Counted from the stretch's first letter, positions 1-64,000 are shown. The stretch: 64,000 nucleotides of DNA from Melioribacter roseus P3M-2 (GCF_000279145.1 NC_018178.1:1860001-1924000); one strand, 5' to 3'. Notes: generated by a model not told the origin, from the sequence alone. Program-made: numbers and translations.

Positions 1-1366
1 CGGGAATTATAATGATAATTTTTTCTCCGTCGCGTTTGCATTGAAGAATAGCGTCATTCCCCTGAACGGTAATAACCGGTTCGTCTTTTATTTCCGGAAT
101 TGTAATATTAATTTCCTTCGGTAATAAATTTTCATCCTCCTTTATTCTGTAGAAGGCGTAGAAGTTGCTTTTATTCCTCGTATAAGAAAGCTGGTTTTGT
201 TTATAAGGAAAAACGGGTTCCGAATCGTAAATTGCTTCTCCGTTTATTTTCATCCACTTTCCGATATCTTTTAATCGTTCATATGCTTCCGGTTCCCAGT
301 CTCCTTCGGGAGTTGGCGCAATGTTCAATAATAAATTGCCCCCCTTCGAAACTATATCGATCAGTAAATGAATTATTTCCCTCGACGATTTATATTTCAA
401 TCCCGGTTCGTAAGACCAGGAAGGCGTTATCGGCATACAAGTTTCCCACGGATAGGGGAGAGTGTTTTCCGGGATTTGATTTTCGGGCGTCAGGTAATTT
501 TGATACGGGCCGGGTACTGCTCTATCGACAATTATCAATCCCGGTTGTTTTTCCCTCGCTTTTTTAGCCAGCAAGGGCATTTTTATATCCTGGTTTTGAA
601 TTCGATAGATATTGAAATTAGCTTTCTTACGTTCAGCTTCCAATTCTTCTTCCGTGTAACTCCGTACCCAACAGCCGTCGAGCCAAAGTATATCGATGCT
701 TCCGTAGTCCGTCATCAATTCCATAATTTGATTGTGCGTAAACTCTACGAATTTATTCCATCTTTCCGGATATTTCCGAATGTCGTAATTAACGTTTCTG
801 TCGGGAGTGGCAAAACGTCTCCACCAGTAATAGTCGGAATGCCAATCTGGTTTGGAAAAATATGCGCCGATCATAAAATTGCGATGTCTGAAGGAATCAA
901 AAAGCGCTTTTGTAATATTTGCGTTAGGATTGTGCCTGAACGGGCAACGTTCTCCCGTAATTTTGTAATCCGTATAATTGCTGTCGTACATGCAAAAGCC
1001 GTCGTGATGCTTGGTTGTAAAAATAAAATATTTCATACCCGCAGCTAGCGCTGCATCCGCCCATTTCTCGGGATTGAATTCAACCGGATTGAAAGTGGTA
1101 ATAAGATTTTCATAAAGCCTTTTGTATTCGCAGTAATCTTCGATATTTCGTTTACACCACTCCTCATCTTCGGAACACAGAGACCAGGATTCCACAATAC
1201 CCCATTGGCTCGACGGAGCCCAGTGCATCAACAGCCCGAATTTTAGACTCTGCCATACATTCAATTTTTTAAGCACCCGTTCGTCGGTTTCGGGATAGTA
1301 AACTTTTAGAGCTTCGTCAATTTCGACGGCTCCTGCATGCAACGGTTTCTTATCTTCTTTAGCCAT
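1..1366 (-). CDS. GH29 alpha-L-fucosidase, partial (C-terminus beyond window)
   Basis: Hydrolyses terminal alpha-L-fucose from glycans. The reading frame is open to the left edge, so the C-terminal end is missing. Visible family marks are an N-terminal LMHWAPSS segment, TTKHHDGFCMYDS (the conserved HHDGF loop) and SIDILWLDG, whose Asp is the position expected for the retaining nucleophile of GH29. The start ATG is preceded by GGAGAGGAATGAG, a good ribosome site. The N-terminus (MAKEDKKPLHAG) is hydrophilic and shows no signal peptide, unlike the neighbouring GH20 and GH92 enzymes, so this enzyme probably acts in the cytoplasm on imported oligosaccharides. It lies 16 bp downstream of the GH20 gene on the same strand and is likely co-transcribed. 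Family assignment is firm; substrate linkage is not known. Confidence 0.9.
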   Translation of the reverse strand, partial: MAKEDKKPLHAGAVEIDEALKVYYPETDERVLKKLNVWQSLKFGLLMHWAPSSQWGIVESWSLCSEDEEWCKRNIEDYCEYKRLYENLITTFNPVEFNPEKWADAALAAGMKYFIFTTKHHDGFCMYDSNYTDYKITGERCPFRHNPNANITKALFDSFRHRNFMIGAYFSKPDWHSDYYWWRRFATPDRNVNYDIRKYPERWNKFVEFTHNQIMELMTDYGSIDILWLDGCWVRSYTEEELEAERKKANFNIYRIQNQDIKMPLLAKKAREKQPGLIIVDRAVPGPYQNYLTPENQIPENTLPYPWETCMPITPSWSYEPGLKYKSSREIIHLLIDIVSKGGNLLLNIAPTPEGDWEPEAYERLKDIGKWMKINGEAIYDSEPVFPYKQNQLSYTRNKSNFYAFYRIKEDENLLPKEINITIPEIKDEPVITVQGNDAILQCKRDGEKIIIIIP

Positions 1367-1382
1367 CTCATTCCTCTCCGGT

Positions 1383-3620
1383 TTATTCAACTACGATTTC
1401 ATCGATAAACAGCCAGGCTTTATGGCCTGCTCCCGGATGCCATTCGGGACATACTTTAATGCTTTCGGCGAATACTTTTATGTAGCGAGCTTTGGATGCG
1501 ATAAAATCCGCTCCGAATTCTTTTATTATTATTTCGGAATTTTTTTGAGGTACGTCGTTCGCAATAACTTTTTCATCTGAAAATTTACTTCCGTCCTTCG
1601 ATATGGAAATTACCACTTTTTTAGGAAGGAATACCCAGGAGTTGGAGTTTAATATAAATCGCGGCACTACTCTCGAAATTTCTTTTTCGGAACCTAAATC
1701 GATAACCGCTTCGAAATCGACGCCTTGATATCCCTGCCACATACCGTCGTGAAAATCGTCGGTGCCGCGTATGCCGTCTACTAATGAGTTATCTCCGTTA
1801 GCTCTGTAATGTAAGCTATATTCATTGATAATTTTGATGTCGCTGCCGACGGCTTTATGAAAAATAAAATCAAAGTTAATTTTTTTATTCAGGAAAAAAG
1901 TATCTCTGAAAGCAGCCGCTACGAGCTTGCTGGTGTTGTTGACGACAATCGGTTGGGTATAAATTTCCGATTTGTATGTGGGCGTTGTTCCGTCCAGAGT
2001 GTAACGGAGGTTAACGCCTTCCTGATGAATATCGAATGTAACAATATATTGTTGGGGATCTGTGTTGTGTTCGACTTTATATGTGATTAGTTTCGATTCT
2101 CTTCCGTATTTGATTCCTAGCGAAGTCAGATCTTCGTATTTGTTTTTGAGGCGACTATAGAATTCATCATAGTCTTTCGATCCCGTTGTCCAGAAAACTT
2201 CGGAGAGAGCAAGAATACGCGGGAAGAGTTGAGAGTCTACTTTTTCTTGAGGACAATGTTCAGTCCATAAATTTGCTTCGCTTCCTATGACGTAAACGGC
2301 TTCCTCTTCATTCAATTCCACTGGAACCGGTTCGAAAGAGTAGGCTATTTTAAGGTCGAGGTTATCAGGATCGTAATTCAGATAAGTATGGGAAGTAGGG
2401 GAACATATTGTATAATGTTTTTGACGAGCCGCCGCAATTGCGCCGTCGTGTCCCTGCCACGATTGAACGATTACTCCGGGAGCGAGTCCTCCCTCGAGAA
2501 TTTCATCCCAACCAATTGCTGTTTTCCCTTTCGATTCAAGGTAATTGACAATCCGTTTTATGAAATAACTTTGCAGTTCCTTCTCGTCTTTCAAACCTTC
2601 CGTCTTGATTCTTTCCTGGCATCTGGGACATTCTTTCCATCTGTCCTTCGGAACTTCGTCGCCTCCTATATGGATGTATTTGCCGGGAAACAAATCGATT
2701 ACTTCGTCCAGAATGTTTTGAAGAAATATAAAAGTGGAGTCCCTACCGGCGCAGTAAACGTCTTTCATAACGCCCCACATATTCGTAACCTCGAAGGGTC
2801 CGCCTGTGCAAGAATTTTCAGGATAAGAAGCCAAGGACGCAAGGCAGTGTCCCGGCATCTCAATTTCGGGGACGATATTGATATACCTGCTTTTTGCGTA
2901 CTCAACAATTTCTTTTATATCCTCTTGTGAATAATATCCGCCGTAAAGCGAACCGTCTGCTTCTTTGCGCCAGGCGCCGATTTGGGTTAGTTTGGGATAT
3001 TTCTTTATTTCTATTCTCCAACCCTGGTCGTCGGTAAAATGCCAGTGGAGCGTGTTGAATTTAAAATATGCGAGTATATCGATATACCTTTTTATAAAAT
3101 CTTTGCTCATAAAATGGCGGCTGCAATCGAGATTTAAGCCTCTCCACTGAAAACGCGGATTGTCTTCTATTTTACATGCAGGTAATACGAACGGCTTTCC
3201 GTTCCGGCTCTTTTTTATTTCGGGCGGTATCAACTGGAAGACGGTTTGAATCCCTCTGAATATCCCTTCGTCCGTATTAGCGGAGATAGTAATAGTTGAC
3301 TGAGTAATCTCGAGATTATACGCTTCCTTGTCGCTTTCGTTTGGCAGCACGCCGGATTCAAAAATTATCGTCTTAATTTTAGCAGAGCTGTCGTTCATCA
3401 GTTTAATGCCTGTCAACTCGAATATTTTGTTTTTAAAATAGGAGGCTAATTTGCCGCTTGTTGATTTTACTGTAATTTTGTTATCAAAAGTAAATTTGCC
3501 CTCAGATGGAATTATTTTCTCCGGTTTGGGAATTAGAGATTGCAATGTACCGCTCTGAGCATAAAATTTAGGAGCTATGGTGAACAATATTCCAAACAAA
3601 AAAACGGCAGAAAATTTCAT
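1383..3620 (-). CDS. GH20 beta-N-acetylhexosaminidase, secreted, with C-terminal discoidin-like domain
   Basis: Removes terminal beta-linked GlcNAc/GalNAc by substrate-assisted catalysis. The 745-residue product has a signal peptide (residues 1-21, cleavage after FYA), a GH20b-like alpha/beta domain to about residue 150, and the GH20 barrel starting at WRGLNLDCSRHFM. The catalytic pair is D321-E322 in HIGGDE. A chitobiase/hexosaminidase C-terminal-type segment follows (YTLDGTTPTYKS), then a discoidin (F5/8C)-like module ending in VCPEWHPGAGHKAWLFIDE. The same terminal module ends the GH92 enzyme at 8319-11258. It is the first gene of the minus-strand arm, with GH29 downstream, and is divergent from the SSS symporter. 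Family call is secure. Confidence 0.95.
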   Translation of the reverse strand: MKFSAVFLFGILFTIAPKFYAQSGTLQSLIPKPEKIIPSEGKFTFDNKITVKSTSGKLASYFKNKIFELTGIKLMNDSSAKIKTIIFESGVLPNESDKEAYNLEITQSTITISANTDEGIFRGIQTVFQLIPPEIKKSRNGKPFVLPACKIEDNPRFQWRGLNLDCSRHFMSKDFIKRYIDILAYFKFNTLHWHFTDDQGWRIEIKKYPKLTQIGAWRKEADGSLYGGYYSQEDIKEIVEYAKSRYINIVPEIEMPGHCLASLASYPENSCTGGPFEVTNMWGVMKDVYCAGRDSTFIFLQNILDEVIDLFPGKYIHIGGDEVPKDRWKECPRCQERIKTEGLKDEKELQSYFIKRIVNYLESKGKTAIGWDEILEGGLAPGVIVQSWQGHDGAIAAARQKHYTICSPTSHTYLNYDPDNLDLKIAYSFEPVPVELNEEEAVYVIGSEANLWTEHCPQEKVDSQLFPRILALSEVFWTTGSKDYDEFYSRLKNKYEDLTSLGIKYGRESKLITYKVEHNTDPQQYIVTFDIHQEGVNLRYTLDGTTPTYKSEIYTQPIVVNNTSKLVAAAFRDTFFLNKKINFDFIFHKAVGSDIKIINEYSLHYRANGDNSLVDGIRGTDDFHDGMWQGYQGVDFEAVIDLGSEKEISRVVPRFILNSNSWVFLPKKVVISISKDGSKFSDEKVIANDVPQKNSEIIIKEFGADFIASKARYIKVFAESIKVCPEWHPGAGHKAWLFIDEIVVE

Positions 3621-3747
3621 AAACTGCCTCCGTTGTATTTTTTTATAAAAAATATACCATAGACAATAATATGCAAAAAATGAAAAAAATACTAAAATTA
3701 TTTTGGCTTTTTAGAAAAAAATGGTTAAAATAGTTTTATTAAATACA

Positions 3748-3772
3748 GTGTTTATTTTCGTAAAATAAAAAC
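3748..3772. promoter_or_regulatory. Palindrome, candidate operator of the glycan locus
   Basis: In the 214-bp spacer between the divergent GH20 and SSS genes lies TTTATTTT-CGT-AAAATAAA, a perfect 8-bp inverted repeat with a 3-bp centre. It extends to 25 bp with flanking GT/AC pairs. AT-rich palindromes of this kind are typical operators of ROK-family (NagC/Mlc/XylR) repressors, and a ROK repressor is encoded in the same locus at 11319. The link to that protein is inference. The rest of the spacer is very AT-rich and I see no clear promoter boxes in it. Confidence 0.45.
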
Positions 3773-3843
3773 ATTCTGGAAATATCGTTCCTTAAATTAT
3801 AAAAATCTCTTTTTGATCCAAATCTTAAAATACGGTGATTTTT

Positions 3844-5778
3844 ATGGATTTATCCTTCTATGAATGGTTGATAGTTGCCGTAGTAATGAGCTTCTCTTTC
3901 TATGGCGTTTATTTGAGCAAAAGACATGTAAAAAGCGTTGCCGACTTCTTATCTGCAGGTCGTTCCGCCGGCAGATATATGATAACCGTTTCTCAGGGAA
4001 TGACTGCAATCGGAGCAATTACGATTGTGGGTCAATGGGAAATGAATTATGTGGCGGGTTTTGTTCTGCGCTGGTGGGAATTCATTATGGCGGTTGTACT
4101 CTTAATTGTAACCGTAACCGGCTGGGTTATCTATCGATTCAGACAGACTCGCGCGCTGACCGTAGCGCAGTTCCTCGAAATGAGGTACAGTCGAAATTTT
4201 AGGATTTATGCCGGCATACTGGCGTTTATATCCGGACTTCTGAATTTCGGTATTTTCCCCGCAGTGAGCGCCCGTTTTATAATTTATTTTTGCAGACTGC
4301 CTTTGAGCTTTCAGTTTCTCGGCGTTGAAGTTTCCACGTTTCCCGTTACAATGGCTCTCTTATTATTAGTCTCCCTCTACTTTGTGTTTGCGGGCGGGCA
4401 AGTCGCAATAATCGTTACGGAATTTATTCAGGGTGTTTTCTTAAATATTACATTTATAGCAATCCTTGTATTTTGCCTTTTCTTCGTCAACTGGGATCAA
4501 ATAATGCAAGCCGTTAGTACGGTTCCCGAAAATGCATCGTTGATAAATCCATTTAAAGCGAGCGAAGTGCAGGATTTTAACTTCTGGTATTTCTTGATAA
4601 ATGTTGTCGGAATTATCTACGGCAAAATGTCGTGGCAGGGAGGACAGGGATATTATTCGTCCGCCAAAAGCGCGCATGAAGCTAAAATGGGAGAAGTGCT
4701 GGCTAATTTCAGAGATATACCGCGATGGCTCTTTTATGTTTTCGTGCCGGTTGTGGCATTTACGATTTTACACCACGTGGATTTTTCCAATGTCGCCACG
4801 GTAGTCGAAAAAACATTGAGCGGTATCGATAACAAAGCCGTTCAAAACCAGTTGCGAGTGCCGCTTGTGCTTTCGGAAATACTGCCATTCTATTTGAGAG
4901 GGGCATTGCTTGCCGTAATGATTATGGCGACGGTGGGAACGAACAGTTCGTATATGCATTCATGGGGCAGTATTTTTATTCAGGATGTTGTAATGCCCTT
5001 CAGAAAAAAGAAATTTTCACACGAACAACATCTAAGAGTGCTTCGTTATTCAATTCTCGGCGTTTGCGTATTTATTTTCTTCTTCAGTTTGTTTTTCCCG
5101 ATGACCGATTATATCTTCCTTTACTTTGCTATTACCGCCGCAATTTTTGTAGGCGGTTCGGGCTCTGTCATCATCGGAGGACTTTACTGGAAGTACGGCA
5201 CTACCGCGGCTGCATGGGTATCGCTTACAATCGGTTCAGCAGTCGCGGTAAGCGGAATAATACTTCAGCAAATTTATCCCGACTTCCCGATAAACGGACA
5301 ATATTTCTGGGCGATTTCGATGGGAGTTTCGTCGCTCAGTTATATACTTGTTTCATTATTTGGTAATCGTCAGGAATTCAATATGGATAAAATGCTTCAC
5401 CGCGGTATATATGCTATCAAAGACGAAACCGTTGTCGTTAACGAGGTACCTCTGAAAGGGCTTCGTATGCTTGGTATCGGTAAGGAATTTACAAAAGGAG
5501 ATAAGCTGATTTATATTGTATCTTATGTATGGACATTTGCATGGGTTGCGGTTTTTATTATCGGAACCATATGGAACCTTTTATACGACGTGCCCGATTC
5601 TGTTTGGCTGGCTTTCTGGAGAAAATACGTCGAAATTAATCTTGCAGCGTCGTTCGTAATTATAATTTGGTTCATCCTTGGGGGAACCGTCGATTTTAAG
5701 GATATGATGAGCCGATTGAAAACCATGGCAAGAGATTACAACGACGACGGAACAGTCAATAATAACAATAATGAATAG
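3844..5778 (+). CDS. Sodium:solute symporter (SSS/SGLT family)
   Basis: Secondary transporter predicted to couple Na+ entry to uptake of a sugar or related solute across the inner membrane. The protein is about 644 residues with roughly 13-14 hydrophobic segments, typical SSS length. It has the SSS-like N-terminal helix, the SAGRSAGRYM loop, the QGMTAIGA segment of TM2 and the loop RALTVAQFLEMRYS. A GTG codon three codons upstream (3835) is an alternative start; I prefer the ATG because neither has a strong ribosome site and the ATG sits at the usual family distance from TM1. It heads the plus-strand arm: esterase, GH92, ROK repressor and second SSS follow with short gaps. The substrate is probably a hexose or amino-sugar from the glycan handled by the neighbouring hydrolases (inference). 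Confidence 0.85.
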   Translation: MDLSFYEWLIVAVVMSFSFYGVYLSKRHVKSVADFLSAGRSAGRYMITVSQGMTAIGAITIVGQWEMNYVAGFVLRWWEFIMAVVLLIVTVTGWVIYRFRQTRALTVAQFLEMRYSRNFRIYAGILAFISGLLNFGIFPAVSARFIIYFCRLPLSFQFLGVEVSTFPVTMALLLLVSLYFVFAGGQVAIIVTEFIQGVFLNITFIAILVFCLFFVNWDQIMQAVSTVPENASLINPFKASEVQDFNFWYFLINVVGIIYGKMSWQGGQGYYSSAKSAHEAKMGEVLANFRDIPRWLFYVFVPVVAFTILHHVDFSNVATVVEKTLSGIDNKAVQNQLRVPLVLSEILPFYLRGALLAVMIMATVGTNSSYMHSWGSIFIQDVVMPFRKKKFSHEQHLRVLRYSILGVCVFIFFFSLFFPMTDYIFLYFAITAAIFVGGSGSVIIGGLYWKYGTTAAAWVSLTIGSAVAVSGIILQQIYPDFPINGQYFWAISMGVSSLSYILVSLFGNRQEFNMDKMLHRGIYAIKDETVVVNEVPLKGLRMLGIGKEFTKGDKLIYIVSYVWTFAWVAVFIIGTIWNLLYDVPDSVWLAFWRKYVEINLAASFVIIIWFILGGTVDFKDMMSRLKTMARDYNDDGTVNNNNNE

Positions 5779-5793
5779 TAAAAAGGGGTTAAT

Positions 5794-8310
5794 ATGAAAA
5801 TCAGAGCTTTTCTTTCCGTCCTAACGTTATTGCTTGCTCTTTTAACAGTGAGCGCACAACAGTCTGACACTATTTTAATCAAAGACGGATTGGCCGTCAG
5901 TATGGACTATTCTTACAGAGATAACGTAATTACCCCCGATCCGATTGTCGCGTCAATTGTAACGGGTAGTTGGAAAGAGCCTACAACCGGACAGAAAGTG
6001 AAAAAAGGCGATAAGCTAATCGGAGAATGGAAAGAAATTGACTCCGACGAAAACGGCTGGTTCAAAGCTCCGGAACTGCGTAACGGATATGTCTATATGA
6101 AATTCAATTCCGACAAAAACAGAATAGTTCTGCTGGAAGCTATGGGACATTCTTTTGTATTTATAAACGGAACAATGAGAAGCGGCAACCCATACAGAAC
6201 AAAGGATACTTATGAATCGTGGGAGCCCAGATTCGATTATTCATTAATACCGGTAGAAATTAAAAAAGGCGTTAATCACCTGGTCTTCAGGTGCAACAGA
6301 AGCGGGGCGTTAAAAGTTAAAATTCACCAAAATACCCCGCCAATCCTTTTTAGCGAAGAAGACCTAACCATTCCTGATTTAATTGTAAACAAGCCTGCGT
6401 CGTCGTACGGCGCTATTTTGTTGATAAATGCAGGCAAAAGTAAACTGAATAATTTGTACATTAAAACTTATTCGGATAATTCTGCTATTAAAAATATACC
6501 CGCCTATTCAAAGTTGCCTGTAATAAATCCGCTTTCTGTATACAAAGCGCCCTTCAAAATCGAACTTCCAGAGGTAAATAAAAAGGAGGCTGTTAGGCTG
6601 AATATTGAACTTGTGGAAAAATCTACCGGCGTTGAAAAAACTTTACTTTCAGAACAAATAGAACTAAAAGTTGTGGACGAATACGAAACACGAAGAGAAA
6701 CATTCGTCAGCAAATTAGACGGCAGCGTGCAGTATTACGCTGTTAACCCGCCAATTGATTTGAAGAACAAACCGGCTCTATTCTTGAGCTTACACGGCGC
6801 AGGCGTCGAAGCTATTAATCAGGCGAATTCTTACGGACATAAGAATTGGGGCTATATTGTATCTCCCACCAACAGAAGGCCCTACGGTTTTAATTGGGAA
6901 AATTGGGGAAGAGTAGACGCTCTCGAAGTAATGGAAATTGCGTTAAAAAAATTCAACATCGACAGGGAAAGAGTTTATTTGACAGGACATTCAATGGGCG
7001 GTCACGGCACCTGGCAGCTTGGAATTAATTATCCGGATCGTTTCGCCGCAATCGGGCCCAGCGCAGGCTGGATTAGCATCTGGTCTTATCGTATAAGAAA
7101 TTTAATCGATACGTCGGACGTAAAAGAAATGCTGGTTCGTTCATCGAAACAAAGCGATACTTATGAATTTGCAAGGAATCTCGTCAAAAACGGTATCTAT
7201 GTCATTCACGGCGACGCCGACGACAACGTGCCGATATCTCAAGCCGAATCGATGCTGGAGATAGTTTCCAAATTTCATAAAGATTACGAATTCCATATTG
7301 AAAAAGGAGCCGGACATTGGTGGGATAATTCCGATGAAGACGGAGCCGATTGCGTTGACTGGATGCCGATGTTCGATTTTTTTGCGCGACATTCAGCGCC
7401 AAAAAAACATATGATTAGAAACGTCGAATTTACAACTGCCAATCCTGCAGTCTCGTCAAAATACTTCTGGATTGAAATTATCAATCAGGAAAAACAACAA
7501 AAACTCAGCAAAGTTAATTTTACGCTCGAATACGGAAAGCGAGTTATTAAAGGGAAAACGGAAAATGTAAGTTATCTTGCATTCGACCTTTCCGTATTGA
7601 ATCCGGGCGCTCCGGTTTCGGTCGAAATAGACGGCCGGAAAATTGAGAATATTCCTATACCTTCCGATTATAAACTATTTCTTTGTAAAAATGACGGCGT
7701 ATGGGAGATTACGGGTAAACCCGCTGCAGAAAGCAAGAATCCTTTGCGCCTAGGAAATATTAGGGAAGTCTTAAATAACAATGTTTTGTTTGTTTACGGC
7801 ACGCACGGCTCTAAAGATGAGAACAAGTGGGCGTTTGAAAAATCGCGGTTTGACGCAGAGTATCTATGGTATCAGGGAAATGCGGCAATCGAAGTAATCG
7901 AGGATGACCAATTCGATCCTCTAGTTTATAAAGACAGAAATGTTGTGCTTTACGGCAATGCGGAAACAAATTCCGCATGGAATAAATTATTGAAAGATTC
8001 TCCTGTCAATGTGGAAAAAGGAAAAATTAAAATCGGGGACAAGATTTTTTACGGCAAAGATTTATCTTGTTTGATGATACGGCCGAGAAGAGACAGCGAC
8101 ATTGCCAGCGTTGCAGTGCTTGCCGGCGCCGGTATTAAAGGAATGAAATTGGCGGAACTCGCTCAATTTTACCATCCGTACTTGAGTTTTCCCGATTTAG
8201 TGGTTTATGACAGCAAAATTATCGAGTCGGATGATCAGGGCGTCCGCTTTATCGGGTATTTCGGGAACGACTGGAGTATAGAAAAAGGTGAATTTATAAA
8301 CAAGTTTTAG
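5794..8310 (+). CDS. Secreted alpha/beta-hydrolase, prolyl-oligopeptidase-like esterase
   Basis: An 838-residue exported protein with a signal peptide (cleavage near VSA-QQ) and a ribosome site AAAAAGGGG. The N-terminal region (about residues 30-180) contains a galactose-binding-like stretch. The central hydrolase core carries the nucleophile elbow GHSMGGHG with S400, the acid region HGDADDNVP near residue 475 and the histidine H508 in GAGHWWD, so a complete catalytic triad is visible. The C-terminal 200 residues are unassigned. Enzymes of this kind in glycan loci are often carbohydrate esterases (acetyl or feruloyl), but a peptidase role cannot be excluded. It lies 15 bp after the symporter and 8 bp before GH92, so it is co-transcribed. 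Confidence 0.75.
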   Translation: MKIRAFLSVLTLLLALLTVSAQQSDTILIKDGLAVSMDYSYRDNVITPDPIVASIVTGSWKEPTTGQKVKKGDKLIGEWKEIDSDENGWFKAPELRNGYVYMKFNSDKNRIVLLEAMGHSFVFINGTMRSGNPYRTKDTYESWEPRFDYSLIPVEIKKGVNHLVFRCNRSGALKVKIHQNTPPILFSEEDLTIPDLIVNKPASSYGAILLINAGKSKLNNLYIKTYSDNSAIKNIPAYSKLPVINPLSVYKAPFKIELPEVNKKEAVRLNIELVEKSTGVEKTLLSEQIELKVVDEYETRRETFVSKLDGSVQYYAVNPPIDLKNKPALFLSLHGAGVEAINQANSYGHKNWGYIVSPTNRRPYGFNWENWGRVDALEVMEIALKKFNIDRERVYLTGHSMGGHGTWQLGINYPDRFAAIGPSAGWISIWSYRIRNLIDTSDVKEMLVRSSKQSDTYEFARNLVKNGIYVIHGDADDNVPISQAESMLEIVSKFHKDYEFHIEKGAGHWWDNSDEDGADCVDWMPMFDFFARHSAPKKHMIRNVEFTTANPAVSSKYFWIEIINQEKQQKLSKVNFTLEYGKRVIKGKTENVSYLAFDLSVLNPGAPVSVEIDGRKIENIPIPSDYKLFLCKNDGVWEITGKPAAESKNPLRLGNIREVLNNNVLFVYGTHGSKDENKWAFEKSRFDAEYLWYQGNAAIEVIEDDQFDPLVYKDRNVVLYGNAETNSAWNKLLKDSPVNVEKGKIKIGDKIFYGKDLSCLMIRPRRDSDIASVAVLAGAGIKGMKLAELAQFYHPYLSFPDLVVYDSKIIESDDQGVRFIGYFGNDWSIEKGEFINKF

Positions 8311-8318
8311 GATGGGTT

Positions 8319-11258
8319 ATGAAAGTATTTAAGTTTTTAATTGCTATAATATTCGCGAGCTCTCTTTGCGTTATAGCTCAGAACAAACTTACCGATTTTG
8401 TGAATCCGTTTGTCGGTACGGACGGGCACGGTCATACTTATCCTGGCGCTTCGTTGCCTTTCGGAATGGTTCAGCTGAGTCCCGATACGGATACCGAGGG
8501 ATGGGACTGGTGCTCGGGATATCATTATTCGGATAACTCTCTAATCGGTTTCAGTCACACTCATTTGAGCGGCACAGGCTGCGCGGATTACGGCGATATT
8601 TTATTTATGCCAACAACGGGCGAACTGAAATTAGAACCTGGCTCGAAAGACGATCCCGACTCGGGGTATCGATCGCGTTTTAAACATGAATCCGAAAAAG
8701 CCTCGCCCGGGTACTATTCCGTATTTTTGGAAGACTATAAAATTAATGTGGAATTGACAGTTACAAAGAGAGCTGGCTATCACAAATATGTTTTTCCGGA
8801 ATCGGAAAATTCTCATATCCTTATCGATCTTGCGCATGGAATTCAGGACAGAGTAATCGATTCAAAATTAATCGTTGTTAACGATACGACAGTTAAAGGA
8901 TACAGAAGATCGGCAGGTTGGGCCAAAGATCATACAGTCTATTTCTATGCGGTTTTCTCCAAGCCTTTCGAATCCCGCTCTGTTTTTAAGAACGACAAGC
9001 CGGTAAATAATAAAGAAGCTGCGGGTAAAAACGTAAAAGCCGCTTTTCATTTTCGAACCAATCCTAACGAACCGGTATATGTTAAAGTCGGAATTTCACA
9101 TACGAGTCTGGAAGGGGCGGAAAAAAATCTTAAGTCCGAAATTAATCAAAGGGATTTTGATAGTATTAAAAAACAGGCTGAAGCCGAATGGGAAAATCGA
9201 CTGTCTTCGATTGTCATTGAAGATTCGGACGCGACTAAAAAAAGAATATTTTATACGGCTCTTTATCATGCTTTCCTGAGCCCGAATATTCTCTCCGACG
9301 TCGACGGCAGTTATATCGGTATGGACGGTAAAATTCATCACGAAGAAAATTTTACTCTCTATACGGTTTTTTCTCTATGGGATACTTTCAGAGCGCTTCA
9401 TCCGTTATTTACGATAATTGCTCCCAAAGAAAATGTCGACATGATAAATTCGATGTTGCGCAAATACGAGGAAAGCGGTCAACTGCCAATCTGGGAACTG
9501 GCGTCGAACGAAACCGGAACAATGATAGGTTATCATTCGATACCAGTAATTGCGGATGCCATAATTAAAAATTTGCCGGGCATTAACAATGAGCTTGCCT
9601 TAAAAGCTATGAAGCGCTCGGCAATGTCCGACGCAAGAGGACTCAACGCTTACAAAGAGATGGGTTATATTCCTTCAGACCATGAGCACGAAAGCGTATC
9701 CAAAACGCTCGAGTATTCGTATGATGACTGGTGTATTGCGCAGGTTGCCAATGTAACGGGGGATAAAGATGCCGTTCGTTATTATCTCGAACGTTCAAAA
9801 TACTACGTTAATCTTTTTGACCCCGTAACGCGATTTTTCAGACCTAAGAAAAACGGCAAATGGGTTTCTCCCTTTGACCCGTATGTAGTCAGTAGAGATT
9901 ATACCGAGGCAAATTCATGGCAGTATAGCTTCTTTGCGCCTCACGATGTGAACGGCTTGATTGATCTTTTCGGAGGAGATGAAAACTTTGACAAGAGACT
10001 TGATGAACTTTTCAATGCTGATACGAAATTAAAAGGACGGCATCAACCGGATATTTCGGGACTAATAGGACAATACGCTCACGGCAACGAACCGAGTCAT
10101 CATATTGCATATCTTTATAACTATATTGGCAAGCCGTATAAAACCCAGGAAATTGTAAATAGAATCCTCAATACGTTATATACAGATAAACCCGACGGCT
10201 TAAGCGGAAATGAAGATTGTGGGCAGATGTCGGCGTGGTATGTTTTGAGCAGTCTCGGATTTTATCCTGTTTGCCCGGGTCAGGATCAATACATAATCGG
10301 CAAACCGCACTTTGAAAAAGCCGTAATAAATCTTGAAAACGGAAATTCCTTTGTAATCAAAACCCAAAATCTATCCGACCGAAATATTTATATCGGCTCG
10401 GCAAAATTAAACGGTTCGTACCATGCCGCATCGTACATAACACATAAAGACATAATTAATGGAGGAAACATTGTTTTTGAAATGGTAGGCGAGCCTACGA
10501 ACTGGGGATTTGATAAAGTCGACAGACCGCAATCTTATGTGGACTTGGAATTTATTCCTATTCCGTTTATTAAAAGCGGCGAAAAAGTATTCAAAGGAGA
10601 GACGGTTGTTGAATTGGAAAGCATCGACGGAGCGGAAATTTATTATGTCCTCGATAGCAACGATCCTAAAACTAACGGCTTGTTATATAACGAACCGATA
10701 ATAGTTAATAACTCTACCCTGCTGAAATTTGTTTCGAGTAAAGACGGTATATTTAGTAAAGTAGTAACTTCCGAATTTCACAAAGTGCCGACCAATTGGG
10801 ATATTCATTATAATACTATGTATGATCCTCCATATACTGGAGGAGGCAAATGGGGGTTGATAGACGGTATAAGAGGAAATGAAAACTTCAATTCGGATGC
10901 GTGGCAGGGCTATGAAGGAAAAAATCTGAATGTCGTTATTGATCTGGGAAATGCAGAAAAGATTAATGAATTATCGATAAATTTTCTTCAGAATATCGGT
11001 TCGTGGATTTTCCTTCCTGAAAAAGTCGAATTTTATTTGTCGCTCGACGGAAAGAATTTTGTGAAGGTTTATAGCGCGGAATATAAACTGACCGAGTATG
11101 ATAAGTTTGAAGGGATTAAACATTTCGGTACGAAACTCTTAAATAAAGAAGCCAGGTATATTAAAATTATCGGAAAAAATATAGGAGTGTGTCCCTCGTG
11201 GCACCCCGGAGCCGGCGGTAAAGCCTGGATTTTTGTCGACGAAATAAACATTAATTGA
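8319..11258 (+). CDS. GH92 alpha-mannosidase with appended discoidin-like domain
   Basis: Calcium-dependent inverting exo-alpha-mannosidase, a family that trims alpha-linked mannose from N-glycans and mannans. The 979-residue product starts with a signal peptide (cleavage near VIA-QN) and the hallmark FVNPFVGTDGHGHTYPGA. The conserved motifs GNEPSHH (about 589-595) and GNEDCGQMSAWY (about 630-641) are intact. After the catalytic part (about 1-745) come a chitobiase-C-like segment and a discoidin-like module ending VCPSWHPGAGGKAWIFVDE, nearly the same as the end of the GH20 protein. Canonical GH92 enzymes are about 730-760 residues, so the tail is an addition. Exact linkage specificity cannot be read from the sequence. 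Confidence 0.93.
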   Translation: MKVFKFLIAIIFASSLCVIAQNKLTDFVNPFVGTDGHGHTYPGASLPFGMVQLSPDTDTEGWDWCSGYHYSDNSLIGFSHTHLSGTGCADYGDILFMPTTGELKLEPGSKDDPDSGYRSRFKHESEKASPGYYSVFLEDYKINVELTVTKRAGYHKYVFPESENSHILIDLAHGIQDRVIDSKLIVVNDTTVKGYRRSAGWAKDHTVYFYAVFSKPFESRSVFKNDKPVNNKEAAGKNVKAAFHFRTNPNEPVYVKVGISHTSLEGAEKNLKSEINQRDFDSIKKQAEAEWENRLSSIVIEDSDATKKRIFYTALYHAFLSPNILSDVDGSYIGMDGKIHHEENFTLYTVFSLWDTFRALHPLFTIIAPKENVDMINSMLRKYEESGQLPIWELASNETGTMIGYHSIPVIADAIIKNLPGINNELALKAMKRSAMSDARGLNAYKEMGYIPSDHEHESVSKTLEYSYDDWCIAQVANVTGDKDAVRYYLERSKYYVNLFDPVTRFFRPKKNGKWVSPFDPYVVSRDYTEANSWQYSFFAPHDVNGLIDLFGGDENFDKRLDELFNADTKLKGRHQPDISGLIGQYAHGNEPSHHIAYLYNYIGKPYKTQEIVNRILNTLYTDKPDGLSGNEDCGQMSAWYVLSSLGFYPVCPGQDQYIIGKPHFEKAVINLENGNSFVIKTQNLSDRNIYIGSAKLNGSYHAASYITHKDIINGGNIVFEMVGEPTNWGFDKVDRPQSYVDLEFIPIPFIKSGEKVFKGETVVELESIDGAEIYYVLDSNDPKTNGLLYNEPIIVNNSTLLKFVSSKDGIFSKVVTSEFHKVPTNWDIHYNTMYDPPYTGGGKWGLIDGIRGNENFNSDAWQGYEGKNLNVVIDLGNAEKINELSINFLQNIGSWIFLPEKVEFYLSLDGKNFVKVYSAEYKLTEYDKFEGIKHFGTKLLNKEARYIKIIGKNIGVCPSWHPGAGGKAWIFVDEININ

Positions 11259-11318
11259 CGCTTGTATTTGGCGGTAATATGTATTATTTATATAGTTTAA
11301 TTTAATAGGAACAAAAGA

Positions 11319-12500
11319 ATGAGAAGTAAAAAATTGATTTCGTTCCATGCGAGAGTAGTCAAGGACATTAACGAGCAGCTTGTTCTGAAATTAATTCAGG
11401 AAAATGAAATAATTGCCAGTTCCGATCTGGCAAAAATTACCGGCATGAGACCTTCGACCATATTCAATATCTTAAAAGAACTATCGGCTAAATCTTTTGT
11501 CCTTTTCTATGGGAAAGGAGATTCGACGAGTAAGGGCGGAAAAAAGCCGTATATGTGGACTCTCAATAAAGACGCCGCTTATGTAATAGGATTAGACATC
11601 GAAGTAGGCGAGATGTCTCTGGTTGTTCTCAATTTCAAAGGAGAACTGATTTATAAACGAAATATTAAAATAGATACTGTCAATACTGTCGATGAGTTGG
11701 CGGATGGCATCATAACCGCCATAAATCTCGCCATAGATGATAATAAACTCGAACATTCAAAAATACTCGGCGTCGGTATAGCGTTCGCCGGTATTGTCGA
11801 TTGCCGTAGAGGGGTGGTTGTTATGTCGAGTATTCTACCCGATCTGAACTTTAATCTGCTCGAAAAACTGAATGTATTTCCCTTTAAGATATTACTGGAA
11901 AACAATGCAAACGCGGTTGCCGTTGGATACAAATGGAAAAACAACGTTAAAGCAAGAAAAAATTATTTGACAATTCTGATTGAGATCGATAAGCATGTAA
12001 GCGGTCTTGGAATTGGGATTGTAATAAACGGCGAATTATACAGAGGCTCGTCGTATTGCGCGGGCGAGCTATATCCGCATCTGCCTACGCTGAAAGAAAT
12101 ATTGGCATCATACAGGAGCCGTTTTCCCGAGGGCAAAATACTGAAAAATTATATGAATTCGTTTGACTCGATTGATATCGAGTTGGTGCTTCAAGCGGCT
12201 AAAGAAGGAGATGAAATTGCCAGACTGATCTTCTCGAAAATTGGCAGTATTGTGGGACAAACAATAGCTCCAGCGGTTTCGCTGTTGAATCCTGACATGC
12301 TTATACTCACAGGCGTAGTTTCGGAACTAGAGGAAATCATTGTGGACTCCGTTCGAAAAGAGATAGAAATGAGGGTGATCTCTATTACAAGCAATGCGCT
12401 CGATATAGTTGTAGACAGGTATCATCAATTCTCAGTAGCAGTGGGAGCTGCATCACTTGTATTGGAGAATTTTTTCAAACTCCCGGTTGTTAAACAATAA
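11319..12500 (+). CDS. ROK-family transcriptional repressor of the glycan locus
   Basis: A 393-residue regulator with an N-terminal winged helix-turn-helix (about residues 18-75, ASSDLAKITGMRPSTIFNIL) and a sugar-kinase-like ROK domain (LGVGIAFAGIVD, then LLENNANAVAVG, which resembles the ENDANA motif). The usual ROK zinc-binding CxCGxxGC motif is absent; its place is taken by GSSYCAGELYPHLP. It therefore probably binds a sugar ligand without zinc and without kinase activity. By family analogy (NagC, Mlc, XylR) it represses its own locus until an inducer sugar appears. It lies between GH92 and the second symporter. The palindrome at 3748-3772 is the natural operator candidate. Confidence 0.88.
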   Translation: MRSKKLISFHARVVKDINEQLVLKLIQENEIIASSDLAKITGMRPSTIFNILKELSAKSFVLFYGKGDSTSKGGKKPYMWTLNKDAAYVIGLDIEVGEMSLVVLNFKGELIYKRNIKIDTVNTVDELADGIITAINLAIDDNKLEHSKILGVGIAFAGIVDCRRGVVVMSSILPDLNFNLLEKLNVFPFKILLENNANAVAVGYKWKNNVKARKNYLTILIEIDKHVSGLGIGIVINGELYRGSSYCAGELYPHLPTLKEILASYRSRFPEGKILKNYMNSFDSIDIELVLQAAKEGDEIARLIFSKIGSIVGQTIAPAVSLLNPDMLILTGVVSELEEIIVDSVRKEIEMRVISITSNALDIVVDRYHQFSVAVGAASLVLENFFKLPVVKQ

Positions 12501-12509
12501 CGTCAATCG

Positions 12510-14390
12510 ATGCATACTTTAAATATTGCCGACATAGCAATTATTTTGATTTATTTTCTGATAGTATTTTCAATCGCATTTTATTATTCCAGAAAGGCAG
12601 TAAAGAATACAGGCGAGTTTTTTCTTTCCGGCAGAAATCTACCGTGGTATATCGCGGGCACGGCAATGGTTGCCACTACCTTTGCAGCCGATACTCCACT
12701 GGCCGTTACCGAATTAGTAGCTAAAAACGGTATATCGGGCAACTGGATTTGGTGGAATATGGCTATCGGCAGTATGTTGACCGTCTTCTTTTTTGCTCGC
12801 CTGTGGCGTCGCGCGCATATAATGACAGATGTGGAATTTATCGAACTCCGGTATGATGGCAAAGCCGCCGCAGCTCTGAGGGGGTTTAAAGCTCTATACC
12901 TCGGATTTTTTATGAATATTATAGTGCTCGGCTGGGTGCATAAAGCGATGGAAAAAATATTTACTGTGGTGTTTCCTCAGTTCGATCCTTTTATACTTGT
13001 TTCAGTAGCTGCAATTATTATCGGAATCTACACGGCAGCTTCCGGTTTGTTGGGAACGGCAAGAACGGACAGCTTTCAGTTTGTTTTTGCAATGATCGGA
13101 TGTATTATATTAGCCGTTATAGTTGTATCGTTGCCTGCGGTAGGCGGTATGTCGGAATTGAAAGAAAAAATCTCGCCGCAAGTAATATCGTTTTTGCCTA
13201 AAATCGGTAGCGGTGAAGCGGTAAGCGGCATATTTTCAATTTCCCTCGGATCGTTTTTCGCTTACGTCGGTTTGCAATGGTGGGCTAGCTGGTATCCCGG
13301 CGCAGACCCGGGCGGAGGGGGATATATAGCTCAACGTATGATGTCTGCAAAGGATGAAAAGCATAGCCTTTTTGCAACGTTATGGTTCACTATAGCTCAT
13401 TATGCAATAAGGCCCTGGCCGTGGATTCTGGTTGCTTTGGCGGCATTGGTAATTTTACCTCGTACTGATAATCTGGAAAGCCTGAAAATGCAGAATCCCG
13501 AAATTTTCGAGAAAGTCGTTCAGGCATATAATTCGAACGAGAACATAAATTCGCTTCGATTTTCAGAATCTCCCGAATTTATCAACATGTATGAAATTTA
13601 TGAAAATACGGTAGACCCGGGCATTATGTATCCGAAACTGATGGTTCGATATTTGCCTGCAGGTCTGCTCGGATTGCTCATTGCAGTCTTTCTTGCCGCA
13701 TATATGTCGACGATTGCTTCCCAGCTTAATTGGGGTACCTCGTATATTATTAATGATTTTTACAGGAGATTTATTGCAAGAGATGCCGGTGAAAAACATT
13801 ACGTAATAATATCGCGCTTAAGCATTATCATTCTCACTATTTTTTCGCTTCTGCTTACCAAATATTTTATGTCTACAATTTCAGGAGCATGGGAATTCAT
13901 ATTGAATGCAAGCGCAGGAATCGGAGCTGTTCTGATACTGCGTTGGTATTGGTGGAGGGTAAACGCATGGTCGGAAATATCGGCCATGGTAGCTCCGTTA
14001 TTTATTTATCCGTTTGTTAAATATTACCTTGGGATATCTTCTCCGATGTCGCTTTTCCCGATAGTTTTAATTACAACGATAGTATGGTTGATTGTAACTT
14101 ATTCTACAAGACCCGTTAATCGCAAAAAGTTATTTGAGTTTTACGAAAAAACCGAGCCGGGCGGAATCGGATGGAAAAAAATTACGGATGAAATGGGAAT
14201 TAAACAATCGGGCGGAATCTTTGTAAGATTGTTCGTGAATTGGTTGACGGGAATTGCAGTCGTGTATTCGTTTTTATTCGGGACGGGCGCTTTGATCTTC
14301 CAGAATTATTTTAAGGGCTTCCTGCTTCTTTTAGTAAGCCTGGGAGGCGCCATAGTAATTTATTATAATCTGAAAAAAAATCGGCTTTGA
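12510..14390 (+). CDS. Sodium:solute symporter (SSS family), second in locus
   Basis: A 626-residue Na+-coupled transporter with about 14 hydrophobic segments. The N-terminus shows the SSS hallmarks FFLSGRNLPWYIAG and GTAMVATTFAADTPL. It is only distantly similar to the first symporter (3844-5778), so the two probably import different products of the same glycan, for example mannose versus fucose or amino sugar (inference). It starts 9 bp after the ROK gene and is the last gene of the plus-strand run. The following 83 bp contain an imperfect GCATCA/TGATGC inverted repeat but no clear terminator. Confidence 0.87.
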   Translation: MHTLNIADIAIILIYFLIVFSIAFYYSRKAVKNTGEFFLSGRNLPWYIAGTAMVATTFAADTPLAVTELVAKNGISGNWIWWNMAIGSMLTVFFFARLWRRAHIMTDVEFIELRYDGKAAAALRGFKALYLGFFMNIIVLGWVHKAMEKIFTVVFPQFDPFILVSVAAIIIGIYTAASGLLGTARTDSFQFVFAMIGCIILAVIVVSLPAVGGMSELKEKISPQVISFLPKIGSGEAVSGIFSISLGSFFAYVGLQWWASWYPGADPGGGGYIAQRMMSAKDEKHSLFATLWFTIAHYAIRPWPWILVALAALVILPRTDNLESLKMQNPEIFEKVVQAYNSNENINSLRFSESPEFINMYEIYENTVDPGIMYPKLMVRYLPAGLLGLLIAVFLAAYMSTIASQLNWGTSYIINDFYRRFIARDAGEKHYVIISRLSIIILTIFSLLLTKYFMSTISGAWEFILNASAGIGAVLILRWYWWRVNAWSEISAMVAPLFIYPFVKYYLGISSPMSLFPIVLITTIVWLIVTYSTRPVNRKKLFEFYEKTEPGGIGWKKITDEMGIKQSGGIFVRLFVNWLTGIAVVYSFLFGTGALIFQNYFKGFLLLLVSLGGAIVIYYNLKKNRL

Positions 14391-14473
14391 GAAAATTATT
14401 AAATAATCCCCACCCTGCCTGAATCCTTTTTATACTTCACGCATCATACCCCAAAACAAAATTGTGATGCTTT

Positions 14474-14725
14474 ATGATGTCTGCGCAACCCAAAGTTATT
14501 ATTTTCTCTACGCCCACATGCAGTTTTTGCAATGCCGCAAAAAGATATTTCCGCGAAAAAAATATCCGTTTCAAAGATATCGACGTTACTCGGGATCAAG
14601 CCGCTGCTCGAGACATGATGAGGCGCACCGGTCAAACCGGCGTACCCGTAATTTTAATTAATAATCGTCCTGTTGTGGGATTCGATAAACCTAAAATAAA
14701 CCGTTTGTTAAACATAAAAGATTAG
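14474..14725 (+). CDS. Glutaredoxin-family thiol-disulfide protein
   Basis: A small (83 residue) thioredoxin-fold protein. The redox site is C16-S-F-C19 in STPTCSFCNAAK, followed by the cis-proline segment GVPVILINNRPVVGFD that is standard for glutaredoxins. There is no signal peptide, so it acts in the cytoplasm. Two adjacent ATG codons are possible starts. It lies 13 bp upstream of groES and is probably co-transcribed, which suggests a shared protein-repair or redox-stress role (inference). Confidence 0.9.
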   Translation: MMSAQPKVIIFSTPTCSFCNAAKRYFREKNIRFKDIDVTRDQAAARDMMRRTGQTGVPVILINNRPVVGFDKPKINRLLNIKD

Positions 14726-14738
14726 GAGTAGTTGTTCT

Positions 14739-15011
14739 ATGAAAGTAAAACCAATGGACGACAGAGTATTGATCGAACCTGTCGAAGAGGAATCCAAAAC
14801 GCCGTCCGGTATTATTATTCCCGATACGGCGAAAGAAAAACCGATTGTCGGTAAAGTTCTGGCTGTGGGAACCGACGAGGATTTGCGGGAAAATATTAAA
14901 GAAGGCGACCGCGTTCTCTTTGCCAAATATGGCGGAGAGGATATTACAGTCGACGGCAAAGACCTGAAAATTATTCAAAGGTCGGACATCCTTGCCATTA
15001 TAGAAGACTAA
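14739..15011 (+). CDS. groES: Co-chaperonin GroES (Cpn10), without adjacent groEL
   Basis: A complete 90-residue Cpn10 beginning MKVKPMDDRVLIEPVEEE. The mobile loop SGIIIPDTAKEKP and the C-terminal half with VGKVLAVGTD, RVLFAKYGGED and QRSDILAIIED are all present. It caps the GroEL ring during protein folding. The usual groEL partner does not follow: a terminator and a convergent cupin gene come next. I also see no CIRCE inverted repeat upstream. It is either a second groES or the only one with groEL elsewhere. Confidence 0.95.
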   Translation: MKVKPMDDRVLIEPVEEESKTPSGIIIPDTAKEKPIVGKVLAVGTDEDLRENIKEGDRVLFAKYGGEDITVDGKDLKIIQRSDILAIIED

Positions 15012-15038
15012 TAAAATTGCATATGTTCCCTTCCTGAT

Positions 15039-15076
15039 AAAAGCGGTATCGACTCGTCAGTCTTTACCGCTTTTTT
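15039..15076 (+). terminator. Rho-independent terminator after groES
   Basis: Stem AAAAGCGGTA (15039-15048) pairs perfectly with TACCGCTTTT (15065-15074) around a 16-nt loop, and the T run continues to 15076. The 3' arm abuts the stop codon of the convergent cupin gene. The matching A-run on the other strand means it may work in both directions. Confidence 0.8.
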
Positions 15077-15398
15077 AATAAAAAACAGCCAACCAAATTG
15101 TTTCGGTTTCTTCCGATGTCCTTTCGACGCGGTGTTTCAAATGAGCGGGTATTATTAAATAGTCTCCCTCTTTCAGATCGATTTTGCTGCCGTCTTCAAA
15201 ACCGAGCTGCGCCTCCCCTTTTAAAAGGAGTACTAATTCGTTTTCGTCTTGGTCGTACCAGAAATCTTTCTTGCTTTTGTGTCCTTTCGAAATTATTCGT
15301 TCAATCCGAAATTTGTCGGCGCGTAAAATATCCTCGAAAATTTCTTCGGGTATTTTACCGGGAATATTTACGTACAAATTTTTTACTCCGGGCGGCAT
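15075..15398 (-). CDS. Small cupin-domain protein
   Basis: A 107-residue single-domain cupin. The second cupin motif is clear in EGDYLIIPAHLKHRVE (G-D-x-x-x-I-P-x-x-x-x-H), and the first motif is partly visible around WYDQDENELVLLLKGEAQL, with E replacing some of the usual histidines. It has no signal peptide. It is the last gene of the mscS-ThDP enzyme-cupin run, 3 bp after the preceding stop. Function beyond a metal- or ligand-binding beta-barrel cannot be assigned. Confidence 0.75.
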   Translation of the reverse strand: MPPGVKNLYVNIPGKIPEEIFEDILRADKFRIERIISKGHKSKKDFWYDQDENELVLLLKGEAQLGFEDGSKIDLKEGDYLIIPAHLKHRVERTSEETETIWLAVFY

Positions 15399-15401
15399 CT
15401 T

Positions 15402-16564
15402 TTATTCGGGATAATTTACAATTATAATTTTCATTTCGTCTGAAGAGGCGGCTTCATTTAAAACATTGTCGATTTCGAAAAGGTCTTCGGGATTACTGAT
15501 TTGTATTATAAATTTTTCGTAACCGGCGAGAATTCTGAAAAGTATATTTTTGTTGATTAATTGTCCTCCGGTTGCGGATGCCCTTCTATTATAGAAGATT
15601 ACTATTTTTAAGGGAATATTTCTTTGAACGGCTTCTATCAATCCCAAATGTCCGGCAGATATAAAAGCGAAATCTCCGGTTAACGCCCATACATTCTTGA
15701 AGCCTCCTAAATAAGCGCCCAGTGCAAGAGGAATCGAGCCGCCCATGTAGGTAACAATATCGATTGCATTATAAGGGGGGAATGCAAATGCGCTCGACGA
15801 GCCTGTGTCTCCGGTTGTAATGTCTCTTTTTAAGTTTTTGAACACTTCGAAAAACGAAAGGTATTTCGAAGCGCCCGCTTTGACTTTAGGAGTCAAACTT
15901 TCCGGCACGACCGGTAAATCGGGACGCGATACCGCTTCGAGGTTTCCCCCTTCTGTCTTTGTAGTTAAAACCTTATACTGAAATTCCGCAAGCAGGGGAT
16001 GAACAACGTGGAAATAAATATTCCTTTTATATGAAAAATTCTTTTTTAAGTCCGGGCGCGGTTGAAATGCTGTCGATTCGTTAATCGACATTGCGTCAAT
16101 AAGCAGGGCAGTCGGTAGTTTTGTTTTTCCGAAAGTTGATAAGCTGCATTTACGTCGTCGTAAATTTTTGTCTTATCGGTTTTAACGACCGGAATTTTTA
16201 TTGATTTGAGAAACGGATGTATATCGAGAATATTGTCGGAATGTTTTCCCGTATGATCTTCGAACACGAATAAAACCAGACCCGCTGCGGGAGTTGTGTA
16301 GAGAGAATCGGTTATGCTATTAGCGGCTTTCATAACGCCGTGCGCTTTGCAAAGAATTGCGGCGCGCTTTCCCGTAATTGCCGCGCCGTGCGCAATTGTA
16401 TATGCCACTTCTTCGTGATAAGAGATTTTGCCTATTCTGCCGGCAATTTCATTATACGATACGAAAGTTTCTGAAGCTCCGTATCCGGGCACAAAAGTGA
16501 CTACTTCAACGCCGTTGTCGTTGAGCGCCTGTCCGAGAGCTTTATGGATCGGTTGGTTAATCAT
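15402..16564 (-). CDS. Thiamine-diphosphate enzyme (IorA / phosphonopyruvate decarboxylase-like), split by a one-base frameshift
   Basis: Two overlapping frames encode one ThDP enzyme. The 172-residue 5' part is the PYR domain (FVPGYGASE, the catalytic-Glu segment KISYHEEVAYTIAHG, then VFEDHTGKHSDN). The 229-residue 3' part is the ThDP-binding PP domain (GDTGSSSAFAFPPYN, MGGSIPLALGAYLGG, then GDFAFISAGHLG and NRRASATGGQ). Adding one base to the five-base run at 16124-16128 joins them as QLSEK-TKLPTALLIDAM and gives 387 residues, the usual length of two-domain enzymes of this group. The PPYN and NRR-ATGGQ segments resemble indolepyruvate oxidoreductase alpha, but the ferredoxin-like cysteine domain is absent. 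The substrate is probably a 2-oxo acid (inference). The start overlaps the mscS stop (ATGA). Confidence 0.75.
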
Positions 16565-17790
16565 TTCAATTCTTTTAATGAATTTACCGCTTCTTTAATA
16601 TCGTGTCCGGTCGGATTTTGAAACACTCGCAGTTCGAATTGAGGGATAACGGCAAGTATGTGATCGAATATATTCGATTGAATTTCTTCGTATTCATTCC
16701 AGTTGGTTGTTTTTGTGAAAACATAAATTTCAATCGGCAAACCTTGAGGTCCCGGCGGTAAATGCCTGACAAGGAACGTCATATCTTTATTGATATCTTC
16801 TCGTTGAAGAAGATATTCTTTGAGATATGCCCTGAAAGTACCTACGTTAGTCATTCTTCTGCCGTTGACGAGAACCGAATCGTCAATGTTGCGTTCTTCG
16901 TTATATTTTTTAATTTCTTCTCGTTTATTCTTTATATAATCTTTCAATAATTGAATACGTTCGAATTTTGCTATCATTTCTTCGGTGCAGAATTTAATGC
17001 TCGATTGATCGATATAAACCGATCTTTTAATTCTTCTGCCGCCTGAGAGAGTCATACCTCTCCAATTCTTAAAGGAATCTTCGATCAATTTATAAGTGGG
17101 AATTACCGTAATGGTTTTGTCCCAGTTTTGGATTTTGATCACATTCAGAGAAATATCGATCACATCTCCGTCCGCTCCGTATTTGGGAACTTCAATCCAG
17201 TCGCCGACTTTAACAAGGTCGTACGAGGAAATCTGAACGCTTGCAACGAACGAAAGGATTGTGTCTCTGAAAACCAGTACCAGCACCGCAGTTAAAGCGC
17301 TCAATCCTCCTAGCAAAGCCCAGGGGGATTCGCCCAGTAATGTGGATATGAAAATTACTCCGCCGAAAATGTATACGATTATTTTGACTACCTGTATATA
17401 TCCTTTAACGGGCTTTTCTTTGAACTTTTCCATCCGGCTCAATACTTCAGTGAAACCCGTCAAAAATCCGCTAATCGTAAAGATTATTAAGAGTACAATG
17501 AGCGCATTAATAACAACGTGAATGAAATTTTCAATCGAAGGAATTGTATACGCGAACAGTTTTATTATTATTAGCGGAGCTATATAAGAAACGTTTTTAA
17601 GAACCCGGTCGTGCAGAAGTATATCGTCGAGTTCGGTTTTTGTGTGCCGCACGAATTTTTTAATTAATCTTAGTAGTATGTTTTTGGTCAAAAAGTATGC
17701 AATAACCGCAAGCAGAAGAATACCGAGAAATTTTATGTTCTCGGCTACAATTGGATATTCTTCCATCAGTTTTTCTATGCTATCCTTCAT
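16561..17790 (-). CDS. MscS-family mechanosensitive channel (YbdG-like)
   Basis: A 409-residue inner-membrane channel with about five N-terminal hydrophobic segments (residues 18-185). The pore-lining TM and first beta strand are LLGGLSALTAVLVLVFRDTILSF and VKVGDWIEVP, the signature of MscS proteins. The C-terminal half carries an insertion (about 270-330) before RRMTNVGTFRAYLKEYL, typical of the YbdG/MscM type rather than small MscS. It releases solutes on membrane tension. First gene of the operon with the ThDP enzyme and cupin. Confidence 0.9.
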   Translation of the reverse strand: MKDSIEKLMEEYPIVAENIKFLGILLLAVIAYFLTKNILLRLIKKFVRHTKTELDDILLHDRVLKNVSYIAPLIIIKLFAYTIPSIENFIHVVINALIVLLIIFTISGFLTGFTEVLSRMEKFKEKPVKGYIQVVKIIVYIFGGVIFISTLLGESPWALLGGLSALTAVLVLVFRDTILSFVASVQISSYDLVKVGDWIEVPKYGADGDVIDISLNVIKIQNWDKTITVIPTYKLIEDSFKNWRGMTLSGGRRIKRSVYIDQSSIKFCTEEMIAKFERIQLLKDYIKNKREEIKKYNEERNIDDSVLVNGRRMTNVGTFRAYLKEYLLQREDINKDMTFLVRHLPPGPQGLPIEIYVFTKTTNWNEYEEIQSNIFDHILAVIPQFELRVFQNPTGHDIKEAVNSLKELK

Positions 17791-17841
17791 ATCCGTCTCT
17801 TTTTATTACAAAATTAATAAAATAATAGTTTTATTCTGAGA

Positions 17842-17867
17842 TTTGCCGCAATAAAATATTATTTTTG
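17842..17867 (+). promoter_or_regulatory. Possible promoter of the EamA gene
   Basis: TATTTTTG at 17860-17867 fits the TAnnTTTG -7 box used by Bacteroidetes-type primary sigma factors. A TTTG lies at 17842-17845, but only 14 bases separate the two, shorter than the usual 19-20. The spacing makes this a weak call. Confidence 0.25.
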
Positions 17868-17889
17868 AAATTTAATAATATAATCGACT

Positions 17890-18807
17890 ATGATTTCCGA
17901 CACAAAAACCAGAGCCTATTTGGCTTGGGCCGCCATCTGCTTGATTTGGGGTACCACATATCTGGCAATCAGAATTGGAGTGGAAGACCTGCCTCCGTTG
18001 CTTTTTGCGGGATTCCGGTGGTTTCTTGCAGGACCCATTTTATTCCTATTCCTTATTAAAAAGGGCTGCCGCCTACCCGGCTGGCAGGACATTAAGCGTT
18101 CTGCGGTTGTAGGTATTCTGCTGTTGGGATTCGGAAACGGATTTGTTGTCTTTTCGGAACAATGGATACCGAGCGGCTTAGCTGCGCTTCTGATTACCAC
18201 TGTTCCTTTTTGGATAGTGGGAATAGAATCGTTTTATGTCAGAGGTTCCAATTTGAATATGAAAATTATTATCGGTTTGCTTGCCGGCATGTCGGGCGTA
18301 ACGCTTATCTTCGGCAGCAATATCATTAGCATATTCGATCCGCATTATATTAAAGGCGTTGCCGGACTTTTCGTTGCCGTAACGAGCTGGTCGGTTGGCA
18401 CCGTTTATTCAAAGTATAATGCTACGGAAGTTCACCCTTTAATGAGCGCCGCCGTACAGATGACAATTGCCGGTACGTTGATGACTTCGGTTAGTCTTAT
18501 TATCGGCGAACATAAAAATTTAACTTTTACTCCCGAAAGCGTTGCGGCGTTTTTCTATCTGTTGATTGTAGGCTCGTTGATAGGATACGGCTCTTATATC
18601 TATGCAATCGAGCATTTGCCCGTTTCTTTCGTTTCAACGTATGCTTATATCAATCCGGTTATAGCGATATTTTTAGGCTGGCTGGTTTTGGACGAAGTAA
18701 TTAATCTGGAATTGTTTTTGTCTTCCGCAATAATCTTGTCCGGCGTCTATCTTGTAAAAAGAGGCAGCGTCGAGGCAAGAACGAAATTAAGCAGGACGGA
18801 CAGATAA
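17890..18807 (+). CDS. EamA/DMT-family transporter
   Basis: A 305-residue drug/metabolite-type exporter with ten predicted helices arranged as two EamA repeats. Repeat 1 begins ICLIWGTTYLAIRIGVE with PPLLFAGFRWFLAG; repeat 2 begins LFVAVTSWSVGTVYSK and ends NPVIAIFLGWLVLDE. These proteins usually export amino acids or other small metabolites; the substrate is unknown. It is monocistronic, divergent from mscS and closed by the terminator at 18785-18823, whose 5' arm lies inside the last codons. Confidence 0.9.
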   Translation: MISDTKTRAYLAWAAICLIWGTTYLAIRIGVEDLPPLLFAGFRWFLAGPILFLFLIKKGCRLPGWQDIKRSAVVGILLLGFGNGFVVFSEQWIPSGLAALLITTVPFWIVGIESFYVRGSNLNMKIIIGLLAGMSGVTLIFGSNIISIFDPHYIKGVAGLFVAVTSWSVGTVYSKYNATEVHPLMSAAVQMTIAGTLMTSVSLIIGEHKNLTFTPESVAAFFYLLIVGSLIGYGSYIYAIEHLPVSFVSTYAYINPVIAIFLGWLVLDEVINLELFLSSAIILSGVYLVKRGSVEARTKLSRTDR

Positions 18808-18823
18808 CCCGCCCTGCTTAATT
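18785..18823. terminator. Bidirectional terminator between EamA and hydrolase genes
   Basis: AATTAAGCAGG-A-CGG (18785-18799) pairs with CCG-C-CCTGCTTAATT (18809-18823), 15 positions with one mismatch. A/T-rich ends on both sides allow termination from either strand, which suits two convergent genes whose stops are only 20 bp apart. Confidence 0.75.
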
Positions 18824-18827
18824 GTTT

Positions 18828-19619
18828 CTAGATTCTTCTTTTCAGAAATCCTTTTATTAAATCGTTTACCGCGCCAGGATTTTCGACCGGCGACATATGT
18901 CCCGAAAGGGGGATTATTGCAAATTCGGAACCGGGTATTTGTTCGGCCATTTTTCGCATTGTTTGGTGAGGAGTTAATCGGTCGAAAGAACCGCATAATA
19001 CAAGAGTGGGAATTTTTATTTCGGGCAGAACGTGCGTTGTGTCGGTTCGGCTCATTATCGCCAAAATCGCTCCTTTGACCCCCGTCGGATTATTCCTGTG
19101 AGCTTTTTCGAGAGTGGATGAGTAATACTCTTCTTTATCTTTAACAGCCTCTTTGGCAAAGCATGTCGGAACGAATTTATTAATAAATGTTTCGAGTCCC
19201 TTGGTATTGATCGTGTCGATATTTGCCGAGCGTTTGATTTTGCCTTCGTTATTGTCGGCTTCGGCTCTTGTATCGCAAAGTATTAGCGCCCTGAATTTAT
19301 TCTGATTCCTTTCAATTGCTCTGAGAGCTATATATCCGCCCATCGACAATCCGCACAATACCGGTTTGCGAAGTTTCATTTCTTTGACCACCATGAACAA
19401 ATCGTCAACGTAGAATTCCATGGTATATTGTCCGTCGCCTATATAGCTTTTGCCCAATCCTCTGACGTCGTAGGTTACGCAATAATATTCGTTTTGGAGT
19501 TCTTTAACCTGACCTTCCCACATTGTATGGTCGTAAGGAAAACCGTGTACGAATACTATCGGTTTATTTTTCGGATCGCCGTAAGTATAAACCGCTATAC
19601 CGTTAATATTGGTTTTCAT
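18828..19619 (-). CDS. Alpha/beta-fold hydrolase
   Basis: A 263-residue cytoplasmic alpha/beta hydrolase. The oxyanion segment is VFVHGFPYDHTMWEGQ, the nucleophile is S92 in GLSMGG, the acid is likely in CGSFDRLTP and the histidine is in LSGHMSPVENP. The layout and length match the 3-oxoadipate enol-lactonase/haloperoxidase-like group, but no aromatic-catabolism neighbours support such a role, so the substrate is open. Convergent with EamA and divergent from the CHASE2 regulator. Confidence 0.85.
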   Translation of the reverse strand: MKTNINGIAVYTYGDPKNKPIVFVHGFPYDHTMWEGQVKELQNEYYCVTYDVRGLGKSYIGDGQYTMEFYVDDLFMVVKEMKLRKPVLCGLSMGGYIALRAIERNQNKFRALILCDTRAEADNNEGKIKRSANIDTINTKGLETFINKFVPTCFAKEAVKDKEEYYSSTLEKAHRNNPTGVKGAILAIMSRTDTTHVLPEIKIPTLVLCGSFDRLTPHQTMRKMAEQIPGSEFAIIPLSGHMSPVENPGAVNDLIKGFLKRRI

Positions 19620-19683
19620 AGCATTTCCTTTATTTATTTTTTCGTAAATTTATTCCCATTAAGAAACCAAAATAATATTTCTG

Positions 19684-22107
19684 ATGGATAAAAACTATTC
19701 GACATTATCTAATTTGTTACGATATAGAAAAATTATTCTTCTGTCGCTGATACTTGCCGGGCTTCTTGTCTCGCTGAATCTGGACTCGATTCTCTATCCG
19801 ATAAACGCCGGGTATGAAAAATTGATGCGTGTGATTGGCGGAGCAAAAGAACCCGACAATTCTATCGTTATTGTTCATATAAATTCGGACGACATCGAAC
19901 AACTGGGAGGCTGGCCTCTCAAAAGAAGTTATTATGCTTTGTTGATAGACAGACTGAACAAGATTGGCGCCGGAAAAATCGGTTTAGAAGTTATGTTTTC
20001 GTCGAGGTTGGCTTTTCAGGAAATTTATAATGATTTGTTGAACGAAGTGTTAAAAAAATCGAATAATGTGGTTTTATCCTCGATTGTTGGGGCTTCCGAT
20101 ACGATTATTTATTCTCAACCCAAATACGATATTCCTTCTCTGAAAACAGGGCATTTGAATTATATTGTTTCGGACGGATACTACGTACCGGAATATATTT
20201 CGGTAAACGGACAAATTGAAAAAGCGTTCGCGGTGGAAATTGCGGGCGATAATTTTACCGAAGGAGACGATTTACTGAAAGTTAATTTTTACAATTCATG
20301 GCGAAAATTTCAAAATTATTCCTTGATAGAATTTTTTGAAGTAATTGAAAATAATCCGACTGAGTTCAAAAAAAAATTTGTTTTAATCGGAGTAAGCGAC
20401 CCAACGATTGCCAAGACGGTTTCCACTTTCTACGATAAGGAACTTCCGGGCGTCGGGTTTCACGCTTTTGTTCTCGATAATATAATTACGAGCCGATCGC
20501 TGAACTACAAATATTCAAATCTTTTGTCGGTTCTAGCAGTGTCGTCGATCCTTATGTTCGTCTTTCTATTGAGATTCGGCTCTCCGGAAGTGCGTATCGT
20601 GATCTATCTGTTTTTCATTCTGATTTCATCATTTGTCCTTTTCAATTATTTCTATGTCGTATTCAATTATACGGCGGCGCTCCTTCCGGCCGTTTTAATC
20701 TTTGCTTTCGAGTTATATATCAGGCTGTCCGTAAATAAACGGCAGGCATTGCTGGCTATGAGCGAAAGCGAATTGTTGAAAAGAACTCTCGAAAGTAAAG
20801 AAGCTTTGCTCGATAGCATTTCGAAGCATTCCGAGCAGGCAAAAGGAGAGTTGCTCAATCAAATAGAAAAATTGAAAAGCGAGATAAAACAACTAAAAGA
20901 GCTCGAGCAGGATTCCGAACCGGCGGAAAAACACGGCGGCAGACACCAATTCGAAAATATTGTTTATAAAAGCGACGAGATGGATAAGATTATAAAAACA
21001 ATTGAAAAAGTTGCGCCTACGGACGCAACTGTTCTAGTGGTCGGAGAAAGCGGCAGCGGCAAAGAACTGGTGGCAAGAGCAATTCATAATTTAAGCAATC
21101 GAAGAGAAAAGGAATTTATCGCTGTTAACTGCGCGGCTTTGACCGAGAGTTTGCTCGAAAGCGAACTTTTCGGCTATGTCAAAGGAGCCTTTACCAATGC
21201 GGTGTCCGACAAAAAAGGCTTGTTCGAAGCTGCCGACGGAGGCACTATATTTCTCGACGAGATCGCCGAAACAAGCGATTCGTTCCAGGCTAAACTTCTG
21301 AGAGTCATCCAGTTCGGCGAATTACAAAAAGTCGGCTCAACGCAAATGCAGAAAATAAACGTGCGTATAATCGCTGCTACAAATAAAAACCTGACTCAAT
21401 TAATAAAAGAAGGCAAATTCAGGGAAGATTTGTATTACAGGCTTAATGTGTTCAACATAGAAATTCCTCCTTTGCGGGAAAGGAAAGAAGACATACCGAT
21501 ACTGGCGGAATATTTTCTGGAATGCGAAGCCGACAATCTGAAATTTTCGAAAGCGGTATTAGACAGTTTGGCGAAGAACGAATGGAAGGGAAACGTTAGA
21601 GAACTCGAATCTATTGTAAAAAGAGCGGCTGTTTTTGCAAAAGCCGAAGGTCGAGATGTAATTCTATTGTCGGATTTGCCGGACGACTACAGGCATTATC
21701 GGAAAGCCGACCTTGAGGATTTTATTCTCGATTCCCTGCGCGCAAAAAAGTTTTCGCACTCTTCCGTAGTGGAAACTGCAAGGGAGATCGGGAACGTAAG
21801 CCGTACGGTTGTGGGCGAAATTTTACGGGGACTCTTTTTTAAGAATTATGTTCAGAACGATTATGACTTCGACGCTGCCGTCAGGTCAATTGCAGGGACG
21901 GACGAGGAAGAGGTTTTGAACAGATTAAAGTCGAAAGCCGCAAAGTATCTTGAAAATATTGAAAACGATTTGAAGAAAATTAAGACCGTCGATTTTGAAG
22001 AAGTCAAAAGAGCTTTCACATCAAAATATAAAAACCTGCCGGTTCGCTATCACGACTATCTCGACGCGGTTATCAGATTTTTGATTTCCCGAACAAAAAA
22101 TAGCTGA
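19684..22107 (+). CDS. Membrane CHASE2 sensor fused to a sigma54-type AAA+ activator domain with GAFTNA loop
   Basis: An 807-residue one-component membrane regulator. Order: TM1 (about 14-34); extracytoplasmic CHASE2 domain (about 35-275, with HINSDDIEQLGGWPL and PGVGFHAFVLDNI); three more TMs (about 280-350); coiled coil (about 355-415); AAA+ domain (about 430-665) with Walker A GESGSGKE (453-460) and Walker B GGTIFLDEI (about 519-527). The sigma54-contacting loop reads GAFTNA (501-506) instead of GAFTGA. The C-terminal 130 residues lack a recognisable Fis helix-turn-helix; ETAREIGNVSRTVVGEIL is a possible divergent one. CHASE2 is normally joined to kinases or cyclases, so direct fusion to an activator domain is unusual. 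The next genes, after a 640-bp spacer, are probable targets. Confidence 0.88.
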   Translation: MDKNYSTLSNLLRYRKIILLSLILAGLLVSLNLDSILYPINAGYEKLMRVIGGAKEPDNSIVIVHINSDDIEQLGGWPLKRSYYALLIDRLNKIGAGKIGLEVMFSSRLAFQEIYNDLLNEVLKKSNNVVLSSIVGASDTIIYSQPKYDIPSLKTGHLNYIVSDGYYVPEYISVNGQIEKAFAVEIAGDNFTEGDDLLKVNFYNSWRKFQNYSLIEFFEVIENNPTEFKKKFVLIGVSDPTIAKTVSTFYDKELPGVGFHAFVLDNIITSRSLNYKYSNLLSVLAVSSILMFVFLLRFGSPEVRIVIYLFFILISSFVLFNYFYVVFNYTAALLPAVLIFAFELYIRLSVNKRQALLAMSESELLKRTLESKEALLDSISKHSEQAKGELLNQIEKLKSEIKQLKELEQDSEPAEKHGGRHQFENIVYKSDEMDKIIKTIEKVAPTDATVLVVGESGSGKELVARAIHNLSNRREKEFIAVNCAALTESLLESELFGYVKGAFTNAVSDKKGLFEAADGGTIFLDEIAETSDSFQAKLLRVIQFGELQKVGSTQMQKINVRIIAATNKNLTQLIKEGKFREDLYYRLNVFNIEIPPLRERKEDIPILAEYFLECEADNLKFSKAVLDSLAKNEWKGNVRELESIVKRAAVFAKAEGRDVILLSDLPDDYRHYRKADLEDFILDSLRAKKFSHSSVVETAREIGNVSRTVVGEILRGLFFKNYVQNDYDFDAAVRSIAGTDEEEVLNRLKSKAAKYLENIENDLKKIKTVDFEEVKRAFTSKYKNLPVRYHDYLDAVIRFLISRTKNS

Positions 22108-22124
22108 GTTGCGGACTAGCCCCC

Positions 22125-22504
22125 GGTCGCTTCGATACGTCCTTCGGACTACTCAGCGACCGCGAGGTTATTTTTCTTAAAACGATGTCTGAGCAACTCT
22201 TGGGGGTAGTGACCGGAAACATTGTAGAGTTTAGTTTAAATTCACAGAAAATAAAGCATGTCGCTTCGATACGTCCTTCGGACTACTCAGCGACCCTGGA
22301 TAAAAATTTATACGGTGTCTGAGTAGCCCCGCAGGGGGTTAGGTACAGAAATATCGGTGATTTTAGCGAAAATAATGATGAGTTATAGATTGATGTTTAG
22401 ATACATTCTTCGGACTACTCATTGATCATGAATAAAATTTAAACGGTGTCTGAGTAGCCCCGAAGGAGCGTATCGAAGACACCGAAGACACCGAGGACAC
22501 CCAC
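22125..22504. repeat. Tandem array of three degenerate ~132-bp units containing hairpin-forming elements
   Basis: Each unit holds a 37-bp element (22125-22161, 22259-22295 and a decayed copy at 22391-22427) and, about 55 bp later, an inverted partner starting near 22182, 22312 and 22443 (core GTCTGAGTAGCCCCG). The period is 130-134 bp. The best element has outer arms GGTCGC/GCGACC and an inner stem GTCC-TTC-GGAC, so it folds into a hairpin in RNA or single-stranded DNA. The array ends in three 9-bp near-repeats, GACACCGAA, GACACCGAG and GACACCCAC (22478-22504). No open frame covers it. Its type matches dispersed palindromic elements of bacterial genomes rather than a coding or CRISPR repeat. 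Confidence 0.85.
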
Positions 22505-22559
22505 GTCGCCGGTGACAGTAACATAATGCCTTACATTAAAAATAAAGTCAACCGCTCAA

Positions 22560-22671
22560 CAAGCCGTTCTTTTCCGCCGCCCTTAACTGACTGAATTCTT
22601 TCTTCCAGGCATTTTCAGCCGGTTTTCCAGGCAATTTTAATTTACAAAAAGTGCGAATTCAAGCCGTTTTC
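22560..22671 (+). promoter_or_regulatory. Three short direct repeats upstream of a sigma54-like promoter, candidate activator sites
   Basis: The motif AGCCGKTTTYC (with small variations) occurs at about 22560-22575, 22616-22628 and 22660-22671, in the same orientation and 45-55 bp apart. All lie upstream of the -24/-12-like sequence at 22685. A second direct repeat, TTCCAGGCA, overlaps the middle copy. Position and orientation suit enhancer sites for an activator, possibly the CHASE2 protein encoded just upstream. This is inference from pattern only. Confidence 0.35.
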
Positions 22672-22684
22672 TAGGGAAATCAAT

Positions 22685-22700
22685 TTGGCACGTTATATGT
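22685..22700 (+). promoter_or_regulatory. Sigma54 (-24/-12)-like promoter of the lipoprotein-barrel-FecR operon
   Basis: TTGGCACG is a full match to the -24 element of sigma54 promoters; the -12 element four bases further reads ATGT where TTGC is expected (two of four match). It lies 48 bp before the start codon of the first lipoprotein, in the only long intergenic region of the window, next to a gene for a sigma54-type activator domain. The weak -12 leaves this as a candidate. Confidence 0.45.
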
Positions 22701-22748
22701 TCTTTCTATGGCGGAATTGTTCATAATCACAAAAATCGGAGGTACAAA

Positions 22749-23825
22749 ATGAAAGTAAGAAGGTCTTATTTGGCAATCCCGGCGGCAATATTATTCTTTG
22801 CATTATTGTTTGCGGGATGTAACGACAACAGTTTAATTACCGAACCCGAATCGGGACTTTCGGTTAAAGCCGCGCTTGAAAAAATAACTTATGAAGACGA
22901 AGCGGTCAACTCTTTCGAACCCAATTTTAATGAAGAAGACGCTATGAATATTTTGGGGAAAGACCTTGCAAAAACCATCTATCCCTTGAGAGTGGGGCAG
23001 GTAATCCACCTTGTAGAGCGCGATCTGCAGATTGAATACGGTCCCGACACTGCTCTGGGCACTCTAACCAAAAGATTCGAAGGGGAATTGTTAATACTCG
23101 GCGCTTTAGACGACGGCTCTAACGTACCCGACACTCTTGTAAAGAAACCGTTTACGACGGTTATGACGCGCAAAATCAAATATGAACGCGTCGACAGCAC
23201 GGGCGATAATCTGGTTGACTGGAAAGTAATCGGAATGTCGTTGCCCGAAGCCGGAACGTCCACCGATAATATTGAAATTACTAAAATCACATTAACAACG
23301 CTCGAAGGCAATTCGGTTACGATTACTTCTCCGAATGATTTCTTCTTCGATCTGGGAAGAAGACTTATGACTGGCGAGCAGACAATGACCGGCGGAAATC
23401 CCGGTAACGGTCAGTACGGAGGAATGGGAATGTCCGGCAATCAAAATCACGGCAACCGGCAATACGGCAACGGAAATGCATACGGCAGCAGAGGTATGCA
23501 CGGTATGATTCCTTATATCAGAAAAAGAGAACCGGTTACAATTACCGTGGAAGTAAAAAGTATTTATGAAGAGCCCGATTTCCTTACGGTTACTCACGGC
23601 GCTTCTGTAATCAATAAAGGCAACAGGGTCAAAGAACGATTTGAATTAATTGATACTCAATTTGACGGCGCGTACTACATACGCACTTACGAAAAGACAA
23701 TCGTTACAAATGCAATGCCCGGGTTTATGCATGCCGTAGTCAATATGCTTCCTCAGGGAGTAATTAAAGATACCGATACACCGGTCGAAGAAAAGACGTG
23801 GGGAATTCCGTATCTTATTCAATAA
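22749..23825 (+). CDS. Lipoprotein of unknown function with Gly/Asn/Met-rich segment
   Basis: A 358-residue protein led by a signal peptide with lipobox LFAGC (Cys26) after MKVRRSYLAIPA, and a strong ribosome site CGGAGG. No known domain is recognised. Residues about 215-255 are low-complexity and rich in Gly, Asn, Met, Tyr and His (GQYGGMGMSGNQNHGNRQYG), which separates two beta-rich parts. It is the first gene behind the -24/-12-like promoter and is followed by another lipoprotein, a barrel protein and a FecR protein. The proposed role is envelope-exposed component of that system (inference). Confidence 0.75.
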   Translation: MKVRRSYLAIPAAILFFALLFAGCNDNSLITEPESGLSVKAALEKITYEDEAVNSFEPNFNEEDAMNILGKDLAKTIYPLRVGQVIHLVERDLQIEYGPDTALGTLTKRFEGELLILGALDDGSNVPDTLVKKPFTTVMTRKIKYERVDSTGDNLVDWKVIGMSLPEAGTSTDNIEITKITLTTLEGNSVTITSPNDFFFDLGRRLMTGEQTMTGGNPGNGQYGGMGMSGNQNHGNRQYGNGNAYGSRGMHGMIPYIRKREPVTITVEVKSIYEEPDFLTVTHGASVINKGNRVKERFELIDTQFDGAYYIRTYEKTIVTNAMPGFMHAVVNMLPQGVIKDTDTPVEEKTWGIPYLIQ

Positions 23826-23860
23826 TTGTTTTATCTTTTAGTTAAATAATTATATTTTAT

Positions 23861-23880
23861 GAGGAGGCGGTTGCCTCCTC
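23861..23880 (+). other. Intercistronic hairpin GAGGAGGC-GGTT-GCCTCCTC
   Basis: A perfect 8-bp stem with a 4-nt loop between the two lipoprotein genes, without a following T run. It could protect or process the polycistronic mRNA, or mask the nearby purine-rich sequence. It is not a classical terminator. Confidence 0.5.
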
Positions 23881-23906
23881 GTACAATTAAAGGCAGGTCG
23901 AGAGAA

Positions 23907-24794
23907 ATGAAAAAGTTTACAATAATACTTTTGATTATTGTTTTTGTATACGGCTGCGGCGAACCTTTGCCGACCGAGCTGACGGAAGTCGACAATAGTT
24001 CGGAAATCGAGTTCGAGGCAGTACCTGCCGAATCGGCTAATTTGGATTACGACAGCACGGGCATTGTCGACCGGAACATCGACAAAAGCGTTGTCGTAAG
24101 CGTGGTGGGCGTACGCAATACGAATTTCAGAACGGTTCAAACGGAAGGATATTATTATGCCATTTTTAACGATAAATCGAGTCCTGTTCAGGCGGGCAAC
24201 GGCCATATGCTGGGATATAAAACCAGACAGATGAACGCCGTATTTTTCAACAATTTTCAGGCGCGGAAAATAGAGCATAAAATCAAATACAGAGTGGGTT
24301 CGGTTTATATAGACACTTTGCTCGGCGTTAAATATTTTGCCTCTCAGCATATGATGAACATGATGGGAAGGATGAATCGGTTCCCGTATTCGAGTAAAGT
24401 GAGTTTCAAAGCAATGAACGGACATCATCAACAGAATATCGAGTTCGATATACCCACGCCTTCCGAAATTACGGGCAGAGTCAGACTAATCGGCAACAGA
24501 GAAGACAGGGATGCGTACTTTGAACTCGAATGGAATCCCGAAGGGCGCGGACGCGTTGAAATAGTTTTTGCCGCAATTAATTCAAACGGTGAAATTAATC
24601 CGCTAATGAGAGTAAGAGGAAATGACAACGGCAATATGAGAGTGCCATTAAATGTTTTTAGAAATATTATTACAGAACATAACCGCTCGCTGGTAATCAG
24701 TTATATCAGGAAAATCGAAAACATAGATAAATTTATTGATGACTCCTATATCGTTTCGGAAAGTATTCATAATATTCGTATCGATCTGCCTTGA
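23907..24794 (+). CDS. Second lipoprotein of unknown function
   Basis: A 295-residue protein with signal MKKFTIILLIIVFVYGCGEP, lipobox VYGC (Cys17). I chose the ATG at 23907 over an in-frame upstream one at 23859 because it gives a proper lipoprotein signal and follows GAGAGAAA. The rest has no recognised domain but looks like a beta-rich extracytoplasmic fold, and includes a Met-rich patch (QHMMNMMGRMNRF) reminiscent of the Met-rich segment of the preceding lipoprotein. Its 3' end overlaps the next gene by 56 bp, supporting co-expression. Confidence 0.75.
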   Translation: MKKFTIILLIIVFVYGCGEPLPTELTEVDNSSEIEFEAVPAESANLDYDSTGIVDRNIDKSVVVSVVGVRNTNFRTVQTEGYYYAIFNDKSSPVQAGNGHMLGYKTRQMNAVFFNNFQARKIEHKIKYRVGSVYIDTLLGVKYFASQHMMNMMGRMNRFPYSSKVSFKAMNGHHQQNIEFDIPTPSEITGRVRLIGNREDRDAYFELEWNPEGRGRVEIVFAAINSNGEINPLMRVRGNDNGNMRVPLNVFRNIITEHNRSLVISYIRKIENIDKFIDDSYIVSESIHNIRIDLP

Positions 24795-26745
24795 AGCGTT
24801 ATTTCTGTCTTCGGGGCAGAAAATTTTATACGCTCAACAAAGCGTCGATAATTACGGTTATTTGAATAGCGCGGGTAGATTTCGTATGAACGGATTAGAA
24901 AGCAACATATCGAATTTTTCCAATACCGAGGATTTCGAACTGACGGCGTCTTTTTCTTTCCGCAATGACAACCGTTTGAATTCGAATCTCCATTCTCTCT
25001 CTTTCTCAAAAACTATAGGCGAACATAATTTCTATTTCCGTTACACTCCCGGTCTTGCTCAAAACTTTATTATAAAAAGCAGCGCGACGATTCAACTGCC
25101 CGACACTATTGCCAACTTGAAAACCGAATTAAATTACTCGGAAAAATTCGGCCTGGGGTATTCTTATAAAATTTCTTCGAGCGTTAATTTGGGTTTTTCT
25201 TTAAGGTATTTTGAGCAAACTTTCAGGAAGGAATCGCCGGTTCTCTATTATACCGACAGCGTAAATTATATTTCGATTAAAGAAGATGAATCGACCAATA
25301 ATTACTGGCGCGGAGATATCGGCGCAGATGTTATTTTTAATGACATAATTTCATTCTCGCTTTCCACAATAAATTTATTTATTAGCAGGGAAAGCAATGC
25401 GGGGGAAATAAGCCGTCTCTATTCCTTAAAAACAGAAAAGGGAATTCATGCCTCGTTGCAATTGAGTAGCGCATCGGGTTTTATGACAAAGTTAGGATAC
25501 GAATACGGATTCGATAATTATAAAGCTTTCTATGCCGGTTTAAATTATTCATTCGATTTTGCGGGCGGAAAAATTACATCCGGAGTTCTTTTTATGCACG
25601 ACAAGTTCAGAAATCCTTTTATTACTGCAGTTATGCCGTCGGTTGCTTTTACAAAAGAGGGATATACTATTTCAGCGGGCGGTGTTAAATATTTTTCGAA
25701 TAACATTTCAAAGACTACCGAGTCGCTTATAAACGAAGGTATCTACAGCTTGTTTAATAATCCTTATAGCGCCGATAGAGCTTTCGTGAATTTTAATCTG
25801 GCGTTGAGTTTCAAAAGCAAACAACTTGTTAAATTCATCGACGTCTCCATTGACTCGGATATTTATCCTACTCTTTCTGAAGTCTATCTGAACAAACCGT
25901 TTGCAACCGGAAAGGCTGTTAACTTGTCGAATGAAATAATCGAGGTACGACCGGCGAGTTACATAAAAAACATCAACAACGAACCGATATATTCGCCTTC
26001 GGTTAAAATATTGCCGGGCGATACGGTCGATATCGGATTCTATACTATTGTGTCGAACGCCGACGCCGCCAAAAGAAAAATCGAACAAGCCGATTTTTAT
26101 CTTTATACGGATAAATCGGAACCGGACGATTATATACGCAAACCCGTTCTGGTGCACGATAAAAACAGCTGGGACGGCAATGTATTCAATCTGATTTATT
26201 TCGTCAGAAAAGATTTCGACTTTTCGAATAAGTATTCGAGAGAAATTCTGAATAAATATCCCCGCGAAATGACCGACGGCGTTTTCCGGAAAATTAAAAT
26301 TCTATACGACGAATTTTCGCGCAATCTGGAATATGTATCGGACCCCAGAGCAAGCACGGAACGCGTCCAATTCCCTCACGAAACTATCGAACTCAAAGGC
26401 GGCGACTGCGACGATTTGAGCGTCTGTTTTTCTTCGATGCTGGAGAGCATCGGAATTCAAACGGCTTTTGTCGATTACAAAAATCCCGACGGAGTCAGCC
26501 ATGTCAATTTATTGGCGAACACGGAATTGTCGCCTACGGAATTATTCAAAATAACAAATAACGATAATAAAATTGTTGTGCGAAAAAATGAGGAAGGAGT
26601 CGATCAGATTTGGCTCCCAATTGAAACAACTGTATTAACCGGATTCGACGACGCCTGGTCTGCCGGCGCCGATAAATTTAACGCCGAGGCTATTGAAAAT
26701 TTGGGACTCTCTAAAGGCAGCGTCGTTATTATCGATATTTATTAA
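24739..26745 (+). CDS. Beta-barrel-like outer-membrane protein fused to a transglutaminase-like domain
   Basis: A 668-residue exported protein (signal peptide ending YAQQ; a TTG one codon upstream is an alternative start). Residues about 50-370 show alternating hydrophobic strands with aromatic ends (HNFYFRYTPG, NLGFSLRYFEQ), as in outer-membrane barrels. Residues about 385-480 form a beta-rich linker. The C-terminal part (about 490-668) is transglutaminase-like: C557 in GGDCDD and H588 in SHVNLL match the Cys-His pair of that fold. A periplasmic cysteine hydrolase hung on a barrel is an uncommon combination. It lies in the operon between a lipoprotein and FecR; the substrate is unknown. Confidence 0.65.
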   Translation: MTPISFRKVFIIFVSICLEALFLSSGQKILYAQQSVDNYGYLNSAGRFRMNGLESNISNFSNTEDFELTASFSFRNDNRLNSNLHSLSFSKTIGEHNFYFRYTPGLAQNFIIKSSATIQLPDTIANLKTELNYSEKFGLGYSYKISSSVNLGFSLRYFEQTFRKESPVLYYTDSVNYISIKEDESTNNYWRGDIGADVIFNDIISFSLSTINLFISRESNAGEISRLYSLKTEKGIHASLQLSSASGFMTKLGYEYGFDNYKAFYAGLNYSFDFAGGKITSGVLFMHDKFRNPFITAVMPSVAFTKEGYTISAGGVKYFSNNISKTTESLINEGIYSLFNNPYSADRAFVNFNLALSFKSKQLVKFIDVSIDSDIYPTLSEVYLNKPFATGKAVNLSNEIIEVRPASYIKNINNEPIYSPSVKILPGDTVDIGFYTIVSNADAAKRKIEQADFYLYTDKSEPDDYIRKPVLVHDKNSWDGNVFNLIYFVRKDFDFSNKYSREILNKYPREMTDGVFRKIKILYDEFSRNLEYVSDPRASTERVQFPHETIELKGGDCDDLSVCFSSMLESIGIQTAFVDYKNPDGVSHVNLLANTELSPTELFKITNNDNKIVVRKNEEGVDQIWLPIETTVLTGFDDAWSAGADKFNAEAIENLGLSKGSVVIIDIY

Positions 26746-26759
26746 GGAGGAAAATTAAA

Positions 26760-27455
26760 GTGAAGAGATTAATTATTATAATGGCGATTCTTACGCTGCC
26801 TCTAATGGCTCAGGTTTTTGAAGTGGAAAAAGTTAGAGGAGACGTAAGAGTACTCGGAGCTTCAGAAGAAGCCTGGAAGCCGGTAAAACCGGGAATGGAA
26901 CTGAAAGGGACGGATTTAATCGCTACCGGAGAAAACTCGTCCGTCTATTTGAAAAGCGGCGCTTCCGGATTTGTACTGGAAGATAATTCCGCCCTCGGAA
27001 TAAATAATATTAAGAAAATGACGCTCAACGAGCTTTTGCTGGCTTTGGCGGCGGATGAAATAAAAAATATACGGCCCGGAAAATCCGACGGTAAAACGCG
27101 CAATACCGCCGTCTACGGTGAAAAGATCGATAACCGTAAATTAGAAACGCACACAGACGATTCGGTTTTCCTCGGTATAAAAAAACTAAACGGAGCGAAA
27201 CAACTGGTTAAAAACGGTTATAAAGAGTCCGCGATTTTACTGGCTAAAGAAACCTACAGAAAATATCCCGCAACGAGGGAGCGAATATCTGACCGTCTCT
27301 TTTTTGTGGAAATAATGGTCGATATGAATTTGCTTAACGAGGCGGCAGAAGAAATAAACGATATTGCAAAATATAAAATTGATTCCGCCAATTTGAATCG
27401 ACTCGAAAAAATCAGCCGGCTGTTAAAAGAGAAGATGGCGGACGTTTCTCAGTAA
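26760..27455 (+). CDS. FecR-domain periplasmic protein
   Basis: A 231-residue protein with signal MKRLIIIMAILTLPLMAQ and a FecR domain (about 22-90: VRGDVRVLG, GMELKGTDLIATGENSSVYLKSG). The start is GTG, fixed by AAGGAGG ten bases upstream. FecR domains often act in the periplasm as sensors or as binding modules, and CHASE2 and FecR proteins are often found as neighbours. The C-terminal part (about 125-231) is helical and TPR-like. It ends the operon and overlaps the convergent GWxTD gene by 7 bp. Confidence 0.8.
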   Translation: MKRLIIIMAILTLPLMAQVFEVEKVRGDVRVLGASEEAWKPVKPGMELKGTDLIATGENSSVYLKSGASGFVLEDNSALGINNIKKMTLNELLLALAADEIKNIRPGKSDGKTRNTAVYGEKIDNRKLETHTDDSVFLGIKKLNGAKQLVKNGYKESAILLAKETYRKYPATRERISDRLFFVEIMVDMNLLNEAAEEINDIAKYKIDSANLNRLEKISRLLKEKMADVSQ

Positions 27456-28729
27456 CGATAACCAGGCCAGCGGCTGTAGTCGGGATTTAGAAGTCTGTAA
27501 TCGCCGAATCCGGTTTGGTCTACGAATACGAACGAGCGGTTCAGTTCGTAATAATCCCAAATTTCATACGGTTTGGAATTCGGGTCGAACGGATGACGCT
27601 CGACGTAACTGGGAGGCCCGAAAGTAATGTAAATCATGCCCATATCCGTGCGCCAGCCTTCGTTGCCGAATGCCTTGAAATTTTTGTTGGCGTATTCGAC
27701 TCTTCTGTAGTATTCATTCATAATGGGATTTACCGTCATTTTGGGATTCGGCTTCTTCTTGTCCCAGAATGCGAGGAATCTCGTCAGTCGTTCTTCGTAA
27801 GTCTTACCCTCTTTGATATACGCCAGGTCGGCGGGCGACGCAATATAGATCATCTGTTCGATTGCCTTGTCGATGTCCGTAATCGAATTCGGCAATCCCG
27901 TAATCTTCGACAAGACGATCTTTTGGGTCTTAGCGCTGATGTTGCGGTTTACATCTGTTACTGTCATTGTTAACTTGTAGGTGCCGAGAATAAAATTTAA
28001 TGTGCTTAAAGAATCGTAAACAATGTTCGCTCCGTCGTTAACGCTGATCGTTCTTTTCTCTTCGATTTTGCTTTCGCTGTCGAGGTGTTCGAGCAAATAG
28101 GTTATTTCCGCGTCGGCGGCATCGGAAGAATAGATTTCGTAATAAAATCGAAGCGTTGTGTCTTTGTTGGTTACTATTCTGGAGACATTCGGCACAATGA
28201 CGTCGCCCTTTTCATTCTTCATTATATCCTTAACGAGCAATATTCCGCTTACGGCCAGATCGCTATTGAATTTTTTTACCGATACGTTGTAGGTGTATGA
28301 ATGTGTTTTTCTTGAGTCGGTATCTTCAAGTATGCATTTGATTTTATAATTCCCCGCCTCCAGAGGAAAAGACTTATATGACATGTTGAAGTTTTTTCTT
28401 GAAATTGTCTCGTCAAAGTCGGTTGTGGAAATTCTTTCTTTCCAGATTCGTTCGAAGATTACTTTGTCGGTTTTGGCTTCGTAAAAAACTACGGATAAAT
28501 TATATTCTGCGTAAAAAGCGTCGCCTCTTTTAACGAATTGAATATTTGCATAAGGCACCTGAAAAAAAACGTCGAGGCGGATTTTAGTTGTGTCGTCGGC
28601 TGTTTTGTATTGCACGAAATCGGTATAGAAAACGGGCTCGAATTTGCTGATGTTGACGTCTTCCGAAGATTCCACCTGAGCCGAGATTGCATACGCCAAA
28701 CAAATAAATAAAAACACGAAGCGTTTCAT
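27449..28729 (-). CDS. GWxTD-domain exported protein
   Basis: A 426-residue protein with a signal peptide (cleavage near ISA-QV), beta-sandwich-like repeats through the middle and a C-terminal GWxTD domain: G358-W-R-T-D362, followed by MGMIYITFGPPSYVE and IWDYYELNRSFVFVD. The family is found mainly in Bacteroidetes/Chlorobi-type and Acidobacteria genomes and has no established function. It follows rimO by 17 bp on the same strand. A second, larger GWxTD protein with TPRs is at 55822-57879. Confidence 0.85.
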   Translation of the reverse strand: MKRFVFLFICLAYAISAQVESSEDVNISKFEPVFYTDFVQYKTADDTTKIRLDVFFQVPYANIQFVKRGDAFYAEYNLSVVFYEAKTDKVIFERIWKERISTTDFDETISRKNFNMSYKSFPLEAGNYKIKCILEDTDSRKTHSYTYNVSVKKFNSDLAVSGILLVKDIMKNEKGDVIVPNVSRIVTNKDTTLRFYYEIYSSDAADAEITYLLEHLDSESKIEEKRTISVNDGANIVYDSLSTLNFILGTYKLTMTVTDVNRNISAKTQKIVLSKITGLPNSITDIDKAIEQMIYIASPADLAYIKEGKTYEERLTRFLAFWDKKKPNPKMTVNPIMNEYYRRVEYANKNFKAFGNEGWRTDMGMIYITFGPPSYVERHPFDPNSKPYEIWDYYELNRSFVFVDQTGFGDYRLLNPDYSRWPGYRY

Positions 28730-28746
28730 CTTACATCCAGATAATT

Positions 28747-30036
28747 TTAAGCTAATTTAGCAAATAAATCATACTCGTTGCAATCATAAATTACGGCATC
28801 ATAAAAATTGCCTATCTCGAGTTGCCCGTTGGTCTCTACAAAAACTTCGCAATCGACTTCGGGCGCGTCTCTTTCAGTCCTTCCGATATAAACGCCGTTT
28901 TCGTAGGCGTCGATTAATACCTTCAGATTCTTCCCGATCAGTTTCTCGTTTTGGCGGTGGGAAATGTCTCTTTGAATTTCCATCAGAAGGTTCTTTCTTT
29001 TTTCTTTTACTTCTTCGGAATGCGGGTCGCCGAGCAGATAGCTGGGTGTGTTTTCTTCTATCGAGTATGTGAAAACGCCGAACCTTTCGAATTCGAAATC
29101 TTTAACAAAATTGACCAACTCTTCGAAATCGGCGTCGGTCTCGGCAGGATACCCGGTTATAAAAGTTGTCCTCAGTGTTAATCCCGGAATCGATTCTCGC
29201 AGTTTGTTCAGCAGTTCCAACGTGCGTCGTTTTGTAATTCCGCGTCTCATCGATTTGAGCACATTATCGGAGATATGCTGCAGAGGAATGTCGATATATT
29301 TGCAGACTTTCGGATTCGAAGCTATTGTTTCGATTAAGCTCTCCGGAAAATGGGACGGGTAAGCATACATAAGTCGAATCCACTCTATCGATTTTATTTC
29401 CGAAAGCTTGTTTATCAGTTCGGCTATATTTCTCTTGCCGTAGAGGTCGATGCCGTAGTCGGTAGTATCCTGCCCGATTAAAATCAATTCTTTGACGCCT
29501 TGGCTGCTCAGTTTTTCGGCTTCGGCAATCAAATCTTCCATCGGTTTGGTTTTGTGTTTGCCTCGCATCAACGGAATGGCGCAAAACGAGCAGGGATTGT
29601 CGCAGCCTTCGGATATTTTAAGGTATGCAAAATGTTTGGGCGTCGTGAGCAGTCGTTCGCCGAGCAGTTCGTATTTCAGGTTTCCGCCGAATTCCCTTAC
29701 AACTTCTTCGTAGGCTTCTGTTCCGAAATAAGCGTCGACTTCCGGAATCTCTTTTCTCAAATCGTCCATATATCTTTCGGAAAGGCATCCTGAAACAACC
29801 ACTTTTTTTAATCTGCCTTTTTTCTTAAGTTCAATGGCGGATAAAATTGTATTTATCGATTCTTCTTTTGCGGCTTCGATAAAACCGCATGTGTTTATAA
29901 TGACTGAATCCGCATTATCAGGGTTGTCGGTCAGTTCAAAATCGTTTATTTTGAGCTGGTTCATGAGGCGTTCAGAATCCACTGTATTTTTCGAACATCC
30001 TAATGTTATAACGGATATTTTTTCTTTCTTTGACAT
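28747..30036 (-). CDS. rimO: RimO, ribosomal protein S12 methylthiotransferase
   Basis: Radical-SAM methylthiotransferase that modifies an aspartate of ribosomal protein S12. The UPF0004 N-terminal domain has the Cys positions in LGCSKNTVDSE, NTCGFIE and SGCLSERY. The radical-SAM cluster CxxxCxxC is C145-DNP-C149-SF-C152, and the TRAM domain is at the C-terminus. GQDTTDYG and PLMRGKHKTKP favour RimO over MiaB. I take the ATG at 30036 (429 residues) rather than an ATG nine codons upstream, because the likely -7 box at 30066-30073 would place transcription start at about 30059, inside the longer form. It is divergent from the MBL hydrolase. Confidence 0.95.
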   Translation of the reverse strand: MSKKEKISVITLGCSKNTVDSERLMNQLKINDFELTDNPDNADSVIINTCGFIEAAKEESINTILSAIELKKKGRLKKVVVSGCLSERYMDDLRKEIPEVDAYFGTEAYEEVVREFGGNLKYELLGERLLTTPKHFAYLKISEGCDNPCSFCAIPLMRGKHKTKPMEDLIAEAEKLSSQGVKELILIGQDTTDYGIDLYGKRNIAELINKLSEIKSIEWIRLMYAYPSHFPESLIETIASNPKVCKYIDIPLQHISDNVLKSMRRGITKRRTLELLNKLRESIPGLTLRTTFITGYPAETDADFEELVNFVKDFEFERFGVFTYSIEENTPSYLLGDPHSEEVKEKRKNLLMEIQRDISHRQNEKLIGKNLKVLIDAYENGVYIGRTERDAPEVDCEVFVETNGQLEIGNFYDAVIYDCNEYDLFAKLA

Positions 30037-30065
30037 TTCCGGTCTTTCTTTTTGTTTAAGCATAA

Positions 30066-30073
30066 CAAAAATA
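30066..30073 (-). promoter_or_regulatory. -7 box (TATTTTTG) of the rimO promoter
   Basis: On the minus strand GC-TATTTTTG-TTAT matches the TAnnTTTG box. The same 15-base context (GCTATTTTTGTTATR) recurs at 51441-51448 before another minus-strand gene. A TTG lies 14 bases upstream, which is short for the usual spacer. The box alone supports the shorter rimO start. Confidence 0.35.
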
Positions 30074-30125
30074 GCGATTTGTTAGTGCAATTAGAAATTA
30101 AGAAAAACAATTAGTCGGTGAAATT

Positions 30126-30899
30126 ATGAAGCTAATATTTCCGGGCACCGGTTCCGGAAAAACGAGCAAAGAACGGTTCCACACTTTGTTATATTTAGAA
30201 ACCCCGGGTTTCAATCTTCTGATTGACGCCGGCGACGGAGCGGCTAAAGCATTGCTGAATTCTTCCATCGATTTTAATTCGATTAACGGGATCCTTTTTA
30301 CCCATTATCATGCGGATCATTTTACGGGCATCGGAGCATTGATTACTCAAATGAAAATTACGGGACGCAAGTCGGAACTGACCCTCTTTACTCACAAGAA
30401 CCTCGTCGAGCCACTCATTAACCTGCTTTATTATGTCTATATGTTCCCCGAAACTCTGGGATTCAATTTAAAGATTATCGGTTATCGCCTTGCGGAAAAA
30501 GTAAATGTGGCTGATGATTTCAGCTTTACTGCCAGACAGAATTCTCATGTTTATCCCAAAGGCGATATTGAATTCTATCCCGAATCGATGTTTGTTTCTT
30601 CGAGTTTACTGATAACTATCGGTAAAAAGTCGATAGTATATACTTCGGATGTCGGCGCTCCCGACGACCTTTTCCTTTTTGACAATATAGAACCGGATAT
30701 TTTTATAACCGAAGCCGCCCATATAGAACCGGAAGATTTGTATCGCGCATTTAACGGCATTAAACCGCGGAAAATGTTCGTTACTCACATAGAAGACGAT
30801 AAATTGGGTAAATTGGCCGTATGGTACGACAGTCTGGACGACTCCATGAGGGAAAAAATTATTATTTGTCAGGACGGATTAATCGAGAATCTGGGATAA
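30126..30899 (+). CDS. RNase Z-like metallo-beta-lactamase-fold hydrolase
   Basis: A 257-residue cytoplasmic MBL-fold protein. The metal site HxHxDH is H60-Y-H62-A-D64-H65, followed by the second-His region RQNSHV, a later Asp in YTSDVGAPDD and a final His in FVTHIEDD. The N-terminus MKLIFPGTGSG and the overall order match the RNase Z/ElaC superfamily, but the long substrate-binding exosite arm of true tRNase Z is not evident, so it may act on a small ester or another RNA. The next gene begins 63 bp downstream. Confidence 0.8.
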   Translation: MKLIFPGTGSGKTSKERFHTLLYLETPGFNLLIDAGDGAAKALLNSSIDFNSINGILFTHYHADHFTGIGALITQMKITGRKSELTLFTHKNLVEPLINLLYYVYMFPETLGFNLKIIGYRLAEKVNVADDFSFTARQNSHVYPKGDIEFYPESMFVSSSLLITIGKKSIVYTSDVGAPDDLFLFDNIEPDIFITEAAHIEPEDLYRAFNGIKPRKMFVTHIEDDKLGKLAVWYDSLDDSMREKIIICQDGLIENLG

Positions 30900-30962
30900 A
30901 AAAAAAGAATCACAAGAAAACGGAGCTTTTATTATATTATCAGACTCAAAAATAGTTGAAAA

Positions 30963-32072
30963 ATGCAAATAGAAGAATTTCAGAAGAAATACGGCATAAT
31001 AGGTAAGTCGAAAGAAATCCGCGACCTGATCGACATTACAATGCAGGTAGCCCAGAGCGATATTACGGTTTTGATAACTGGCGAGAGCGGAGTGGGAAAA
31101 GAAGTCTTTGCAAGGGCTATACACGGATTTAGCAAGCGTTCGGACAAACCGCTCGTTAGCGTCAACTGCGGCGCCATTCCCGAAACTCTTCTGGAAAGCG
31201 AACTCTTCGGCCACAAAAAGGGGTCTTTTACGGGCGCAACCGACGACCGTAAGGGATATTTCGAAATTGCCGACGGAGGCACTCTATTTCTCGACGAAAT
31301 TGCCGAGATGGCTCTCACAACGCAGGTTAAATTGTTACGCGTTCTCGAAACGAAGGAATTTATGCCGATAGGCAGCGAAACCGTCACTAAAGTCGACGTA
31401 AGAATTATTGCCGCAACCAATAAAGATTTGCAAAAAGAAGTCGACGCCAAGAAATTCAGAAACGATCTTTATTTCAGACTCAAAGCCGTAACGCTTTTTA
31501 TTCCGCCATTGAGAAAAAGGAAGGAGGATATTCTCGACCTGGCAAATCATTTCCTGAAAAAATTTGCCGAGAATAATCAAATTAAAATTCCTTTGGTTAC
31601 CAAAGGCGCGGAAGAATTACTTGTAAATTATAACTGGCCGGGAAACATACGCGAACTGAAAAACGTAATCGAAACCGCGGCTGCATTATGCCGCGACGGT
31701 ATTATAGACGAAGAATTATTAAAGCCGTTGCTCGTTCCCGAAGCCGTGGAAGATTTGACGCCGAGAAATTTGCCGGTTCATTTGAATCGTTCTCCCGAAG
31801 CGCTCGACAGGGAGATGATTTACAGAGCTTTGATCGAAATAAAGAAAGACTTAATCGAATTGAAAAACATTGCGCTCAATAACGCCCACGAAAACAATTC
31901 CGCCTCGACGACCATAGACCCAGACGAAGTTATACCGTTGGAAGAACTCGAAAAAAGAGCCATTATTAATGCAATTAAATTTACCGGCAACAACAGGCGT
32001 AAAGCTGCCAGATTGCTTAAAATAAGCGAAAGAACTCTATATCGGAAACTGAAAGAATATGGCATACAATAA
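30963..32072 (+). CDS. Sigma54-dependent activator, AAA+ plus Fis HTH, no sensor domain
   Basis: A 369-residue enhancer-binding protein with only the central AAA+ domain (Walker A GESGVGKE at 40-47, loop GSFTGA at 87-92, Walker [10 protein letters not shown] at 105-113) and a C-terminal Fis-type helix-turn-helix ([21 protein letters not shown]). No receiver, GAF or PAS domain is present, so activity must be set by a partner protein or by expression, as for PspF-type activators. It carries a standard sigma54 loop, in contrast to the CHASE2 fusion at 19684. Its 3' end overlaps the lptE start by 14 bp. Confidence 0.93.
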
Positions 32073-32573
32073 AAAAATATTAAATACGATATTACTGACC
32101 GTAGCGCTGATTGCAGGGGGTTGTTCGTATTCTTTTACTGGCGCATCCGTGCCGCCTCATCTTCAAACAATTTCTATTCCGACTATCGAAGACCGGAGCG
32201 GAAAAGCGGAACCTAATTTAGGCGAACGGCTTACAACGCTCTTAATCGAAAAATTTACTTACGACAATACGCTTCAGGTTACCAACAGTTCGAATCCCGA
32301 CTGTATACTCGAAGCGGCCATTACGTCGCTTACGGACGAATTATCTGTCGTAAGCGGAAATGAAACCGCAATGACGCAAAGAATTACGATAAATGTTAAA
32401 GTAGTCTATCGCGATTTAATCAAAAAGAAAAAATATTCGAAAGAAATTTTTCGCAATACAGCGACTACGAAACCGACGGAGCCGATTTGATTGCCGCCCG
32501 GAATAATGCAATCGAGCAGGTCCTCGATTTTATAGCGGACGATATTCTGCTGGCGGTGGTATCAAACTGGTAA
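32059..32573 (+). CDS. lptE: LptE-like LPS-assembly lipoprotein, one-base frameshift near C-terminus
   Basis: Small outer-membrane lipoprotein that plugs LptD in lipopolysaccharide export. As read, the frame stops at 32490 (143 residues) with an unnatural end, [10 protein letters not shown]. Adding one base to the run of five T at 32447-32451 continues the protein as [15 protein letters not shown] to [16 protein letters not shown] and VVSNW, 171 residues, which is the normal LptE-type ending. The start has lipobox IAGGC with [19 protein letters not shown], the LptE signature in this group. It overlaps the upstream regulator gene; a GT2 gene follows 15 bp later. Family assignment comes from both halves. 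Confidence 0.8.
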
Positions 32574-32588
32574 ATCAAGGAGAGGAAT

Positions 32589-34067
32589 ATGATACTCGAT
32601 GAAATAATTTTATACGCTTACATCTTTTCGCTGTCGATACTCCTTTTTTTCGGCAGCTACGGTTTTATTATGATTTATTATCATGAAAAGTATAAGAAAA
32701 AAATGCACCGGGCTAAAGACGACTTGCCTCTGGAAACAGTCACGGTTCAACTGCCGATATACAACGAAATGTACGTTGTCGACAGACTGATAAACGCGGT
32801 CTGCAGTATGGACTATCCGAAAGACAAGCTAGAAATCCAGGTGCTCGACGATTCTACGGACGAGACTGTTGAAGTGGTTGCAAAACTCGTTGAAGAAAAG
32901 CGAAAAGAAGGGTTTGATATCAAGCATATACGAAGAGAATCGCGCGAAGGATTTAAAGCCGGAGCTCTGAAGGAAGGATTGAAAACAGCTAAGGGGAAAT
33001 TCATTGCTATTTTCGACGCCGACTTCATTCCCAAAAAAGATTTTCTTAAAAACACTCTCCGGTATTTCTACGATGATAAAGTTGGGATGGTGCAAACAAG
33101 ATGGGAACACCTCAACGAAGACTATTCGCTTCTTACCCGTATACAGGCTTTGGCTCTCGACGGTCATTTCGTAATAGAGCAAACGGTGCGAAACAAAGCC
33201 GGATTTTTTATCAATTTCAACGGAACGGGCGGAGTCTGGCGCAAAGACTGTATTGAAGATGCAGGCAACTGGGAAGGCGATACCCTGACCGAGGACCTCG
33301 ACCTAAGTTACAGGGCTCAGTTAAAAGGCTGGAAATTTATTTATCTGAGAGATTTTACGACCCCGGCGGAATTACCCGCCGAAATGAATGCGTTCAAAGC
33401 TCAACAATTCCGATGGACAAAAGGAGCTGTCGAAACGGCTAAAAAAATTCTGCCGCTTGTATGGAAATCCGACATTCCGCTGAGACTTAAACTTCATTCC
33501 ACTTTTCATCTTACAAACAATATTGTCTTCCCTTTTATTTTGCTTGCGGGTATTTTGAATGTGCCGCTGATTTTTATTAAAAACGCCGGACCTTACTGGA
33601 GCTTTTTTAACATAATGGCAATCTTTGTCATAGCGTTCATCGGTTCGTTTCTCTTTTACATGTTTGCTCAAAAAGACGTTTATTCCGACTGGCGCAAAAG
33701 GATTGTGTTGTTCCCGCTTTTTATGGCGGGTAGTATGGGGCTCGCTTTGAACAATACGCGAGCGGTCATGGAAGGATTGTTGAATCGTAAAAGCGAGTTT
33801 GTTAGAACGCCCAAATTCAAGGTCGTTACAAAAAACGACAATCCGATTAAAAACAAGTATTTTAAATCGACCCGTGTGCAGGCGTCGACTTACGTCGAGT
33901 TGATTTTAGCCGTTTATTGTTTGATAGGCGTCGTGGCGTCAATATATTTTATGGAAATTGCGGCCTTGCCGTTTCAGTTGATGTTCTTTACCGGTTTTGC
34001 GGGTGTGTCTTTAATGTCTCTGAGACAAGCGTACATAAAGAAACGTCAGTTAAACGATGGGTTATAA
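32589..34067 (+). CDS. Membrane glycosyltransferase, family 2 (cellulose-synthase-like)
   Basis: A 492-residue processive-type GT2 with one N-terminal TM (about 8-28) and four C-terminal TMs (about 310-480). Active-site marks are VQLPIYNE, the first Asp in VLDDSTDET, the DxD-type motif FDADF, the TEDLD catalytic-base motif and QQFRW (the Q-x-x-R-W polymer-binding motif). It lacks a PilZ domain, so direct c-di-GMP control is not shown. Such enzymes build cell-surface glucan- or mannan-type polymers, or act as lipid-linked glycosyltransferases. In the run lptE-GT2-TPR-TPR with a sigma54 activator upstream. The product is unknown. Confidence 0.88.
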   Translation: MILDEIILYAYIFSLSILLFFGSYGFIMIYYHEKYKKKMHRAKDDLPLETVTVQLPIYNEMYVVDRLINAVCSMDYPKDKLEIQVLDDSTDETVEVVAKLVEEKRKEGFDIKHIRRESREGFKAGALKEGLKTAKGKFIAIFDADFIPKKDFLKNTLRYFYDDKVGMVQTRWEHLNEDYSLLTRIQALALDGHFVIEQTVRNKAGFFINFNGTGGVWRKDCIEDAGNWEGDTLTEDLDLSYRAQLKGWKFIYLRDFTTPAELPAEMNAFKAQQFRWTKGAVETAKKILPLVWKSDIPLRLKLHSTFHLTNNIVFPFILLAGILNVPLIFIKNAGPYWSFFNIMAIFVIAFIGSFLFYMFAQKDVYSDWRKRIVLFPLFMAGSMGLALNNTRAVMEGLLNRKSEFVRTPKFKVVTKNDNPIKNKYFKSTRVQASTYVELILAVYCLIGVVASIYFMEIAALPFQLMFFTGFAGVSLMSLRQAYIKKRQLNDGL

Positions 34068-34718
34068 TTGAACAAAAAAATTACAGAAGATAAAATTAAA
34101 CTGATTTACGAATTCAATCCCGGATCGCCTCTTTTTGCCCGCGTCGGCAAGATATTGCTCGACGAAGGAAAACCGCATGAGGCGATTGAAATTCTGAACG
34201 GGGGATTGGAACAATACCCCGATTATCCTACCGCTTATTACATTAGAGCCGTCGCATATGCTTATTCGGGCAAAATTAAAGAAGCCAAAGAGGATGTTCA
34301 TAAGGCTTCCTCATTATACGAAAACGCTATGTCCGGAAATTATTATCTTGAGATGATAGAGAAGATAGAGAATGATATTAAATCTCTGGACGAACTGAAA
34401 GTGCACGAATTTATCGCTGACGAAAACGGCGGAAAAAATTCCATTGAAGACAAACTGGAAGAATTGGCTGAGGAATTGAGCAAAGCGCGAATCAAATACA
34501 ATCCTGATGCGGGGGAAGATACTGTAGTTTCCGTACCCGAAATTCCGAAGACAAGAATCGTCACCGAAACAATGGCTAAAATTTACGAAGCTCAGCGGAA
34601 TTATAAAGATGCAATCGCGGTCTACAAAGACCTTGCGAAATCTAATCCGGAAAAGGCGGATTATTTTAAAAGGAAAATTGAAGAAATAAACAGGATAATC
34701 GACACAGGGCTCGTCTGA
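34068..34718 (+). CDS. TPR-repeat protein
   Basis: A 216-residue cytoplasmic protein beginning at TTG, immediately after the GT2 stop. The N-terminal part contains TPR helices (LFARVGKILLDEGKPHEAI, YPTAYYIRAVAYAYSGK) and the C-terminal part a further one (MAKIYEAQRNYKDAIAVYKD). The middle is highly charged. It probably serves as a protein-binding scaffold; no enzymatic motif is present. Confidence 0.75.
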   Translation: MNKKITEDKIKLIYEFNPGSPLFARVGKILLDEGKPHEAIEILNGGLEQYPDYPTAYYIRAVAYAYSGKIKEAKEDVHKASSLYENAMSGNYYLEMIEKIENDIKSLDELKVHEFIADENGGKNSIEDKLEELAEELSKARIKYNPDAGEDTVVSVPEIPKTRIVTETMAKIYEAQRNYKDAIAVYKDLAKSNPEKADYFKRKIEEINRIIDTGLV

Positions 34719-34726
34719 GAGGCGCC

Positions 34727-35878
34727 ATGAAATATTTCTTTTCACAACTCGTATTATTTATCATATTAACTTTGCCCGTAGCGGCGCAGGATTACGATTG
34801 GGCTCGGCACGACTCGCTCGTAAAAGCGGGCATCGATCAGATATACGGGATTCAATTCGAAAAAGCCGAAAATACATTCGACGCGGTAATAAAAGAATAT
34901 CCTACTCATCCTTCCGGCAAATTTTTTAAAGCTATGATTACCTGGTGGCGTATTCTTCTTAAACTCGAAGACGAAAGTCTGGACGACGAGTTTATGGAGC
35001 AGTTGGAAGAAGTTATTGAAATTTGCGATAGAATTCTGGAAAAAAACAAGAACAATAAAGACGCGCTTTTCTTCAAAGGCGGAGCAATCGGATTCAGAGG
35101 CAGATTGTTGGGCATTCGCGAAAAATGGCTCAAAGCCGCTCTCGACGGTAAAGAAGGACTCGAGTTGCTCTACCGATTTTATAAAGCCGATCCGCAGAAT
35201 CCCGATGTTCAATTCGGATTTGGCATTTATCATTATTATGCCGAAGTCATTCCGGAGAAATTTCCCGCGGTCAAACCGCTTATGATTTTTTTTCCAAACG
35301 GCGACCGCGAAAAAGGCTTGAGCGAACTCGAATACGTCGCGCTCAAAGGCAGATATGCCCGCATCGAATCGAGATATTTTCTTATGACATTGAATTTTCA
35401 GTTCGAGGAAAATATGGACGAAACCCGAAAGTGGGCTTCAATTCTTCTGGCGGATTATCCGAATAATCCCAACTTCCAGAAATATTACGGACTAACTTTT
35501 GTTAAAGAAAACAGGTACGATAAAGCCTCGGAAATATTCCGGGATATCTATTCGAAATGCGTAACAGGTATGCCGGGTTACAACAGTTATTATAAGAGGG
35601 AAGCGAGTTATTATGTCGGATTGAATTATAAGAATACAAATAATGTCGATTCCGCCATCTACTATTTTACGGTTTCCGAAAAGTTGTCCCGTAAACTCGA
35701 CAAAGACAAAGAGTCCGGTTTTCTGATCAATACCGTGCTCTATTTGGGAATGTTATACGACTTAAAAGGCGACAGACAGCAGGCAATAAAATATTACCGC
35801 GAAACGCTGACTATGAGGGAAAGGAGCAATTCTCATAAACTTGCCGAACAATATTTGAAAAAGCCTTACGGCAAGTAA
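34727..35878 (+). CDS. Exported TPR protein
   Basis: A 383-residue protein with signal peptide MKYFFSQLVLFIILTLPVAAQ and four or more TPR-like helical pairs (GIQFEKAENTFDAVIKEYP, NRYDKASEIFRDIYSK, GDRQQAIKYYRETL). It lies 8 bp after the preceding TPR gene and closes the operon, with its stop codon adjacent to the stop of the convergent PorV-like gene. A periplasmic protein-interaction role is likely. Confidence 0.8.
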   Translation: MKYFFSQLVLFIILTLPVAAQDYDWARHDSLVKAGIDQIYGIQFEKAENTFDAVIKEYPTHPSGKFFKAMITWWRILLKLEDESLDDEFMEQLEEVIEICDRILEKNKNNKDALFFKGGAIGFRGRLLGIREKWLKAALDGKEGLELLYRFYKADPQNPDVQFGFGIYHYYAEVIPEKFPAVKPLMIFFPNGDREKGLSELEYVALKGRYARIESRYFLMTLNFQFEENMDETRKWASILLADYPNNPNFQKYYGLTFVKENRYDKASEIFRDIYSKCVTGMPGYNSYYKREASYYVGLNYKNTNNVDSAIYYFTVSEKLSRKLDKDKESGFLINTVLYLGMLYDLKGDRQQAIKYYRETLTMRERSNSHKLAEQYLKKPYGK

Positions 35879-36805
35879 TTATTCGAGATTGGTCGAAATT
35901 CCGAATCTGTGAATCGAACCGATAAAACCCATCGACGAAAATCCGTAGTCGAGTGTATAATTCTTTACGTTGAATCCGAAACCGAGGTTGAGGCCCGCCA
36001 GCCCGGCGCTCGACCCGATTTTAAGTTCTTTCCTCTTTTCGCTGTCGTATCCGAATCGCAGTCTGAAACTTGCGCCTAATTTAACTTCGGCTCCCAAAGT
36101 AAAATTACGAAGCCTGTCGGCTAAACTCTCCTGTTCCCGGTTTAATTTGTTCAGGGAAAAATAGAAACGGAACGGCACGTTTTTTAACTGTTTCGAAACG
36201 CCGACGCGTACGTCGAGCGGCAAATCTTCGTCGATTTCTGCGTATGTCGACAATTGACTGCCTATATTCAACACGGAAAATCCGATATTCCACATCGACT
36301 CGGAAAATTCGTAATGCAAGCCCAGATCGACTGCTAAAGCGGAAGAACTGTATTCGTCGATGCTGGAATAGATAAATTTCGTGTTTATACCGTAATAGAA
36401 ATTGTCGTCGAGTTTATTTCCGTAGCCTAAAATAAAAGCGATATCGGCGGCTCCGAAACTGCCCGTTTTTTCGCCTGTGGAAGTAGCTTTTGTGAAGTCG
36501 CCGTAGCTAACGTATTTTACCGCCGCGCCAAGTTTTCCGAATCGAAATTCCTTAACTGCCGATAAAGACGCCGAATTGATATCCATAAGGTGATTTACAA
36601 AAGAGAATGATACGGGAATTCCCTCGAGTAAGTTAATTCCTGCGGGATTATAGAAAATAACATTCGGGTCGTCGTTTGCGGAAACAAATCCGCCTGCCAA
36701 TGCCGCCGCGCGCGGACTCGTATCTAGATTTAGGAATTTGTATGTTTGCGGAAAAGCAGTTGAAAAACTAAAAAGTAATATTCCAAATAAAATCGTATTT
36801 TTCAT
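35879..36805 (-). CDS. PorV/PorQ-like outer-membrane barrel protein
   Basis: About 308 residues from the ATG at 36805; an upstream ATG (36856) would add a hydrophilic extension before the signal peptide MKNTILFGILLFSFSTAFPQ and is less likely. The start of the mature protein, SPRAAALAGGFVSANDDPNVIFYNPAGI, is the signature of PorV/PorQ-type long barrels of the type IX secretion (T9SS) family. The rest is a beta-strand-rich barrel. PorV and PorQ serve T9SS cargo attachment in Bacteroidetes, and a protein with a T9SS-type sorting end is encoded at 41695-43311. Which subfamily this is cannot be settled by eye. Confidence 0.8.
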   Translation of the reverse strand: MKNTILFGILLFSFSTAFPQTYKFLNLDTSPRAAALAGGFVSANDDPNVIFYNPAGINLLEGIPVSFSFVNHLMDINSASLSAVKEFRFGKLGAAVKYVSYGDFTKATSTGEKTGSFGAADIAFILGYGNKLDDNFYYGINTKFIYSSIDEYSSSALAVDLGLHYEFSESMWNIGFSVLNIGSQLSTYAEIDEDLPLDVRVGVSKQLKNVPFRFYFSLNKLNREQESLADRLRNFTLGAEVKLGASFRLRFGYDSEKRKELKIGSSAGLAGLNLGFGFNVKNYTLDYGFSSMGFIGSIHRFGISTNLE

Positions 36806-36930
36806 GGCGCCATTTTTTTGTTTTGCGATTTTAACTATATTATTATAGAAAGGCAAGCTATTAAAATCTCACCCGGGAACATTGAGCTTTTAGAAAATGT
36901 TAGATTCAAAAACAAAACGGAAGGTAATGT

Positions 36931-37782
36931 ATGAACGGATTTAAAACTGCGGCTTTAATGGCGGTCATGATGGTTCTCTTCTTATTCGTTGGCAATCTTT
37001 TGGGCGGACAAGCGGGAATGACCATAGCATTTGTCTTCTCGTTACTCCTTAATTTCGGCTCGTACTGGTTTTCCGATAAAATTGTATTATCGATGTACCG
37101 CGCAAAAGAGGTCTCCCGCGCCGAATATCCGGTTCTCTACAGAATAGTCGAAAATCTGGCGTCGAAAGCAAATTTGCCGATGCCCAAAGTATATGTTATC
37201 GATTCTCAAACTCCGAACGCGTTTGCTACTGGCAGAAATCCCGAACACAGCGCGGTGGCTGTAACTACGGGCATTATGAATATACTCTCTGAAGACGAGC
37301 TCGAAGGCGTAATTGCACACGAGTTGACGCATATTAAAAACAGGGACATTCTCGTAGGCACAATTGCCGCTACGCTGGTCGGAACCATTACATTGATTGC
37401 GAGGATGGCCGGATGGGCGGCAATGTTCGGCGGAAGCAGAAACGACGACAGAGACGGCAATATTTTCTATGAGCTTGCTCTTATTATTATTGCTCCAATT
37501 GCCGCAATGCTAATTCAGTTGGCAATATCGCGCTCGCGCGAATTCATGGCGGACGAAGGTGGCGCTTTGATTTCGGGTAATCCGATGGGACTTGCTTCGG
37601 CTCTGGATAAACTTTCTAAAGCCAACGAAGTTATTCCGATGAGAACCGCCAAAGAATCGACGGCGCATATGTTTATCGTAAGCCCGCTTTCGGGTAAATC
37701 GTTCGCCAAATTATTCTCGACGCATCCGCCTATCGAAGAGAGAATTAAAAGACTCAAAGAGATTGCCGACGGCAGAAGATAA
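36931..37782 (+). CDS. htpX: HtpX-type membrane zinc protease
   Basis: M48-family membrane protease for quality control of inner-membrane proteins. The 283-residue protein has two N-terminal TMs, the zinc motif H130-E-L-T-H134 (AHELTHIKNRD) and the third ligand in REFMADEGGA, with two further TMs between. Length and motif spacing are standard. Ribosome site GGAAGG. The next gene starts inside its stop codon (TAATG). Confidence 0.95.
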   Translation: MNGFKTAALMAVMMVLFLFVGNLLGGQAGMTIAFVFSLLLNFGSYWFSDKIVLSMYRAKEVSRAEYPVLYRIVENLASKANLPMPKVYVIDSQTPNAFATGRNPEHSAVAVTTGIMNILSEDELEGVIAHELTHIKNRDILVGTIAATLVGTITLIARMAGWAAMFGGSRNDDRDGNIFYELALIIIAPIAAMLIQLAISRSREFMADEGGALISGNPMGLASALDKLSKANEVIPMRTAKESTAHMFIVSPLSGKSFAKLFSTHPPIEERIKRLKEIADGRR

Positions 37783-38360
37783 TGTCGAACTTATGGAAAA
37801 AAATATTGATCCTTTTTCTGTTTGCGGGCGCTTCGAATTACAGCTTTTCGCAGGATAAAATAATCGACAAACTGATAGATGCGGCTTTGAAGGAACAAGC
37901 TTCGCTTATTTCGACAATGCACGATTATAACTTGATTATTTCTTTGCCCCGTAAATTGGAAGGACTCAGACCGTATCTTCTGGATTATTTTCGGAATAAT
38001 TTCGATTATGAAAACGACGGCGGCAAAAATAAAGTTATTCTCGTAATTAACGACGCTTCGGCTTCTTACTCGTTAATTGAACGCGGATTCTTTACGGACG
38101 ATTTTCTCGAACGTAAATTAAATATGCACGGAATGCTGGTATACCCCAATGAATCCGGTTTCGGAAATTCACTGTTCTCCGGCTCGGTAACCGATACGCT
38201 TCTGTACGATGATTATGCCGTTAACGACTTGATGAAATTGCCTGTTGAACAGGGAGAGCTGCCGGATAAAACTAAACTTAAGGATCTCCTGCAGCCAGTG
38301 TTGATCGTAGCCACTTTGATAACTTCTGTCATTTTGCTCTTTACCGTCAGAAGCAATTAA
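37782..38360 (+). CDS. Unknown exported protein with C-terminal membrane anchor
   Basis: A 192-residue protein with an N-terminal signal (KILILFLFAGASNYSFSQ) and a hydrophobic C-terminal helix (PVLIVATLITSVILLFTV). The middle has no recognised domain. The gene is translationally coupled to htpX, which suggests a partner or substrate of that protease (inference). Confidence 0.65.
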   Translation: MSNLWKKILILFLFAGASNYSFSQDKIIDKLIDAALKEQASLISTMHDYNLIISLPRKLEGLRPYLLDYFRNNFDYENDGGKNKVILVINDASASYSLIERGFFTDDFLERKLNMHGMLVYPNESGFGNSLFSGSVTDTLLYDDYAVNDLMKLPVEQGELPDKTKLKDLLQPVLIVATLITSVILLFTVRSN

Positions 38361-38418
38361 ATTTCTTTAAGTGGCAATCTTTATATATTTTTGTTATTTA
38401 AAAATGGAAATTCATTTT

Positions 38419-39174
38419 ATGCCTTATAAGAGATTATTCGCAATTGCCTTGATTGTAACCGCTTGTTCCGGAATGGTAGACACATCTAAATTTAACGCCG
38501 AGGAGTATTTTTCTTATGCTATGAAATTGTACGAAGACGGCGACTACGAACAGGCTGTACTGGAATTTAACAGCATATTGCTCCAATTTCCCGGTAGCAC
38601 GGTAAGCGACGACGCTCAATATTATCTGGCTATGACATATTATAAAAGAGAACAGTTTCTTCTGGCGGCGTACGAATTTAGCAAGTTGATTCAAAATTAT
38701 GCCACAAGTCCGCATGTGCCCGACGCTCAATTCATGCTTGCCGATTCGTATTATAACCTTTCGCCGCCGTTTCAGTTAGACCAATCGTACACCAAAAAAG
38801 CAATCGAAGAATTTCAGGCTTTCATCGATATATTTCCCGCTAATCCGAAAGTGGAAGAAGCCGAAAGAAAAATTGTGGAATTGAACGACAAACTTGCCAG
38901 AAAAGAATACGAAAGCGGAATTATTTACGAAAAGATGGAATACGAAAAGGCTGCAATGAAGTATTACGATTTTGTAGTCGATACGTACCACGATACCAGA
39001 TTCGCTCCGATGGCTTTGTACCGTAAAATTCAAATTGAAATAAGACGCGGAATGACTAACGAGGCGCTCAATGATATAGCGGTCTTTTTGACGAGATATC
39101 CTAATGACGAAAGAGCTGACGAAATCGAAAAATTACAAGCGGAATTAAATGGACTCACGGCAAAGGCAAATTAA
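38419..39174 (+). CDS. bamD: BamD-like outer-membrane assembly lipoprotein
   Basis: Lipoprotein of the BAM complex, which inserts barrels into the outer membrane. About 251 residues with a lipobox (IVTAC) after MPYKRLFAIAL, then five TPR-like pairs; YFSYAMKLYEDGDYEQAVLEF and PDAQFMLADSYYNL are typical of BamD/YfiO. I chose the start at 38419 rather than in-frame starts at 38371 and 38404, since it gives a clean lipoprotein signal and follows GGAAA. Its end overlaps the thioesterase start by 26 bp. Confidence 0.8.
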   Translation: MPYKRLFAIALIVTACSGMVDTSKFNAEEYFSYAMKLYEDGDYEQAVLEFNSILLQFPGSTVSDDAQYYLAMTYYKREQFLLAAYEFSKLIQNYATSPHVPDAQFMLADSYYNLSPPFQLDQSYTKKAIEEFQAFIDIFPANPKVEEAERKIVELNDKLARKEYESGIIYEKMEYEKAAMKYYDFVVDTYHDTRFAPMALYRKIQIEIRRGMTNEALNDIAVFLTRYPNDERADEIEKLQAELNGLTAKAN

Positions 39175-39624
39175 GAAAGTTAAAGATTCTACGGTAACGA
39201 TGACCGAATTGGTTCTGCCGAACCATGCCAACCAATTGGGATATTTGCTCGGCGGACAATTGATGCACTGGATTGATATTTGCGCCGCTCTTTCGGCGGC
39301 AAAACATTCGAACAGAGTTTGCGTTACTGCTTCTGTAGACAGAATTGATTTCCATCACCCGATTAAAGTCGGGGAAGTGGTAACTTTGGTTGCGTCTGTC
39401 AACAGGGCATTTAAAACATCGATGGAGGTCGGCGTCGAAGTTTATGCGGAATCATTTGTGGAAAGAAAAAAATACATACAAATTCTGCTTTCTTAACTTT
39501 CGTGAGTGTGGACGAAAATGGAAAACCCGTCGAAACCAATGAAATACAACCGGAAACACCTGATGAACAAAAACGCTACGAAGAAGCTCTTCAAAGGCGC
39601 AGGCAAAGACTCAATACTGCTTAA
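39149..39624 (+). CDS. Hotdog-fold acyl-CoA thioesterase, one-base frameshift
   Basis: Hydrolyses acyl-CoA; similar to YciA/BFIT-type hotdog enzymes. As read, it ends at 39496 after ERKKYIQILLS, too short. Adding one A to the seven-A run at 39466-39472 restores KKIHTNSAFLTFVSVDENG, the usual thioesterase continuation, and gives 158 residues. The active-site region NHANQLGYLLGGQLMHWID is intact. It overlaps both bamD and the following FG-GAP gene. Confidence 0.8.
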
Positions 39625-41698
39625 ACTTCTGCTCGTTTTCCTTTTTTTTGCATCTTCTCTTTCGGCTCAAATTCCCATAAACGGCTTTTGTAAAGTAGAC
39701 GTTCTCTTTGAGGGTATTAAAGATGATGCGGATTTCCTGCCGGACAATATTATGCCCGCCGATCTCGACAGGGACGGCTCGTATGAATTCATCCTTTTAA
39801 GAAATAATAAAAATTTAATGGCGGTTGTCTCCGGAAATAAATACCGCCGGTTCAATTTCGGACAAACGGTTAACGAACTCGAATTCTACAGTTCGTCTAA
39901 GAATTCGAATATCTTTTGCTGGCTTTCCAGAAAAAGCAGGAATGTCGGGTTGGCGACAATCTCGAAAAACGGAATATTATCGAAAAATAAAATTAAAAAG
40001 TTTGACGACGTGCCTTCTCGAATTACCTGCCTCGATCTAAATAGTGACGGCAACAAGGAAATAATTGTCGGCGGTTACGCATTCGAAGGTTTAACTTTGA
40101 TTAATGCCGGTAAAAAAAATACCTACGCATATTCTCAAATTACGGACAACAGGGTTTTTCCGTTGATTGCCTCCGCCGATTTCGACTACGACGGTTTTAG
40201 CGACATAGTTGCCTACGATATCCTTGCAAATCGCCTTGTATTCTTTTATAATAATCAGGAATTATCTTTTTCCGAGTCGAGAAAAATTGAACTCTCCGAT
40301 TATCCTGAAGATTTGATAGCTTCCGACGTGAATTCGGACGGGTTTACTGACTTGCTGATTTCATACGGCGACCGATTGCGCGTTTTTGTCGGCGATACCG
40401 TTTCGTCGTTTCGCAACAGTTTCGATATTGAGCTTCCTGTAAAATCGGATGATTTAATTGTGTCGGATTTGAACGGCGACGGCATTAACGATCTTTTAAT
40501 GGCAAGTTATTCCGAAGGCGAAGTATATCTGATTTACGGCAAAGCCGGTTCGGAATTTTATGAACCCTTGCTGCTTTATAAAGACAGAAATTTAGCGGAT
40601 ATTTCTGTTTATAAAGAAAAAGGACTCCCGAAACTGGCGCTTCTGTTGAGGGACGGGAAGATAATTGTAATATCGAGGGTAAATAAATTCGGGGATTTTG
40701 ATTTAACGAGTTTTGGCTCGGATGCGCTTTCATTGGGAATTGTAGCGGGCGAGCGAAATATTCCGGAAGCTTATTTTTATATCGATAAAAATAGAAACGA
40801 CCTGATTTTAATTACTCTGAATAAAAGATTGATTCCCGATACTCTTTATCGATACCCACTTCAGGACAGCTACAATATAGTCAAAACCGTCAAGCATAAA
40901 AATAAAATCGATTTCTATTTTTACAATCCAAACACATCGTTAATTGAGATACTGAGACTCGATTTGTTCCGACCGACTCGAAGAATTCTTTACACCAAAG
41001 GAAGAATTAAAGACTTGCTCTTGTTTAACGACCGGTTGGAAGACAGACAAAGAATTTATACCGTTACGGAAAATAAATCGAGATTGCTTCTCGAAACTTA
41101 CGATTACAGGGATTTCAGGTTTGTGCGCGCTGGAGCGGACAGCGCGGGAAATAACCCGCTGGCGGCGGCTTTGGAATATGAAACATACCCGGCGATCTTT
41201 TCGTTAATAAATGAAAACGACAGTCTGGTTTTAATAAAAAAAGAAATTAAAAGATTGGCCGCTAAAGAGGACAGCGTTAAATTAGGAGCTTTCTATTTGT
41301 CCGATTTGACAAAAATTAACCTCGAATGTTATAAAGACCCGCAATCAAATGAATTGATTACTGCGGTTATACTGACGGAAAGTACACTTACAAAATTTAT
41401 TCTGCTCGGAAGCGAAACGATAATCGATTTCGAAATTAAAAATATACGGCCTGTGGAATACACTATTCAGTTCAAAAAGAAGGGCAATCGATTGGAAATG
41501 TTTTTTGTCGACGCGGCGACCGCAAAATTGAAAAAAATTGTTTTGAAAGAAGATTACAAAACGGTCGAAACCGACACCGTTTTGGATTCTGAAACAGTTA
41601 ATAATTATATTTCATTTCCGTTTAAAAATAATAGCGACCTGATTCTTTATGCTCCCGGGTCAAATAATAACATAATTAAATTGAGAATTATTAGATGA
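39563..41698 (+). CDS. Exported FG-GAP/VCBS-repeat protein
   Basis: A protein of about 711 residues with signal sequence LLKLLLVFLFFASSLSAQ and several calcium-binding-type repeats: DLNSDGNKEIIVGG, DFDYDGFSDIVAYD, DVNSDGFTDLLISY and DLNGDGINDLLMAS. Such repeats form beta-propellers that present surfaces for ligand or cell contact. The start is uncertain; the ATG at 39563 gives a long basic n-region, and an upstream GTG at 39506 is also in frame. It overlaps the restored thioesterase end. The stop overlaps the next start (ATGA). Confidence 0.78.
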   Translation: MNKNATKKLFKGAGKDSILLKLLLVFLFFASSLSAQIPINGFCKVDVLFEGIKDDADFLPDNIMPADLDRDGSYEFILLRNNKNLMAVVSGNKYRRFNFGQTVNELEFYSSSKNSNIFCWLSRKSRNVGLATISKNGILSKNKIKKFDDVPSRITCLDLNSDGNKEIIVGGYAFEGLTLINAGKKNTYAYSQITDNRVFPLIASADFDYDGFSDIVAYDILANRLVFFYNNQELSFSESRKIELSDYPEDLIASDVNSDGFTDLLISYGDRLRVFVGDTVSSFRNSFDIELPVKSDDLIVSDLNGDGINDLLMASYSEGEVYLIYGKAGSEFYEPLLLYKDRNLADISVYKEKGLPKLALLLRDGKIIVISRVNKFGDFDLTSFGSDALSLGIVAGERNIPEAYFYIDKNRNDLILITLNKRLIPDTLYRYPLQDSYNIVKTVKHKNKIDFYFYNPNTSLIEILRLDLFRPTRRILYTKGRIKDLLLFNDRLEDRQRIYTVTENKSRLLLETYDYRDFRFVRAGADSAGNNPLAAALEYETYPAIFSLINENDSLVLIKKEIKRLAAKEDSVKLGAFYLSDLTKINLECYKDPQSNELITAVILTESTLTKFILLGSETIIDFEIKNIRPVEYTIQFKKKGNRLEMFFVDAATAKLKKIVLKEDYKTVETDTVLDSETVNNYISFPFKNNSDLILYAPGSNNNIIKLRIIR

Positions 41699-43311
41699 AG
41701 AAATTGTTCTTTCTGCTGACGGTATTTGTGACGATCGATTCTTATGCGCAAAATCTCGATTCGCTTTACAATTTTTTTCTTTATACCAGAGGACATAGCG
41801 ATACCGATTTGAAATCCGTTGCCTCTATGTCGGGCGATTACGTAAAATGCGGAACGGGTATCTACAATCAAATCAAAGAAAACTATTCGAACTTCAGCAT
41901 AAAACAACGGCAGATTTTGTCTTCTTTTTTGTCCAGGCCGCAGACCGATACGAGCATCGTTACTAAATCGGGCTTTTTTCGAATCCATTTTAATAAGTCG
42001 GGATTGCACAAACCTGCTTACGATTTGAATCTGTTGTCGGAAGCGCTCGACTCGGTTTATAATTACGAGGTCAATATTCTGGGTTATCCGCCGCCCCCGA
42101 AAGATTACGGCGGCGGAGGGGATGACAAGTACGACGTCTACATTCAAAATATGAGCGGCGGTCTCTACGGGGAAACGCGCACCGAAGATTTGATCGGAAA
42201 GGAAACTTATACGAGTTATATTGTCATCGACAACGACTTCGACCGTTATTACACTCAAGGTATAAACGGCGCTCGGGTTTCGGTAGCTCACGAATTCCAT
42301 CATGCAATTCAGGTGGGAAATTATATCTACAGATCGACCGACCAATATTATCACGAGCTTTCTTCCACTGCAATGGAAGAGTTTGTGTTCGACGATATCA
42401 ACGATTATTATGCGTACATTTATTCGTATTTTGTTAATACCAACCGTTCGTTTTCTCAGAACAGCGGCTACAATCTCGCCGTTTGGAACATCTTTTTGAA
42501 AGACAGGTTCGGATTCGAAATACTCAAAAGAACCTGGGAGTTAATGAGAGAAGAGCGGGCGCTTTATGCAATAGCCGACGCCATTAAAGAATACGGTTCC
42601 GACTTTAAGGCAGAGTTCGCCGAGTTCTCGAACTGGATTTATTTTACGGGATACAGGTCGAAACCGGGCAAGTATTTCGAGGAAGCGGAAAATTATCCCG
42701 TTATAAAACCCCTGATGAGTATCGATTTCGACAAACCGGTCGTTTCGGTGGATATTAATACCAGACCGGCTTCGGTTAATTATATCTCTTTTATTTCGCT
42801 TGTCGACACTCTCACGGCAATTCTTTCTAACAGCGACGTGACAAACGGAGTGCTAAACCCTTCGTCCGAATTGCCCCTTACATATTTTCTTGCAGACCAC
42901 GACGACGGAGGCTACAAATGGATTACCGATAAGTATTATTCCAAATTGGTTTGCCAATCTGCATTTCTTATTACTGAAAATTCCGTGTTGAATAATAAAT
43001 TGATCGATTCCACGACGGTTATAACCGACGAAAAATTTCCGTTCCCGCAGCCGTTCAATTATGCTTCGGATGATTTTATTTACCTGCCGTCTCCGCGTTC
43101 TTTGAGCGGCGCGGCAGACCTGTATGTTTTTTCGGTCGACATGGATTTGATTTATTCCGGCGAGCTCCGGGTCTTTGTGTCGGATAAAAATCTGGTTAAA
43201 TGGGATGCGCGCGACGGCAGCGGCGAGCGACTATCATCCGGCGTCTATTTTTATGTTATTAAAGCAGACGACGAAACTAAAAAAGGAAAATTCGTGGTGA
43301 TTAATGAATAG
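41695..43311 (+). CDS. Putative zinc metalloprotease with T9SS-type C-terminal sorting domain
   Basis: A 538-residue exported protein (signal MKKLFFLLTVFVTIDSYAQ). H199-E-F-H-H203 in VAHEFHHAIQVGN with a downstream Glu in HELSSTAMEE matches gluzincin-like metalloprotease sites (MXAN_6640-type). The last 80 residues read as a FlgD-like/T9SS type A sorting domain: LVKWDARDGSGERLSSG, VYFYVIKADDETKKGKFVV, the classic pattern for surface secretion and anchoring. The upstream FG-GAP gene is translationally coupled, so the two may act as a secreted pair. Confidence 0.78.
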   Translation: MKKLFFLLTVFVTIDSYAQNLDSLYNFFLYTRGHSDTDLKSVASMSGDYVKCGTGIYNQIKENYSNFSIKQRQILSSFLSRPQTDTSIVTKSGFFRIHFNKSGLHKPAYDLNLLSEALDSVYNYEVNILGYPPPPKDYGGGGDDKYDVYIQNMSGGLYGETRTEDLIGKETYTSYIVIDNDFDRYYTQGINGARVSVAHEFHHAIQVGNYIYRSTDQYYHELSSTAMEEFVFDDINDYYAYIYSYFVNTNRSFSQNSGYNLAVWNIFLKDRFGFEILKRTWELMREERALYAIADAIKEYGSDFKAEFAEFSNWIYFTGYRSKPGKYFEEAENYPVIKPLMSIDFDKPVVSVDINTRPASVNYISFISLVDTLTAILSNSDVTNGVLNPSSELPLTYFLADHDDGGYKWITDKYYSKLVCQSAFLITENSVLNNKLIDSTTVITDEKFPFPQPFNYASDDFIYLPSPRSLSGAADLYVFSVDMDLIYSGELRVFVSDKNLVKWDARDGSGERLSSGVYFYVIKADDETKKGKFVVINE

Positions 43312-43945
43312 TTACAGCGTAATACTGGAAAATCTTGTAAAGTACTTCGGCAGAAGACTTGTTTTCAACGGCATTGATCGCCGTTTCGATTCGGGTAATA
43401 TTTACGGAGTCGCCGGTCCCAACGGTTCGGGAAAATCGACGATTGTTAAAATTATAGCCAATTTGATTTCTCCTACAAAAGGGAAAGTGATCCATCTTCA
43501 CGGGGACAAAAAAATAAATTACGAACATCTTCATAATTACATCGGATTTGTTTCGCCCTATCTGTTCCTTTACGACGAATTTACCGCGCGCGAAAACCTT
43601 CTCTATTTTTCAAAAATCAGGGGAATTGATTACGATGAAGAGTATGCGAATTTTCTTTTAAGCGAATTGAATATTTATAAAAGAAAAGACGACGTTATCA
43701 GAGGTTATTCTTCCGGTATGAAGCAGCGTTTGAAATTTATCTTCGCTTTGATTCACAACCCGTCTCTGGTAATACTCGACGAACCCACGTCGAATCTCGA
43801 TACTCCCGGCAAGGAAAAGGTTTATGAAATTATCGATAAAAACCGAAACGATAAACTTTTTATAATAGCGTCGAACGAGGAGTCCGACCTCTCGTTGTGC
43901 GGCGAAATAATCAATTTGGAAAATTTTAAGAATAACGGCATTTAG
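43304..43945 (+). CDS. ccmA: CcmA-like ABC transporter ATPase (haem exporter)
   Basis: A 213-residue ATP-binding subunit. Walker A GPNGSGKST (from residue 38), signature GYSSGMKQR (about 138-146) and Walker B LVILDEPTSNLD are all present. It is followed 1 bp later by a CcmB-like permease. The pair is the CcmAB part of cytochrome c maturation system I. ccmC, ccmE, ccmF and ccmH are not next to it. A more general exporter role cannot be excluded from the ATPase alone. Confidence 0.82.
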   Translation: MNSYSVILENLVKYFGRRLVFNGIDRRFDSGNIYGVAGPNGSGKSTIVKIIANLISPTKGKVIHLHGDKKINYEHLHNYIGFVSPYLFLYDEFTARENLLYFSKIRGIDYDEEYANFLLSELNIYKRKDDVIRGYSSGMKQRLKFIFALIHNPSLVILDEPTSNLDTPGKEKVYEIIDKNRNDKLFIIASNEESDLSLCGEIINLENFKNNGI

Positions 43946-43946
43946 A

Positions 43947-44606
43947 ATGAAAGCATATTATCTCTTCAAAAAAGATTGGGAATCCGAGCTAAGAACCCGT
44001 TATGCGTTAAACGCCCTTTCGATGTTTATTCTTGTTACCATTAGCGTAATAATGTTTTCGATCGGCAGCGAAAAGATAAGCGAATATCTGACGGGGGGAT
44101 TGTTGTGGGTGGTAATCTTTTTCTCGGCTATGTCCGGTCTTTCGAGAGCCTTTGTTTCCGAAGAGGAACGAGGCACGACTCTTACTCTCCATTTAATAGC
44201 TTCGCCATCTACGATTTTTTCGGGCAAATTGCTTTTCAACCTCATACTTGTATTCCTTATGAATTTTGCGATTACATTTCTCTTCGCAATTCTCTTCGAA
44301 TCTTTTATTATCAATAATTTGTTGTTGTTCCTGATCGCTTTTTTGTTGGGGAATATTGGAATTGCCGTTTCTTCCACGATTATAGCCGCAATCATATCCA
44401 AGGCTTCGTCGAAAGGGACGCTCTATCCGGTGCTTTCATTTCCGATTCTTTTGCCTCTGATTTTAATTCTCCTCGAACTAACGAAATTTGCAATGGACGG
44501 CAACAGCGTTGCAGATTCGACGACCGAAATACTCGTTCTGGTTTCCTACGATGTAATTATGTTAACGGCTTCGTACCTGCTTTTCGATTTTATCTGGAAA
44601 GAATAA
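43947..44606 (+). CDS. ccmB: CcmB-like ABC transporter permease (haem exporter)
   Basis: A 219-residue inner-membrane protein with six helices. The N-terminal part KKDWESELRTRYALNALSMFIL and the loop SRAFVSEEERGTTLTLHLIASP are characteristic of CcmB. Together with the preceding ATPase it forms the CcmAB transporter used in c-type cytochrome assembly, where energy from ATP releases haem-loaded CcmE. Last gene before an intergenic gap. Confidence 0.88.
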   Translation: MKAYYLFKKDWESELRTRYALNALSMFILVTISVIMFSIGSEKISEYLTGGLLWVVIFFSAMSGLSRAFVSEEERGTTLTLHLIASPSTIFSGKLLFNLILVFLMNFAITFLFAILFESFIINNLLLFLIAFLLGNIGIAVSSTIIAAIISKASSKGTLYPVLSFPILLPLILILLELTKFAMDGNSVADSTTEILVLVSYDVIMLTASYLLFDFIWKE

Positions 44607-44622
44607 TTTACAAATACTGTAC

Positions 44623-44649
44623 CGGTTAATTTATTATCTTTGTTAACCG
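44623..44649 (+). promoter_or_regulatory. Inverted repeat CGGTTAA/TTAACCG over the -7 box of the aminotransferase promoter
   Basis: Perfect 7-bp arms at 44623-44629 and 44643-44649 with a 13-bp centre. The centre contains most of TATCTTTG (44635-44642), which fits the TAnnTTTG -7 box, 34 bp before the start codon. The placement suggests an operator for a regulator that blocks RNA polymerase. The regulator is not identified. Confidence 0.45.
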
Positions 44650-44675
44650 AAAAATAAATTTTAAATGCATTTTTT

Positions 44676-45875
44676 ATGGATTTCGAATTTCCGGAAAGAA
44701 TAAACCGCGCCGTAGCGTCTCTTACTATGCAGATTGCTCAAAGGGCTATCGAATTACGGGCGCAAGACGAAGATATTGTGGACTTTAGCGTGGGCGAACC
44801 GGATTTTCCGACGCCCGATAACATCAAGAACGCCGCAATTAAAGCCATTGAACTGAATTTAACCAAGTATACCGCGAATACGGGAATTCTCGAACTGCGC
44901 AAGGCGATTGCGGACAAACTCGAAAGGGATAACGGACTATCGTATTCTCCCGATGAAATCATTGTATCGAACGGGGCGAAGCAGTGCGTTTATAACGCCA
45001 TACAAGCTCTTGTGGGAGAGAACGACGACGTCTTGATTCCCGCTCCTTATTACGTGTCGTATCCCGAAATGGTAAAACTGGCGGGAGGAAATCCCGTTTT
45101 TATAAATACTTCAGTCGAATCGGGTTTTAAATTGACGCCCGAACTTTTGGAATCTTCTCTTACTCCCAAGACCAAGATGTTGATATTATGCAACCCGTCG
45201 AATCCTACCGGAAGCGTCTTTCACGAAAGTGAATTAAACGCGCTGAAGGAAACATTCCGAAAGGGAAATTATTTGATTTTGACCGATGAAATTTACGAGA
45301 AGATTATTTACGACGGCATTGGATTCCTAAGCGTGGCGTCTCTCGGCGAGGAGATCAAAAAGAGAACGATTCTTGTAAACGGACATTCGAAAGCTTATTC
45401 TATGACCGGGTGGCGTATCGGATATGCTGCGGCAGAACGGGAAATTATTAAAGCAATGGCAAAAGTACAAAGCCATTCCACTTCCAACGCTTCCACCGTT
45501 TCACAGTACGCGGCGCTGGAAGCTCTAAAAGGTCCGCAGGAGTCTGTGGAGATTATGCGAAAGGAATTCGAAAAAAGACGCGATTTTCTATTCGAAGAAT
45601 TAAATTCGATCGAAGGAATTTTTACATCGAAACCCGAAGGAGCATTTTATGTCTTCCCCGACGTTTCTTATTACCTCGGTAAAAAATTCAAAGACAAAAT
45701 TATTGGCGACGTATTCGAGTTTTCACTTTTCCTTTTGAACGAAGCGCGCGTAGTTGTTGTTCCGGGAATAGCGTTCGGTAATCAAAATTGTATTAGAATC
45801 TCATTTTCCACTTCGATGGATCGGATTGCGGAAGGCATTAAAAGAATTAAGAACGCCCTTGAACTGTTAGTTTGA
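44676..45875 (+). CDS. Class I PLP aminotransferase (aspartate aminotransferase-like)
   Basis: A 399-residue fold-type I aminotransferase. K239 in HSKAYSMTGWRIGY is the PLP lysine, NPSNPTGSVF the PLP-ring segment, LTDEIYEKI the Asp region and ISFSTS near the end carries the Arg that binds the substrate carboxylate. N-terminal FSVGEPDFPTPDNIK is standard for the class I-gamma aspartate/prephenate group. It interconverts amino acids and 2-oxo acids; exact specificity is not readable. Monocistronic with its own promoter. Confidence 0.92.
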   Translation: MDFEFPERINRAVASLTMQIAQRAIELRAQDEDIVDFSVGEPDFPTPDNIKNAAIKAIELNLTKYTANTGILELRKAIADKLERDNGLSYSPDEIIVSNGAKQCVYNAIQALVGENDDVLIPAPYYVSYPEMVKLAGGNPVFINTSVESGFKLTPELLESSLTPKTKMLILCNPSNPTGSVFHESELNALKETFRKGNYLILTDEIYEKIIYDGIGFLSVASLGEEIKKRTILVNGHSKAYSMTGWRIGYAAAEREIIKAMAKVQSHSTSNASTVSQYAALEALKGPQESVEIMRKEFEKRRDFLFEELNSIEGIFTSKPEGAFYVFPDVSYYLGKKFKDKIIGDVFEFSLFLLNEARVVVVPGIAFGNQNCIRISFSTSMDRIAEGIKRIKNALELLV

Positions 45876-45910
45876 GTAGAGCCGGATTTGAAAATAATAT
45901 TTGTAAAGTT

Positions 45911-45937
45911 GCTTTCCTTCCGAGAAAGAGGGAAAGC
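45911..45937 (+). terminator. Hairpin between aminotransferase and mfd
   Basis: GCTTTCCTTC (45911-45920) pairs with GAGGGAAAGC (45928-45937) with one G-T pair. The T tract that follows is weak (GTGCGTCATTTTA), so termination efficiency is uncertain. Confidence 0.4.
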
Positions 45938-45963
45938 GTGCGTCATTTTAAATAAATAACATT

Positions 45964-48900
45964 ATGGATAAACAAATCATAGAAAAATTAACTCCGTATA
46001 ATAAGCTGCTCGAACCGCTAAAGCGGAAGCAAAAAAAAGTTTTCGTATCTCCTCTGGAAGGCTCATTTAAAAGTCTGTTCGTTCAATCGTTTTATCGCGA
46101 CGATATGCGGATATTAATATTTGCCGCGTCGCCCCGCGAATTGAAAGAATTGAGCGTCGAGCTTTCACTGCTAGGTTTGTCCGAACACTTGATAGCGCTC
46201 GAAAATTTTGAAGGCGACGATATTCAGGAAAAATTAACAGACATTTCGAAACGTAAATCCTTCATACTTGTTTCGACTTATGAATTGCTGAAGGTAAAAT
46301 TTCCTTCCAGAGATGCGCTGGGCAAAAACACTACAAAAGTTGAAATCGGCGGAGAACTTCCTTACGATCAACTTATCGAATATCTCAACCTGATCAATTA
46401 CGACCAGGATAAATATGTCGATCAGCCGGGAGAATATGCGCTGCGCGGTTCGATAGTCGATTTCTGGTCGTACAGCGAAAAATTGCCCTGCAGGGTCGAA
46501 TTCGACGGAGATTTTATTGAATCGATCCGGTATTTCGATCCGGAATCGCAGCGCTCTACTCACAAAGTCGATTTTGTTACGCTAGCGTCCTCCTGCGCTG
46601 AAGACGAAATGACATCTGATATTTTCGATTACCTCGAATCGCCGTACGTTTTTGCGTCGGATTACCATCTGACTAATATCGGCGTCGATAAAAACACTAA
46701 TAGCGCCGACCGCATAGATAGGGACGACCTCGACGAAGAATTGAAATACGAACTTTATGACAATGAAATCGAGAATTACTCCCGTAAAAAAGATGAAGAA
46801 AACAACAAAGTTGAATTCCGCATGGAAACTCTTTTCGAAAAAAACGCTTTTTGGATACTTGAAGATCACATCGGAATTCACGACGAAAGAATAAATCTCG
46901 GTTTGAGCGAGGCTCCGCATATCAATTCAAATTACGAACTCCTCTTTACGTCCTTGAAAAGATATTCCGCTCAGGAATTCGAAATATTGGTCGCGGTCGA
47001 AAACGAACTGCAGAAAAAACGTCTCAATGATTTGTTTGCGGAATACGACGATGAAGTTAGGAAATATTATGAAAGCGGATTAATCAAAATTATCGAGTTG
47101 CCGGTAAAATCGGGATTCGCAGTTAAGGAAGACCGGTTTCTGCTGATGACGGATTATGAAATTTTCAATAAACCATACAGAACCCGCCTTTCGGAAGCTC
47201 AAAAGAAGGCTAAAAGAACTTCGAAGAAATCGAAGGCTCGCGACCTTTCGAGCCTTAAAATCGGCGACTACGTCGTGCACGAAAATTTCGGCATCGGTCA
47301 ATACGCGGGTCTGCAGACGATTAAAATAGGAGATGTGGAGCAGGAATCGATTAAGATTTTATATGCGGAAGGCGGCGTTGTATATGTCAATCTTAATTAT
47401 CTGTCGCTTGTAAAAAAGTATTCCTCCGGAGATAATGCAAAGCCGAATCTATCGGCTCTCGGCTCGGGCGAGTGGAAATCGACCAAGAAAAAAAGTAAAA
47501 ACAAAATCAAAGAAGCCGCTCGACAGCTCATTACTATCTATGCCAAAAGAAAAATGTCGAAAGGATTTGCTTTCAGTCCCGATACAATTTGGCAAAAGGA
47601 ACTTGAAGCTTCGTTTATGTATGAAGACACTCCCGACCAGGCGCGCGTTACCGAAGAAGTGAAAACGGATATGGAAAGCGAAATCCCGATGGACAGACTC
47701 GTTTGCGGGGATGTCGGATTCGGTAAAACAGAGATTGCCGTAAGAGCTGCTTTTAAAGCCGTAAACGACAATAAACAGGTGGCGGTGCTTGTTCCGACTA
47801 CAATTTTAGCAGAGCAACATTACAATACTTTCAGGGACAGACTTGCTCAGTTTCCGGTTAGAATTGAAGTCATTTCGAGGTTCCGTTCTGCAAAAGAACA
47901 AAAAGAGATTGTAGAAAAACTGGCTCGAGGCGAAATAGATATTATAATAGGAACGCATCGGTTATTGTCGAAGGATATCCGCTTCAGAAACCTTGGACTT
48001 TTGATAATCGACGAAGAACACCGATTCGGAGTTATGGCAAAAGAAAAATTAAGGTCTTTGCGAGCCGACGTCGATACGTTGACGCTTACGGCTACGCCGA
48101 TACCGAGAACTTTGAATCTCTCTTTACTGGGAGCGCGCGACCTTTCGATTATTGCAACTCCGCCGCCCAACAGACAGCCCATCTTTACAAAAGTAGACAC
48201 ATTCGACATCCAAAAGGTGAGGGAATGGGTCCTTACTGAAATCAAAAGAGGCGGACAGGTATATTTTATTCACGACAGGGTGCAGTCGATAGAAAAAATA
48301 GCCGCATATATAAAGAAACATATTCCGGAAATTAAAGTAGGAATTGCGCACGGACAGTTAAAACCCGCTCAGCTCGAAAAGGTGATTCACGATTTCCTCG
48401 AAAAGAAATACGACATGCTGATATCGACAAAGATTATCGAATCGGGTATCGATATTCCGAGCGTAAATACGATAATAGTGAACCGCGCTGACAGGTTCGG
48501 ATTGGCCGAGCTGCACCAGTTGCGCGGCAGAGTCGGAAGGAGCGACAGGCAGGCATACGCCTATTTTCTTGTGCCTTCTGTCAATAATATAACGAAAAAA
48601 GCGTTCCGCCGTCTCCAGGCAATCGAAGAATATACCGACCTGGGAGAAGGTTTCAGTTTGTCGATGCGAGATCTCGAAATCAGAGGCGCGGGCAATTTGC
48701 TCGGCACCGAACAAAGCGGCTTTATCGATTCTGTCGGATTCGACCTCTATCTGAAACTCGTCGACGAAGCGGTGGAAGAGTTGAAAGAAAGCGAGTTCAA
48801 AGAAATTTTCAGCGATCTGCCCAAGCAAGTCGAACGCTCCGAACCGACAATCGATACTTATTTTGAAATCGGCATCCCCGCCGATTATATGCCCGACCAG

Positions 48901-49341
48901 TCCGACAGGCTTGGCTTTTATACGGCTCTGTTTTCCATGGTTAAAATCGACGAAGCCGGGGAAATTGTCGAAGAAATGGAAGACCGTTTCGGCAAAATAC
49001 CGCGAGTCGTGGAAAATTTAATCGACGTAGCGCGTCTCCGTTTTTATGCTTCGTTTGCTTTGTGGGAAAGAATAGTAATTCAGAAAGAGAAAGTAATAGT
49101 AATTCTGCCCAAGGGAACCAGGGAAGAATATTACAAAAGTAAGTTCGTCCCGATACTCGAATATATCAATTCCAATTTCGGCAAAAAGGTTCGCTTCGTT
49201 CAGCAAAAGGATCTACTTAAACTGGAGATAACGAATAATTTTAATAATCCCGAAGACATACTTAAATTTATGATCACATTTACCCGAAAAATATCGGAGA
49301 TGACCGGAGTATACAGTCCTAATGCGGAGGTGCTAAATTAA
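45964..49341 (+). CDS. mfd: Mfd, transcription-repair coupling factor
   Basis: A 1125-residue translocase that removes stalled RNA polymerase from DNA lesions and recruits UvrA. The UvrB-like N-terminal region, the CarD-like RNA-polymerase-interaction domain (about 430-510, LKIGDYVVHENFGIGQYAGL), helicase motor with Walker A GDVGFGKTE (582-590), DEEH box at 683-686, TATPIPRTLNLSL and the C-terminal TRCF domain are all in order. Length is typical. Confidence 0.97.
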   Translation: MDKQIIEKLTPYNKLLEPLKRKQKKVFVSPLEGSFKSLFVQSFYRDDMRILIFAASPRELKELSVELSLLGLSEHLIALENFEGDDIQEKLTDISKRKSFILVSTYELLKVKFPSRDALGKNTTKVEIGGELPYDQLIEYLNLINYDQDKYVDQPGEYALRGSIVDFWSYSEKLPCRVEFDGDFIESIRYFDPESQRSTHKVDFVTLASSCAEDEMTSDIFDYLESPYVFASDYHLTNIGVDKNTNSADRIDRDDLDEELKYELYDNEIENYSRKKDEENNKVEFRMETLFEKNAFWILEDHIGIHDERINLGLSEAPHINSNYELLFTSLKRYSAQEFEILVAVENELQKKRLNDLFAEYDDEVRKYYESGLIKIIELPVKSGFAVKEDRFLLMTDYEIFNKPYRTRLSEAQKKAKRTSKKSKARDLSSLKIGDYVVHENFGIGQYAGLQTIKIGDVEQESIKILYAEGGVVYVNLNYLSLVKKYSSGDNAKPNLSALGSGEWKSTKKKSKNKIKEAARQLITIYAKRKMSKGFAFSPDTIWQKELEASFMYEDTPDQARVTEEVKTDMESEIPMDRLVCGDVGFGKTEIAVRAAFKAVNDNKQVAVLVPTTILAEQHYNTFRDRLAQFPVRIEVISRFRSAKEQKEIVEKLARGEIDIIIGTHRLLSKDIRFRNLGLLIIDEEHRFGVMAKEKLRSLRADVDTLTLTATPIPRTLNLSLLGARDLSIIATPPPNRQPIFTKVDTFDIQKVREWVLTEIKRGGQVYFIHDRVQSIEKIAAYIKKHIPEIKVGIAHGQLKPAQLEKVIHDFLEKKYDMLISTKIIESGIDIPSVNTIIVNRADRFGLAELHQLRGRVGRSDRQAYAYFLVPSVNNITKKAFRRLQAIEEYTDLGEGFSLSMRDLEIRGAGNLLGTEQSGFIDSVGFDLYLKLVDEAVEELKESEFKEIFSDLPKQVERSEPTIDTYFEIGIPADYMPDQSDRLGFYTALFSMVKIDEAGEIVEEMEDRFGKIPRVVENLIDVARLRFYASFALWERIVIQKEKVIVILPKGTREEYYKSKFVPILEYINSNFGKKVRFVQQKDLLKLEITNNFNNPEDILKFMITFTRKISEMTGVYSPNAEVLN

Positions 49342-49352
49342 TACCTCTCATC

Positions 49353-49383
49353 TTGTTAATCAGTCCGAAACTGTTTAATTTTG
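49353..49383 (+). promoter_or_regulatory. Promoter of miaB (TTG-N20-TAATTTTG)
   Basis: A TTG (49353-49355) lies 20 bases before TAATTTTG (49376-49383), matching the -33/-7 promoter form described for Bacteroidetes-type primary sigma factors. The predicted start is near 49390, giving a leader of about 22 nt with AGGA before the miaB ATG. Confidence 0.55.
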
Positions 49384-49411
49384 TAGCTCAAATTCAAAAC
49401 TACAGGAACGC

Positions 49412-50737
49412 ATGAATAAAAACAACGTATATATCGAAACGTACGGATGTCAGATGAATTTTGCCGATTCCGAATTGGTAATGGGAATCTTGAAAAACAA
49501 AGGCTTTGAAGTTACGCGTAATATCGACGAGGCAAACGTAATTCTTTTGAATACGTGCAGCGTAAGAGACAATGCCGAGCAAAAGATATTTCACAGACTC
49601 GATCACTTGAAACGCATCAAACGGGAAAATCCGCAGGCGGTCATCGGAATTTTGGGTTGTATGGCTGAACGCCTAAGGAAAAGACTTATCGAAGAAAAAA
49701 AGATTGTGGACGTGGTGGTAGGACCCGACGAATACAGGCGACTGCCGGAATATATCGATCACGCTTTCGGAGGCGAAAAAGGAATCGGCGTTAAACTATC
49801 GCGCACTGAAACTTACGACGATATTATTCCTTACAGGGAAGACGGCATAAGCGCCTGGATATCGGTTATGAGAGGATGCGATAAGTTTTGTACTTTTTGC
49901 GTTGTGCCATTTACAAGGGGAAGGGAACGAAGTCGTTCGCTCGATTCTATTGTCAACGAAGTAAAATCGTTGTCGGAGAGGAATTTCAAAGAAGTAACTC
50001 TCCTCGGTCAGAACGTCAATTCTTATAACGACAACGGAAGAGATTTTGCGGATTTACTTTCTGCATGCGCTGATGCGGCGCCGGAAATGAGAATCCGGTT
50101 TACTACTTCTCACCCGCAGGATTTATCGGATAAACTTCTCTACGCCATAGCGGAACACGACAATATCTGTAATTATATTCACCTGCCCGTTCAATCGGGT
50201 TCTAATCGAATACTGGAATTGATGAACAGAACTTATACTATCGAACATTATCTCAACCTGATTGAAAAAGCGCGCAAAATAATTCCCGGCGTGAGTTTTT
50301 CGACAGATATAATTGCCGGTTTCCCGACCGAAACCGAAGAAGACCACCGCATGACTCTCGAAGTTATGAAAGAAGTGAAATACGACGGGGCGTATATGTT
50401 CAAGTATTCTCCGCGCGAAGGAACGAAAGCTTACAGTATGACCGATGACGTTCCCGAAGAAATTAAAATCAGAAGATTGAACGAAATAATCGATCTTCAA
50501 CAGCAGATTTCGTATGAAATCAACCAGTCTTTGATAGGCAAAGAGGAAGTGGTATTGGTTGAAGGAGTCAGTAAAAAATCGGATGAATTTTTGTCCGGCA
50601 GAACGGATACGAATAAAGTTGCCGTATTTCCTAAGAGCGACGATATAAAAGTGGGAGATTATGTGAAAATTGAGATTACTCGGGCAACTTCAGCCACTTT
50701 GTTCGGCGCCTCACCTGTCCCGGTCGAGGTCGACTAA
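49412..50737 (+). CDS. miaB: MiaB, tRNA methylthiotransferase (ms2i6A37)
   Basis: Radical-SAM enzyme that adds methylthio to i6A at position 37 of tRNA. The 441-residue protein starts YIETYGCQMNFADSE and has NTCSVRDNAEQK, GCMAERL, the radical-SAM cluster C156-DKF-C160-TF-C163, and a TRAM domain at the C-terminus. NSYND and PFTRGRERSR separate it from RimO, which is also present in this window. Its end overlaps the convergent SPOR gene by 27 bp. Confidence 0.96.
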   Translation: MNKNNVYIETYGCQMNFADSELVMGILKNKGFEVTRNIDEANVILLNTCSVRDNAEQKIFHRLDHLKRIKRENPQAVIGILGCMAERLRKRLIEEKKIVDVVVGPDEYRRLPEYIDHAFGGEKGIGVKLSRTETYDDIIPYREDGISAWISVMRGCDKFCTFCVVPFTRGRERSRSLDSIVNEVKSLSERNFKEVTLLGQNVNSYNDNGRDFADLLSACADAAPEMRIRFTTSHPQDLSDKLLYAIAEHDNICNYIHLPVQSGSNRILELMNRTYTIEHYLNLIEKARKIIPGVSFSTDIIAGFPTETEEDHRMTLEVMKEVKYDGAYMFKYSPREGTKAYSMTDDVPEEIKIRRLNEIIDLQQQISYEINQSLIGKEEVVLVEGVSKKSDEFLSGRTDTNKVAVFPKSDDIKVGDYVKIEITRATSATLFGASPVPVEVD

Positions 50738-51397
50738 TCGTCCTTTTATATTGAATTTATTCTCGAGCAGTTCGAGCAGCGGGCGGCCGTCGTTCTCATT
50801 TTCGAATTTTCCTGCAAGAACTATATTGAAAATGCTGCCTCCTATTTCCCTGTTGATTATTACGCATTCGAATCCATCGGCTTTCAACTGATTTGCCAGA
50901 CGCTCAGCGTTATCCCTTTTTAAGAATGCTCCGGCCTGTACGGCGTATCGGTATTCGTTTATTTCCTCTTCTTCGTCAGTTGTATCCGGAAGATTTCTGT
51001 CTGTAAATTTTAGATAAGGGGAAGAAGGGTATTTCGCCTTAAGCAAATCGAGATAGTACTCCGCTTTGTTATAAGCTCCCACGGAATAGTAATATGTAAA
51101 GATTCTGTAAAGGGCCGCATCGGCATAACGGCTCTCAGGGAATTTTTCAAAAATAGTTGTGTATTTATTCAGAGCGCTTTTTCCGTCTTTGGTTAATACG
51201 GCGTCGAGAAATAAAATAGACGGATCGGATGTCGAATAATTTTGCTTGAGAAATTCGGCGGCTTTATCTATCTCCCCTTTTTCAATATCGATTAGCGCGT
51301 CTTTAATGTCGATTTCCTGCGCAAAAGTTTTTATTATTCCGCCGAAAAAGATTATCAGAAAGAGCGCGCCTGTAAAATATTTGGTATTTCCGGTCAT
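50711..51397 (-). CDS. Exported protein with TPR-like helices and C-terminal SPOR domain
   Basis: A 228-residue protein with an N-terminal signal/TM (YFTGALFLIIFFGGIIKTFAQ), a helical TPR-like part (about 25-140) and a SPOR domain (about 150-220: YAVQAGAFLKRDNAERLANQL). SPOR domains bind denuded peptidoglycan at division sites, so a septal or wall-associated role is likely. Confidence 0.85.
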   Translation of the reverse strand: MTGNTKYFTGALFLIIFFGGIIKTFAQEIDIKDALIDIEKGEIDKAAEFLKQNYSTSDPSILFLDAVLTKDGKSALNKYTTIFEKFPESRYADAALYRIFTYYYSVGAYNKAEYYLDLLKAKYPSSPYLKFTDRNLPDTTDEEEEINEYRYAVQAGAFLKRDNAERLANQLKADGFECVIINREIGGSIFNIVLAGKFENENDGRPLLELLENKFNIKGRLVDLDRDR

Positions 51398-51440
51398 TAT
51401 TTTTCGTATTCTAATTTATTATATTGTCATTGGCTTATAA

Positions 51441-51448
51441 CAAAAATA
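51441..51448 (-). promoter_or_regulatory. -7 box (TATTTTTG) of the SPOR-protein gene
   Basis: On the minus strand GC-TATTTTTG-TTATAAGC repeats the context seen upstream of rimO (30066-30073), 44 bp before the start codon. No convincing -33 element is at the right distance. Confidence 0.35.
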
Positions 51449-51457
51449 GCAAAAATT

Positions 51458-52414
51458 ATGGACGAAGAAAGAAATTCTCTTCCCGAGTTCAAAGACGGCG
51501 AAGATAAAGAGCAAAAGATCAAGATAAGCATCACTCCTGCGGGCGCGGCGTTTCTGGGGCTTGCTCTGGTCTTTGTGCTGTACCAATTCGGAGGAGCGCT
51601 CCTTACGCTGTTGATATTCGGATTCGAAATCGATAAAGCCGACGTCAATGCGGTAAGATTGCTGACGGCGGGCGGACAAATACTTTTGATTCTTTTGCCT
51701 TCGCTTTTGCTTGCTAAATTTATTTATACCGACGTAACTTCCATACTAAAGTTCAAAGTGCCAGATAAAAAGGAAATAGTTCTTTTCGTAATCGGGATGA
51801 TAATAATTACACCTTTGCTCCAGAATTATCTCTATATTCAGAATTATTTGATCGCGAAAGCGGCGGAAAACTACGGCGCGATTAAATCGATAAAAGAGAT
51901 TGTAGACCAGCTCGATAAACTGCTCGAAAGCGCATACGGCAGTTTGCTCGTGTCAAATTCGATATTCGAGGCTTCGCTTATAATATTCATTATTGCGGTC
52001 GTTCCGGCAATATGCGAGGAAGTCTTTTTCAGGGGTTATGTTCTGTCGAGTTTCCAGCTAAAATTTTCTCCGTTTCTCAGTGCGCTTATTACGGGATTGT
52101 TTTTCGGAATCTATCATTTCAATCCGTACGGTTTGATTCCTTTGATAGCGCTCGGAACGTATTTTGGATTTGCCGCATATAAAAGCGAGTCGATATTTGT
52201 GCCGATGATTCTCCATTTCCTGAATAATTTTTTCGCCGTTACAGCCTATTTGATTTTGGGAGAACAGGAGTTGATAAGCTCGAATGTTGTGCCTGAAAAG
52301 GACGTTTTAGTATACTTTATCAGTCTTGTCGTCTTGATTATTCTCTTTGCCGCCTTTGTATTTTATGTAAACAGGAAGTATAAATTAGAAGAACAAACAA
52401 AAGGTGAACTATGA
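51458..52414 (+). CDS. CPBP-family intramembrane protease (Abi/CAAX-like)
   Basis: A 318-residue membrane protein with about eight helices. The conserved motifs are EEVFFRGY (E-E-x-x-x-R), GLFFGIYHFN (F-x-x-x-H) and HFLNNFF (H-x-x-x-N), the three signatures of glutamic intramembrane proteases. Substrate unknown; in bacteria this family matures or inactivates small peptides. It overlaps the next gene by 4 bp. Confidence 0.88.
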   Translation: MDEERNSLPEFKDGEDKEQKIKISITPAGAAFLGLALVFVLYQFGGALLTLLIFGFEIDKADVNAVRLLTAGGQILLILLPSLLLAKFIYTDVTSILKFKVPDKKEIVLFVIGMIIITPLLQNYLYIQNYLIAKAAENYGAIKSIKEIVDQLDKLLESAYGSLLVSNSIFEASLIIFIIAVVPAICEEVFFRGYVLSSFQLKFSPFLSALITGLFFGIYHFNPYGLIPLIALGTYFGFAAYKSESIFVPMILHFLNNFFAVTAYLILGEQELISSNVVPEKDVLVYFISLVVLIILFAAFVFYVNRKYKLEEQTKGEL

Positions 52415-52767
52415 TTTGTCCGAAATGCGAGTACGAATATGTTGAAGGAATACAAGAATGTCCCGATTGCGGAGTGCAATTGGTAACCAGAGAAGAATTC
52501 GAGGGGCATTTGGTGCACCCCGAAGATTGGGTGGTGGTTTATACGTGTTCCGATAATATCGAGGCGGAAATGTATAAAGCGAATCTGGAAAGCGCGGATA
52601 TCGAAACTCTCATTTTATCTCAGAAAGACCGGAGCTATCCGACGGTGGGCGATCTGGCAATCGTTAAAATTCTGGTCAGAAAGAACGATGTCGATTCTGC
52701 TCTGGAAATTATCCGGGATATCAATAGCCGTACGCAAAATTCGGAGGAAGCGGGGAATGAAGAGTAA
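52411..52767 (+). CDS. Zinc-ribbon plus DUF2007 protein
   Basis: A 118-residue cytoplasmic protein. CPKC (residues 3-6) and CPDC form a zinc ribbon, followed by a DUF2007 domain (VVYTCSDNIEAEMYKANLESADIE). DUF2007 is described as a putative signal-transducing domain without an experimental role. It sits between the CPBP protease and cdsA, overlapping both. Confidence 0.8.
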   Translation: MICPKCEYEYVEGIQECPDCGVQLVTREEFEGHLVHPEDWVVVYTCSDNIEAEMYKANLESADIETLILSQKDRSYPTVGDLAIVKILVRKNDVDSALEIIRDINSRTQNSEEAGNEE

Positions 52768-53581
52768 TCTTACAAAACGAGTAATCGTTGCTCTGTTCGG
52801 AATACCCGTAATTTTATTTCTTGCAATCGCCGGCAAAGGTCCGTTTCTGTTCTTTGCTTTGTTCATAGGAATAACGTCCTTTGCGGAATTCGCCGGTATG
52901 CTTAAAAGAAGAAAATATTATCCGAATGTTATTCTAGGCTCAATCGCTATAATAGCGTTGATATTTAACGCATACTTTTATTTTGTGGAATTTGAAATTC
53001 TGGCTTTTTTAATTGTCGCCGTCGCTTTGATGTGGGAAATGTTTCGTAACAAAGAATCGGCGGTTGCCAACATCGGAGCTACGTTAACGGGTATATTTTA
53101 TATCGGGATGTTTTCTTCTGCGCTTGTCGCAATACGCGAATTTTACAGCGATTCGTTCTTTCTTTATGATAACGGCGGATATTTGATAATTGGAATTTTG
53201 GCTTCTATCTGGGTTTGCGATTCCGCCGCTTATTTTATTGGAACAGCATTAGGCAAGCATAAAATTTTTCCGAGAATAAGTCCCAATAAAAGTTGGGAAG
53301 GCTCGATCGCCGGATTGGTTTTTGCGGTTGCTACAATGGTTGTTTTTAAATTTTTATTGCTCGATGTTCTTACGCTCAAAGACGGCGTTATTATAGGATT
53401 GATTATAGGAGTGTTTGGCCAAATTGGCGATTTTGCCGAAAGTATGTTGAAGAGAGATTCCGGCGTGAAGGATTCCTCTTCGGTAATACCGGGTCACGGC
53501 GGAATTTTCGACCGTTTCGATTCCCTGATTTACAGCGCTCCGCTGGTCTATATTTACCTCTATTACTGGACGACTTTTTAG
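52757..53581 (+). CDS. cdsA: CdsA, phosphatidate cytidylyltransferase
   Basis: Makes CDP-diacylglycerol, the precursor of phospholipids. From the ATG at 52757 (after GGAGGAAGCGGGGA) the protein has 274 residues and about eight helices. The CdsA signature is intact: SNKSWEGSIAG then GDFAESMLKRDSGVKDSS and PGHGGIFDRFDSL. A longer frame opens 23 codons upstream inside the preceding gene, but it lacks a good ribosome site. Convergent with the DUF5916 gene. Confidence 0.95.
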   Translation: MKSNLTKRVIVALFGIPVILFLAIAGKGPFLFFALFIGITSFAEFAGMLKRRKYYPNVILGSIAIIALIFNAYFYFVEFEILAFLIVAVALMWEMFRNKESAVANIGATLTGIFYIGMFSSALVAIREFYSDSFFLYDNGGYLIIGILASIWVCDSAAYFIGTALGKHKIFPRISPNKSWEGSIAGLVFAVATMVVFKFLLLDVLTLKDGVIIGLIIGVFGQIGDFAESMLKRDSGVKDSSSVIPGHGGIFDRFDSLIYSAPLVYIYLYYWTTF

Positions 53582-53609
53582 TTAGAGAATTTTTGTAGCG
53601 GTAAAGACA

Positions 53610-55745
53610 TCAGAAATAGTATAAGTATTTTATTTTGAAAACGCTGACGGTTTCGATTGAAGCCATGGCGCGCCTGTCGTTCCGTTCGCGTAAATCGTTG
53701 ATTGCCAGATAAATCCAGCTCTTCGGAAGAAATTGATACGAGAAGAGCGCGCCGACGAATATTCTTTCCATTTGATCCGAAGATCTGAGAAAAAGATTGT
53801 CGATATAGATATAGAAATTCAAATCGTTCAGAGGAGTCACGGAAATCCACGGCCGCGTATTGAATGTTATTTCTTCAATCTTATTGTCGGGATTGCCTTC
53901 GATCCAGAGGTTTGTAGAAGCGCCGAGGCTAATGAAATTCGTAATATTCCAGCCGAAGCTCGCGCCCGCCCAGCTGTAAAATGCGAGGTATTCTCGGGAA
54001 AAATTGTAGGTCTTCGAATACCCGCCCCAGACGTTTCCCCACCACGAAGGATCGGGATTAATCCAGGAGCTGAAATTGATTGAGTAATAATCGTATTTGA
54101 CCGTGTCGTCTTTTGCTTTTCCGAAATCGGTGTTTATTTCATATCCCCAATGGCTTCTGAACTGCATGTTGAAACCGAATACCCATGCTCTGTCGGTATA
54201 AGCGTCCACTTTCTCATAATTGACTGCTGGTCCTGTATAAATTAATATCTGGGATACTGCGCCTTTGTCCATAAACCAAACCGGTCCTGCAAGTCCTACG
54301 GCTTCGAAAGTACCGCGCCAGGGAACATAACCCACCTGGTCGATATTGAAATCGTTGCCTACGTAACGGGAGCGAAACATAACAATCCAGTCGTTTGTCA
54401 TGTTCGTATATCCCATCGAAGCGGCATAATCTCCTTTGGAATTTTGAATCGAACGGGCTAATTGATAAGCAAGTTGCCAATTGGAATTTCTGAAAGCCCC
54501 GTCGATATCGAGAACGCCGTCGGCTCCGCCTGCGGTTTGTTTCCCGACGAATAATACGCCGATTTCGGAATTTTCCATAATCTGACGCTTCAGTCTGCCG
54601 GATACGAAGAGCGCCGAGGGTTCGATTCTAGTCGAATCGTCTTCTGTATATTCGACTTCGGGAGTTCTGGCAATAAAGCCGCCGTATTGCCACATGCCGA
54701 TTCTACCGAATGCTTTTGCTCCGAAATTAATCGGCGTTTCTTTGCCTCCGGGCAGCAACTTTCCGATTCTTCTCGAATAAAAAAGCTCCATCGGTCTGTA
54801 GAATCCCCAATTGCGTTGTTTGCCGGCAGGCATAAAAATTTCATTGCCTTGAATAAAAAACGGTCTCTTTTCGGAAAAATAAGTTTCGTATCTGGTGATA
54901 TTGAAGTTGTACGGATCGGCTTCGATTTGAGCAAAATCCGGATTGGCGGTCGCCTGGAATGTCAACTGAGGCGAAGGATTATAAAAAATATCGAGACCGA
55001 AATTGGGCTTGAGTTTATCGTCCAGACTGCTGTATTTGCCGTAAGTTGTGGGATAGATTTCCAGATTCAATCCTTTTACCGACGGTTTGAATTGGTCGAA
55101 TGCCAATTTGCCGAATTTGGAGATGCGTTGTCCTTCGTTTTGCTCGTAAACGCACCAATATAAATCTTCTTTCAAAGTCGGTATCCAGCGGTCGAAATCC
55201 AAACCCCAGAATTCGAGATTTTCGTCGTACTGAAGCGATTTATATGGTATTTCTATTTCGACGACAAAACCCCAGTTGTAAATTTTTGCCGCCGAGAACC
55301 AGATGCCGTCCCAGTTATAGTCGCGGTTACGCGCGTCGTCGAGCAGTCTGCAGTCGGCTCTTACGTTGGAGGCTGAAACGGCAAATTTGTATGCGGTCTT
55401 TCTGTCGCCGAATGTATCGAGCATTATCGATACGACATCCCCGCTTGCGTCGTCGAGTTTACCGGTATAACGTTGTATGTTTTTCGGATCGTCATAAGAA
55501 ATAATTAAACAGAATAAAGAGTTCTCCGTGCTCAAAATTTTGGCGACGGTTCTTCTGCTCGGCGCTTGCGAATAATAAGGCGACAATTGAAAAAAATCGT
55601 CCGTCGAATCGGCAACGCTCCAAATTTCGTCAATTATCCCGTCGACTTTAATATCCGTATCGATTTTCTTTAACTTCATTACCTTCTCTTCATTGGCGGC
55701 ATAAATTATCAAAGGCAGCAATAATAACAATACTGATTTTTTCAT
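53610..55745 (-). CDS. DUF5916 outer-membrane protein with CBM9-like N-terminal domain
   Basis: A 711-residue protein with signal peptide MKKSVLLLLLPLIIYAAN. The N-terminal domain (about 25-215, IKVDGIIDEIWSVADSTDDF) is carbohydrate-binding-module 9-like; the rest (about 225-711) is a long beta-barrel with the family segment TANPDFAQIEADPYNFN and ETYFSEKRPFFIQG. Members are widespread in Bacteroidetes-type bacteria; function is not established, though glycan binding is suspected. Monocistronic. Confidence 0.85.
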   Translation of the reverse strand: MKKSVLLLLLPLIIYAANEEKVMKLKKIDTDIKVDGIIDEIWSVADSTDDFFQLSPYYSQAPSRRTVAKILSTENSLFCLIISYDDPKNIQRYTGKLDDASGDVVSIMLDTFGDRKTAYKFAVSASNVRADCRLLDDARNRDYNWDGIWFSAAKIYNWGFVVEIEIPYKSLQYDENLEFWGLDFDRWIPTLKEDLYWCVYEQNEGQRISKFGKLAFDQFKPSVKGLNLEIYPTTYGKYSSLDDKLKPNFGLDIFYNPSPQLTFQATANPDFAQIEADPYNFNITRYETYFSEKRPFFIQGNEIFMPAGKQRNWGFYRPMELFYSRRIGKLLPGGKETPINFGAKAFGRIGMWQYGGFIARTPEVEYTEDDSTRIEPSALFVSGRLKRQIMENSEIGVLFVGKQTAGGADGVLDIDGAFRNSNWQLAYQLARSIQNSKGDYAASMGYTNMTNDWIVMFRSRYVGNDFNIDQVGYVPWRGTFEAVGLAGPVWFMDKGAVSQILIYTGPAVNYEKVDAYTDRAWVFGFNMQFRSHWGYEINTDFGKAKDDTVKYDYYSINFSSWINPDPSWWGNVWGGYSKTYNFSREYLAFYSWAGASFGWNITNFISLGASTNLWIEGNPDNKIEEITFNTRPWISVTPLNDLNFYIYIDNLFLRSSDQMERIFVGALFSYQFLPKSWIYLAINDLRERNDRRAMASIETVSVFKIKYLYYF

Positions 55746-55821
55746 AATATCTCCGGATGACGTTTATTCCAAATTTATTTAAGTTTATTTGCTCGGTCTT
55801 TTAGACGTGGCTTATCGAAAA

Positions 55822-57879
55822 ATGGTTGCATCGGGAAAATTCATATTGCAAATCGCAGCGCTTGTTCTGCTGAATGCGGCAATTTCTTTGTCTCAACAGA
55901 CAGACAGCAGTGCCTATTACATCAATCTGGCTAGACAATATCTTTTCTCGCGCGATACCCTCACGGCGGAAAAATTGCTCGAAAAATCGGTCGAAAAATT
56001 CGAAGAGCCGGAAATGTATTATTTGCTTGGAAAACTGAAATCCGTTAAGAAAGATTTCGGCGAAAGAAACAGAGCTTACCGCTTCCTCAGGAAAGCAGCC
56101 CTTTTGGAGCCCGGAAATTTAAAATACAGACTTGCATACGCATCGATATTAAAAGACTTTGCGCGAGTTTCGGCTTATTGGGAATACAAAGAAATTCTTA
56201 AACTCGATTCCACTTCGATAGAAGCTTATTTGAACCTTGCGGGACTAAAAGACGAGGATTTTACTAATTACAATAATTCTTACCGGAAACTGAGCGACGA
56301 GTTTTATGCAAGTTTACAGGAATACGCCAACGAAGATTTTGAGGAAGCTGAGAAATATTATCGCGAGGCACTGTCGATTGATTCCGTAAATTATGAAGCC
56401 AATTATAAACTTGCCCTGCTGTATATGAAAGCGGGCGACTATGAAAAAGCTGCCGGCTTATTGCAACGTCTTTATTCATCCGAAAAGAAAGACGCCAAAA
56501 TAAATTTAGCTCTCGGCCTTTGTTATTATAAATTGCGTAATTTTATGGAAAGCCGCAGGTTTTATACGCGCGCTTTCCGATACATGGCTCCCGAAGAAAG
56601 AGAAGAATACGACTACGAATCTGCGGTTAAAATGTTACAGCCCGTGTATGATGAAGCGATGGGCGACAACGAATATAAAAAAAAGCGCTTTATAAAATTT
56701 TATTGGGAAGTAAACGACCCGTTATATTTAACCGAGTACAATGAAAGGCTCCTCGAGCATTATTCAAGGTTAACTTTTGCAAATCTTTTTTTGAATAACG
56801 ACGAAAAGAAAGGATGGCAAACGGACAGAGGCGAAATAATTTTACGTTACGGCGAACCTTTGAATATTATGAGGATCAGACCTTCGATGGGAGAGGCAGG
56901 CTACGAAATGAAAACAGACGTATGGAATTATGACGAATTCAGTTTCGGATTTACGGACATGGCGTTAAACGATAATTTTATTTTCAGCGCGCCGCCCGCC
57001 GATAAAGAAAAAGTGATTTCCCAATACGCGTTTAATTCTCACGAATTTATTCAATACCTGAGAAAATCGTATTATTCACGCTACGCGCCGGTTTATGAAG
57101 GCAATGAATTCACGATTCCTAAGAAAACATTTTATTTCAGGTCCCTTTCTTATCCTTCCAAAACCGAGATGCACATTGTATTTCGAATACCCGATAGTTT
57201 GAAAAAGAAAACCGGCAGTTTGAAAATGGAAACCGGTTTTTTCTTTTTCGATGAATATCACAATCAGCTTGCAAAAATTGTAGAAAATAAAAATTTCGAA
57301 ACAGCGAAAGCTTTCAATGAATTCGTAGCCGTACTCGAACCGGACAGCGGATATTATTCATTTGAACTGATTGAAAATACGAGCAGAAGCACATGCGTAA
57401 CAAGAGGCGCGTTGAACGTCCCCGACTTTGGAAAATCGTTATCTATCAGCTCGCTCGTTCTTGCCGATTCGGTTTATTTTAACGGCGAAGGTATATTGAA
57501 ACGCAGACCTTACTCGGTAAATCCGCATACGGAAGACACAGTCGAAGGAAAAATCTTCTTGTATTATGAAATATATAATCTTCTGAAAAAGAAAGACGGC
57601 ATTGCCGAATTCAGACAAAATATTAAGATCACACGCAGCGAGGACGGAGCGGGATTTATTTCGGCCATAAAAAATCTTTTTTCCAACAGGAATTCGATTA
57701 CATTAACAAACAAATACAAAACGGACAGGAGCGATATACATCTTTTTATCAGGTTGGATATGAGGGCTTTGGAATCCGGAAAATATGATGTGGTTGTCGA
57801 AATTGAGGATTTAAATGCGAAAAAGAGCGTCAATACGAAATTGCAACTCTATTTACTTCAGCGGGCTTCAAATCAATAA
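55822..57879 (+). CDS. Exported TPR and GWxTD-domain protein
   Basis: About 685 residues from the ATG at 55822. A TTG at 55789 is in frame but would put a hydrophilic extension before the signal segment FILQIAALVLLNAAISLSQQ. Residues about 30-290 hold TPR units (LLYMKAGDYEKAAGLLQRLY). The GWxTD motif is at G331-W-Q-T-D, followed by RGEIILRYGEPLNI. The C-terminus is a beta-rich extension. It is the second GWxTD protein of the window and suggests a family of paired exported proteins. Function unknown. Confidence 0.82.
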   Translation: MVASGKFILQIAALVLLNAAISLSQQTDSSAYYINLARQYLFSRDTLTAEKLLEKSVEKFEEPEMYYLLGKLKSVKKDFGERNRAYRFLRKAALLEPGNLKYRLAYASILKDFARVSAYWEYKEILKLDSTSIEAYLNLAGLKDEDFTNYNNSYRKLSDEFYASLQEYANEDFEEAEKYYREALSIDSVNYEANYKLALLYMKAGDYEKAAGLLQRLYSSEKKDAKINLALGLCYYKLRNFMESRRFYTRAFRYMAPEEREEYDYESAVKMLQPVYDEAMGDNEYKKKRFIKFYWEVNDPLYLTEYNERLLEHYSRLTFANLFLNNDEKKGWQTDRGEIILRYGEPLNIMRIRPSMGEAGYEMKTDVWNYDEFSFGFTDMALNDNFIFSAPPADKEKVISQYAFNSHEFIQYLRKSYYSRYAPVYEGNEFTIPKKTFYFRSLSYPSKTEMHIVFRIPDSLKKKTGSLKMETGFFFFDEYHNQLAKIVENKNFETAKAFNEFVAVLEPDSGYYSFELIENTSRSTCVTRGALNVPDFGKSLSISSLVLADSVYFNGEGILKRRPYSVNPHTEDTVEGKIFLYYEIYNLLKKKDGIAEFRQNIKITRSEDGAGFISAIKNLFSNRNSITLTNKYKTDRSDIHLFIRLDMRALESGKYDVVVEIEDLNAKKSVNTKLQLYLLQRASNQ

Positions 57880-57954
57880 AATTTCTTTCCGAAAAATCAA
57901 GGGAGTGAAAAAGTTGAAATGTTGTTATATTCGTAATTAAAATTTCCAAAGAGA

Positions 57955-60186
57955 ATGGATATGAAAGAACCCGAAGTAAATTTAGAATTGGCTCTCGAAC
58001 ACGGATTGACCGAAGAAGAATATAAAACAATTTGCGAACGACTCGGCAGGACTCCCACATTTACGGAACTCGGAATATTCAGCGTAATGTGGAGCGAGCA
58101 TTGCAGTTACAAAAATTCGATTGCGCTCTTAAAAACGCTGCCGCGTTCAGGCGGCAGATTGCTTGTGGGGGCGGGCGAAGAAAATGCCGGCTTGGTAGAT
58201 ATAGGCGACGGAATGGCAGTAGCATTTAAAATCGAAAGCCACAATCATCCCTCCGCCGTCGAGCCGTATCAAGGCGCGGCTACGGGCGTTGGAGGAATTT
58301 TGAGGGATATCTTTACGATGGGCGCGCGTCCTATAGCTTGTTTGAATTCCCTCCGCTTCGGCGCTCTCGACGATCCGAGAACACGTTATCTTTTTGAAGG
58401 AGTTGTAAAGGGAATTGCCGATTACGGAAACTGTTTCGGAGTTCCGACCGTCGGCGGGGAAGTCTATTTCGACGAGTCGTATAAATACAATCCGCTCGTG
58501 AATGCTATGGCGATCGGAATCGTTAATACAAACCGTACCGCTTCGGCAGTAGCCAAAGGGGAAGGCAATCCGGTTATGATTGTCGGTTCTTCGACGGGAA
58601 GGGACGGAATTCACGGAGCCACGTTCGCTTCGGAAGAAATCTCCGAAAAGTCCGAATCCAAAAGACCTTCGGTGCAAGTGGGTGACCCGTTTACGGAGAA
58701 GCTTCTGCTCGAAGCAACGCTCGAAATTATTAAGGAAGACCTGATTGTGGGCATACAGGATATGGGCGCCGCGGGAATATCGTGCTCTACCTCCGAAATG
58801 AGCGCTAAGGGCAAATCGGGAATGGATATTAATCTCGACATGGTTCCTCTGCGCGAAGAGAATATGACGGCATACGAAATTATGCTTTCGGAAAGCCAGG
58901 AACGTATGCTGGTGGTCGTGAAAAAAGGAAAAGAAGAGCGAGTAAAAGAAATTTTCGACAAATGGGATTTGAACTGCGAAATTATCGGATACGTTACGGA
59001 CGAGCCCCTGCTTAAAATTAAACATCACAATGAATTGAAAGCTAGCATTCCTCCGTACGATCTTGTGCTTGGCGGAGGAGCTCCGGTTTACTACCGTGAA
59101 GTTAAAGAGCCCGAATATCTGAAAGAAATTACAAAACTCGATTATAATGAAATACCCGAGCCCGAATGTATTTCGGAAGTGTTCGAAAAGATTTTTTCGT
59201 CGCCGAACATTGCTTCGAAAAACTGGGTTTACGAACAATATGATTCAATGGTAAGAACAAATACCGTAGTCGGTCCGGGTTCCGATGCGGCGGTTATAAG
59301 AATCAAAGACACACAAAAAGCGATTGCCGCCACTACCGATTGCAACGGAAGATATGTCTATTTGAATCCTAAGGAAGGAACGAAAATAGCGGTGGCCGAA
59401 GCGGCAAGGAATGTTGTCTGTTCCGGGGCGGTACCTCTGGCTATTACAAATTGCCTGAATTTCGGAAATCCTTATAAACCGGAAATGTACTGGACATTCA
59501 AAAAAGCTATTGAAGGCATGGGAGAAGCCTGCCGATTTTTCAATACTCCCGTCACGGGCGGCAACGTAAGCTTTTACAATGAAAGCCCGGACAGAGCCGT
59601 CTATCCCACTCCGGTAATCGGAATGGTGGGAATTATCGAAAATATCGACAATGTAACAACGGCGGAATTCAAGGATACCGGCGATTTGATTTACCTGCTC
59701 GGCGAAGATTATGAAGAAATAGGCGGAAGCGAATACCTGAAAATCCAGCATAACACGGTTAAAGGCAACATTCCCAGAATCGACCTCCAGACAGAAAAGG
59801 ACCTTCACAACCTAATACTTGAATTAATCGAAAAGAAAGTCATTAAATCCGCTCACGACATTTCCGAAGGCGGCGTTATGGTAGCGCTCGCCGAATGTTG
59901 TATTATTAACAAGGAAAAGCCGGTCGGAGCAAAAGTTCATATCCCCGTTAAATCCAGGGAAGATTTTTCGTTCTTCTCTGAAAGCCAGTCGAGAGTGATT
60001 GTCTCAGTGAGTCCGGAAAATAAAGAAGCTTTCGAGCAAATAGCTTCCAAGAGTTTTACTCCTTATACTTTTCTGGGTGAAACGACAGACAAAATCTTTT
60101 CTGTAAACGATCAATACCAATTTAAGTTGGAGCATTTGATCAAGCTCTATTATTCTTCCATTTCAGAAAAAATGAATATCGGTTGA
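57955..60186 (+). CDS. purL: PurL, phosphoribosylformylglycinamidine synthase II
   Basis: ATP-dependent amidotransferase subunit of de novo purine synthesis. The 743-residue length is that of the small PurL used with separate PurQ and PurS. Both repeats are visible: the first with [21 protein letters not shown] and [12 protein letters not shown], the second with [15 protein letters not shown]. The start may be two codons later. The partners purQ and purS are not in the window. Confidence 0.95.
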
Positions 60187-60195
60187 CCGTAAATA

Positions 60196-61080
60196 ATGAA
60201 CAAACTTTTTCAAAGAGCTAATAACGTTCTGAAAGTACTGAAATATTACTTGTCGGGATTATACCACAGAATCGAAGAGCACAACCTGTTTCTTTCGGGC
60301 GCGGGTATTGCATATTCATTGTTGCTGAGTATGATCCCGCTTATATTGTTAATTTTTTCTCTGCTCGGCAATGTATTCGACACAGCGCGTCTCGAAAGAA
60401 TAATTAATCAGATTATCCAATTGCTGCTTCCTTACAAGCAATATGCGGATTATGCTAAAGATGTTATCAGCAGAAGGCTGCCGCAGGTAATAGAATACAA
60501 AACGCTTGCAGGATATCTGGGCTTGATCGGTTTAATTGTTACGTCAACGTGGATATTCAGCAGTTTAAGGACAATTCTCAATCAAATTTTTCATACGAAA
60601 ATTGAAAAGCACGCACTAATCGGATTCTTGCGCGATATCGGGATGGTAATTCTCGTCGTTGTGTTTATATCGCTCTCGACGCTTGTATTTCCGATATTAA
60701 ATATAATTGTGGAAAACGCGCAAAACTCAAATGTAATATCGTATGTGGAAATCGCTAAAGTATGGAATATAGCAGTCTGGATAATATCACTCATAGTTAT
60801 GTTATTCCTTTTTTTTCTGCTCTATTATCTGATTCCTTATGAACAATTACCGAAAAGAGTTGCGCTCGCGAGCGCTCTTTCCACCACGGTGTTGTGGGAA
60901 CTTGCCCGGAGTTTGTTCGGTTATTACATTCGTAATTTTCTCAATACAAATCCTTTTTATGGCGCTTTTGTTCTGTTTGTTGTTATATTGCTCTGGATTT
61001 TTTATTCGTCGTGCATATTTATTGCCGGAGCGGAAATCGGACAATTGTACAGGGAGAGGATGAATGAAAAGACATCCTAG
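60196..61080 (+). CDS. YihY/BrkB-family membrane protein
   Basis: A 294-residue inner-membrane protein with six predicted helices and the family segment LFLSGAGIAYSLLLSMIPLILL. The C-terminal part reads NPFYGAFVLFVVILLWIFYSS. Annotated elsewhere as RNase BN in error; it is probably a transporter or flippase-like protein of unknown substrate. It starts 9 bp after purL and overlaps the hemerythrin gene by 17 bp. Confidence 0.88.
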   Translation: MNKLFQRANNVLKVLKYYLSGLYHRIEEHNLFLSGAGIAYSLLLSMIPLILLIFSLLGNVFDTARLERIINQIIQLLLPYKQYADYAKDVISRRLPQVIEYKTLAGYLGLIGLIVTSTWIFSSLRTILNQIFHTKIEKHALIGFLRDIGMVILVVVFISLSTLVFPILNIIVENAQNSNVISYVEIAKVWNIAVWIISLIVMLFLFFLLYYLIPYEQLPKRVALASALSTTVLWELARSLFGYYIRNFLNTNPFYGAFVLFVVILLWIFYSSCIFIAGAEIGQLYRERMNEKTS

Positions 61081-61504
61081 TTTGGTAGAACTATCCAAAG
61101 AGCACCACGACGGGTTAATACTTGCGCAGATTTTGAAAAAGGACGCTCCCGCTTATCGCGATTTGCCGTCGGATCGGGAAGGGAAAAGAAAATACGCCTT
61201 GCAGTTTTATCGGGAAGATCTGGTAAAACATTTTTATAAAGAAGAAAAAATTCTTTTGCCGTTCTGTTCGGGTATATCGCCCGAGCTCGACAAACTGTTT
61301 CAAAGAATGCTTGAAGAACATAAGCGATTGGAAAAACTGTTTGATAAACTGAAAAATGAAAGCGACTACGAAAACGCGATGCACGAAATAGGAAAGCTCT
61401 TGGACGACCATATCAGAATGGAAGAAAGGGAATTATTCGAATCTGTCCAAAAACACCTGGACGAAGAAAAATTATCCTTACTGTCTCAAAAGTTAAAAGG
61501 ATGA
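61064..61504 (+). CDS. Hemerythrin-domain protein
   Basis: A 146-residue four-helix protein. Candidate iron ligands are in LSKEHHDGL, HFYKEEKILLP, MLEEHKRLEK and LLDDHIRMEERELF, the usual H-HxxxE-H-HxxxxE order. It may bind dioxygen or nitric oxide, or help in iron-cluster repair. Cytoplasmic, co-transcribed with the YihY gene. Confidence 0.88.
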   Translation: MKRHPSLVELSKEHHDGLILAQILKKDAPAYRDLPSDREGKRKYALQFYREDLVKHFYKEEKILLPFCSGISPELDKLFQRMLEEHKRLEKLFDKLKNESDYENAMHEIGKLLDDHIRMEERELFESVQKHLDEEKLSLLSQKLKG

Positions 61505-61508
61505 ACAA

Positions 61509-62489
61509 ATGAAAAAATTTATGAAAGCGTTGATGATGATGGTTTTTATTCTTGTGCCGCTGATCACAATGTCTTTGATTGTTCAGTGCGGCAATACTCA
61601 TGAGAATAAAACAGCGGAAATAAAAGATGTAAATGAGAAAAAAGACGCGAAACCGGAAGAGAGAAAAGAGATAAAAGATCAGCCTGCAAAGGAACTTGAA
61701 AAAGCCGCGCAGCTAAAAGTGAAAGTACGCAGGAAAAAAGCGGGTTTTTTCTTGCGAAACGGTCAAAGACCCTCCAAATTAACTCTTATTGAAGAACTCT
61801 ATTTCAATGAAAAAGGACAAAGAACTAAACTGATAAGATATACAGCCACGGGCGGCACCGATCTGGTTTATCAGTTCGCTTATGACAATAGCGGCAAATT
61901 GATTTCTACGGAAGTTTACGACAATTTCGGAAATCTTACAACTCGCAGAGAATCGGAATATGACGACGGCGGAAATGAAATAAACAGGAGAATACTCACC
62001 AGCCGGAGCGTCAACGAACAGAAAATTGTCTTCCTGTACGATTCACTAAATCATGTGGTTAACGAACGTGAATACATAGGAGAAAATTTAAATACCGAAA
62101 AAAAATATTTTTATGACGGCAACATGCTGGCAAAGGTAATGGGATATAACGCCAAAGGCAATTTGGTAGCGGAAATCGATTATGTTTATAACGAGGAAGG
62201 ATATCTGATTAAAGAAATTCAAAAAGCGGGTAGCGCGGTTAATGAAGTGGTCTATAACTATGACGAACGGGGTAATTTGATTACGGTCAGAAACAAACAA
62301 ACCGTTCGTCAAATGAATTACGACAAAAACAACAACCTGATCGAGGACAAACTTTTCCTCTCGGACGGATCGCGTCAATACAGGGTAACGTTTTCATATT
62401 ATAAAAACGGATTGCAGCACGAAGAAATTCGTTATGCAAACGACGAACGTCCCGCTTATCTGGCGGTTTATGAATACGAATTTTATTGA
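61509..62489 (+). CDS. YD-repeat-like lipoprotein or secreted protein
   Basis: A 326-residue protein with a hydrophobic N-terminus (MMMVFILVPLITMSLIVQCGN); the Cys could be lipidated but its -1 residue (Gln) is unusual for a lipobox. After a charged linker (about 38-75) come about eight YD/Rhs-like repeats (YDNSGKLISTEVYDNFGNL, YNAKGNLVAEIDYVYNEEGY, YNYDERGNLITVRN). No toxin or core domain follows, so it is not an Rhs toxin. It overlaps the next gene by one base. Confidence 0.72.
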   Translation: MKKFMKALMMMVFILVPLITMSLIVQCGNTHENKTAEIKDVNEKKDAKPEERKEIKDQPAKELEKAAQLKVKVRRKKAGFFLRNGQRPSKLTLIEELYFNEKGQRTKLIRYTATGGTDLVYQFAYDNSGKLISTEVYDNFGNLTTRRESEYDDGGNEINRRILTSRSVNEQKIVFLYDSLNHVVNEREYIGENLNTEKKYFYDGNMLAKVMGYNAKGNLVAEIDYVYNEEGYLIKEIQKAGSAVNEVVYNYDERGNLITVRNKQTVRQMNYDKNNNLIEDKLFLSDGSRQYRVTFSYYKNGLQHEEIRYANDERPAYLAVYEYEFY

Positions 62490-63853
62490 TGATTAAATTC
62501 CTCTCGATAGGAGGCGCTCGGGAAGTAGGCGCCAATTCTTATTACCTTCAGATTGACGGAACGGGAATATTGCTCGACTGCGGAATTCACCCGCGCAAGA
62601 AAGGACTCGATTCGCTGCCTCTGTTCGACTTGTTGGAAAATTATCCGCTTGATTTTGTGATTATATCACACGCCCATCAGGATCATGTCGGCGCTTTGCC
62701 GTTTTTGATAAAGAAATTTCCGCACGTAATTATTTACACGACTCCTTATACGAAGGAATTGGTGTCCGTTACCCTTCACAATGCGGTGAATATTCTTAAG
62801 AAGGAAACAAACGGAGAAGAAAACATTTCTTTTTTCACTCACGAAGAAATAGATCTTCTCGTAAGAAGCATACGCGATTACGATTATAATGAAGAATTTG
62901 AACTGCGGGGTTTGAATTCCTCCGCTCAATTAAAAGGATGTTTCTTCGACGCAGGTCATATACTCGGATCGGCAATGGTGATGATAAAAACGGACGACAA
63001 AAAAATTTTGTATACGGGCGACATGAATTTGTCCGATCAATCGATTGAAATTGGAGCGGACCTCGAAGCATTGAACGATGTGGATTTTTTGATAATGGAA
63101 TCGACTTACGGCGATACCAACACGAAATTGACGGGTAATTGGGAATCGGAACGCAATCGATTCATAAACGAATTGAACAAAATTATTTCAAAAGGCGGGT
63201 CTGTTTTGATTCCCGTTTTTGCGCTAGGGAAAATGCAGGAAATGTTAATGCTGATTTATGAAGCCATAAGAAGCGGCAAACTGACAGATGCGGAAGTTTA
63301 TACCGGAGGAATCGGCAGGGAAATATCAAGCATTTATGACCGGTACCGATACGTGGTCAGAAGAAAAAATCGCGATACGGAGCTCAAACAAATTCCCCAA
63401 TCGAATTTGTATGAAATTAACGATTATAACCATTACAAAAAAAATCCTGGGTATCTGCTGGCGTCCAGCGGAATGATGCTCGAAGGCACTATGTCGTTTC
63501 AACTGGCGGAATTCTGGCTCAAACAAAAAGACTTCGCTGTTTTCGGAGTCGGATATATGGACCCCGCAACTCCGGGATATAAAATTATAAATGCAAAAAA
63601 TAATGACGCGCTGAAATTAAGAGGCGATAGGGAAATTAACGTAGAGTGCGAAATTAATCGTTTCTATTTTTCGGCGCATGCAAACAGGGACGGTCTGATA
63701 AATTTCGCAAAGAGTTTGAAACCCGAAACGGTTATTCTCGTTCACGGAGAAGAATCCGCGCAGAACTGGTTGGGTTTTCATTTGCTCGAATCCGATCCCG
63801 GCATTAAACTCTTCTCGGCGGAATTGGGAAAAGAAATCATCCTGAGGGACTAA
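62489..63853 (+). CDS. Beta-CASP metallo-beta-lactamase-fold RNase
   Basis: A 454-residue cytoplasmic protein with the MBL core (H61-A-H63-Q-D65-H66, GDMNLSDQSIE, ESTYGDTN) and the beta-CASP region (IPVFALGKMQEMLML, LASSGMMLEGTMS, YFSAHANRDGLINF, ILVHGEE). This fits CPSF/Ysh1-type RNA-processing nucleases rather than RNase J, as the RNase J C-terminal domain is lacking. It starts at the ATG inside the stop of the YD-repeat gene, and the target RNA is unknown. Confidence 0.88.
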   Translation: MIKFLSIGGAREVGANSYYLQIDGTGILLDCGIHPRKKGLDSLPLFDLLENYPLDFVIISHAHQDHVGALPFLIKKFPHVIIYTTPYTKELVSVTLHNAVNILKKETNGEENISFFTHEEIDLLVRSIRDYDYNEEFELRGLNSSAQLKGCFFDAGHILGSAMVMIKTDDKKILYTGDMNLSDQSIEIGADLEALNDVDFLIMESTYGDTNTKLTGNWESERNRFINELNKIISKGGSVLIPVFALGKMQEMLMLIYEAIRSGKLTDAEVYTGGIGREISSIYDRYRYVVRRKNRDTELKQIPQSNLYEINDYNHYKKNPGYLLASSGMMLEGTMSFQLAEFWLKQKDFAVFGVGYMDPATPGYKIINAKNNDALKLRGDREINVECEINRFYFSAHANRDGLINFAKSLKPETVILVHGEESAQNWLGFHLLESDPGIKLFSAELGKEIILRD

Positions 63854-63913
63854 CTTTTTCATTTCAATTTTATCCGAATTAATATAACTTATGGTAGAAA
63901 TTGAAGAATTGAG

Positions 63914-64000
63914 ATGAGAAAGATTTTTTATCTATTATCGCTTGTTTCGATTATTTGCTCGTGCAGAGAGGAGCTTCCCGTCGAAGAAGAGCCGTTTTAT
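63914..64000 (+). CDS. Lipoprotein, truncated by the window edge
   Basis: Only 29 residues are visible: MRKIFYLLSLVSIICSCREE, a lipoprotein signal with lipobox IICSC, then a Glu-rich stretch. It follows the beta-CASP gene by 60 bp. Function cannot be told. Confidence 0.6.
   Translation, partial: MRKIFYLLSLVSIICSCREELPVEEEPFY

Follow-up and report, generated by a model that had tools for sequence, protein, structure and literature searches.

The window, the whole 64,000-nucleotide stretch of DNA that we analysed, lies in a complete genome of 3.30 Mb and contains a cassette of five genes on the plus strand (Table 1). These encode a CHASE2 membrane sensor fused to a sigma-54 activator, two lipoproteins, a protein in which a predicted outer-membrane barrel precedes a transglutaminase-like (TG) domain (hereafter, the barrel-TG protein), and a smaller protein that we refer to as the partner. 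The barrel-TG frame begins with an ATG at 24739 and is uninterrupted (ORF calling and translation), with an uncertain exact start codon because start points vary among homologues. Its nearest named relative (81% identity) is encoded in a Melioribacter roseus assembly (L100). A gene convergent with the cassette (27449-28729, minus strand) encodes a GWxTD-domain protein (TIGR04514; E 8e-32), and its position beside the cassette is conserved only in this closest relative.

Table 1. Features of the cassette, with positions counted along the window.
Feature	Position	Strand	Description or basis
CHASE2 membrane sensor fused to sigma-54 AAA+ activator	19684..22107	+	807 aa; PF05226 E 2.8e-28, PF00158 E 8.4e-71
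Sigma-54 type promoter-like element TGGCAC-GTTAT-ATGT	22686..22700	+	ahead of lipoprotein 1; comparison of loci
Lipoprotein 1	22749..23825	+	FAGC lipobox; first operon gene
Lipoprotein 2	23859..24794	+	VYGC lipobox; overlaps barrel-TG start
Barrel-TG protein	24739..26745	+	668 aa; signal peptide, hatch-like segment, 14-strand barrel, beta-sandwich, TG-like domain (predicted)
Signal peptide, residues 1-32 (...ILYA/QQS)	24739..24834	+	sequence; helix 6-25 in AF2 model
Predicted 14-strand outer-membrane barrel, residues 66-356	24934..25806	+	AF2, Foldseek, loop-length topology
Beta-sandwich between barrel and enzyme, residues 360-475	25816..26163	+	AF2 models
Transglutaminase-like catalytic domain, residues 482-668	26182..26742	+	Pfam PF01841, AF2, Foldseek
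Putative catalytic Cys557 in GGDCDD	26407..26409	+	Cys in 63/63 orthologues
Putative catalytic His588 in SHVNLL	26500..26502	+	His in 63/63 orthologues
Putative third triad residue Glu629 in W-x3-E-x-T	26623..26625	+	Glu in 63/63 orthologues and 20/20 distant members
Partner	26760..27455	+	231 aa; signal peptide, retention-module/FecR-like beta domain, helix, TAVYG, TPR-like C-terminus; proposed substrate
TAVYG motif, partner residues 116-120	27105..27119	+	in variable linker; candidate cleavage or docking site

An AF2 model of the whole barrel-TG protein (63 sequences) had a mean pLDDT of 86 and a pTM of 0.59, and the relative placement of its domains is therefore uncertain; residues 358 to 668 modelled alone reached a pLDDT of 92 and a pTM of 0.87. 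The first-pass annotation had described a barrel joined to a TG-like domain, and the model agrees, with a barrel followed by a TG fold; by AF2 and Foldseek, the N-terminal part is a predicted barrel and not a soluble beta-sandwich. That two-part layout had overlooked the beta-sandwich lying between barrel and enzyme. Taken alone, this architecture and the membership of the protein in the cassette are held with high confidence.

Residues 66 to 356 were modelled as 14 long antiparallel strands, the third of which is kinked at an invariant Pro104-Gly105. The best Foldseek matches of the whole model in the PDB were FadL (E 8e-8), PorV of the type 9 secretion system (8gl6_F; E 9e-7), and the FadL-like barrels found in BAM complexes of Bacteroidota (9n2d and 9hiv); TodX and OmpG were also matched. 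The TM-scores of this search were modest because three domains were covered at once. A Pfam profile search returned no Toluene_X (PF03349) match in the barrel-TG protein, and one relative (L153) matched weakly (E 0.05). When the profile of the barrel was compared with that of one PorV-like protein (L101:2415-3794), no support emerged, and the barrel assignment therefore depends on the predicted structure: the protein is of the FadL type by predicted fold, not by sequence. As a rule, short turns of outer-membrane barrels lie on the periplasmic side and both termini are periplasmic. The predicted turns after even strands are all 2 to 4 residues long, and the loops after odd strands include ones of 17, 9, and 28 residues. 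This pattern, together with the exit of strand 14, agrees with the earlier claim of an enzyme facing the periplasm, and we infer that the enzyme domain lies in that compartment.

Residues 515 to 578 match Pfam Transglut_core (PF01841) with 25.9 bits against a cut-off of 23 (E 1.3e-5), and 59 of the 60 members searched match this profile at E up to 0.1; the protein belongs to the transglutaminase-like superfamily. The Cys-His pair reported in the first pass (GGDCDD/SHVNLL) is present in the translation, and a search for its loss in homologues found it kept in all 63 orthologues, in which Q544, D559, W625, E629, and T631 are also invariant. Position 556 is D in 55 of the orthologues, N in 7, and A in 1, and position 558 is D or E in all 63. 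Among 20 more distant members, His and Glu are kept in every one and Cys in 19. One relative (L152:2780-4786) has Tyr in place of Cys (GGDYDD) with His and Glu kept; this is either a naturally inactivated enzyme or a mistake in the assembly.

The search for a third catalytic residue led to Glu629, with Asp absent at this place from the 63 orthologues and the 20 distant members. Transglutaminases such as TG2 carry the motif W-x3-D-x-T, and since W-x3-E-x-T occupies its place, Glu629 is likely the third residue. Glu is an accepted variant of the third residue in papain-like triads (PMC10318531). The TG domain has the highest mean conservation of the protein (0.68; barrel, 0.50), which, with the otherwise invariant Cys-His-Glu, points to putative catalysis. 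Foldseek matches of residues 358 to 668 were 3kd4, 3isr, LapG (4u65), and human TG3. The NCBIfam model antiphage_ProA also aligned with residues 503 to 649 (E 4e-4). With 17.8 bits against a cut-off of 1500, an identity as ProA was dismissed as an echo of the superfamily; the TG module may also be present in a phage-defence protein (ProA), on which a literature search found no relevant paper.

A PDB sequence search with the single barrel-TG protein returned no match. When a profile of the C-terminal part was used, the only PDB matches at E<0.1 were the LapG chains 4fgo and 4u65 (E 0.03 to 0.06), which have GGDC[ED]D in common with the barrel-TG enzyme. In LapG and DvhG, the D-C-E positions beside the active Cys are calcium ligands needed by the enzyme (PMC13090378); in a sequence comparison, Asp556 and Asp558, which flank Cys557, correspond to these ligand positions. 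A profile search for Peptidase_C93 (PF06035) matched 0 of the 60 members and nothing in the source genome. Given the absence of a match and the different third residue, we do not class the barrel-TG protein as LapG/C93.

In an alignment of the partners, the order is a beta domain, a conserved helix (LLLALA), TA[VI]YG, and a TPR-like part. TAVYG is the second most conserved five-residue stretch of the partner (mean, 0.94 versus 0.29 for its flanks); it is present in 60 of 71 partners and missing in 11. The first-pass annotation had assigned the locus to a "CHASE2-FecR set." The CHASE2 half of this label is borne out by synteny and co-inheritance (see below), and the FecR half is unsupported by Pfam, in that 0 of 29 partner members matched FecR (PF04773) at E values up to 1. 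Comparison with true FecR by hhalign gave a remote similarity (probability, 54%). The NCBIfam model retention_LapA (NF033682), on the other hand, matched 20 of 29 partner members (best E 8.6e-8) versus 0 of 11 Pfam-FecR control proteins from the same group (Fisher p 7e-5). The partner in the window scored 17.5 bits against the 50-bit cut-off over profile positions 2 to 68 of 145, and all partner matches for which bits were given fell below that cut-off. By sequence, the partner thus weakly matches the LapA retention module, which it resembles more than the Pfam FecR domain. In known LapG substrates, a retention domain is followed by a targeting helix and then by a [T/A/P]AAG site (PMC13090378). 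A search of the source genome for retention-module adhesins gave a chance-level match only, a weak negative in that the search initially missed the partner itself.

In loci with enough contig, lipoprotein 1 is followed by lipoprotein 2, barrel-TG, and partner, in that order. The CHASE2-sigma54 gene usually lies upstream; it is flipped downstream in three loci (L076, L088, and L089) and is located elsewhere in some. An element composed of TGGCAY and a -12 part precedes lipoprotein 1; counted on TGGCAY alone, it was present in 49 of 59 loci (4.5 expected), and no such enrichment was found ahead of the four other cassette genes when the loci were compared. A search of the window with the strict sigma-54 consensus returned no match at the promoter, and the relaxed element was recovered only through the comparison of loci. 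Computationally, these sequence data show lipoprotein 1, lipoprotein 2, barrel-TG, and partner as a putative operon under a sigma-54 type promoter element. The interval between the CHASE2-sigma54 gene and the operon contains repeats (22126-22466) composed of a 36-nt unit (GTCGCTTCGATACGTCCTTCGGACTACTCAGCGACC; two identical copies and one at 75%) and a 33-nt unit, with a repeat spacing of about 132 nt.

Full-length barrel-TG orthologues occur across the order Ignavibacteriales. We compared 58 genomes of this order, 33 with and 25 without the barrel-TG gene. The partner was present in 33/33 and 0/25, respectively (Fisher p 6e-17), the CHASE2-sigma54 activator in 33/33 and 2/25 (p 3e-14), and lipoprotein 1 in 33/33 and 4/25 (p 4e-12); these p-values ignore shared ancestry. 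One of the two CHASE2 exceptions (G054) contains a barrel-TG fragment at a contig end. Given that the CHASE2 gene is not adjacent to barrel-TG in 12 of the 33 genomes, linkage alone is insufficient to explain its presence.

Beyond the order, the C-terminal profile detected relatives in 117 of 392 Bacteroidota genomes, the weakest being generic TG-fold matches. The whole cassette is kept in families of the same class (L145-L153), and a locus outside the order (L101) contains CHASE2-sigma54, TG, and partner genes. In Flavobacteriales (L105 and L107), the TG domain is carried by a giant NHL/TPR protein. Sandwich-TG proteins of about 1,600 aa are encoded at L105:5005-10029, L107:5512-10482, and L157:3899-8647, and in these three loci the TG gene is followed by genes for a partner-like protein and a CHASE2-cyclase protein. 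Two further TG proteins of 830 to 850 aa with a TPR-like end (L158:6641-9133 and L164:6443-8992, both minus strand) adjoin CHASE2 proteins; their N-termini consist of about 280 residues of a different kind, and the cyclase was confirmed for the CHASE2 protein of L158. The TG protein of a Spirochaete (L106) has weak OmpA-type barrel matches. Altogether, the TG gene has a partner or CHASE2 gene as its neighbour in 21 of 24 divergent loci; neither was found beside it in L159 and L162, which are among the most divergent, or in L106. A second CHASE2 set is present in the source genome (L167:6593-11928; G000:C1, about 292.6-297.9 kb). It has no TG gene and consists of a CHASE2-cyclase, a 798-aa protein with an Ig-like start and a barrel-like end, and a true Pfam FecR protein, which suggests that a barrel, a periplasmic beta-domain protein, and CHASE2 form a recurring arrangement.

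We tentatively propose, at somewhat less than an even chance for the whole chain, that the barrel-TG protein is an outer-membrane-anchored, periplasm-facing, LapG-like cysteine protease within a CHASE2 envelope-signalling cassette. The CHASE2-sigma54 protein would sense the state of the envelope and switch on the operon. The FadL/PorV-type barrel would hold the enzyme against the inner face of the outer membrane and might itself sense a ligand or transport it. Signalling from a barrel to CHASE2 has a reported precedent in NsrA and the CHASE2 cyclases of Sinorhizobium (PMC13001267). The enzyme, probably with calcium beside its Cys, would cleave the partner in the linker near TAVYG, and the release of the TPR half or the beta domain would alter envelope assembly or feed back on CHASE2. 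Elsewhere in Bacteroidota, this enzyme domain is carried by other N-terminal parts, and the CHASE2 output can be a cyclase. The main argument for proteolysis is that enzyme and partner separately resemble the two members of the Lap pair, each weakly. Counted against a LapG-like reading are the sub-threshold LapG similarity with no PF06035 match and a Glu as third residue, the sub-threshold and partial retention_LapA match, a motif that is TAVYG rather than TAAG and is missing in 11/71 partners, and the three loci where the TG gene lacks both a partner and a CHASE2 neighbour. TAVYG could also be a structural strand instead of a cleavage site. A more specific version, fairly unlikely as it stands, is a Lap-like system without the known LapD/c-di-GMP partner, in which a barrel-built LapG-type protease cuts a free-standing retention-module/TPR protein and CHASE2 sensors read the state of the pair, with an output that depends on lineage (sigma-54 transcription in Ignavibacteriales and cyclic nucleotide in Flavobacteriales relatives).

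Proteolysis is not needed if the barrel, like NsrA in Sinorhizobium, binds a ligand as an outer-membrane receptor and the sandwich-TG part and the partner relay to the CHASE2 periplasmic domain, the enzyme being a binding platform or acting on a small molecule. The perfect co-inheritance with the CHASE2-sigma54 protein, also when unlinked, fits this reading, as do the retention of the TG protein while the CHASE2 output is a sigma-54 activator in some lineages and a cyclase in others, the one member with Cys replaced by Tyr, and the reported precedent of a barrel, NsrA, leading to a CHASE2 cyclase (PMC13001267). Against these points stand a Cys-His-Glu that is otherwise invariant in the most conserved domain of the protein and several relatives that bear the TG domain without this barrel, and we consider such a receptor rather unlikely. 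A cross-linker, deamidase, or transpeptidase that acts from the outer membrane, joining or modifying peptidoglycan or envelope proteins (e.g., the partner or the two lipoproteins of the operon), is distinctly unlikely in our judgement: the family membership in Transglut_core, a sandwich-plus-core order like that of human TG3 and 3kd4, and possible acceptors in the operon (two lipoproteins and the TPR protein) speak for it, but the closest PDB sequence relatives are LapG proteases and the partner resembles a protease substrate, not an acceptor. In Bacteroidota, it is common for large families to have loose gene neighbourhoods, and the locus could on that basis be a generic PorV/FadL-like transporter with a housekeeping TG domain, beside CHASE2 genes by lineage inheritance only. 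This highly improbable reading is already contradicted by the four-gene synteny across some 70 loci, the single promoter element for the block, the joint presence or absence of the genes across 58 genomes (in 12 of which the CHASE2 gene lies elsewhere), and the neighbours kept in 21 of 24 divergent loci.

The co-inheritance of the barrel-TG protein with envelope sensor genes across an order suggests that envelope signalling may be linked to a protease in a new way. Little is known of the ligands and partners of CHASE2 sensors; an enzyme of the TG type co-inherited with CHASE2, with a CHASE2 or partner neighbour kept despite the swap of output, offers a handle on how CHASE2 could learn the state of the outer membrane. 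If the protease reading is true, fusion of a barrel to a periplasmic cysteine protease would be a new way of placing proteolysis at the outer membrane, comparable to yet distinct from the Lap system. Our literature search found no paper treating CHASE2 and sigma-54 together, and for CHASE2 and transglutaminase it returned a single paper, whose title and abstract concern death domains.

FadL and PorV share with the barrel-TG protein the predicted 14 strands, the N-terminal hatch-like segment, the kinked strand 3, and the best Foldseek matches; the barrel-TG protein differs in having no Toluene_X match and in bearing a C-terminal periplasmic enzyme. The Bacteroidota TG-like structures 3kd4 and 3isr, the best matches of the C-terminal part, combine a sandwich with a TG-like core, but TM-scores are low (about 0.3) and no barrel is known for either. 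CHASE2-FecR operons such as BiofilmReg of Burkholderia combine a CHASE2 sensor and a FecR-type periplasmic protein in one operon, with a two-component output and, among the listed components, no TG protein or barrel (PMC5192318). In Sinorhizobium meliloti, the outer-membrane barrel NsrA is reported to act with the CHASE2 cyclases CyaD1/CyaD2/CyaK (PMC13001267). This system resembles the cassette in that an outer-membrane barrel works with CHASE2 membrane sensors; its output is cAMP, and the cited text names no TG enzyme or sigma-54 activator. With LapG/BTLCP/DvhG, the barrel-TG protein has in common the TG fold, GDC[ED]D with the calcium-ligand positions, a periplasmic location (predicted here), and, as for LapG, a genetic partner with a retention-module-like domain, a helix, and a conserved short motif. 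That motif is TA[VI]YG in the partner, not the [T/A/P]AAG of LapG substrates, and the retention_LapA similarity of the partner is sub-threshold. Unlike LapG, the barrel-TG protein has no PF06035 match, has Glu rather than Asp as the third residue, 41 residues from His to this acid, and is fused to a barrel; the companion identified for it is CHASE2/sigma-54, where the Lap system has LapD/c-di-GMP.
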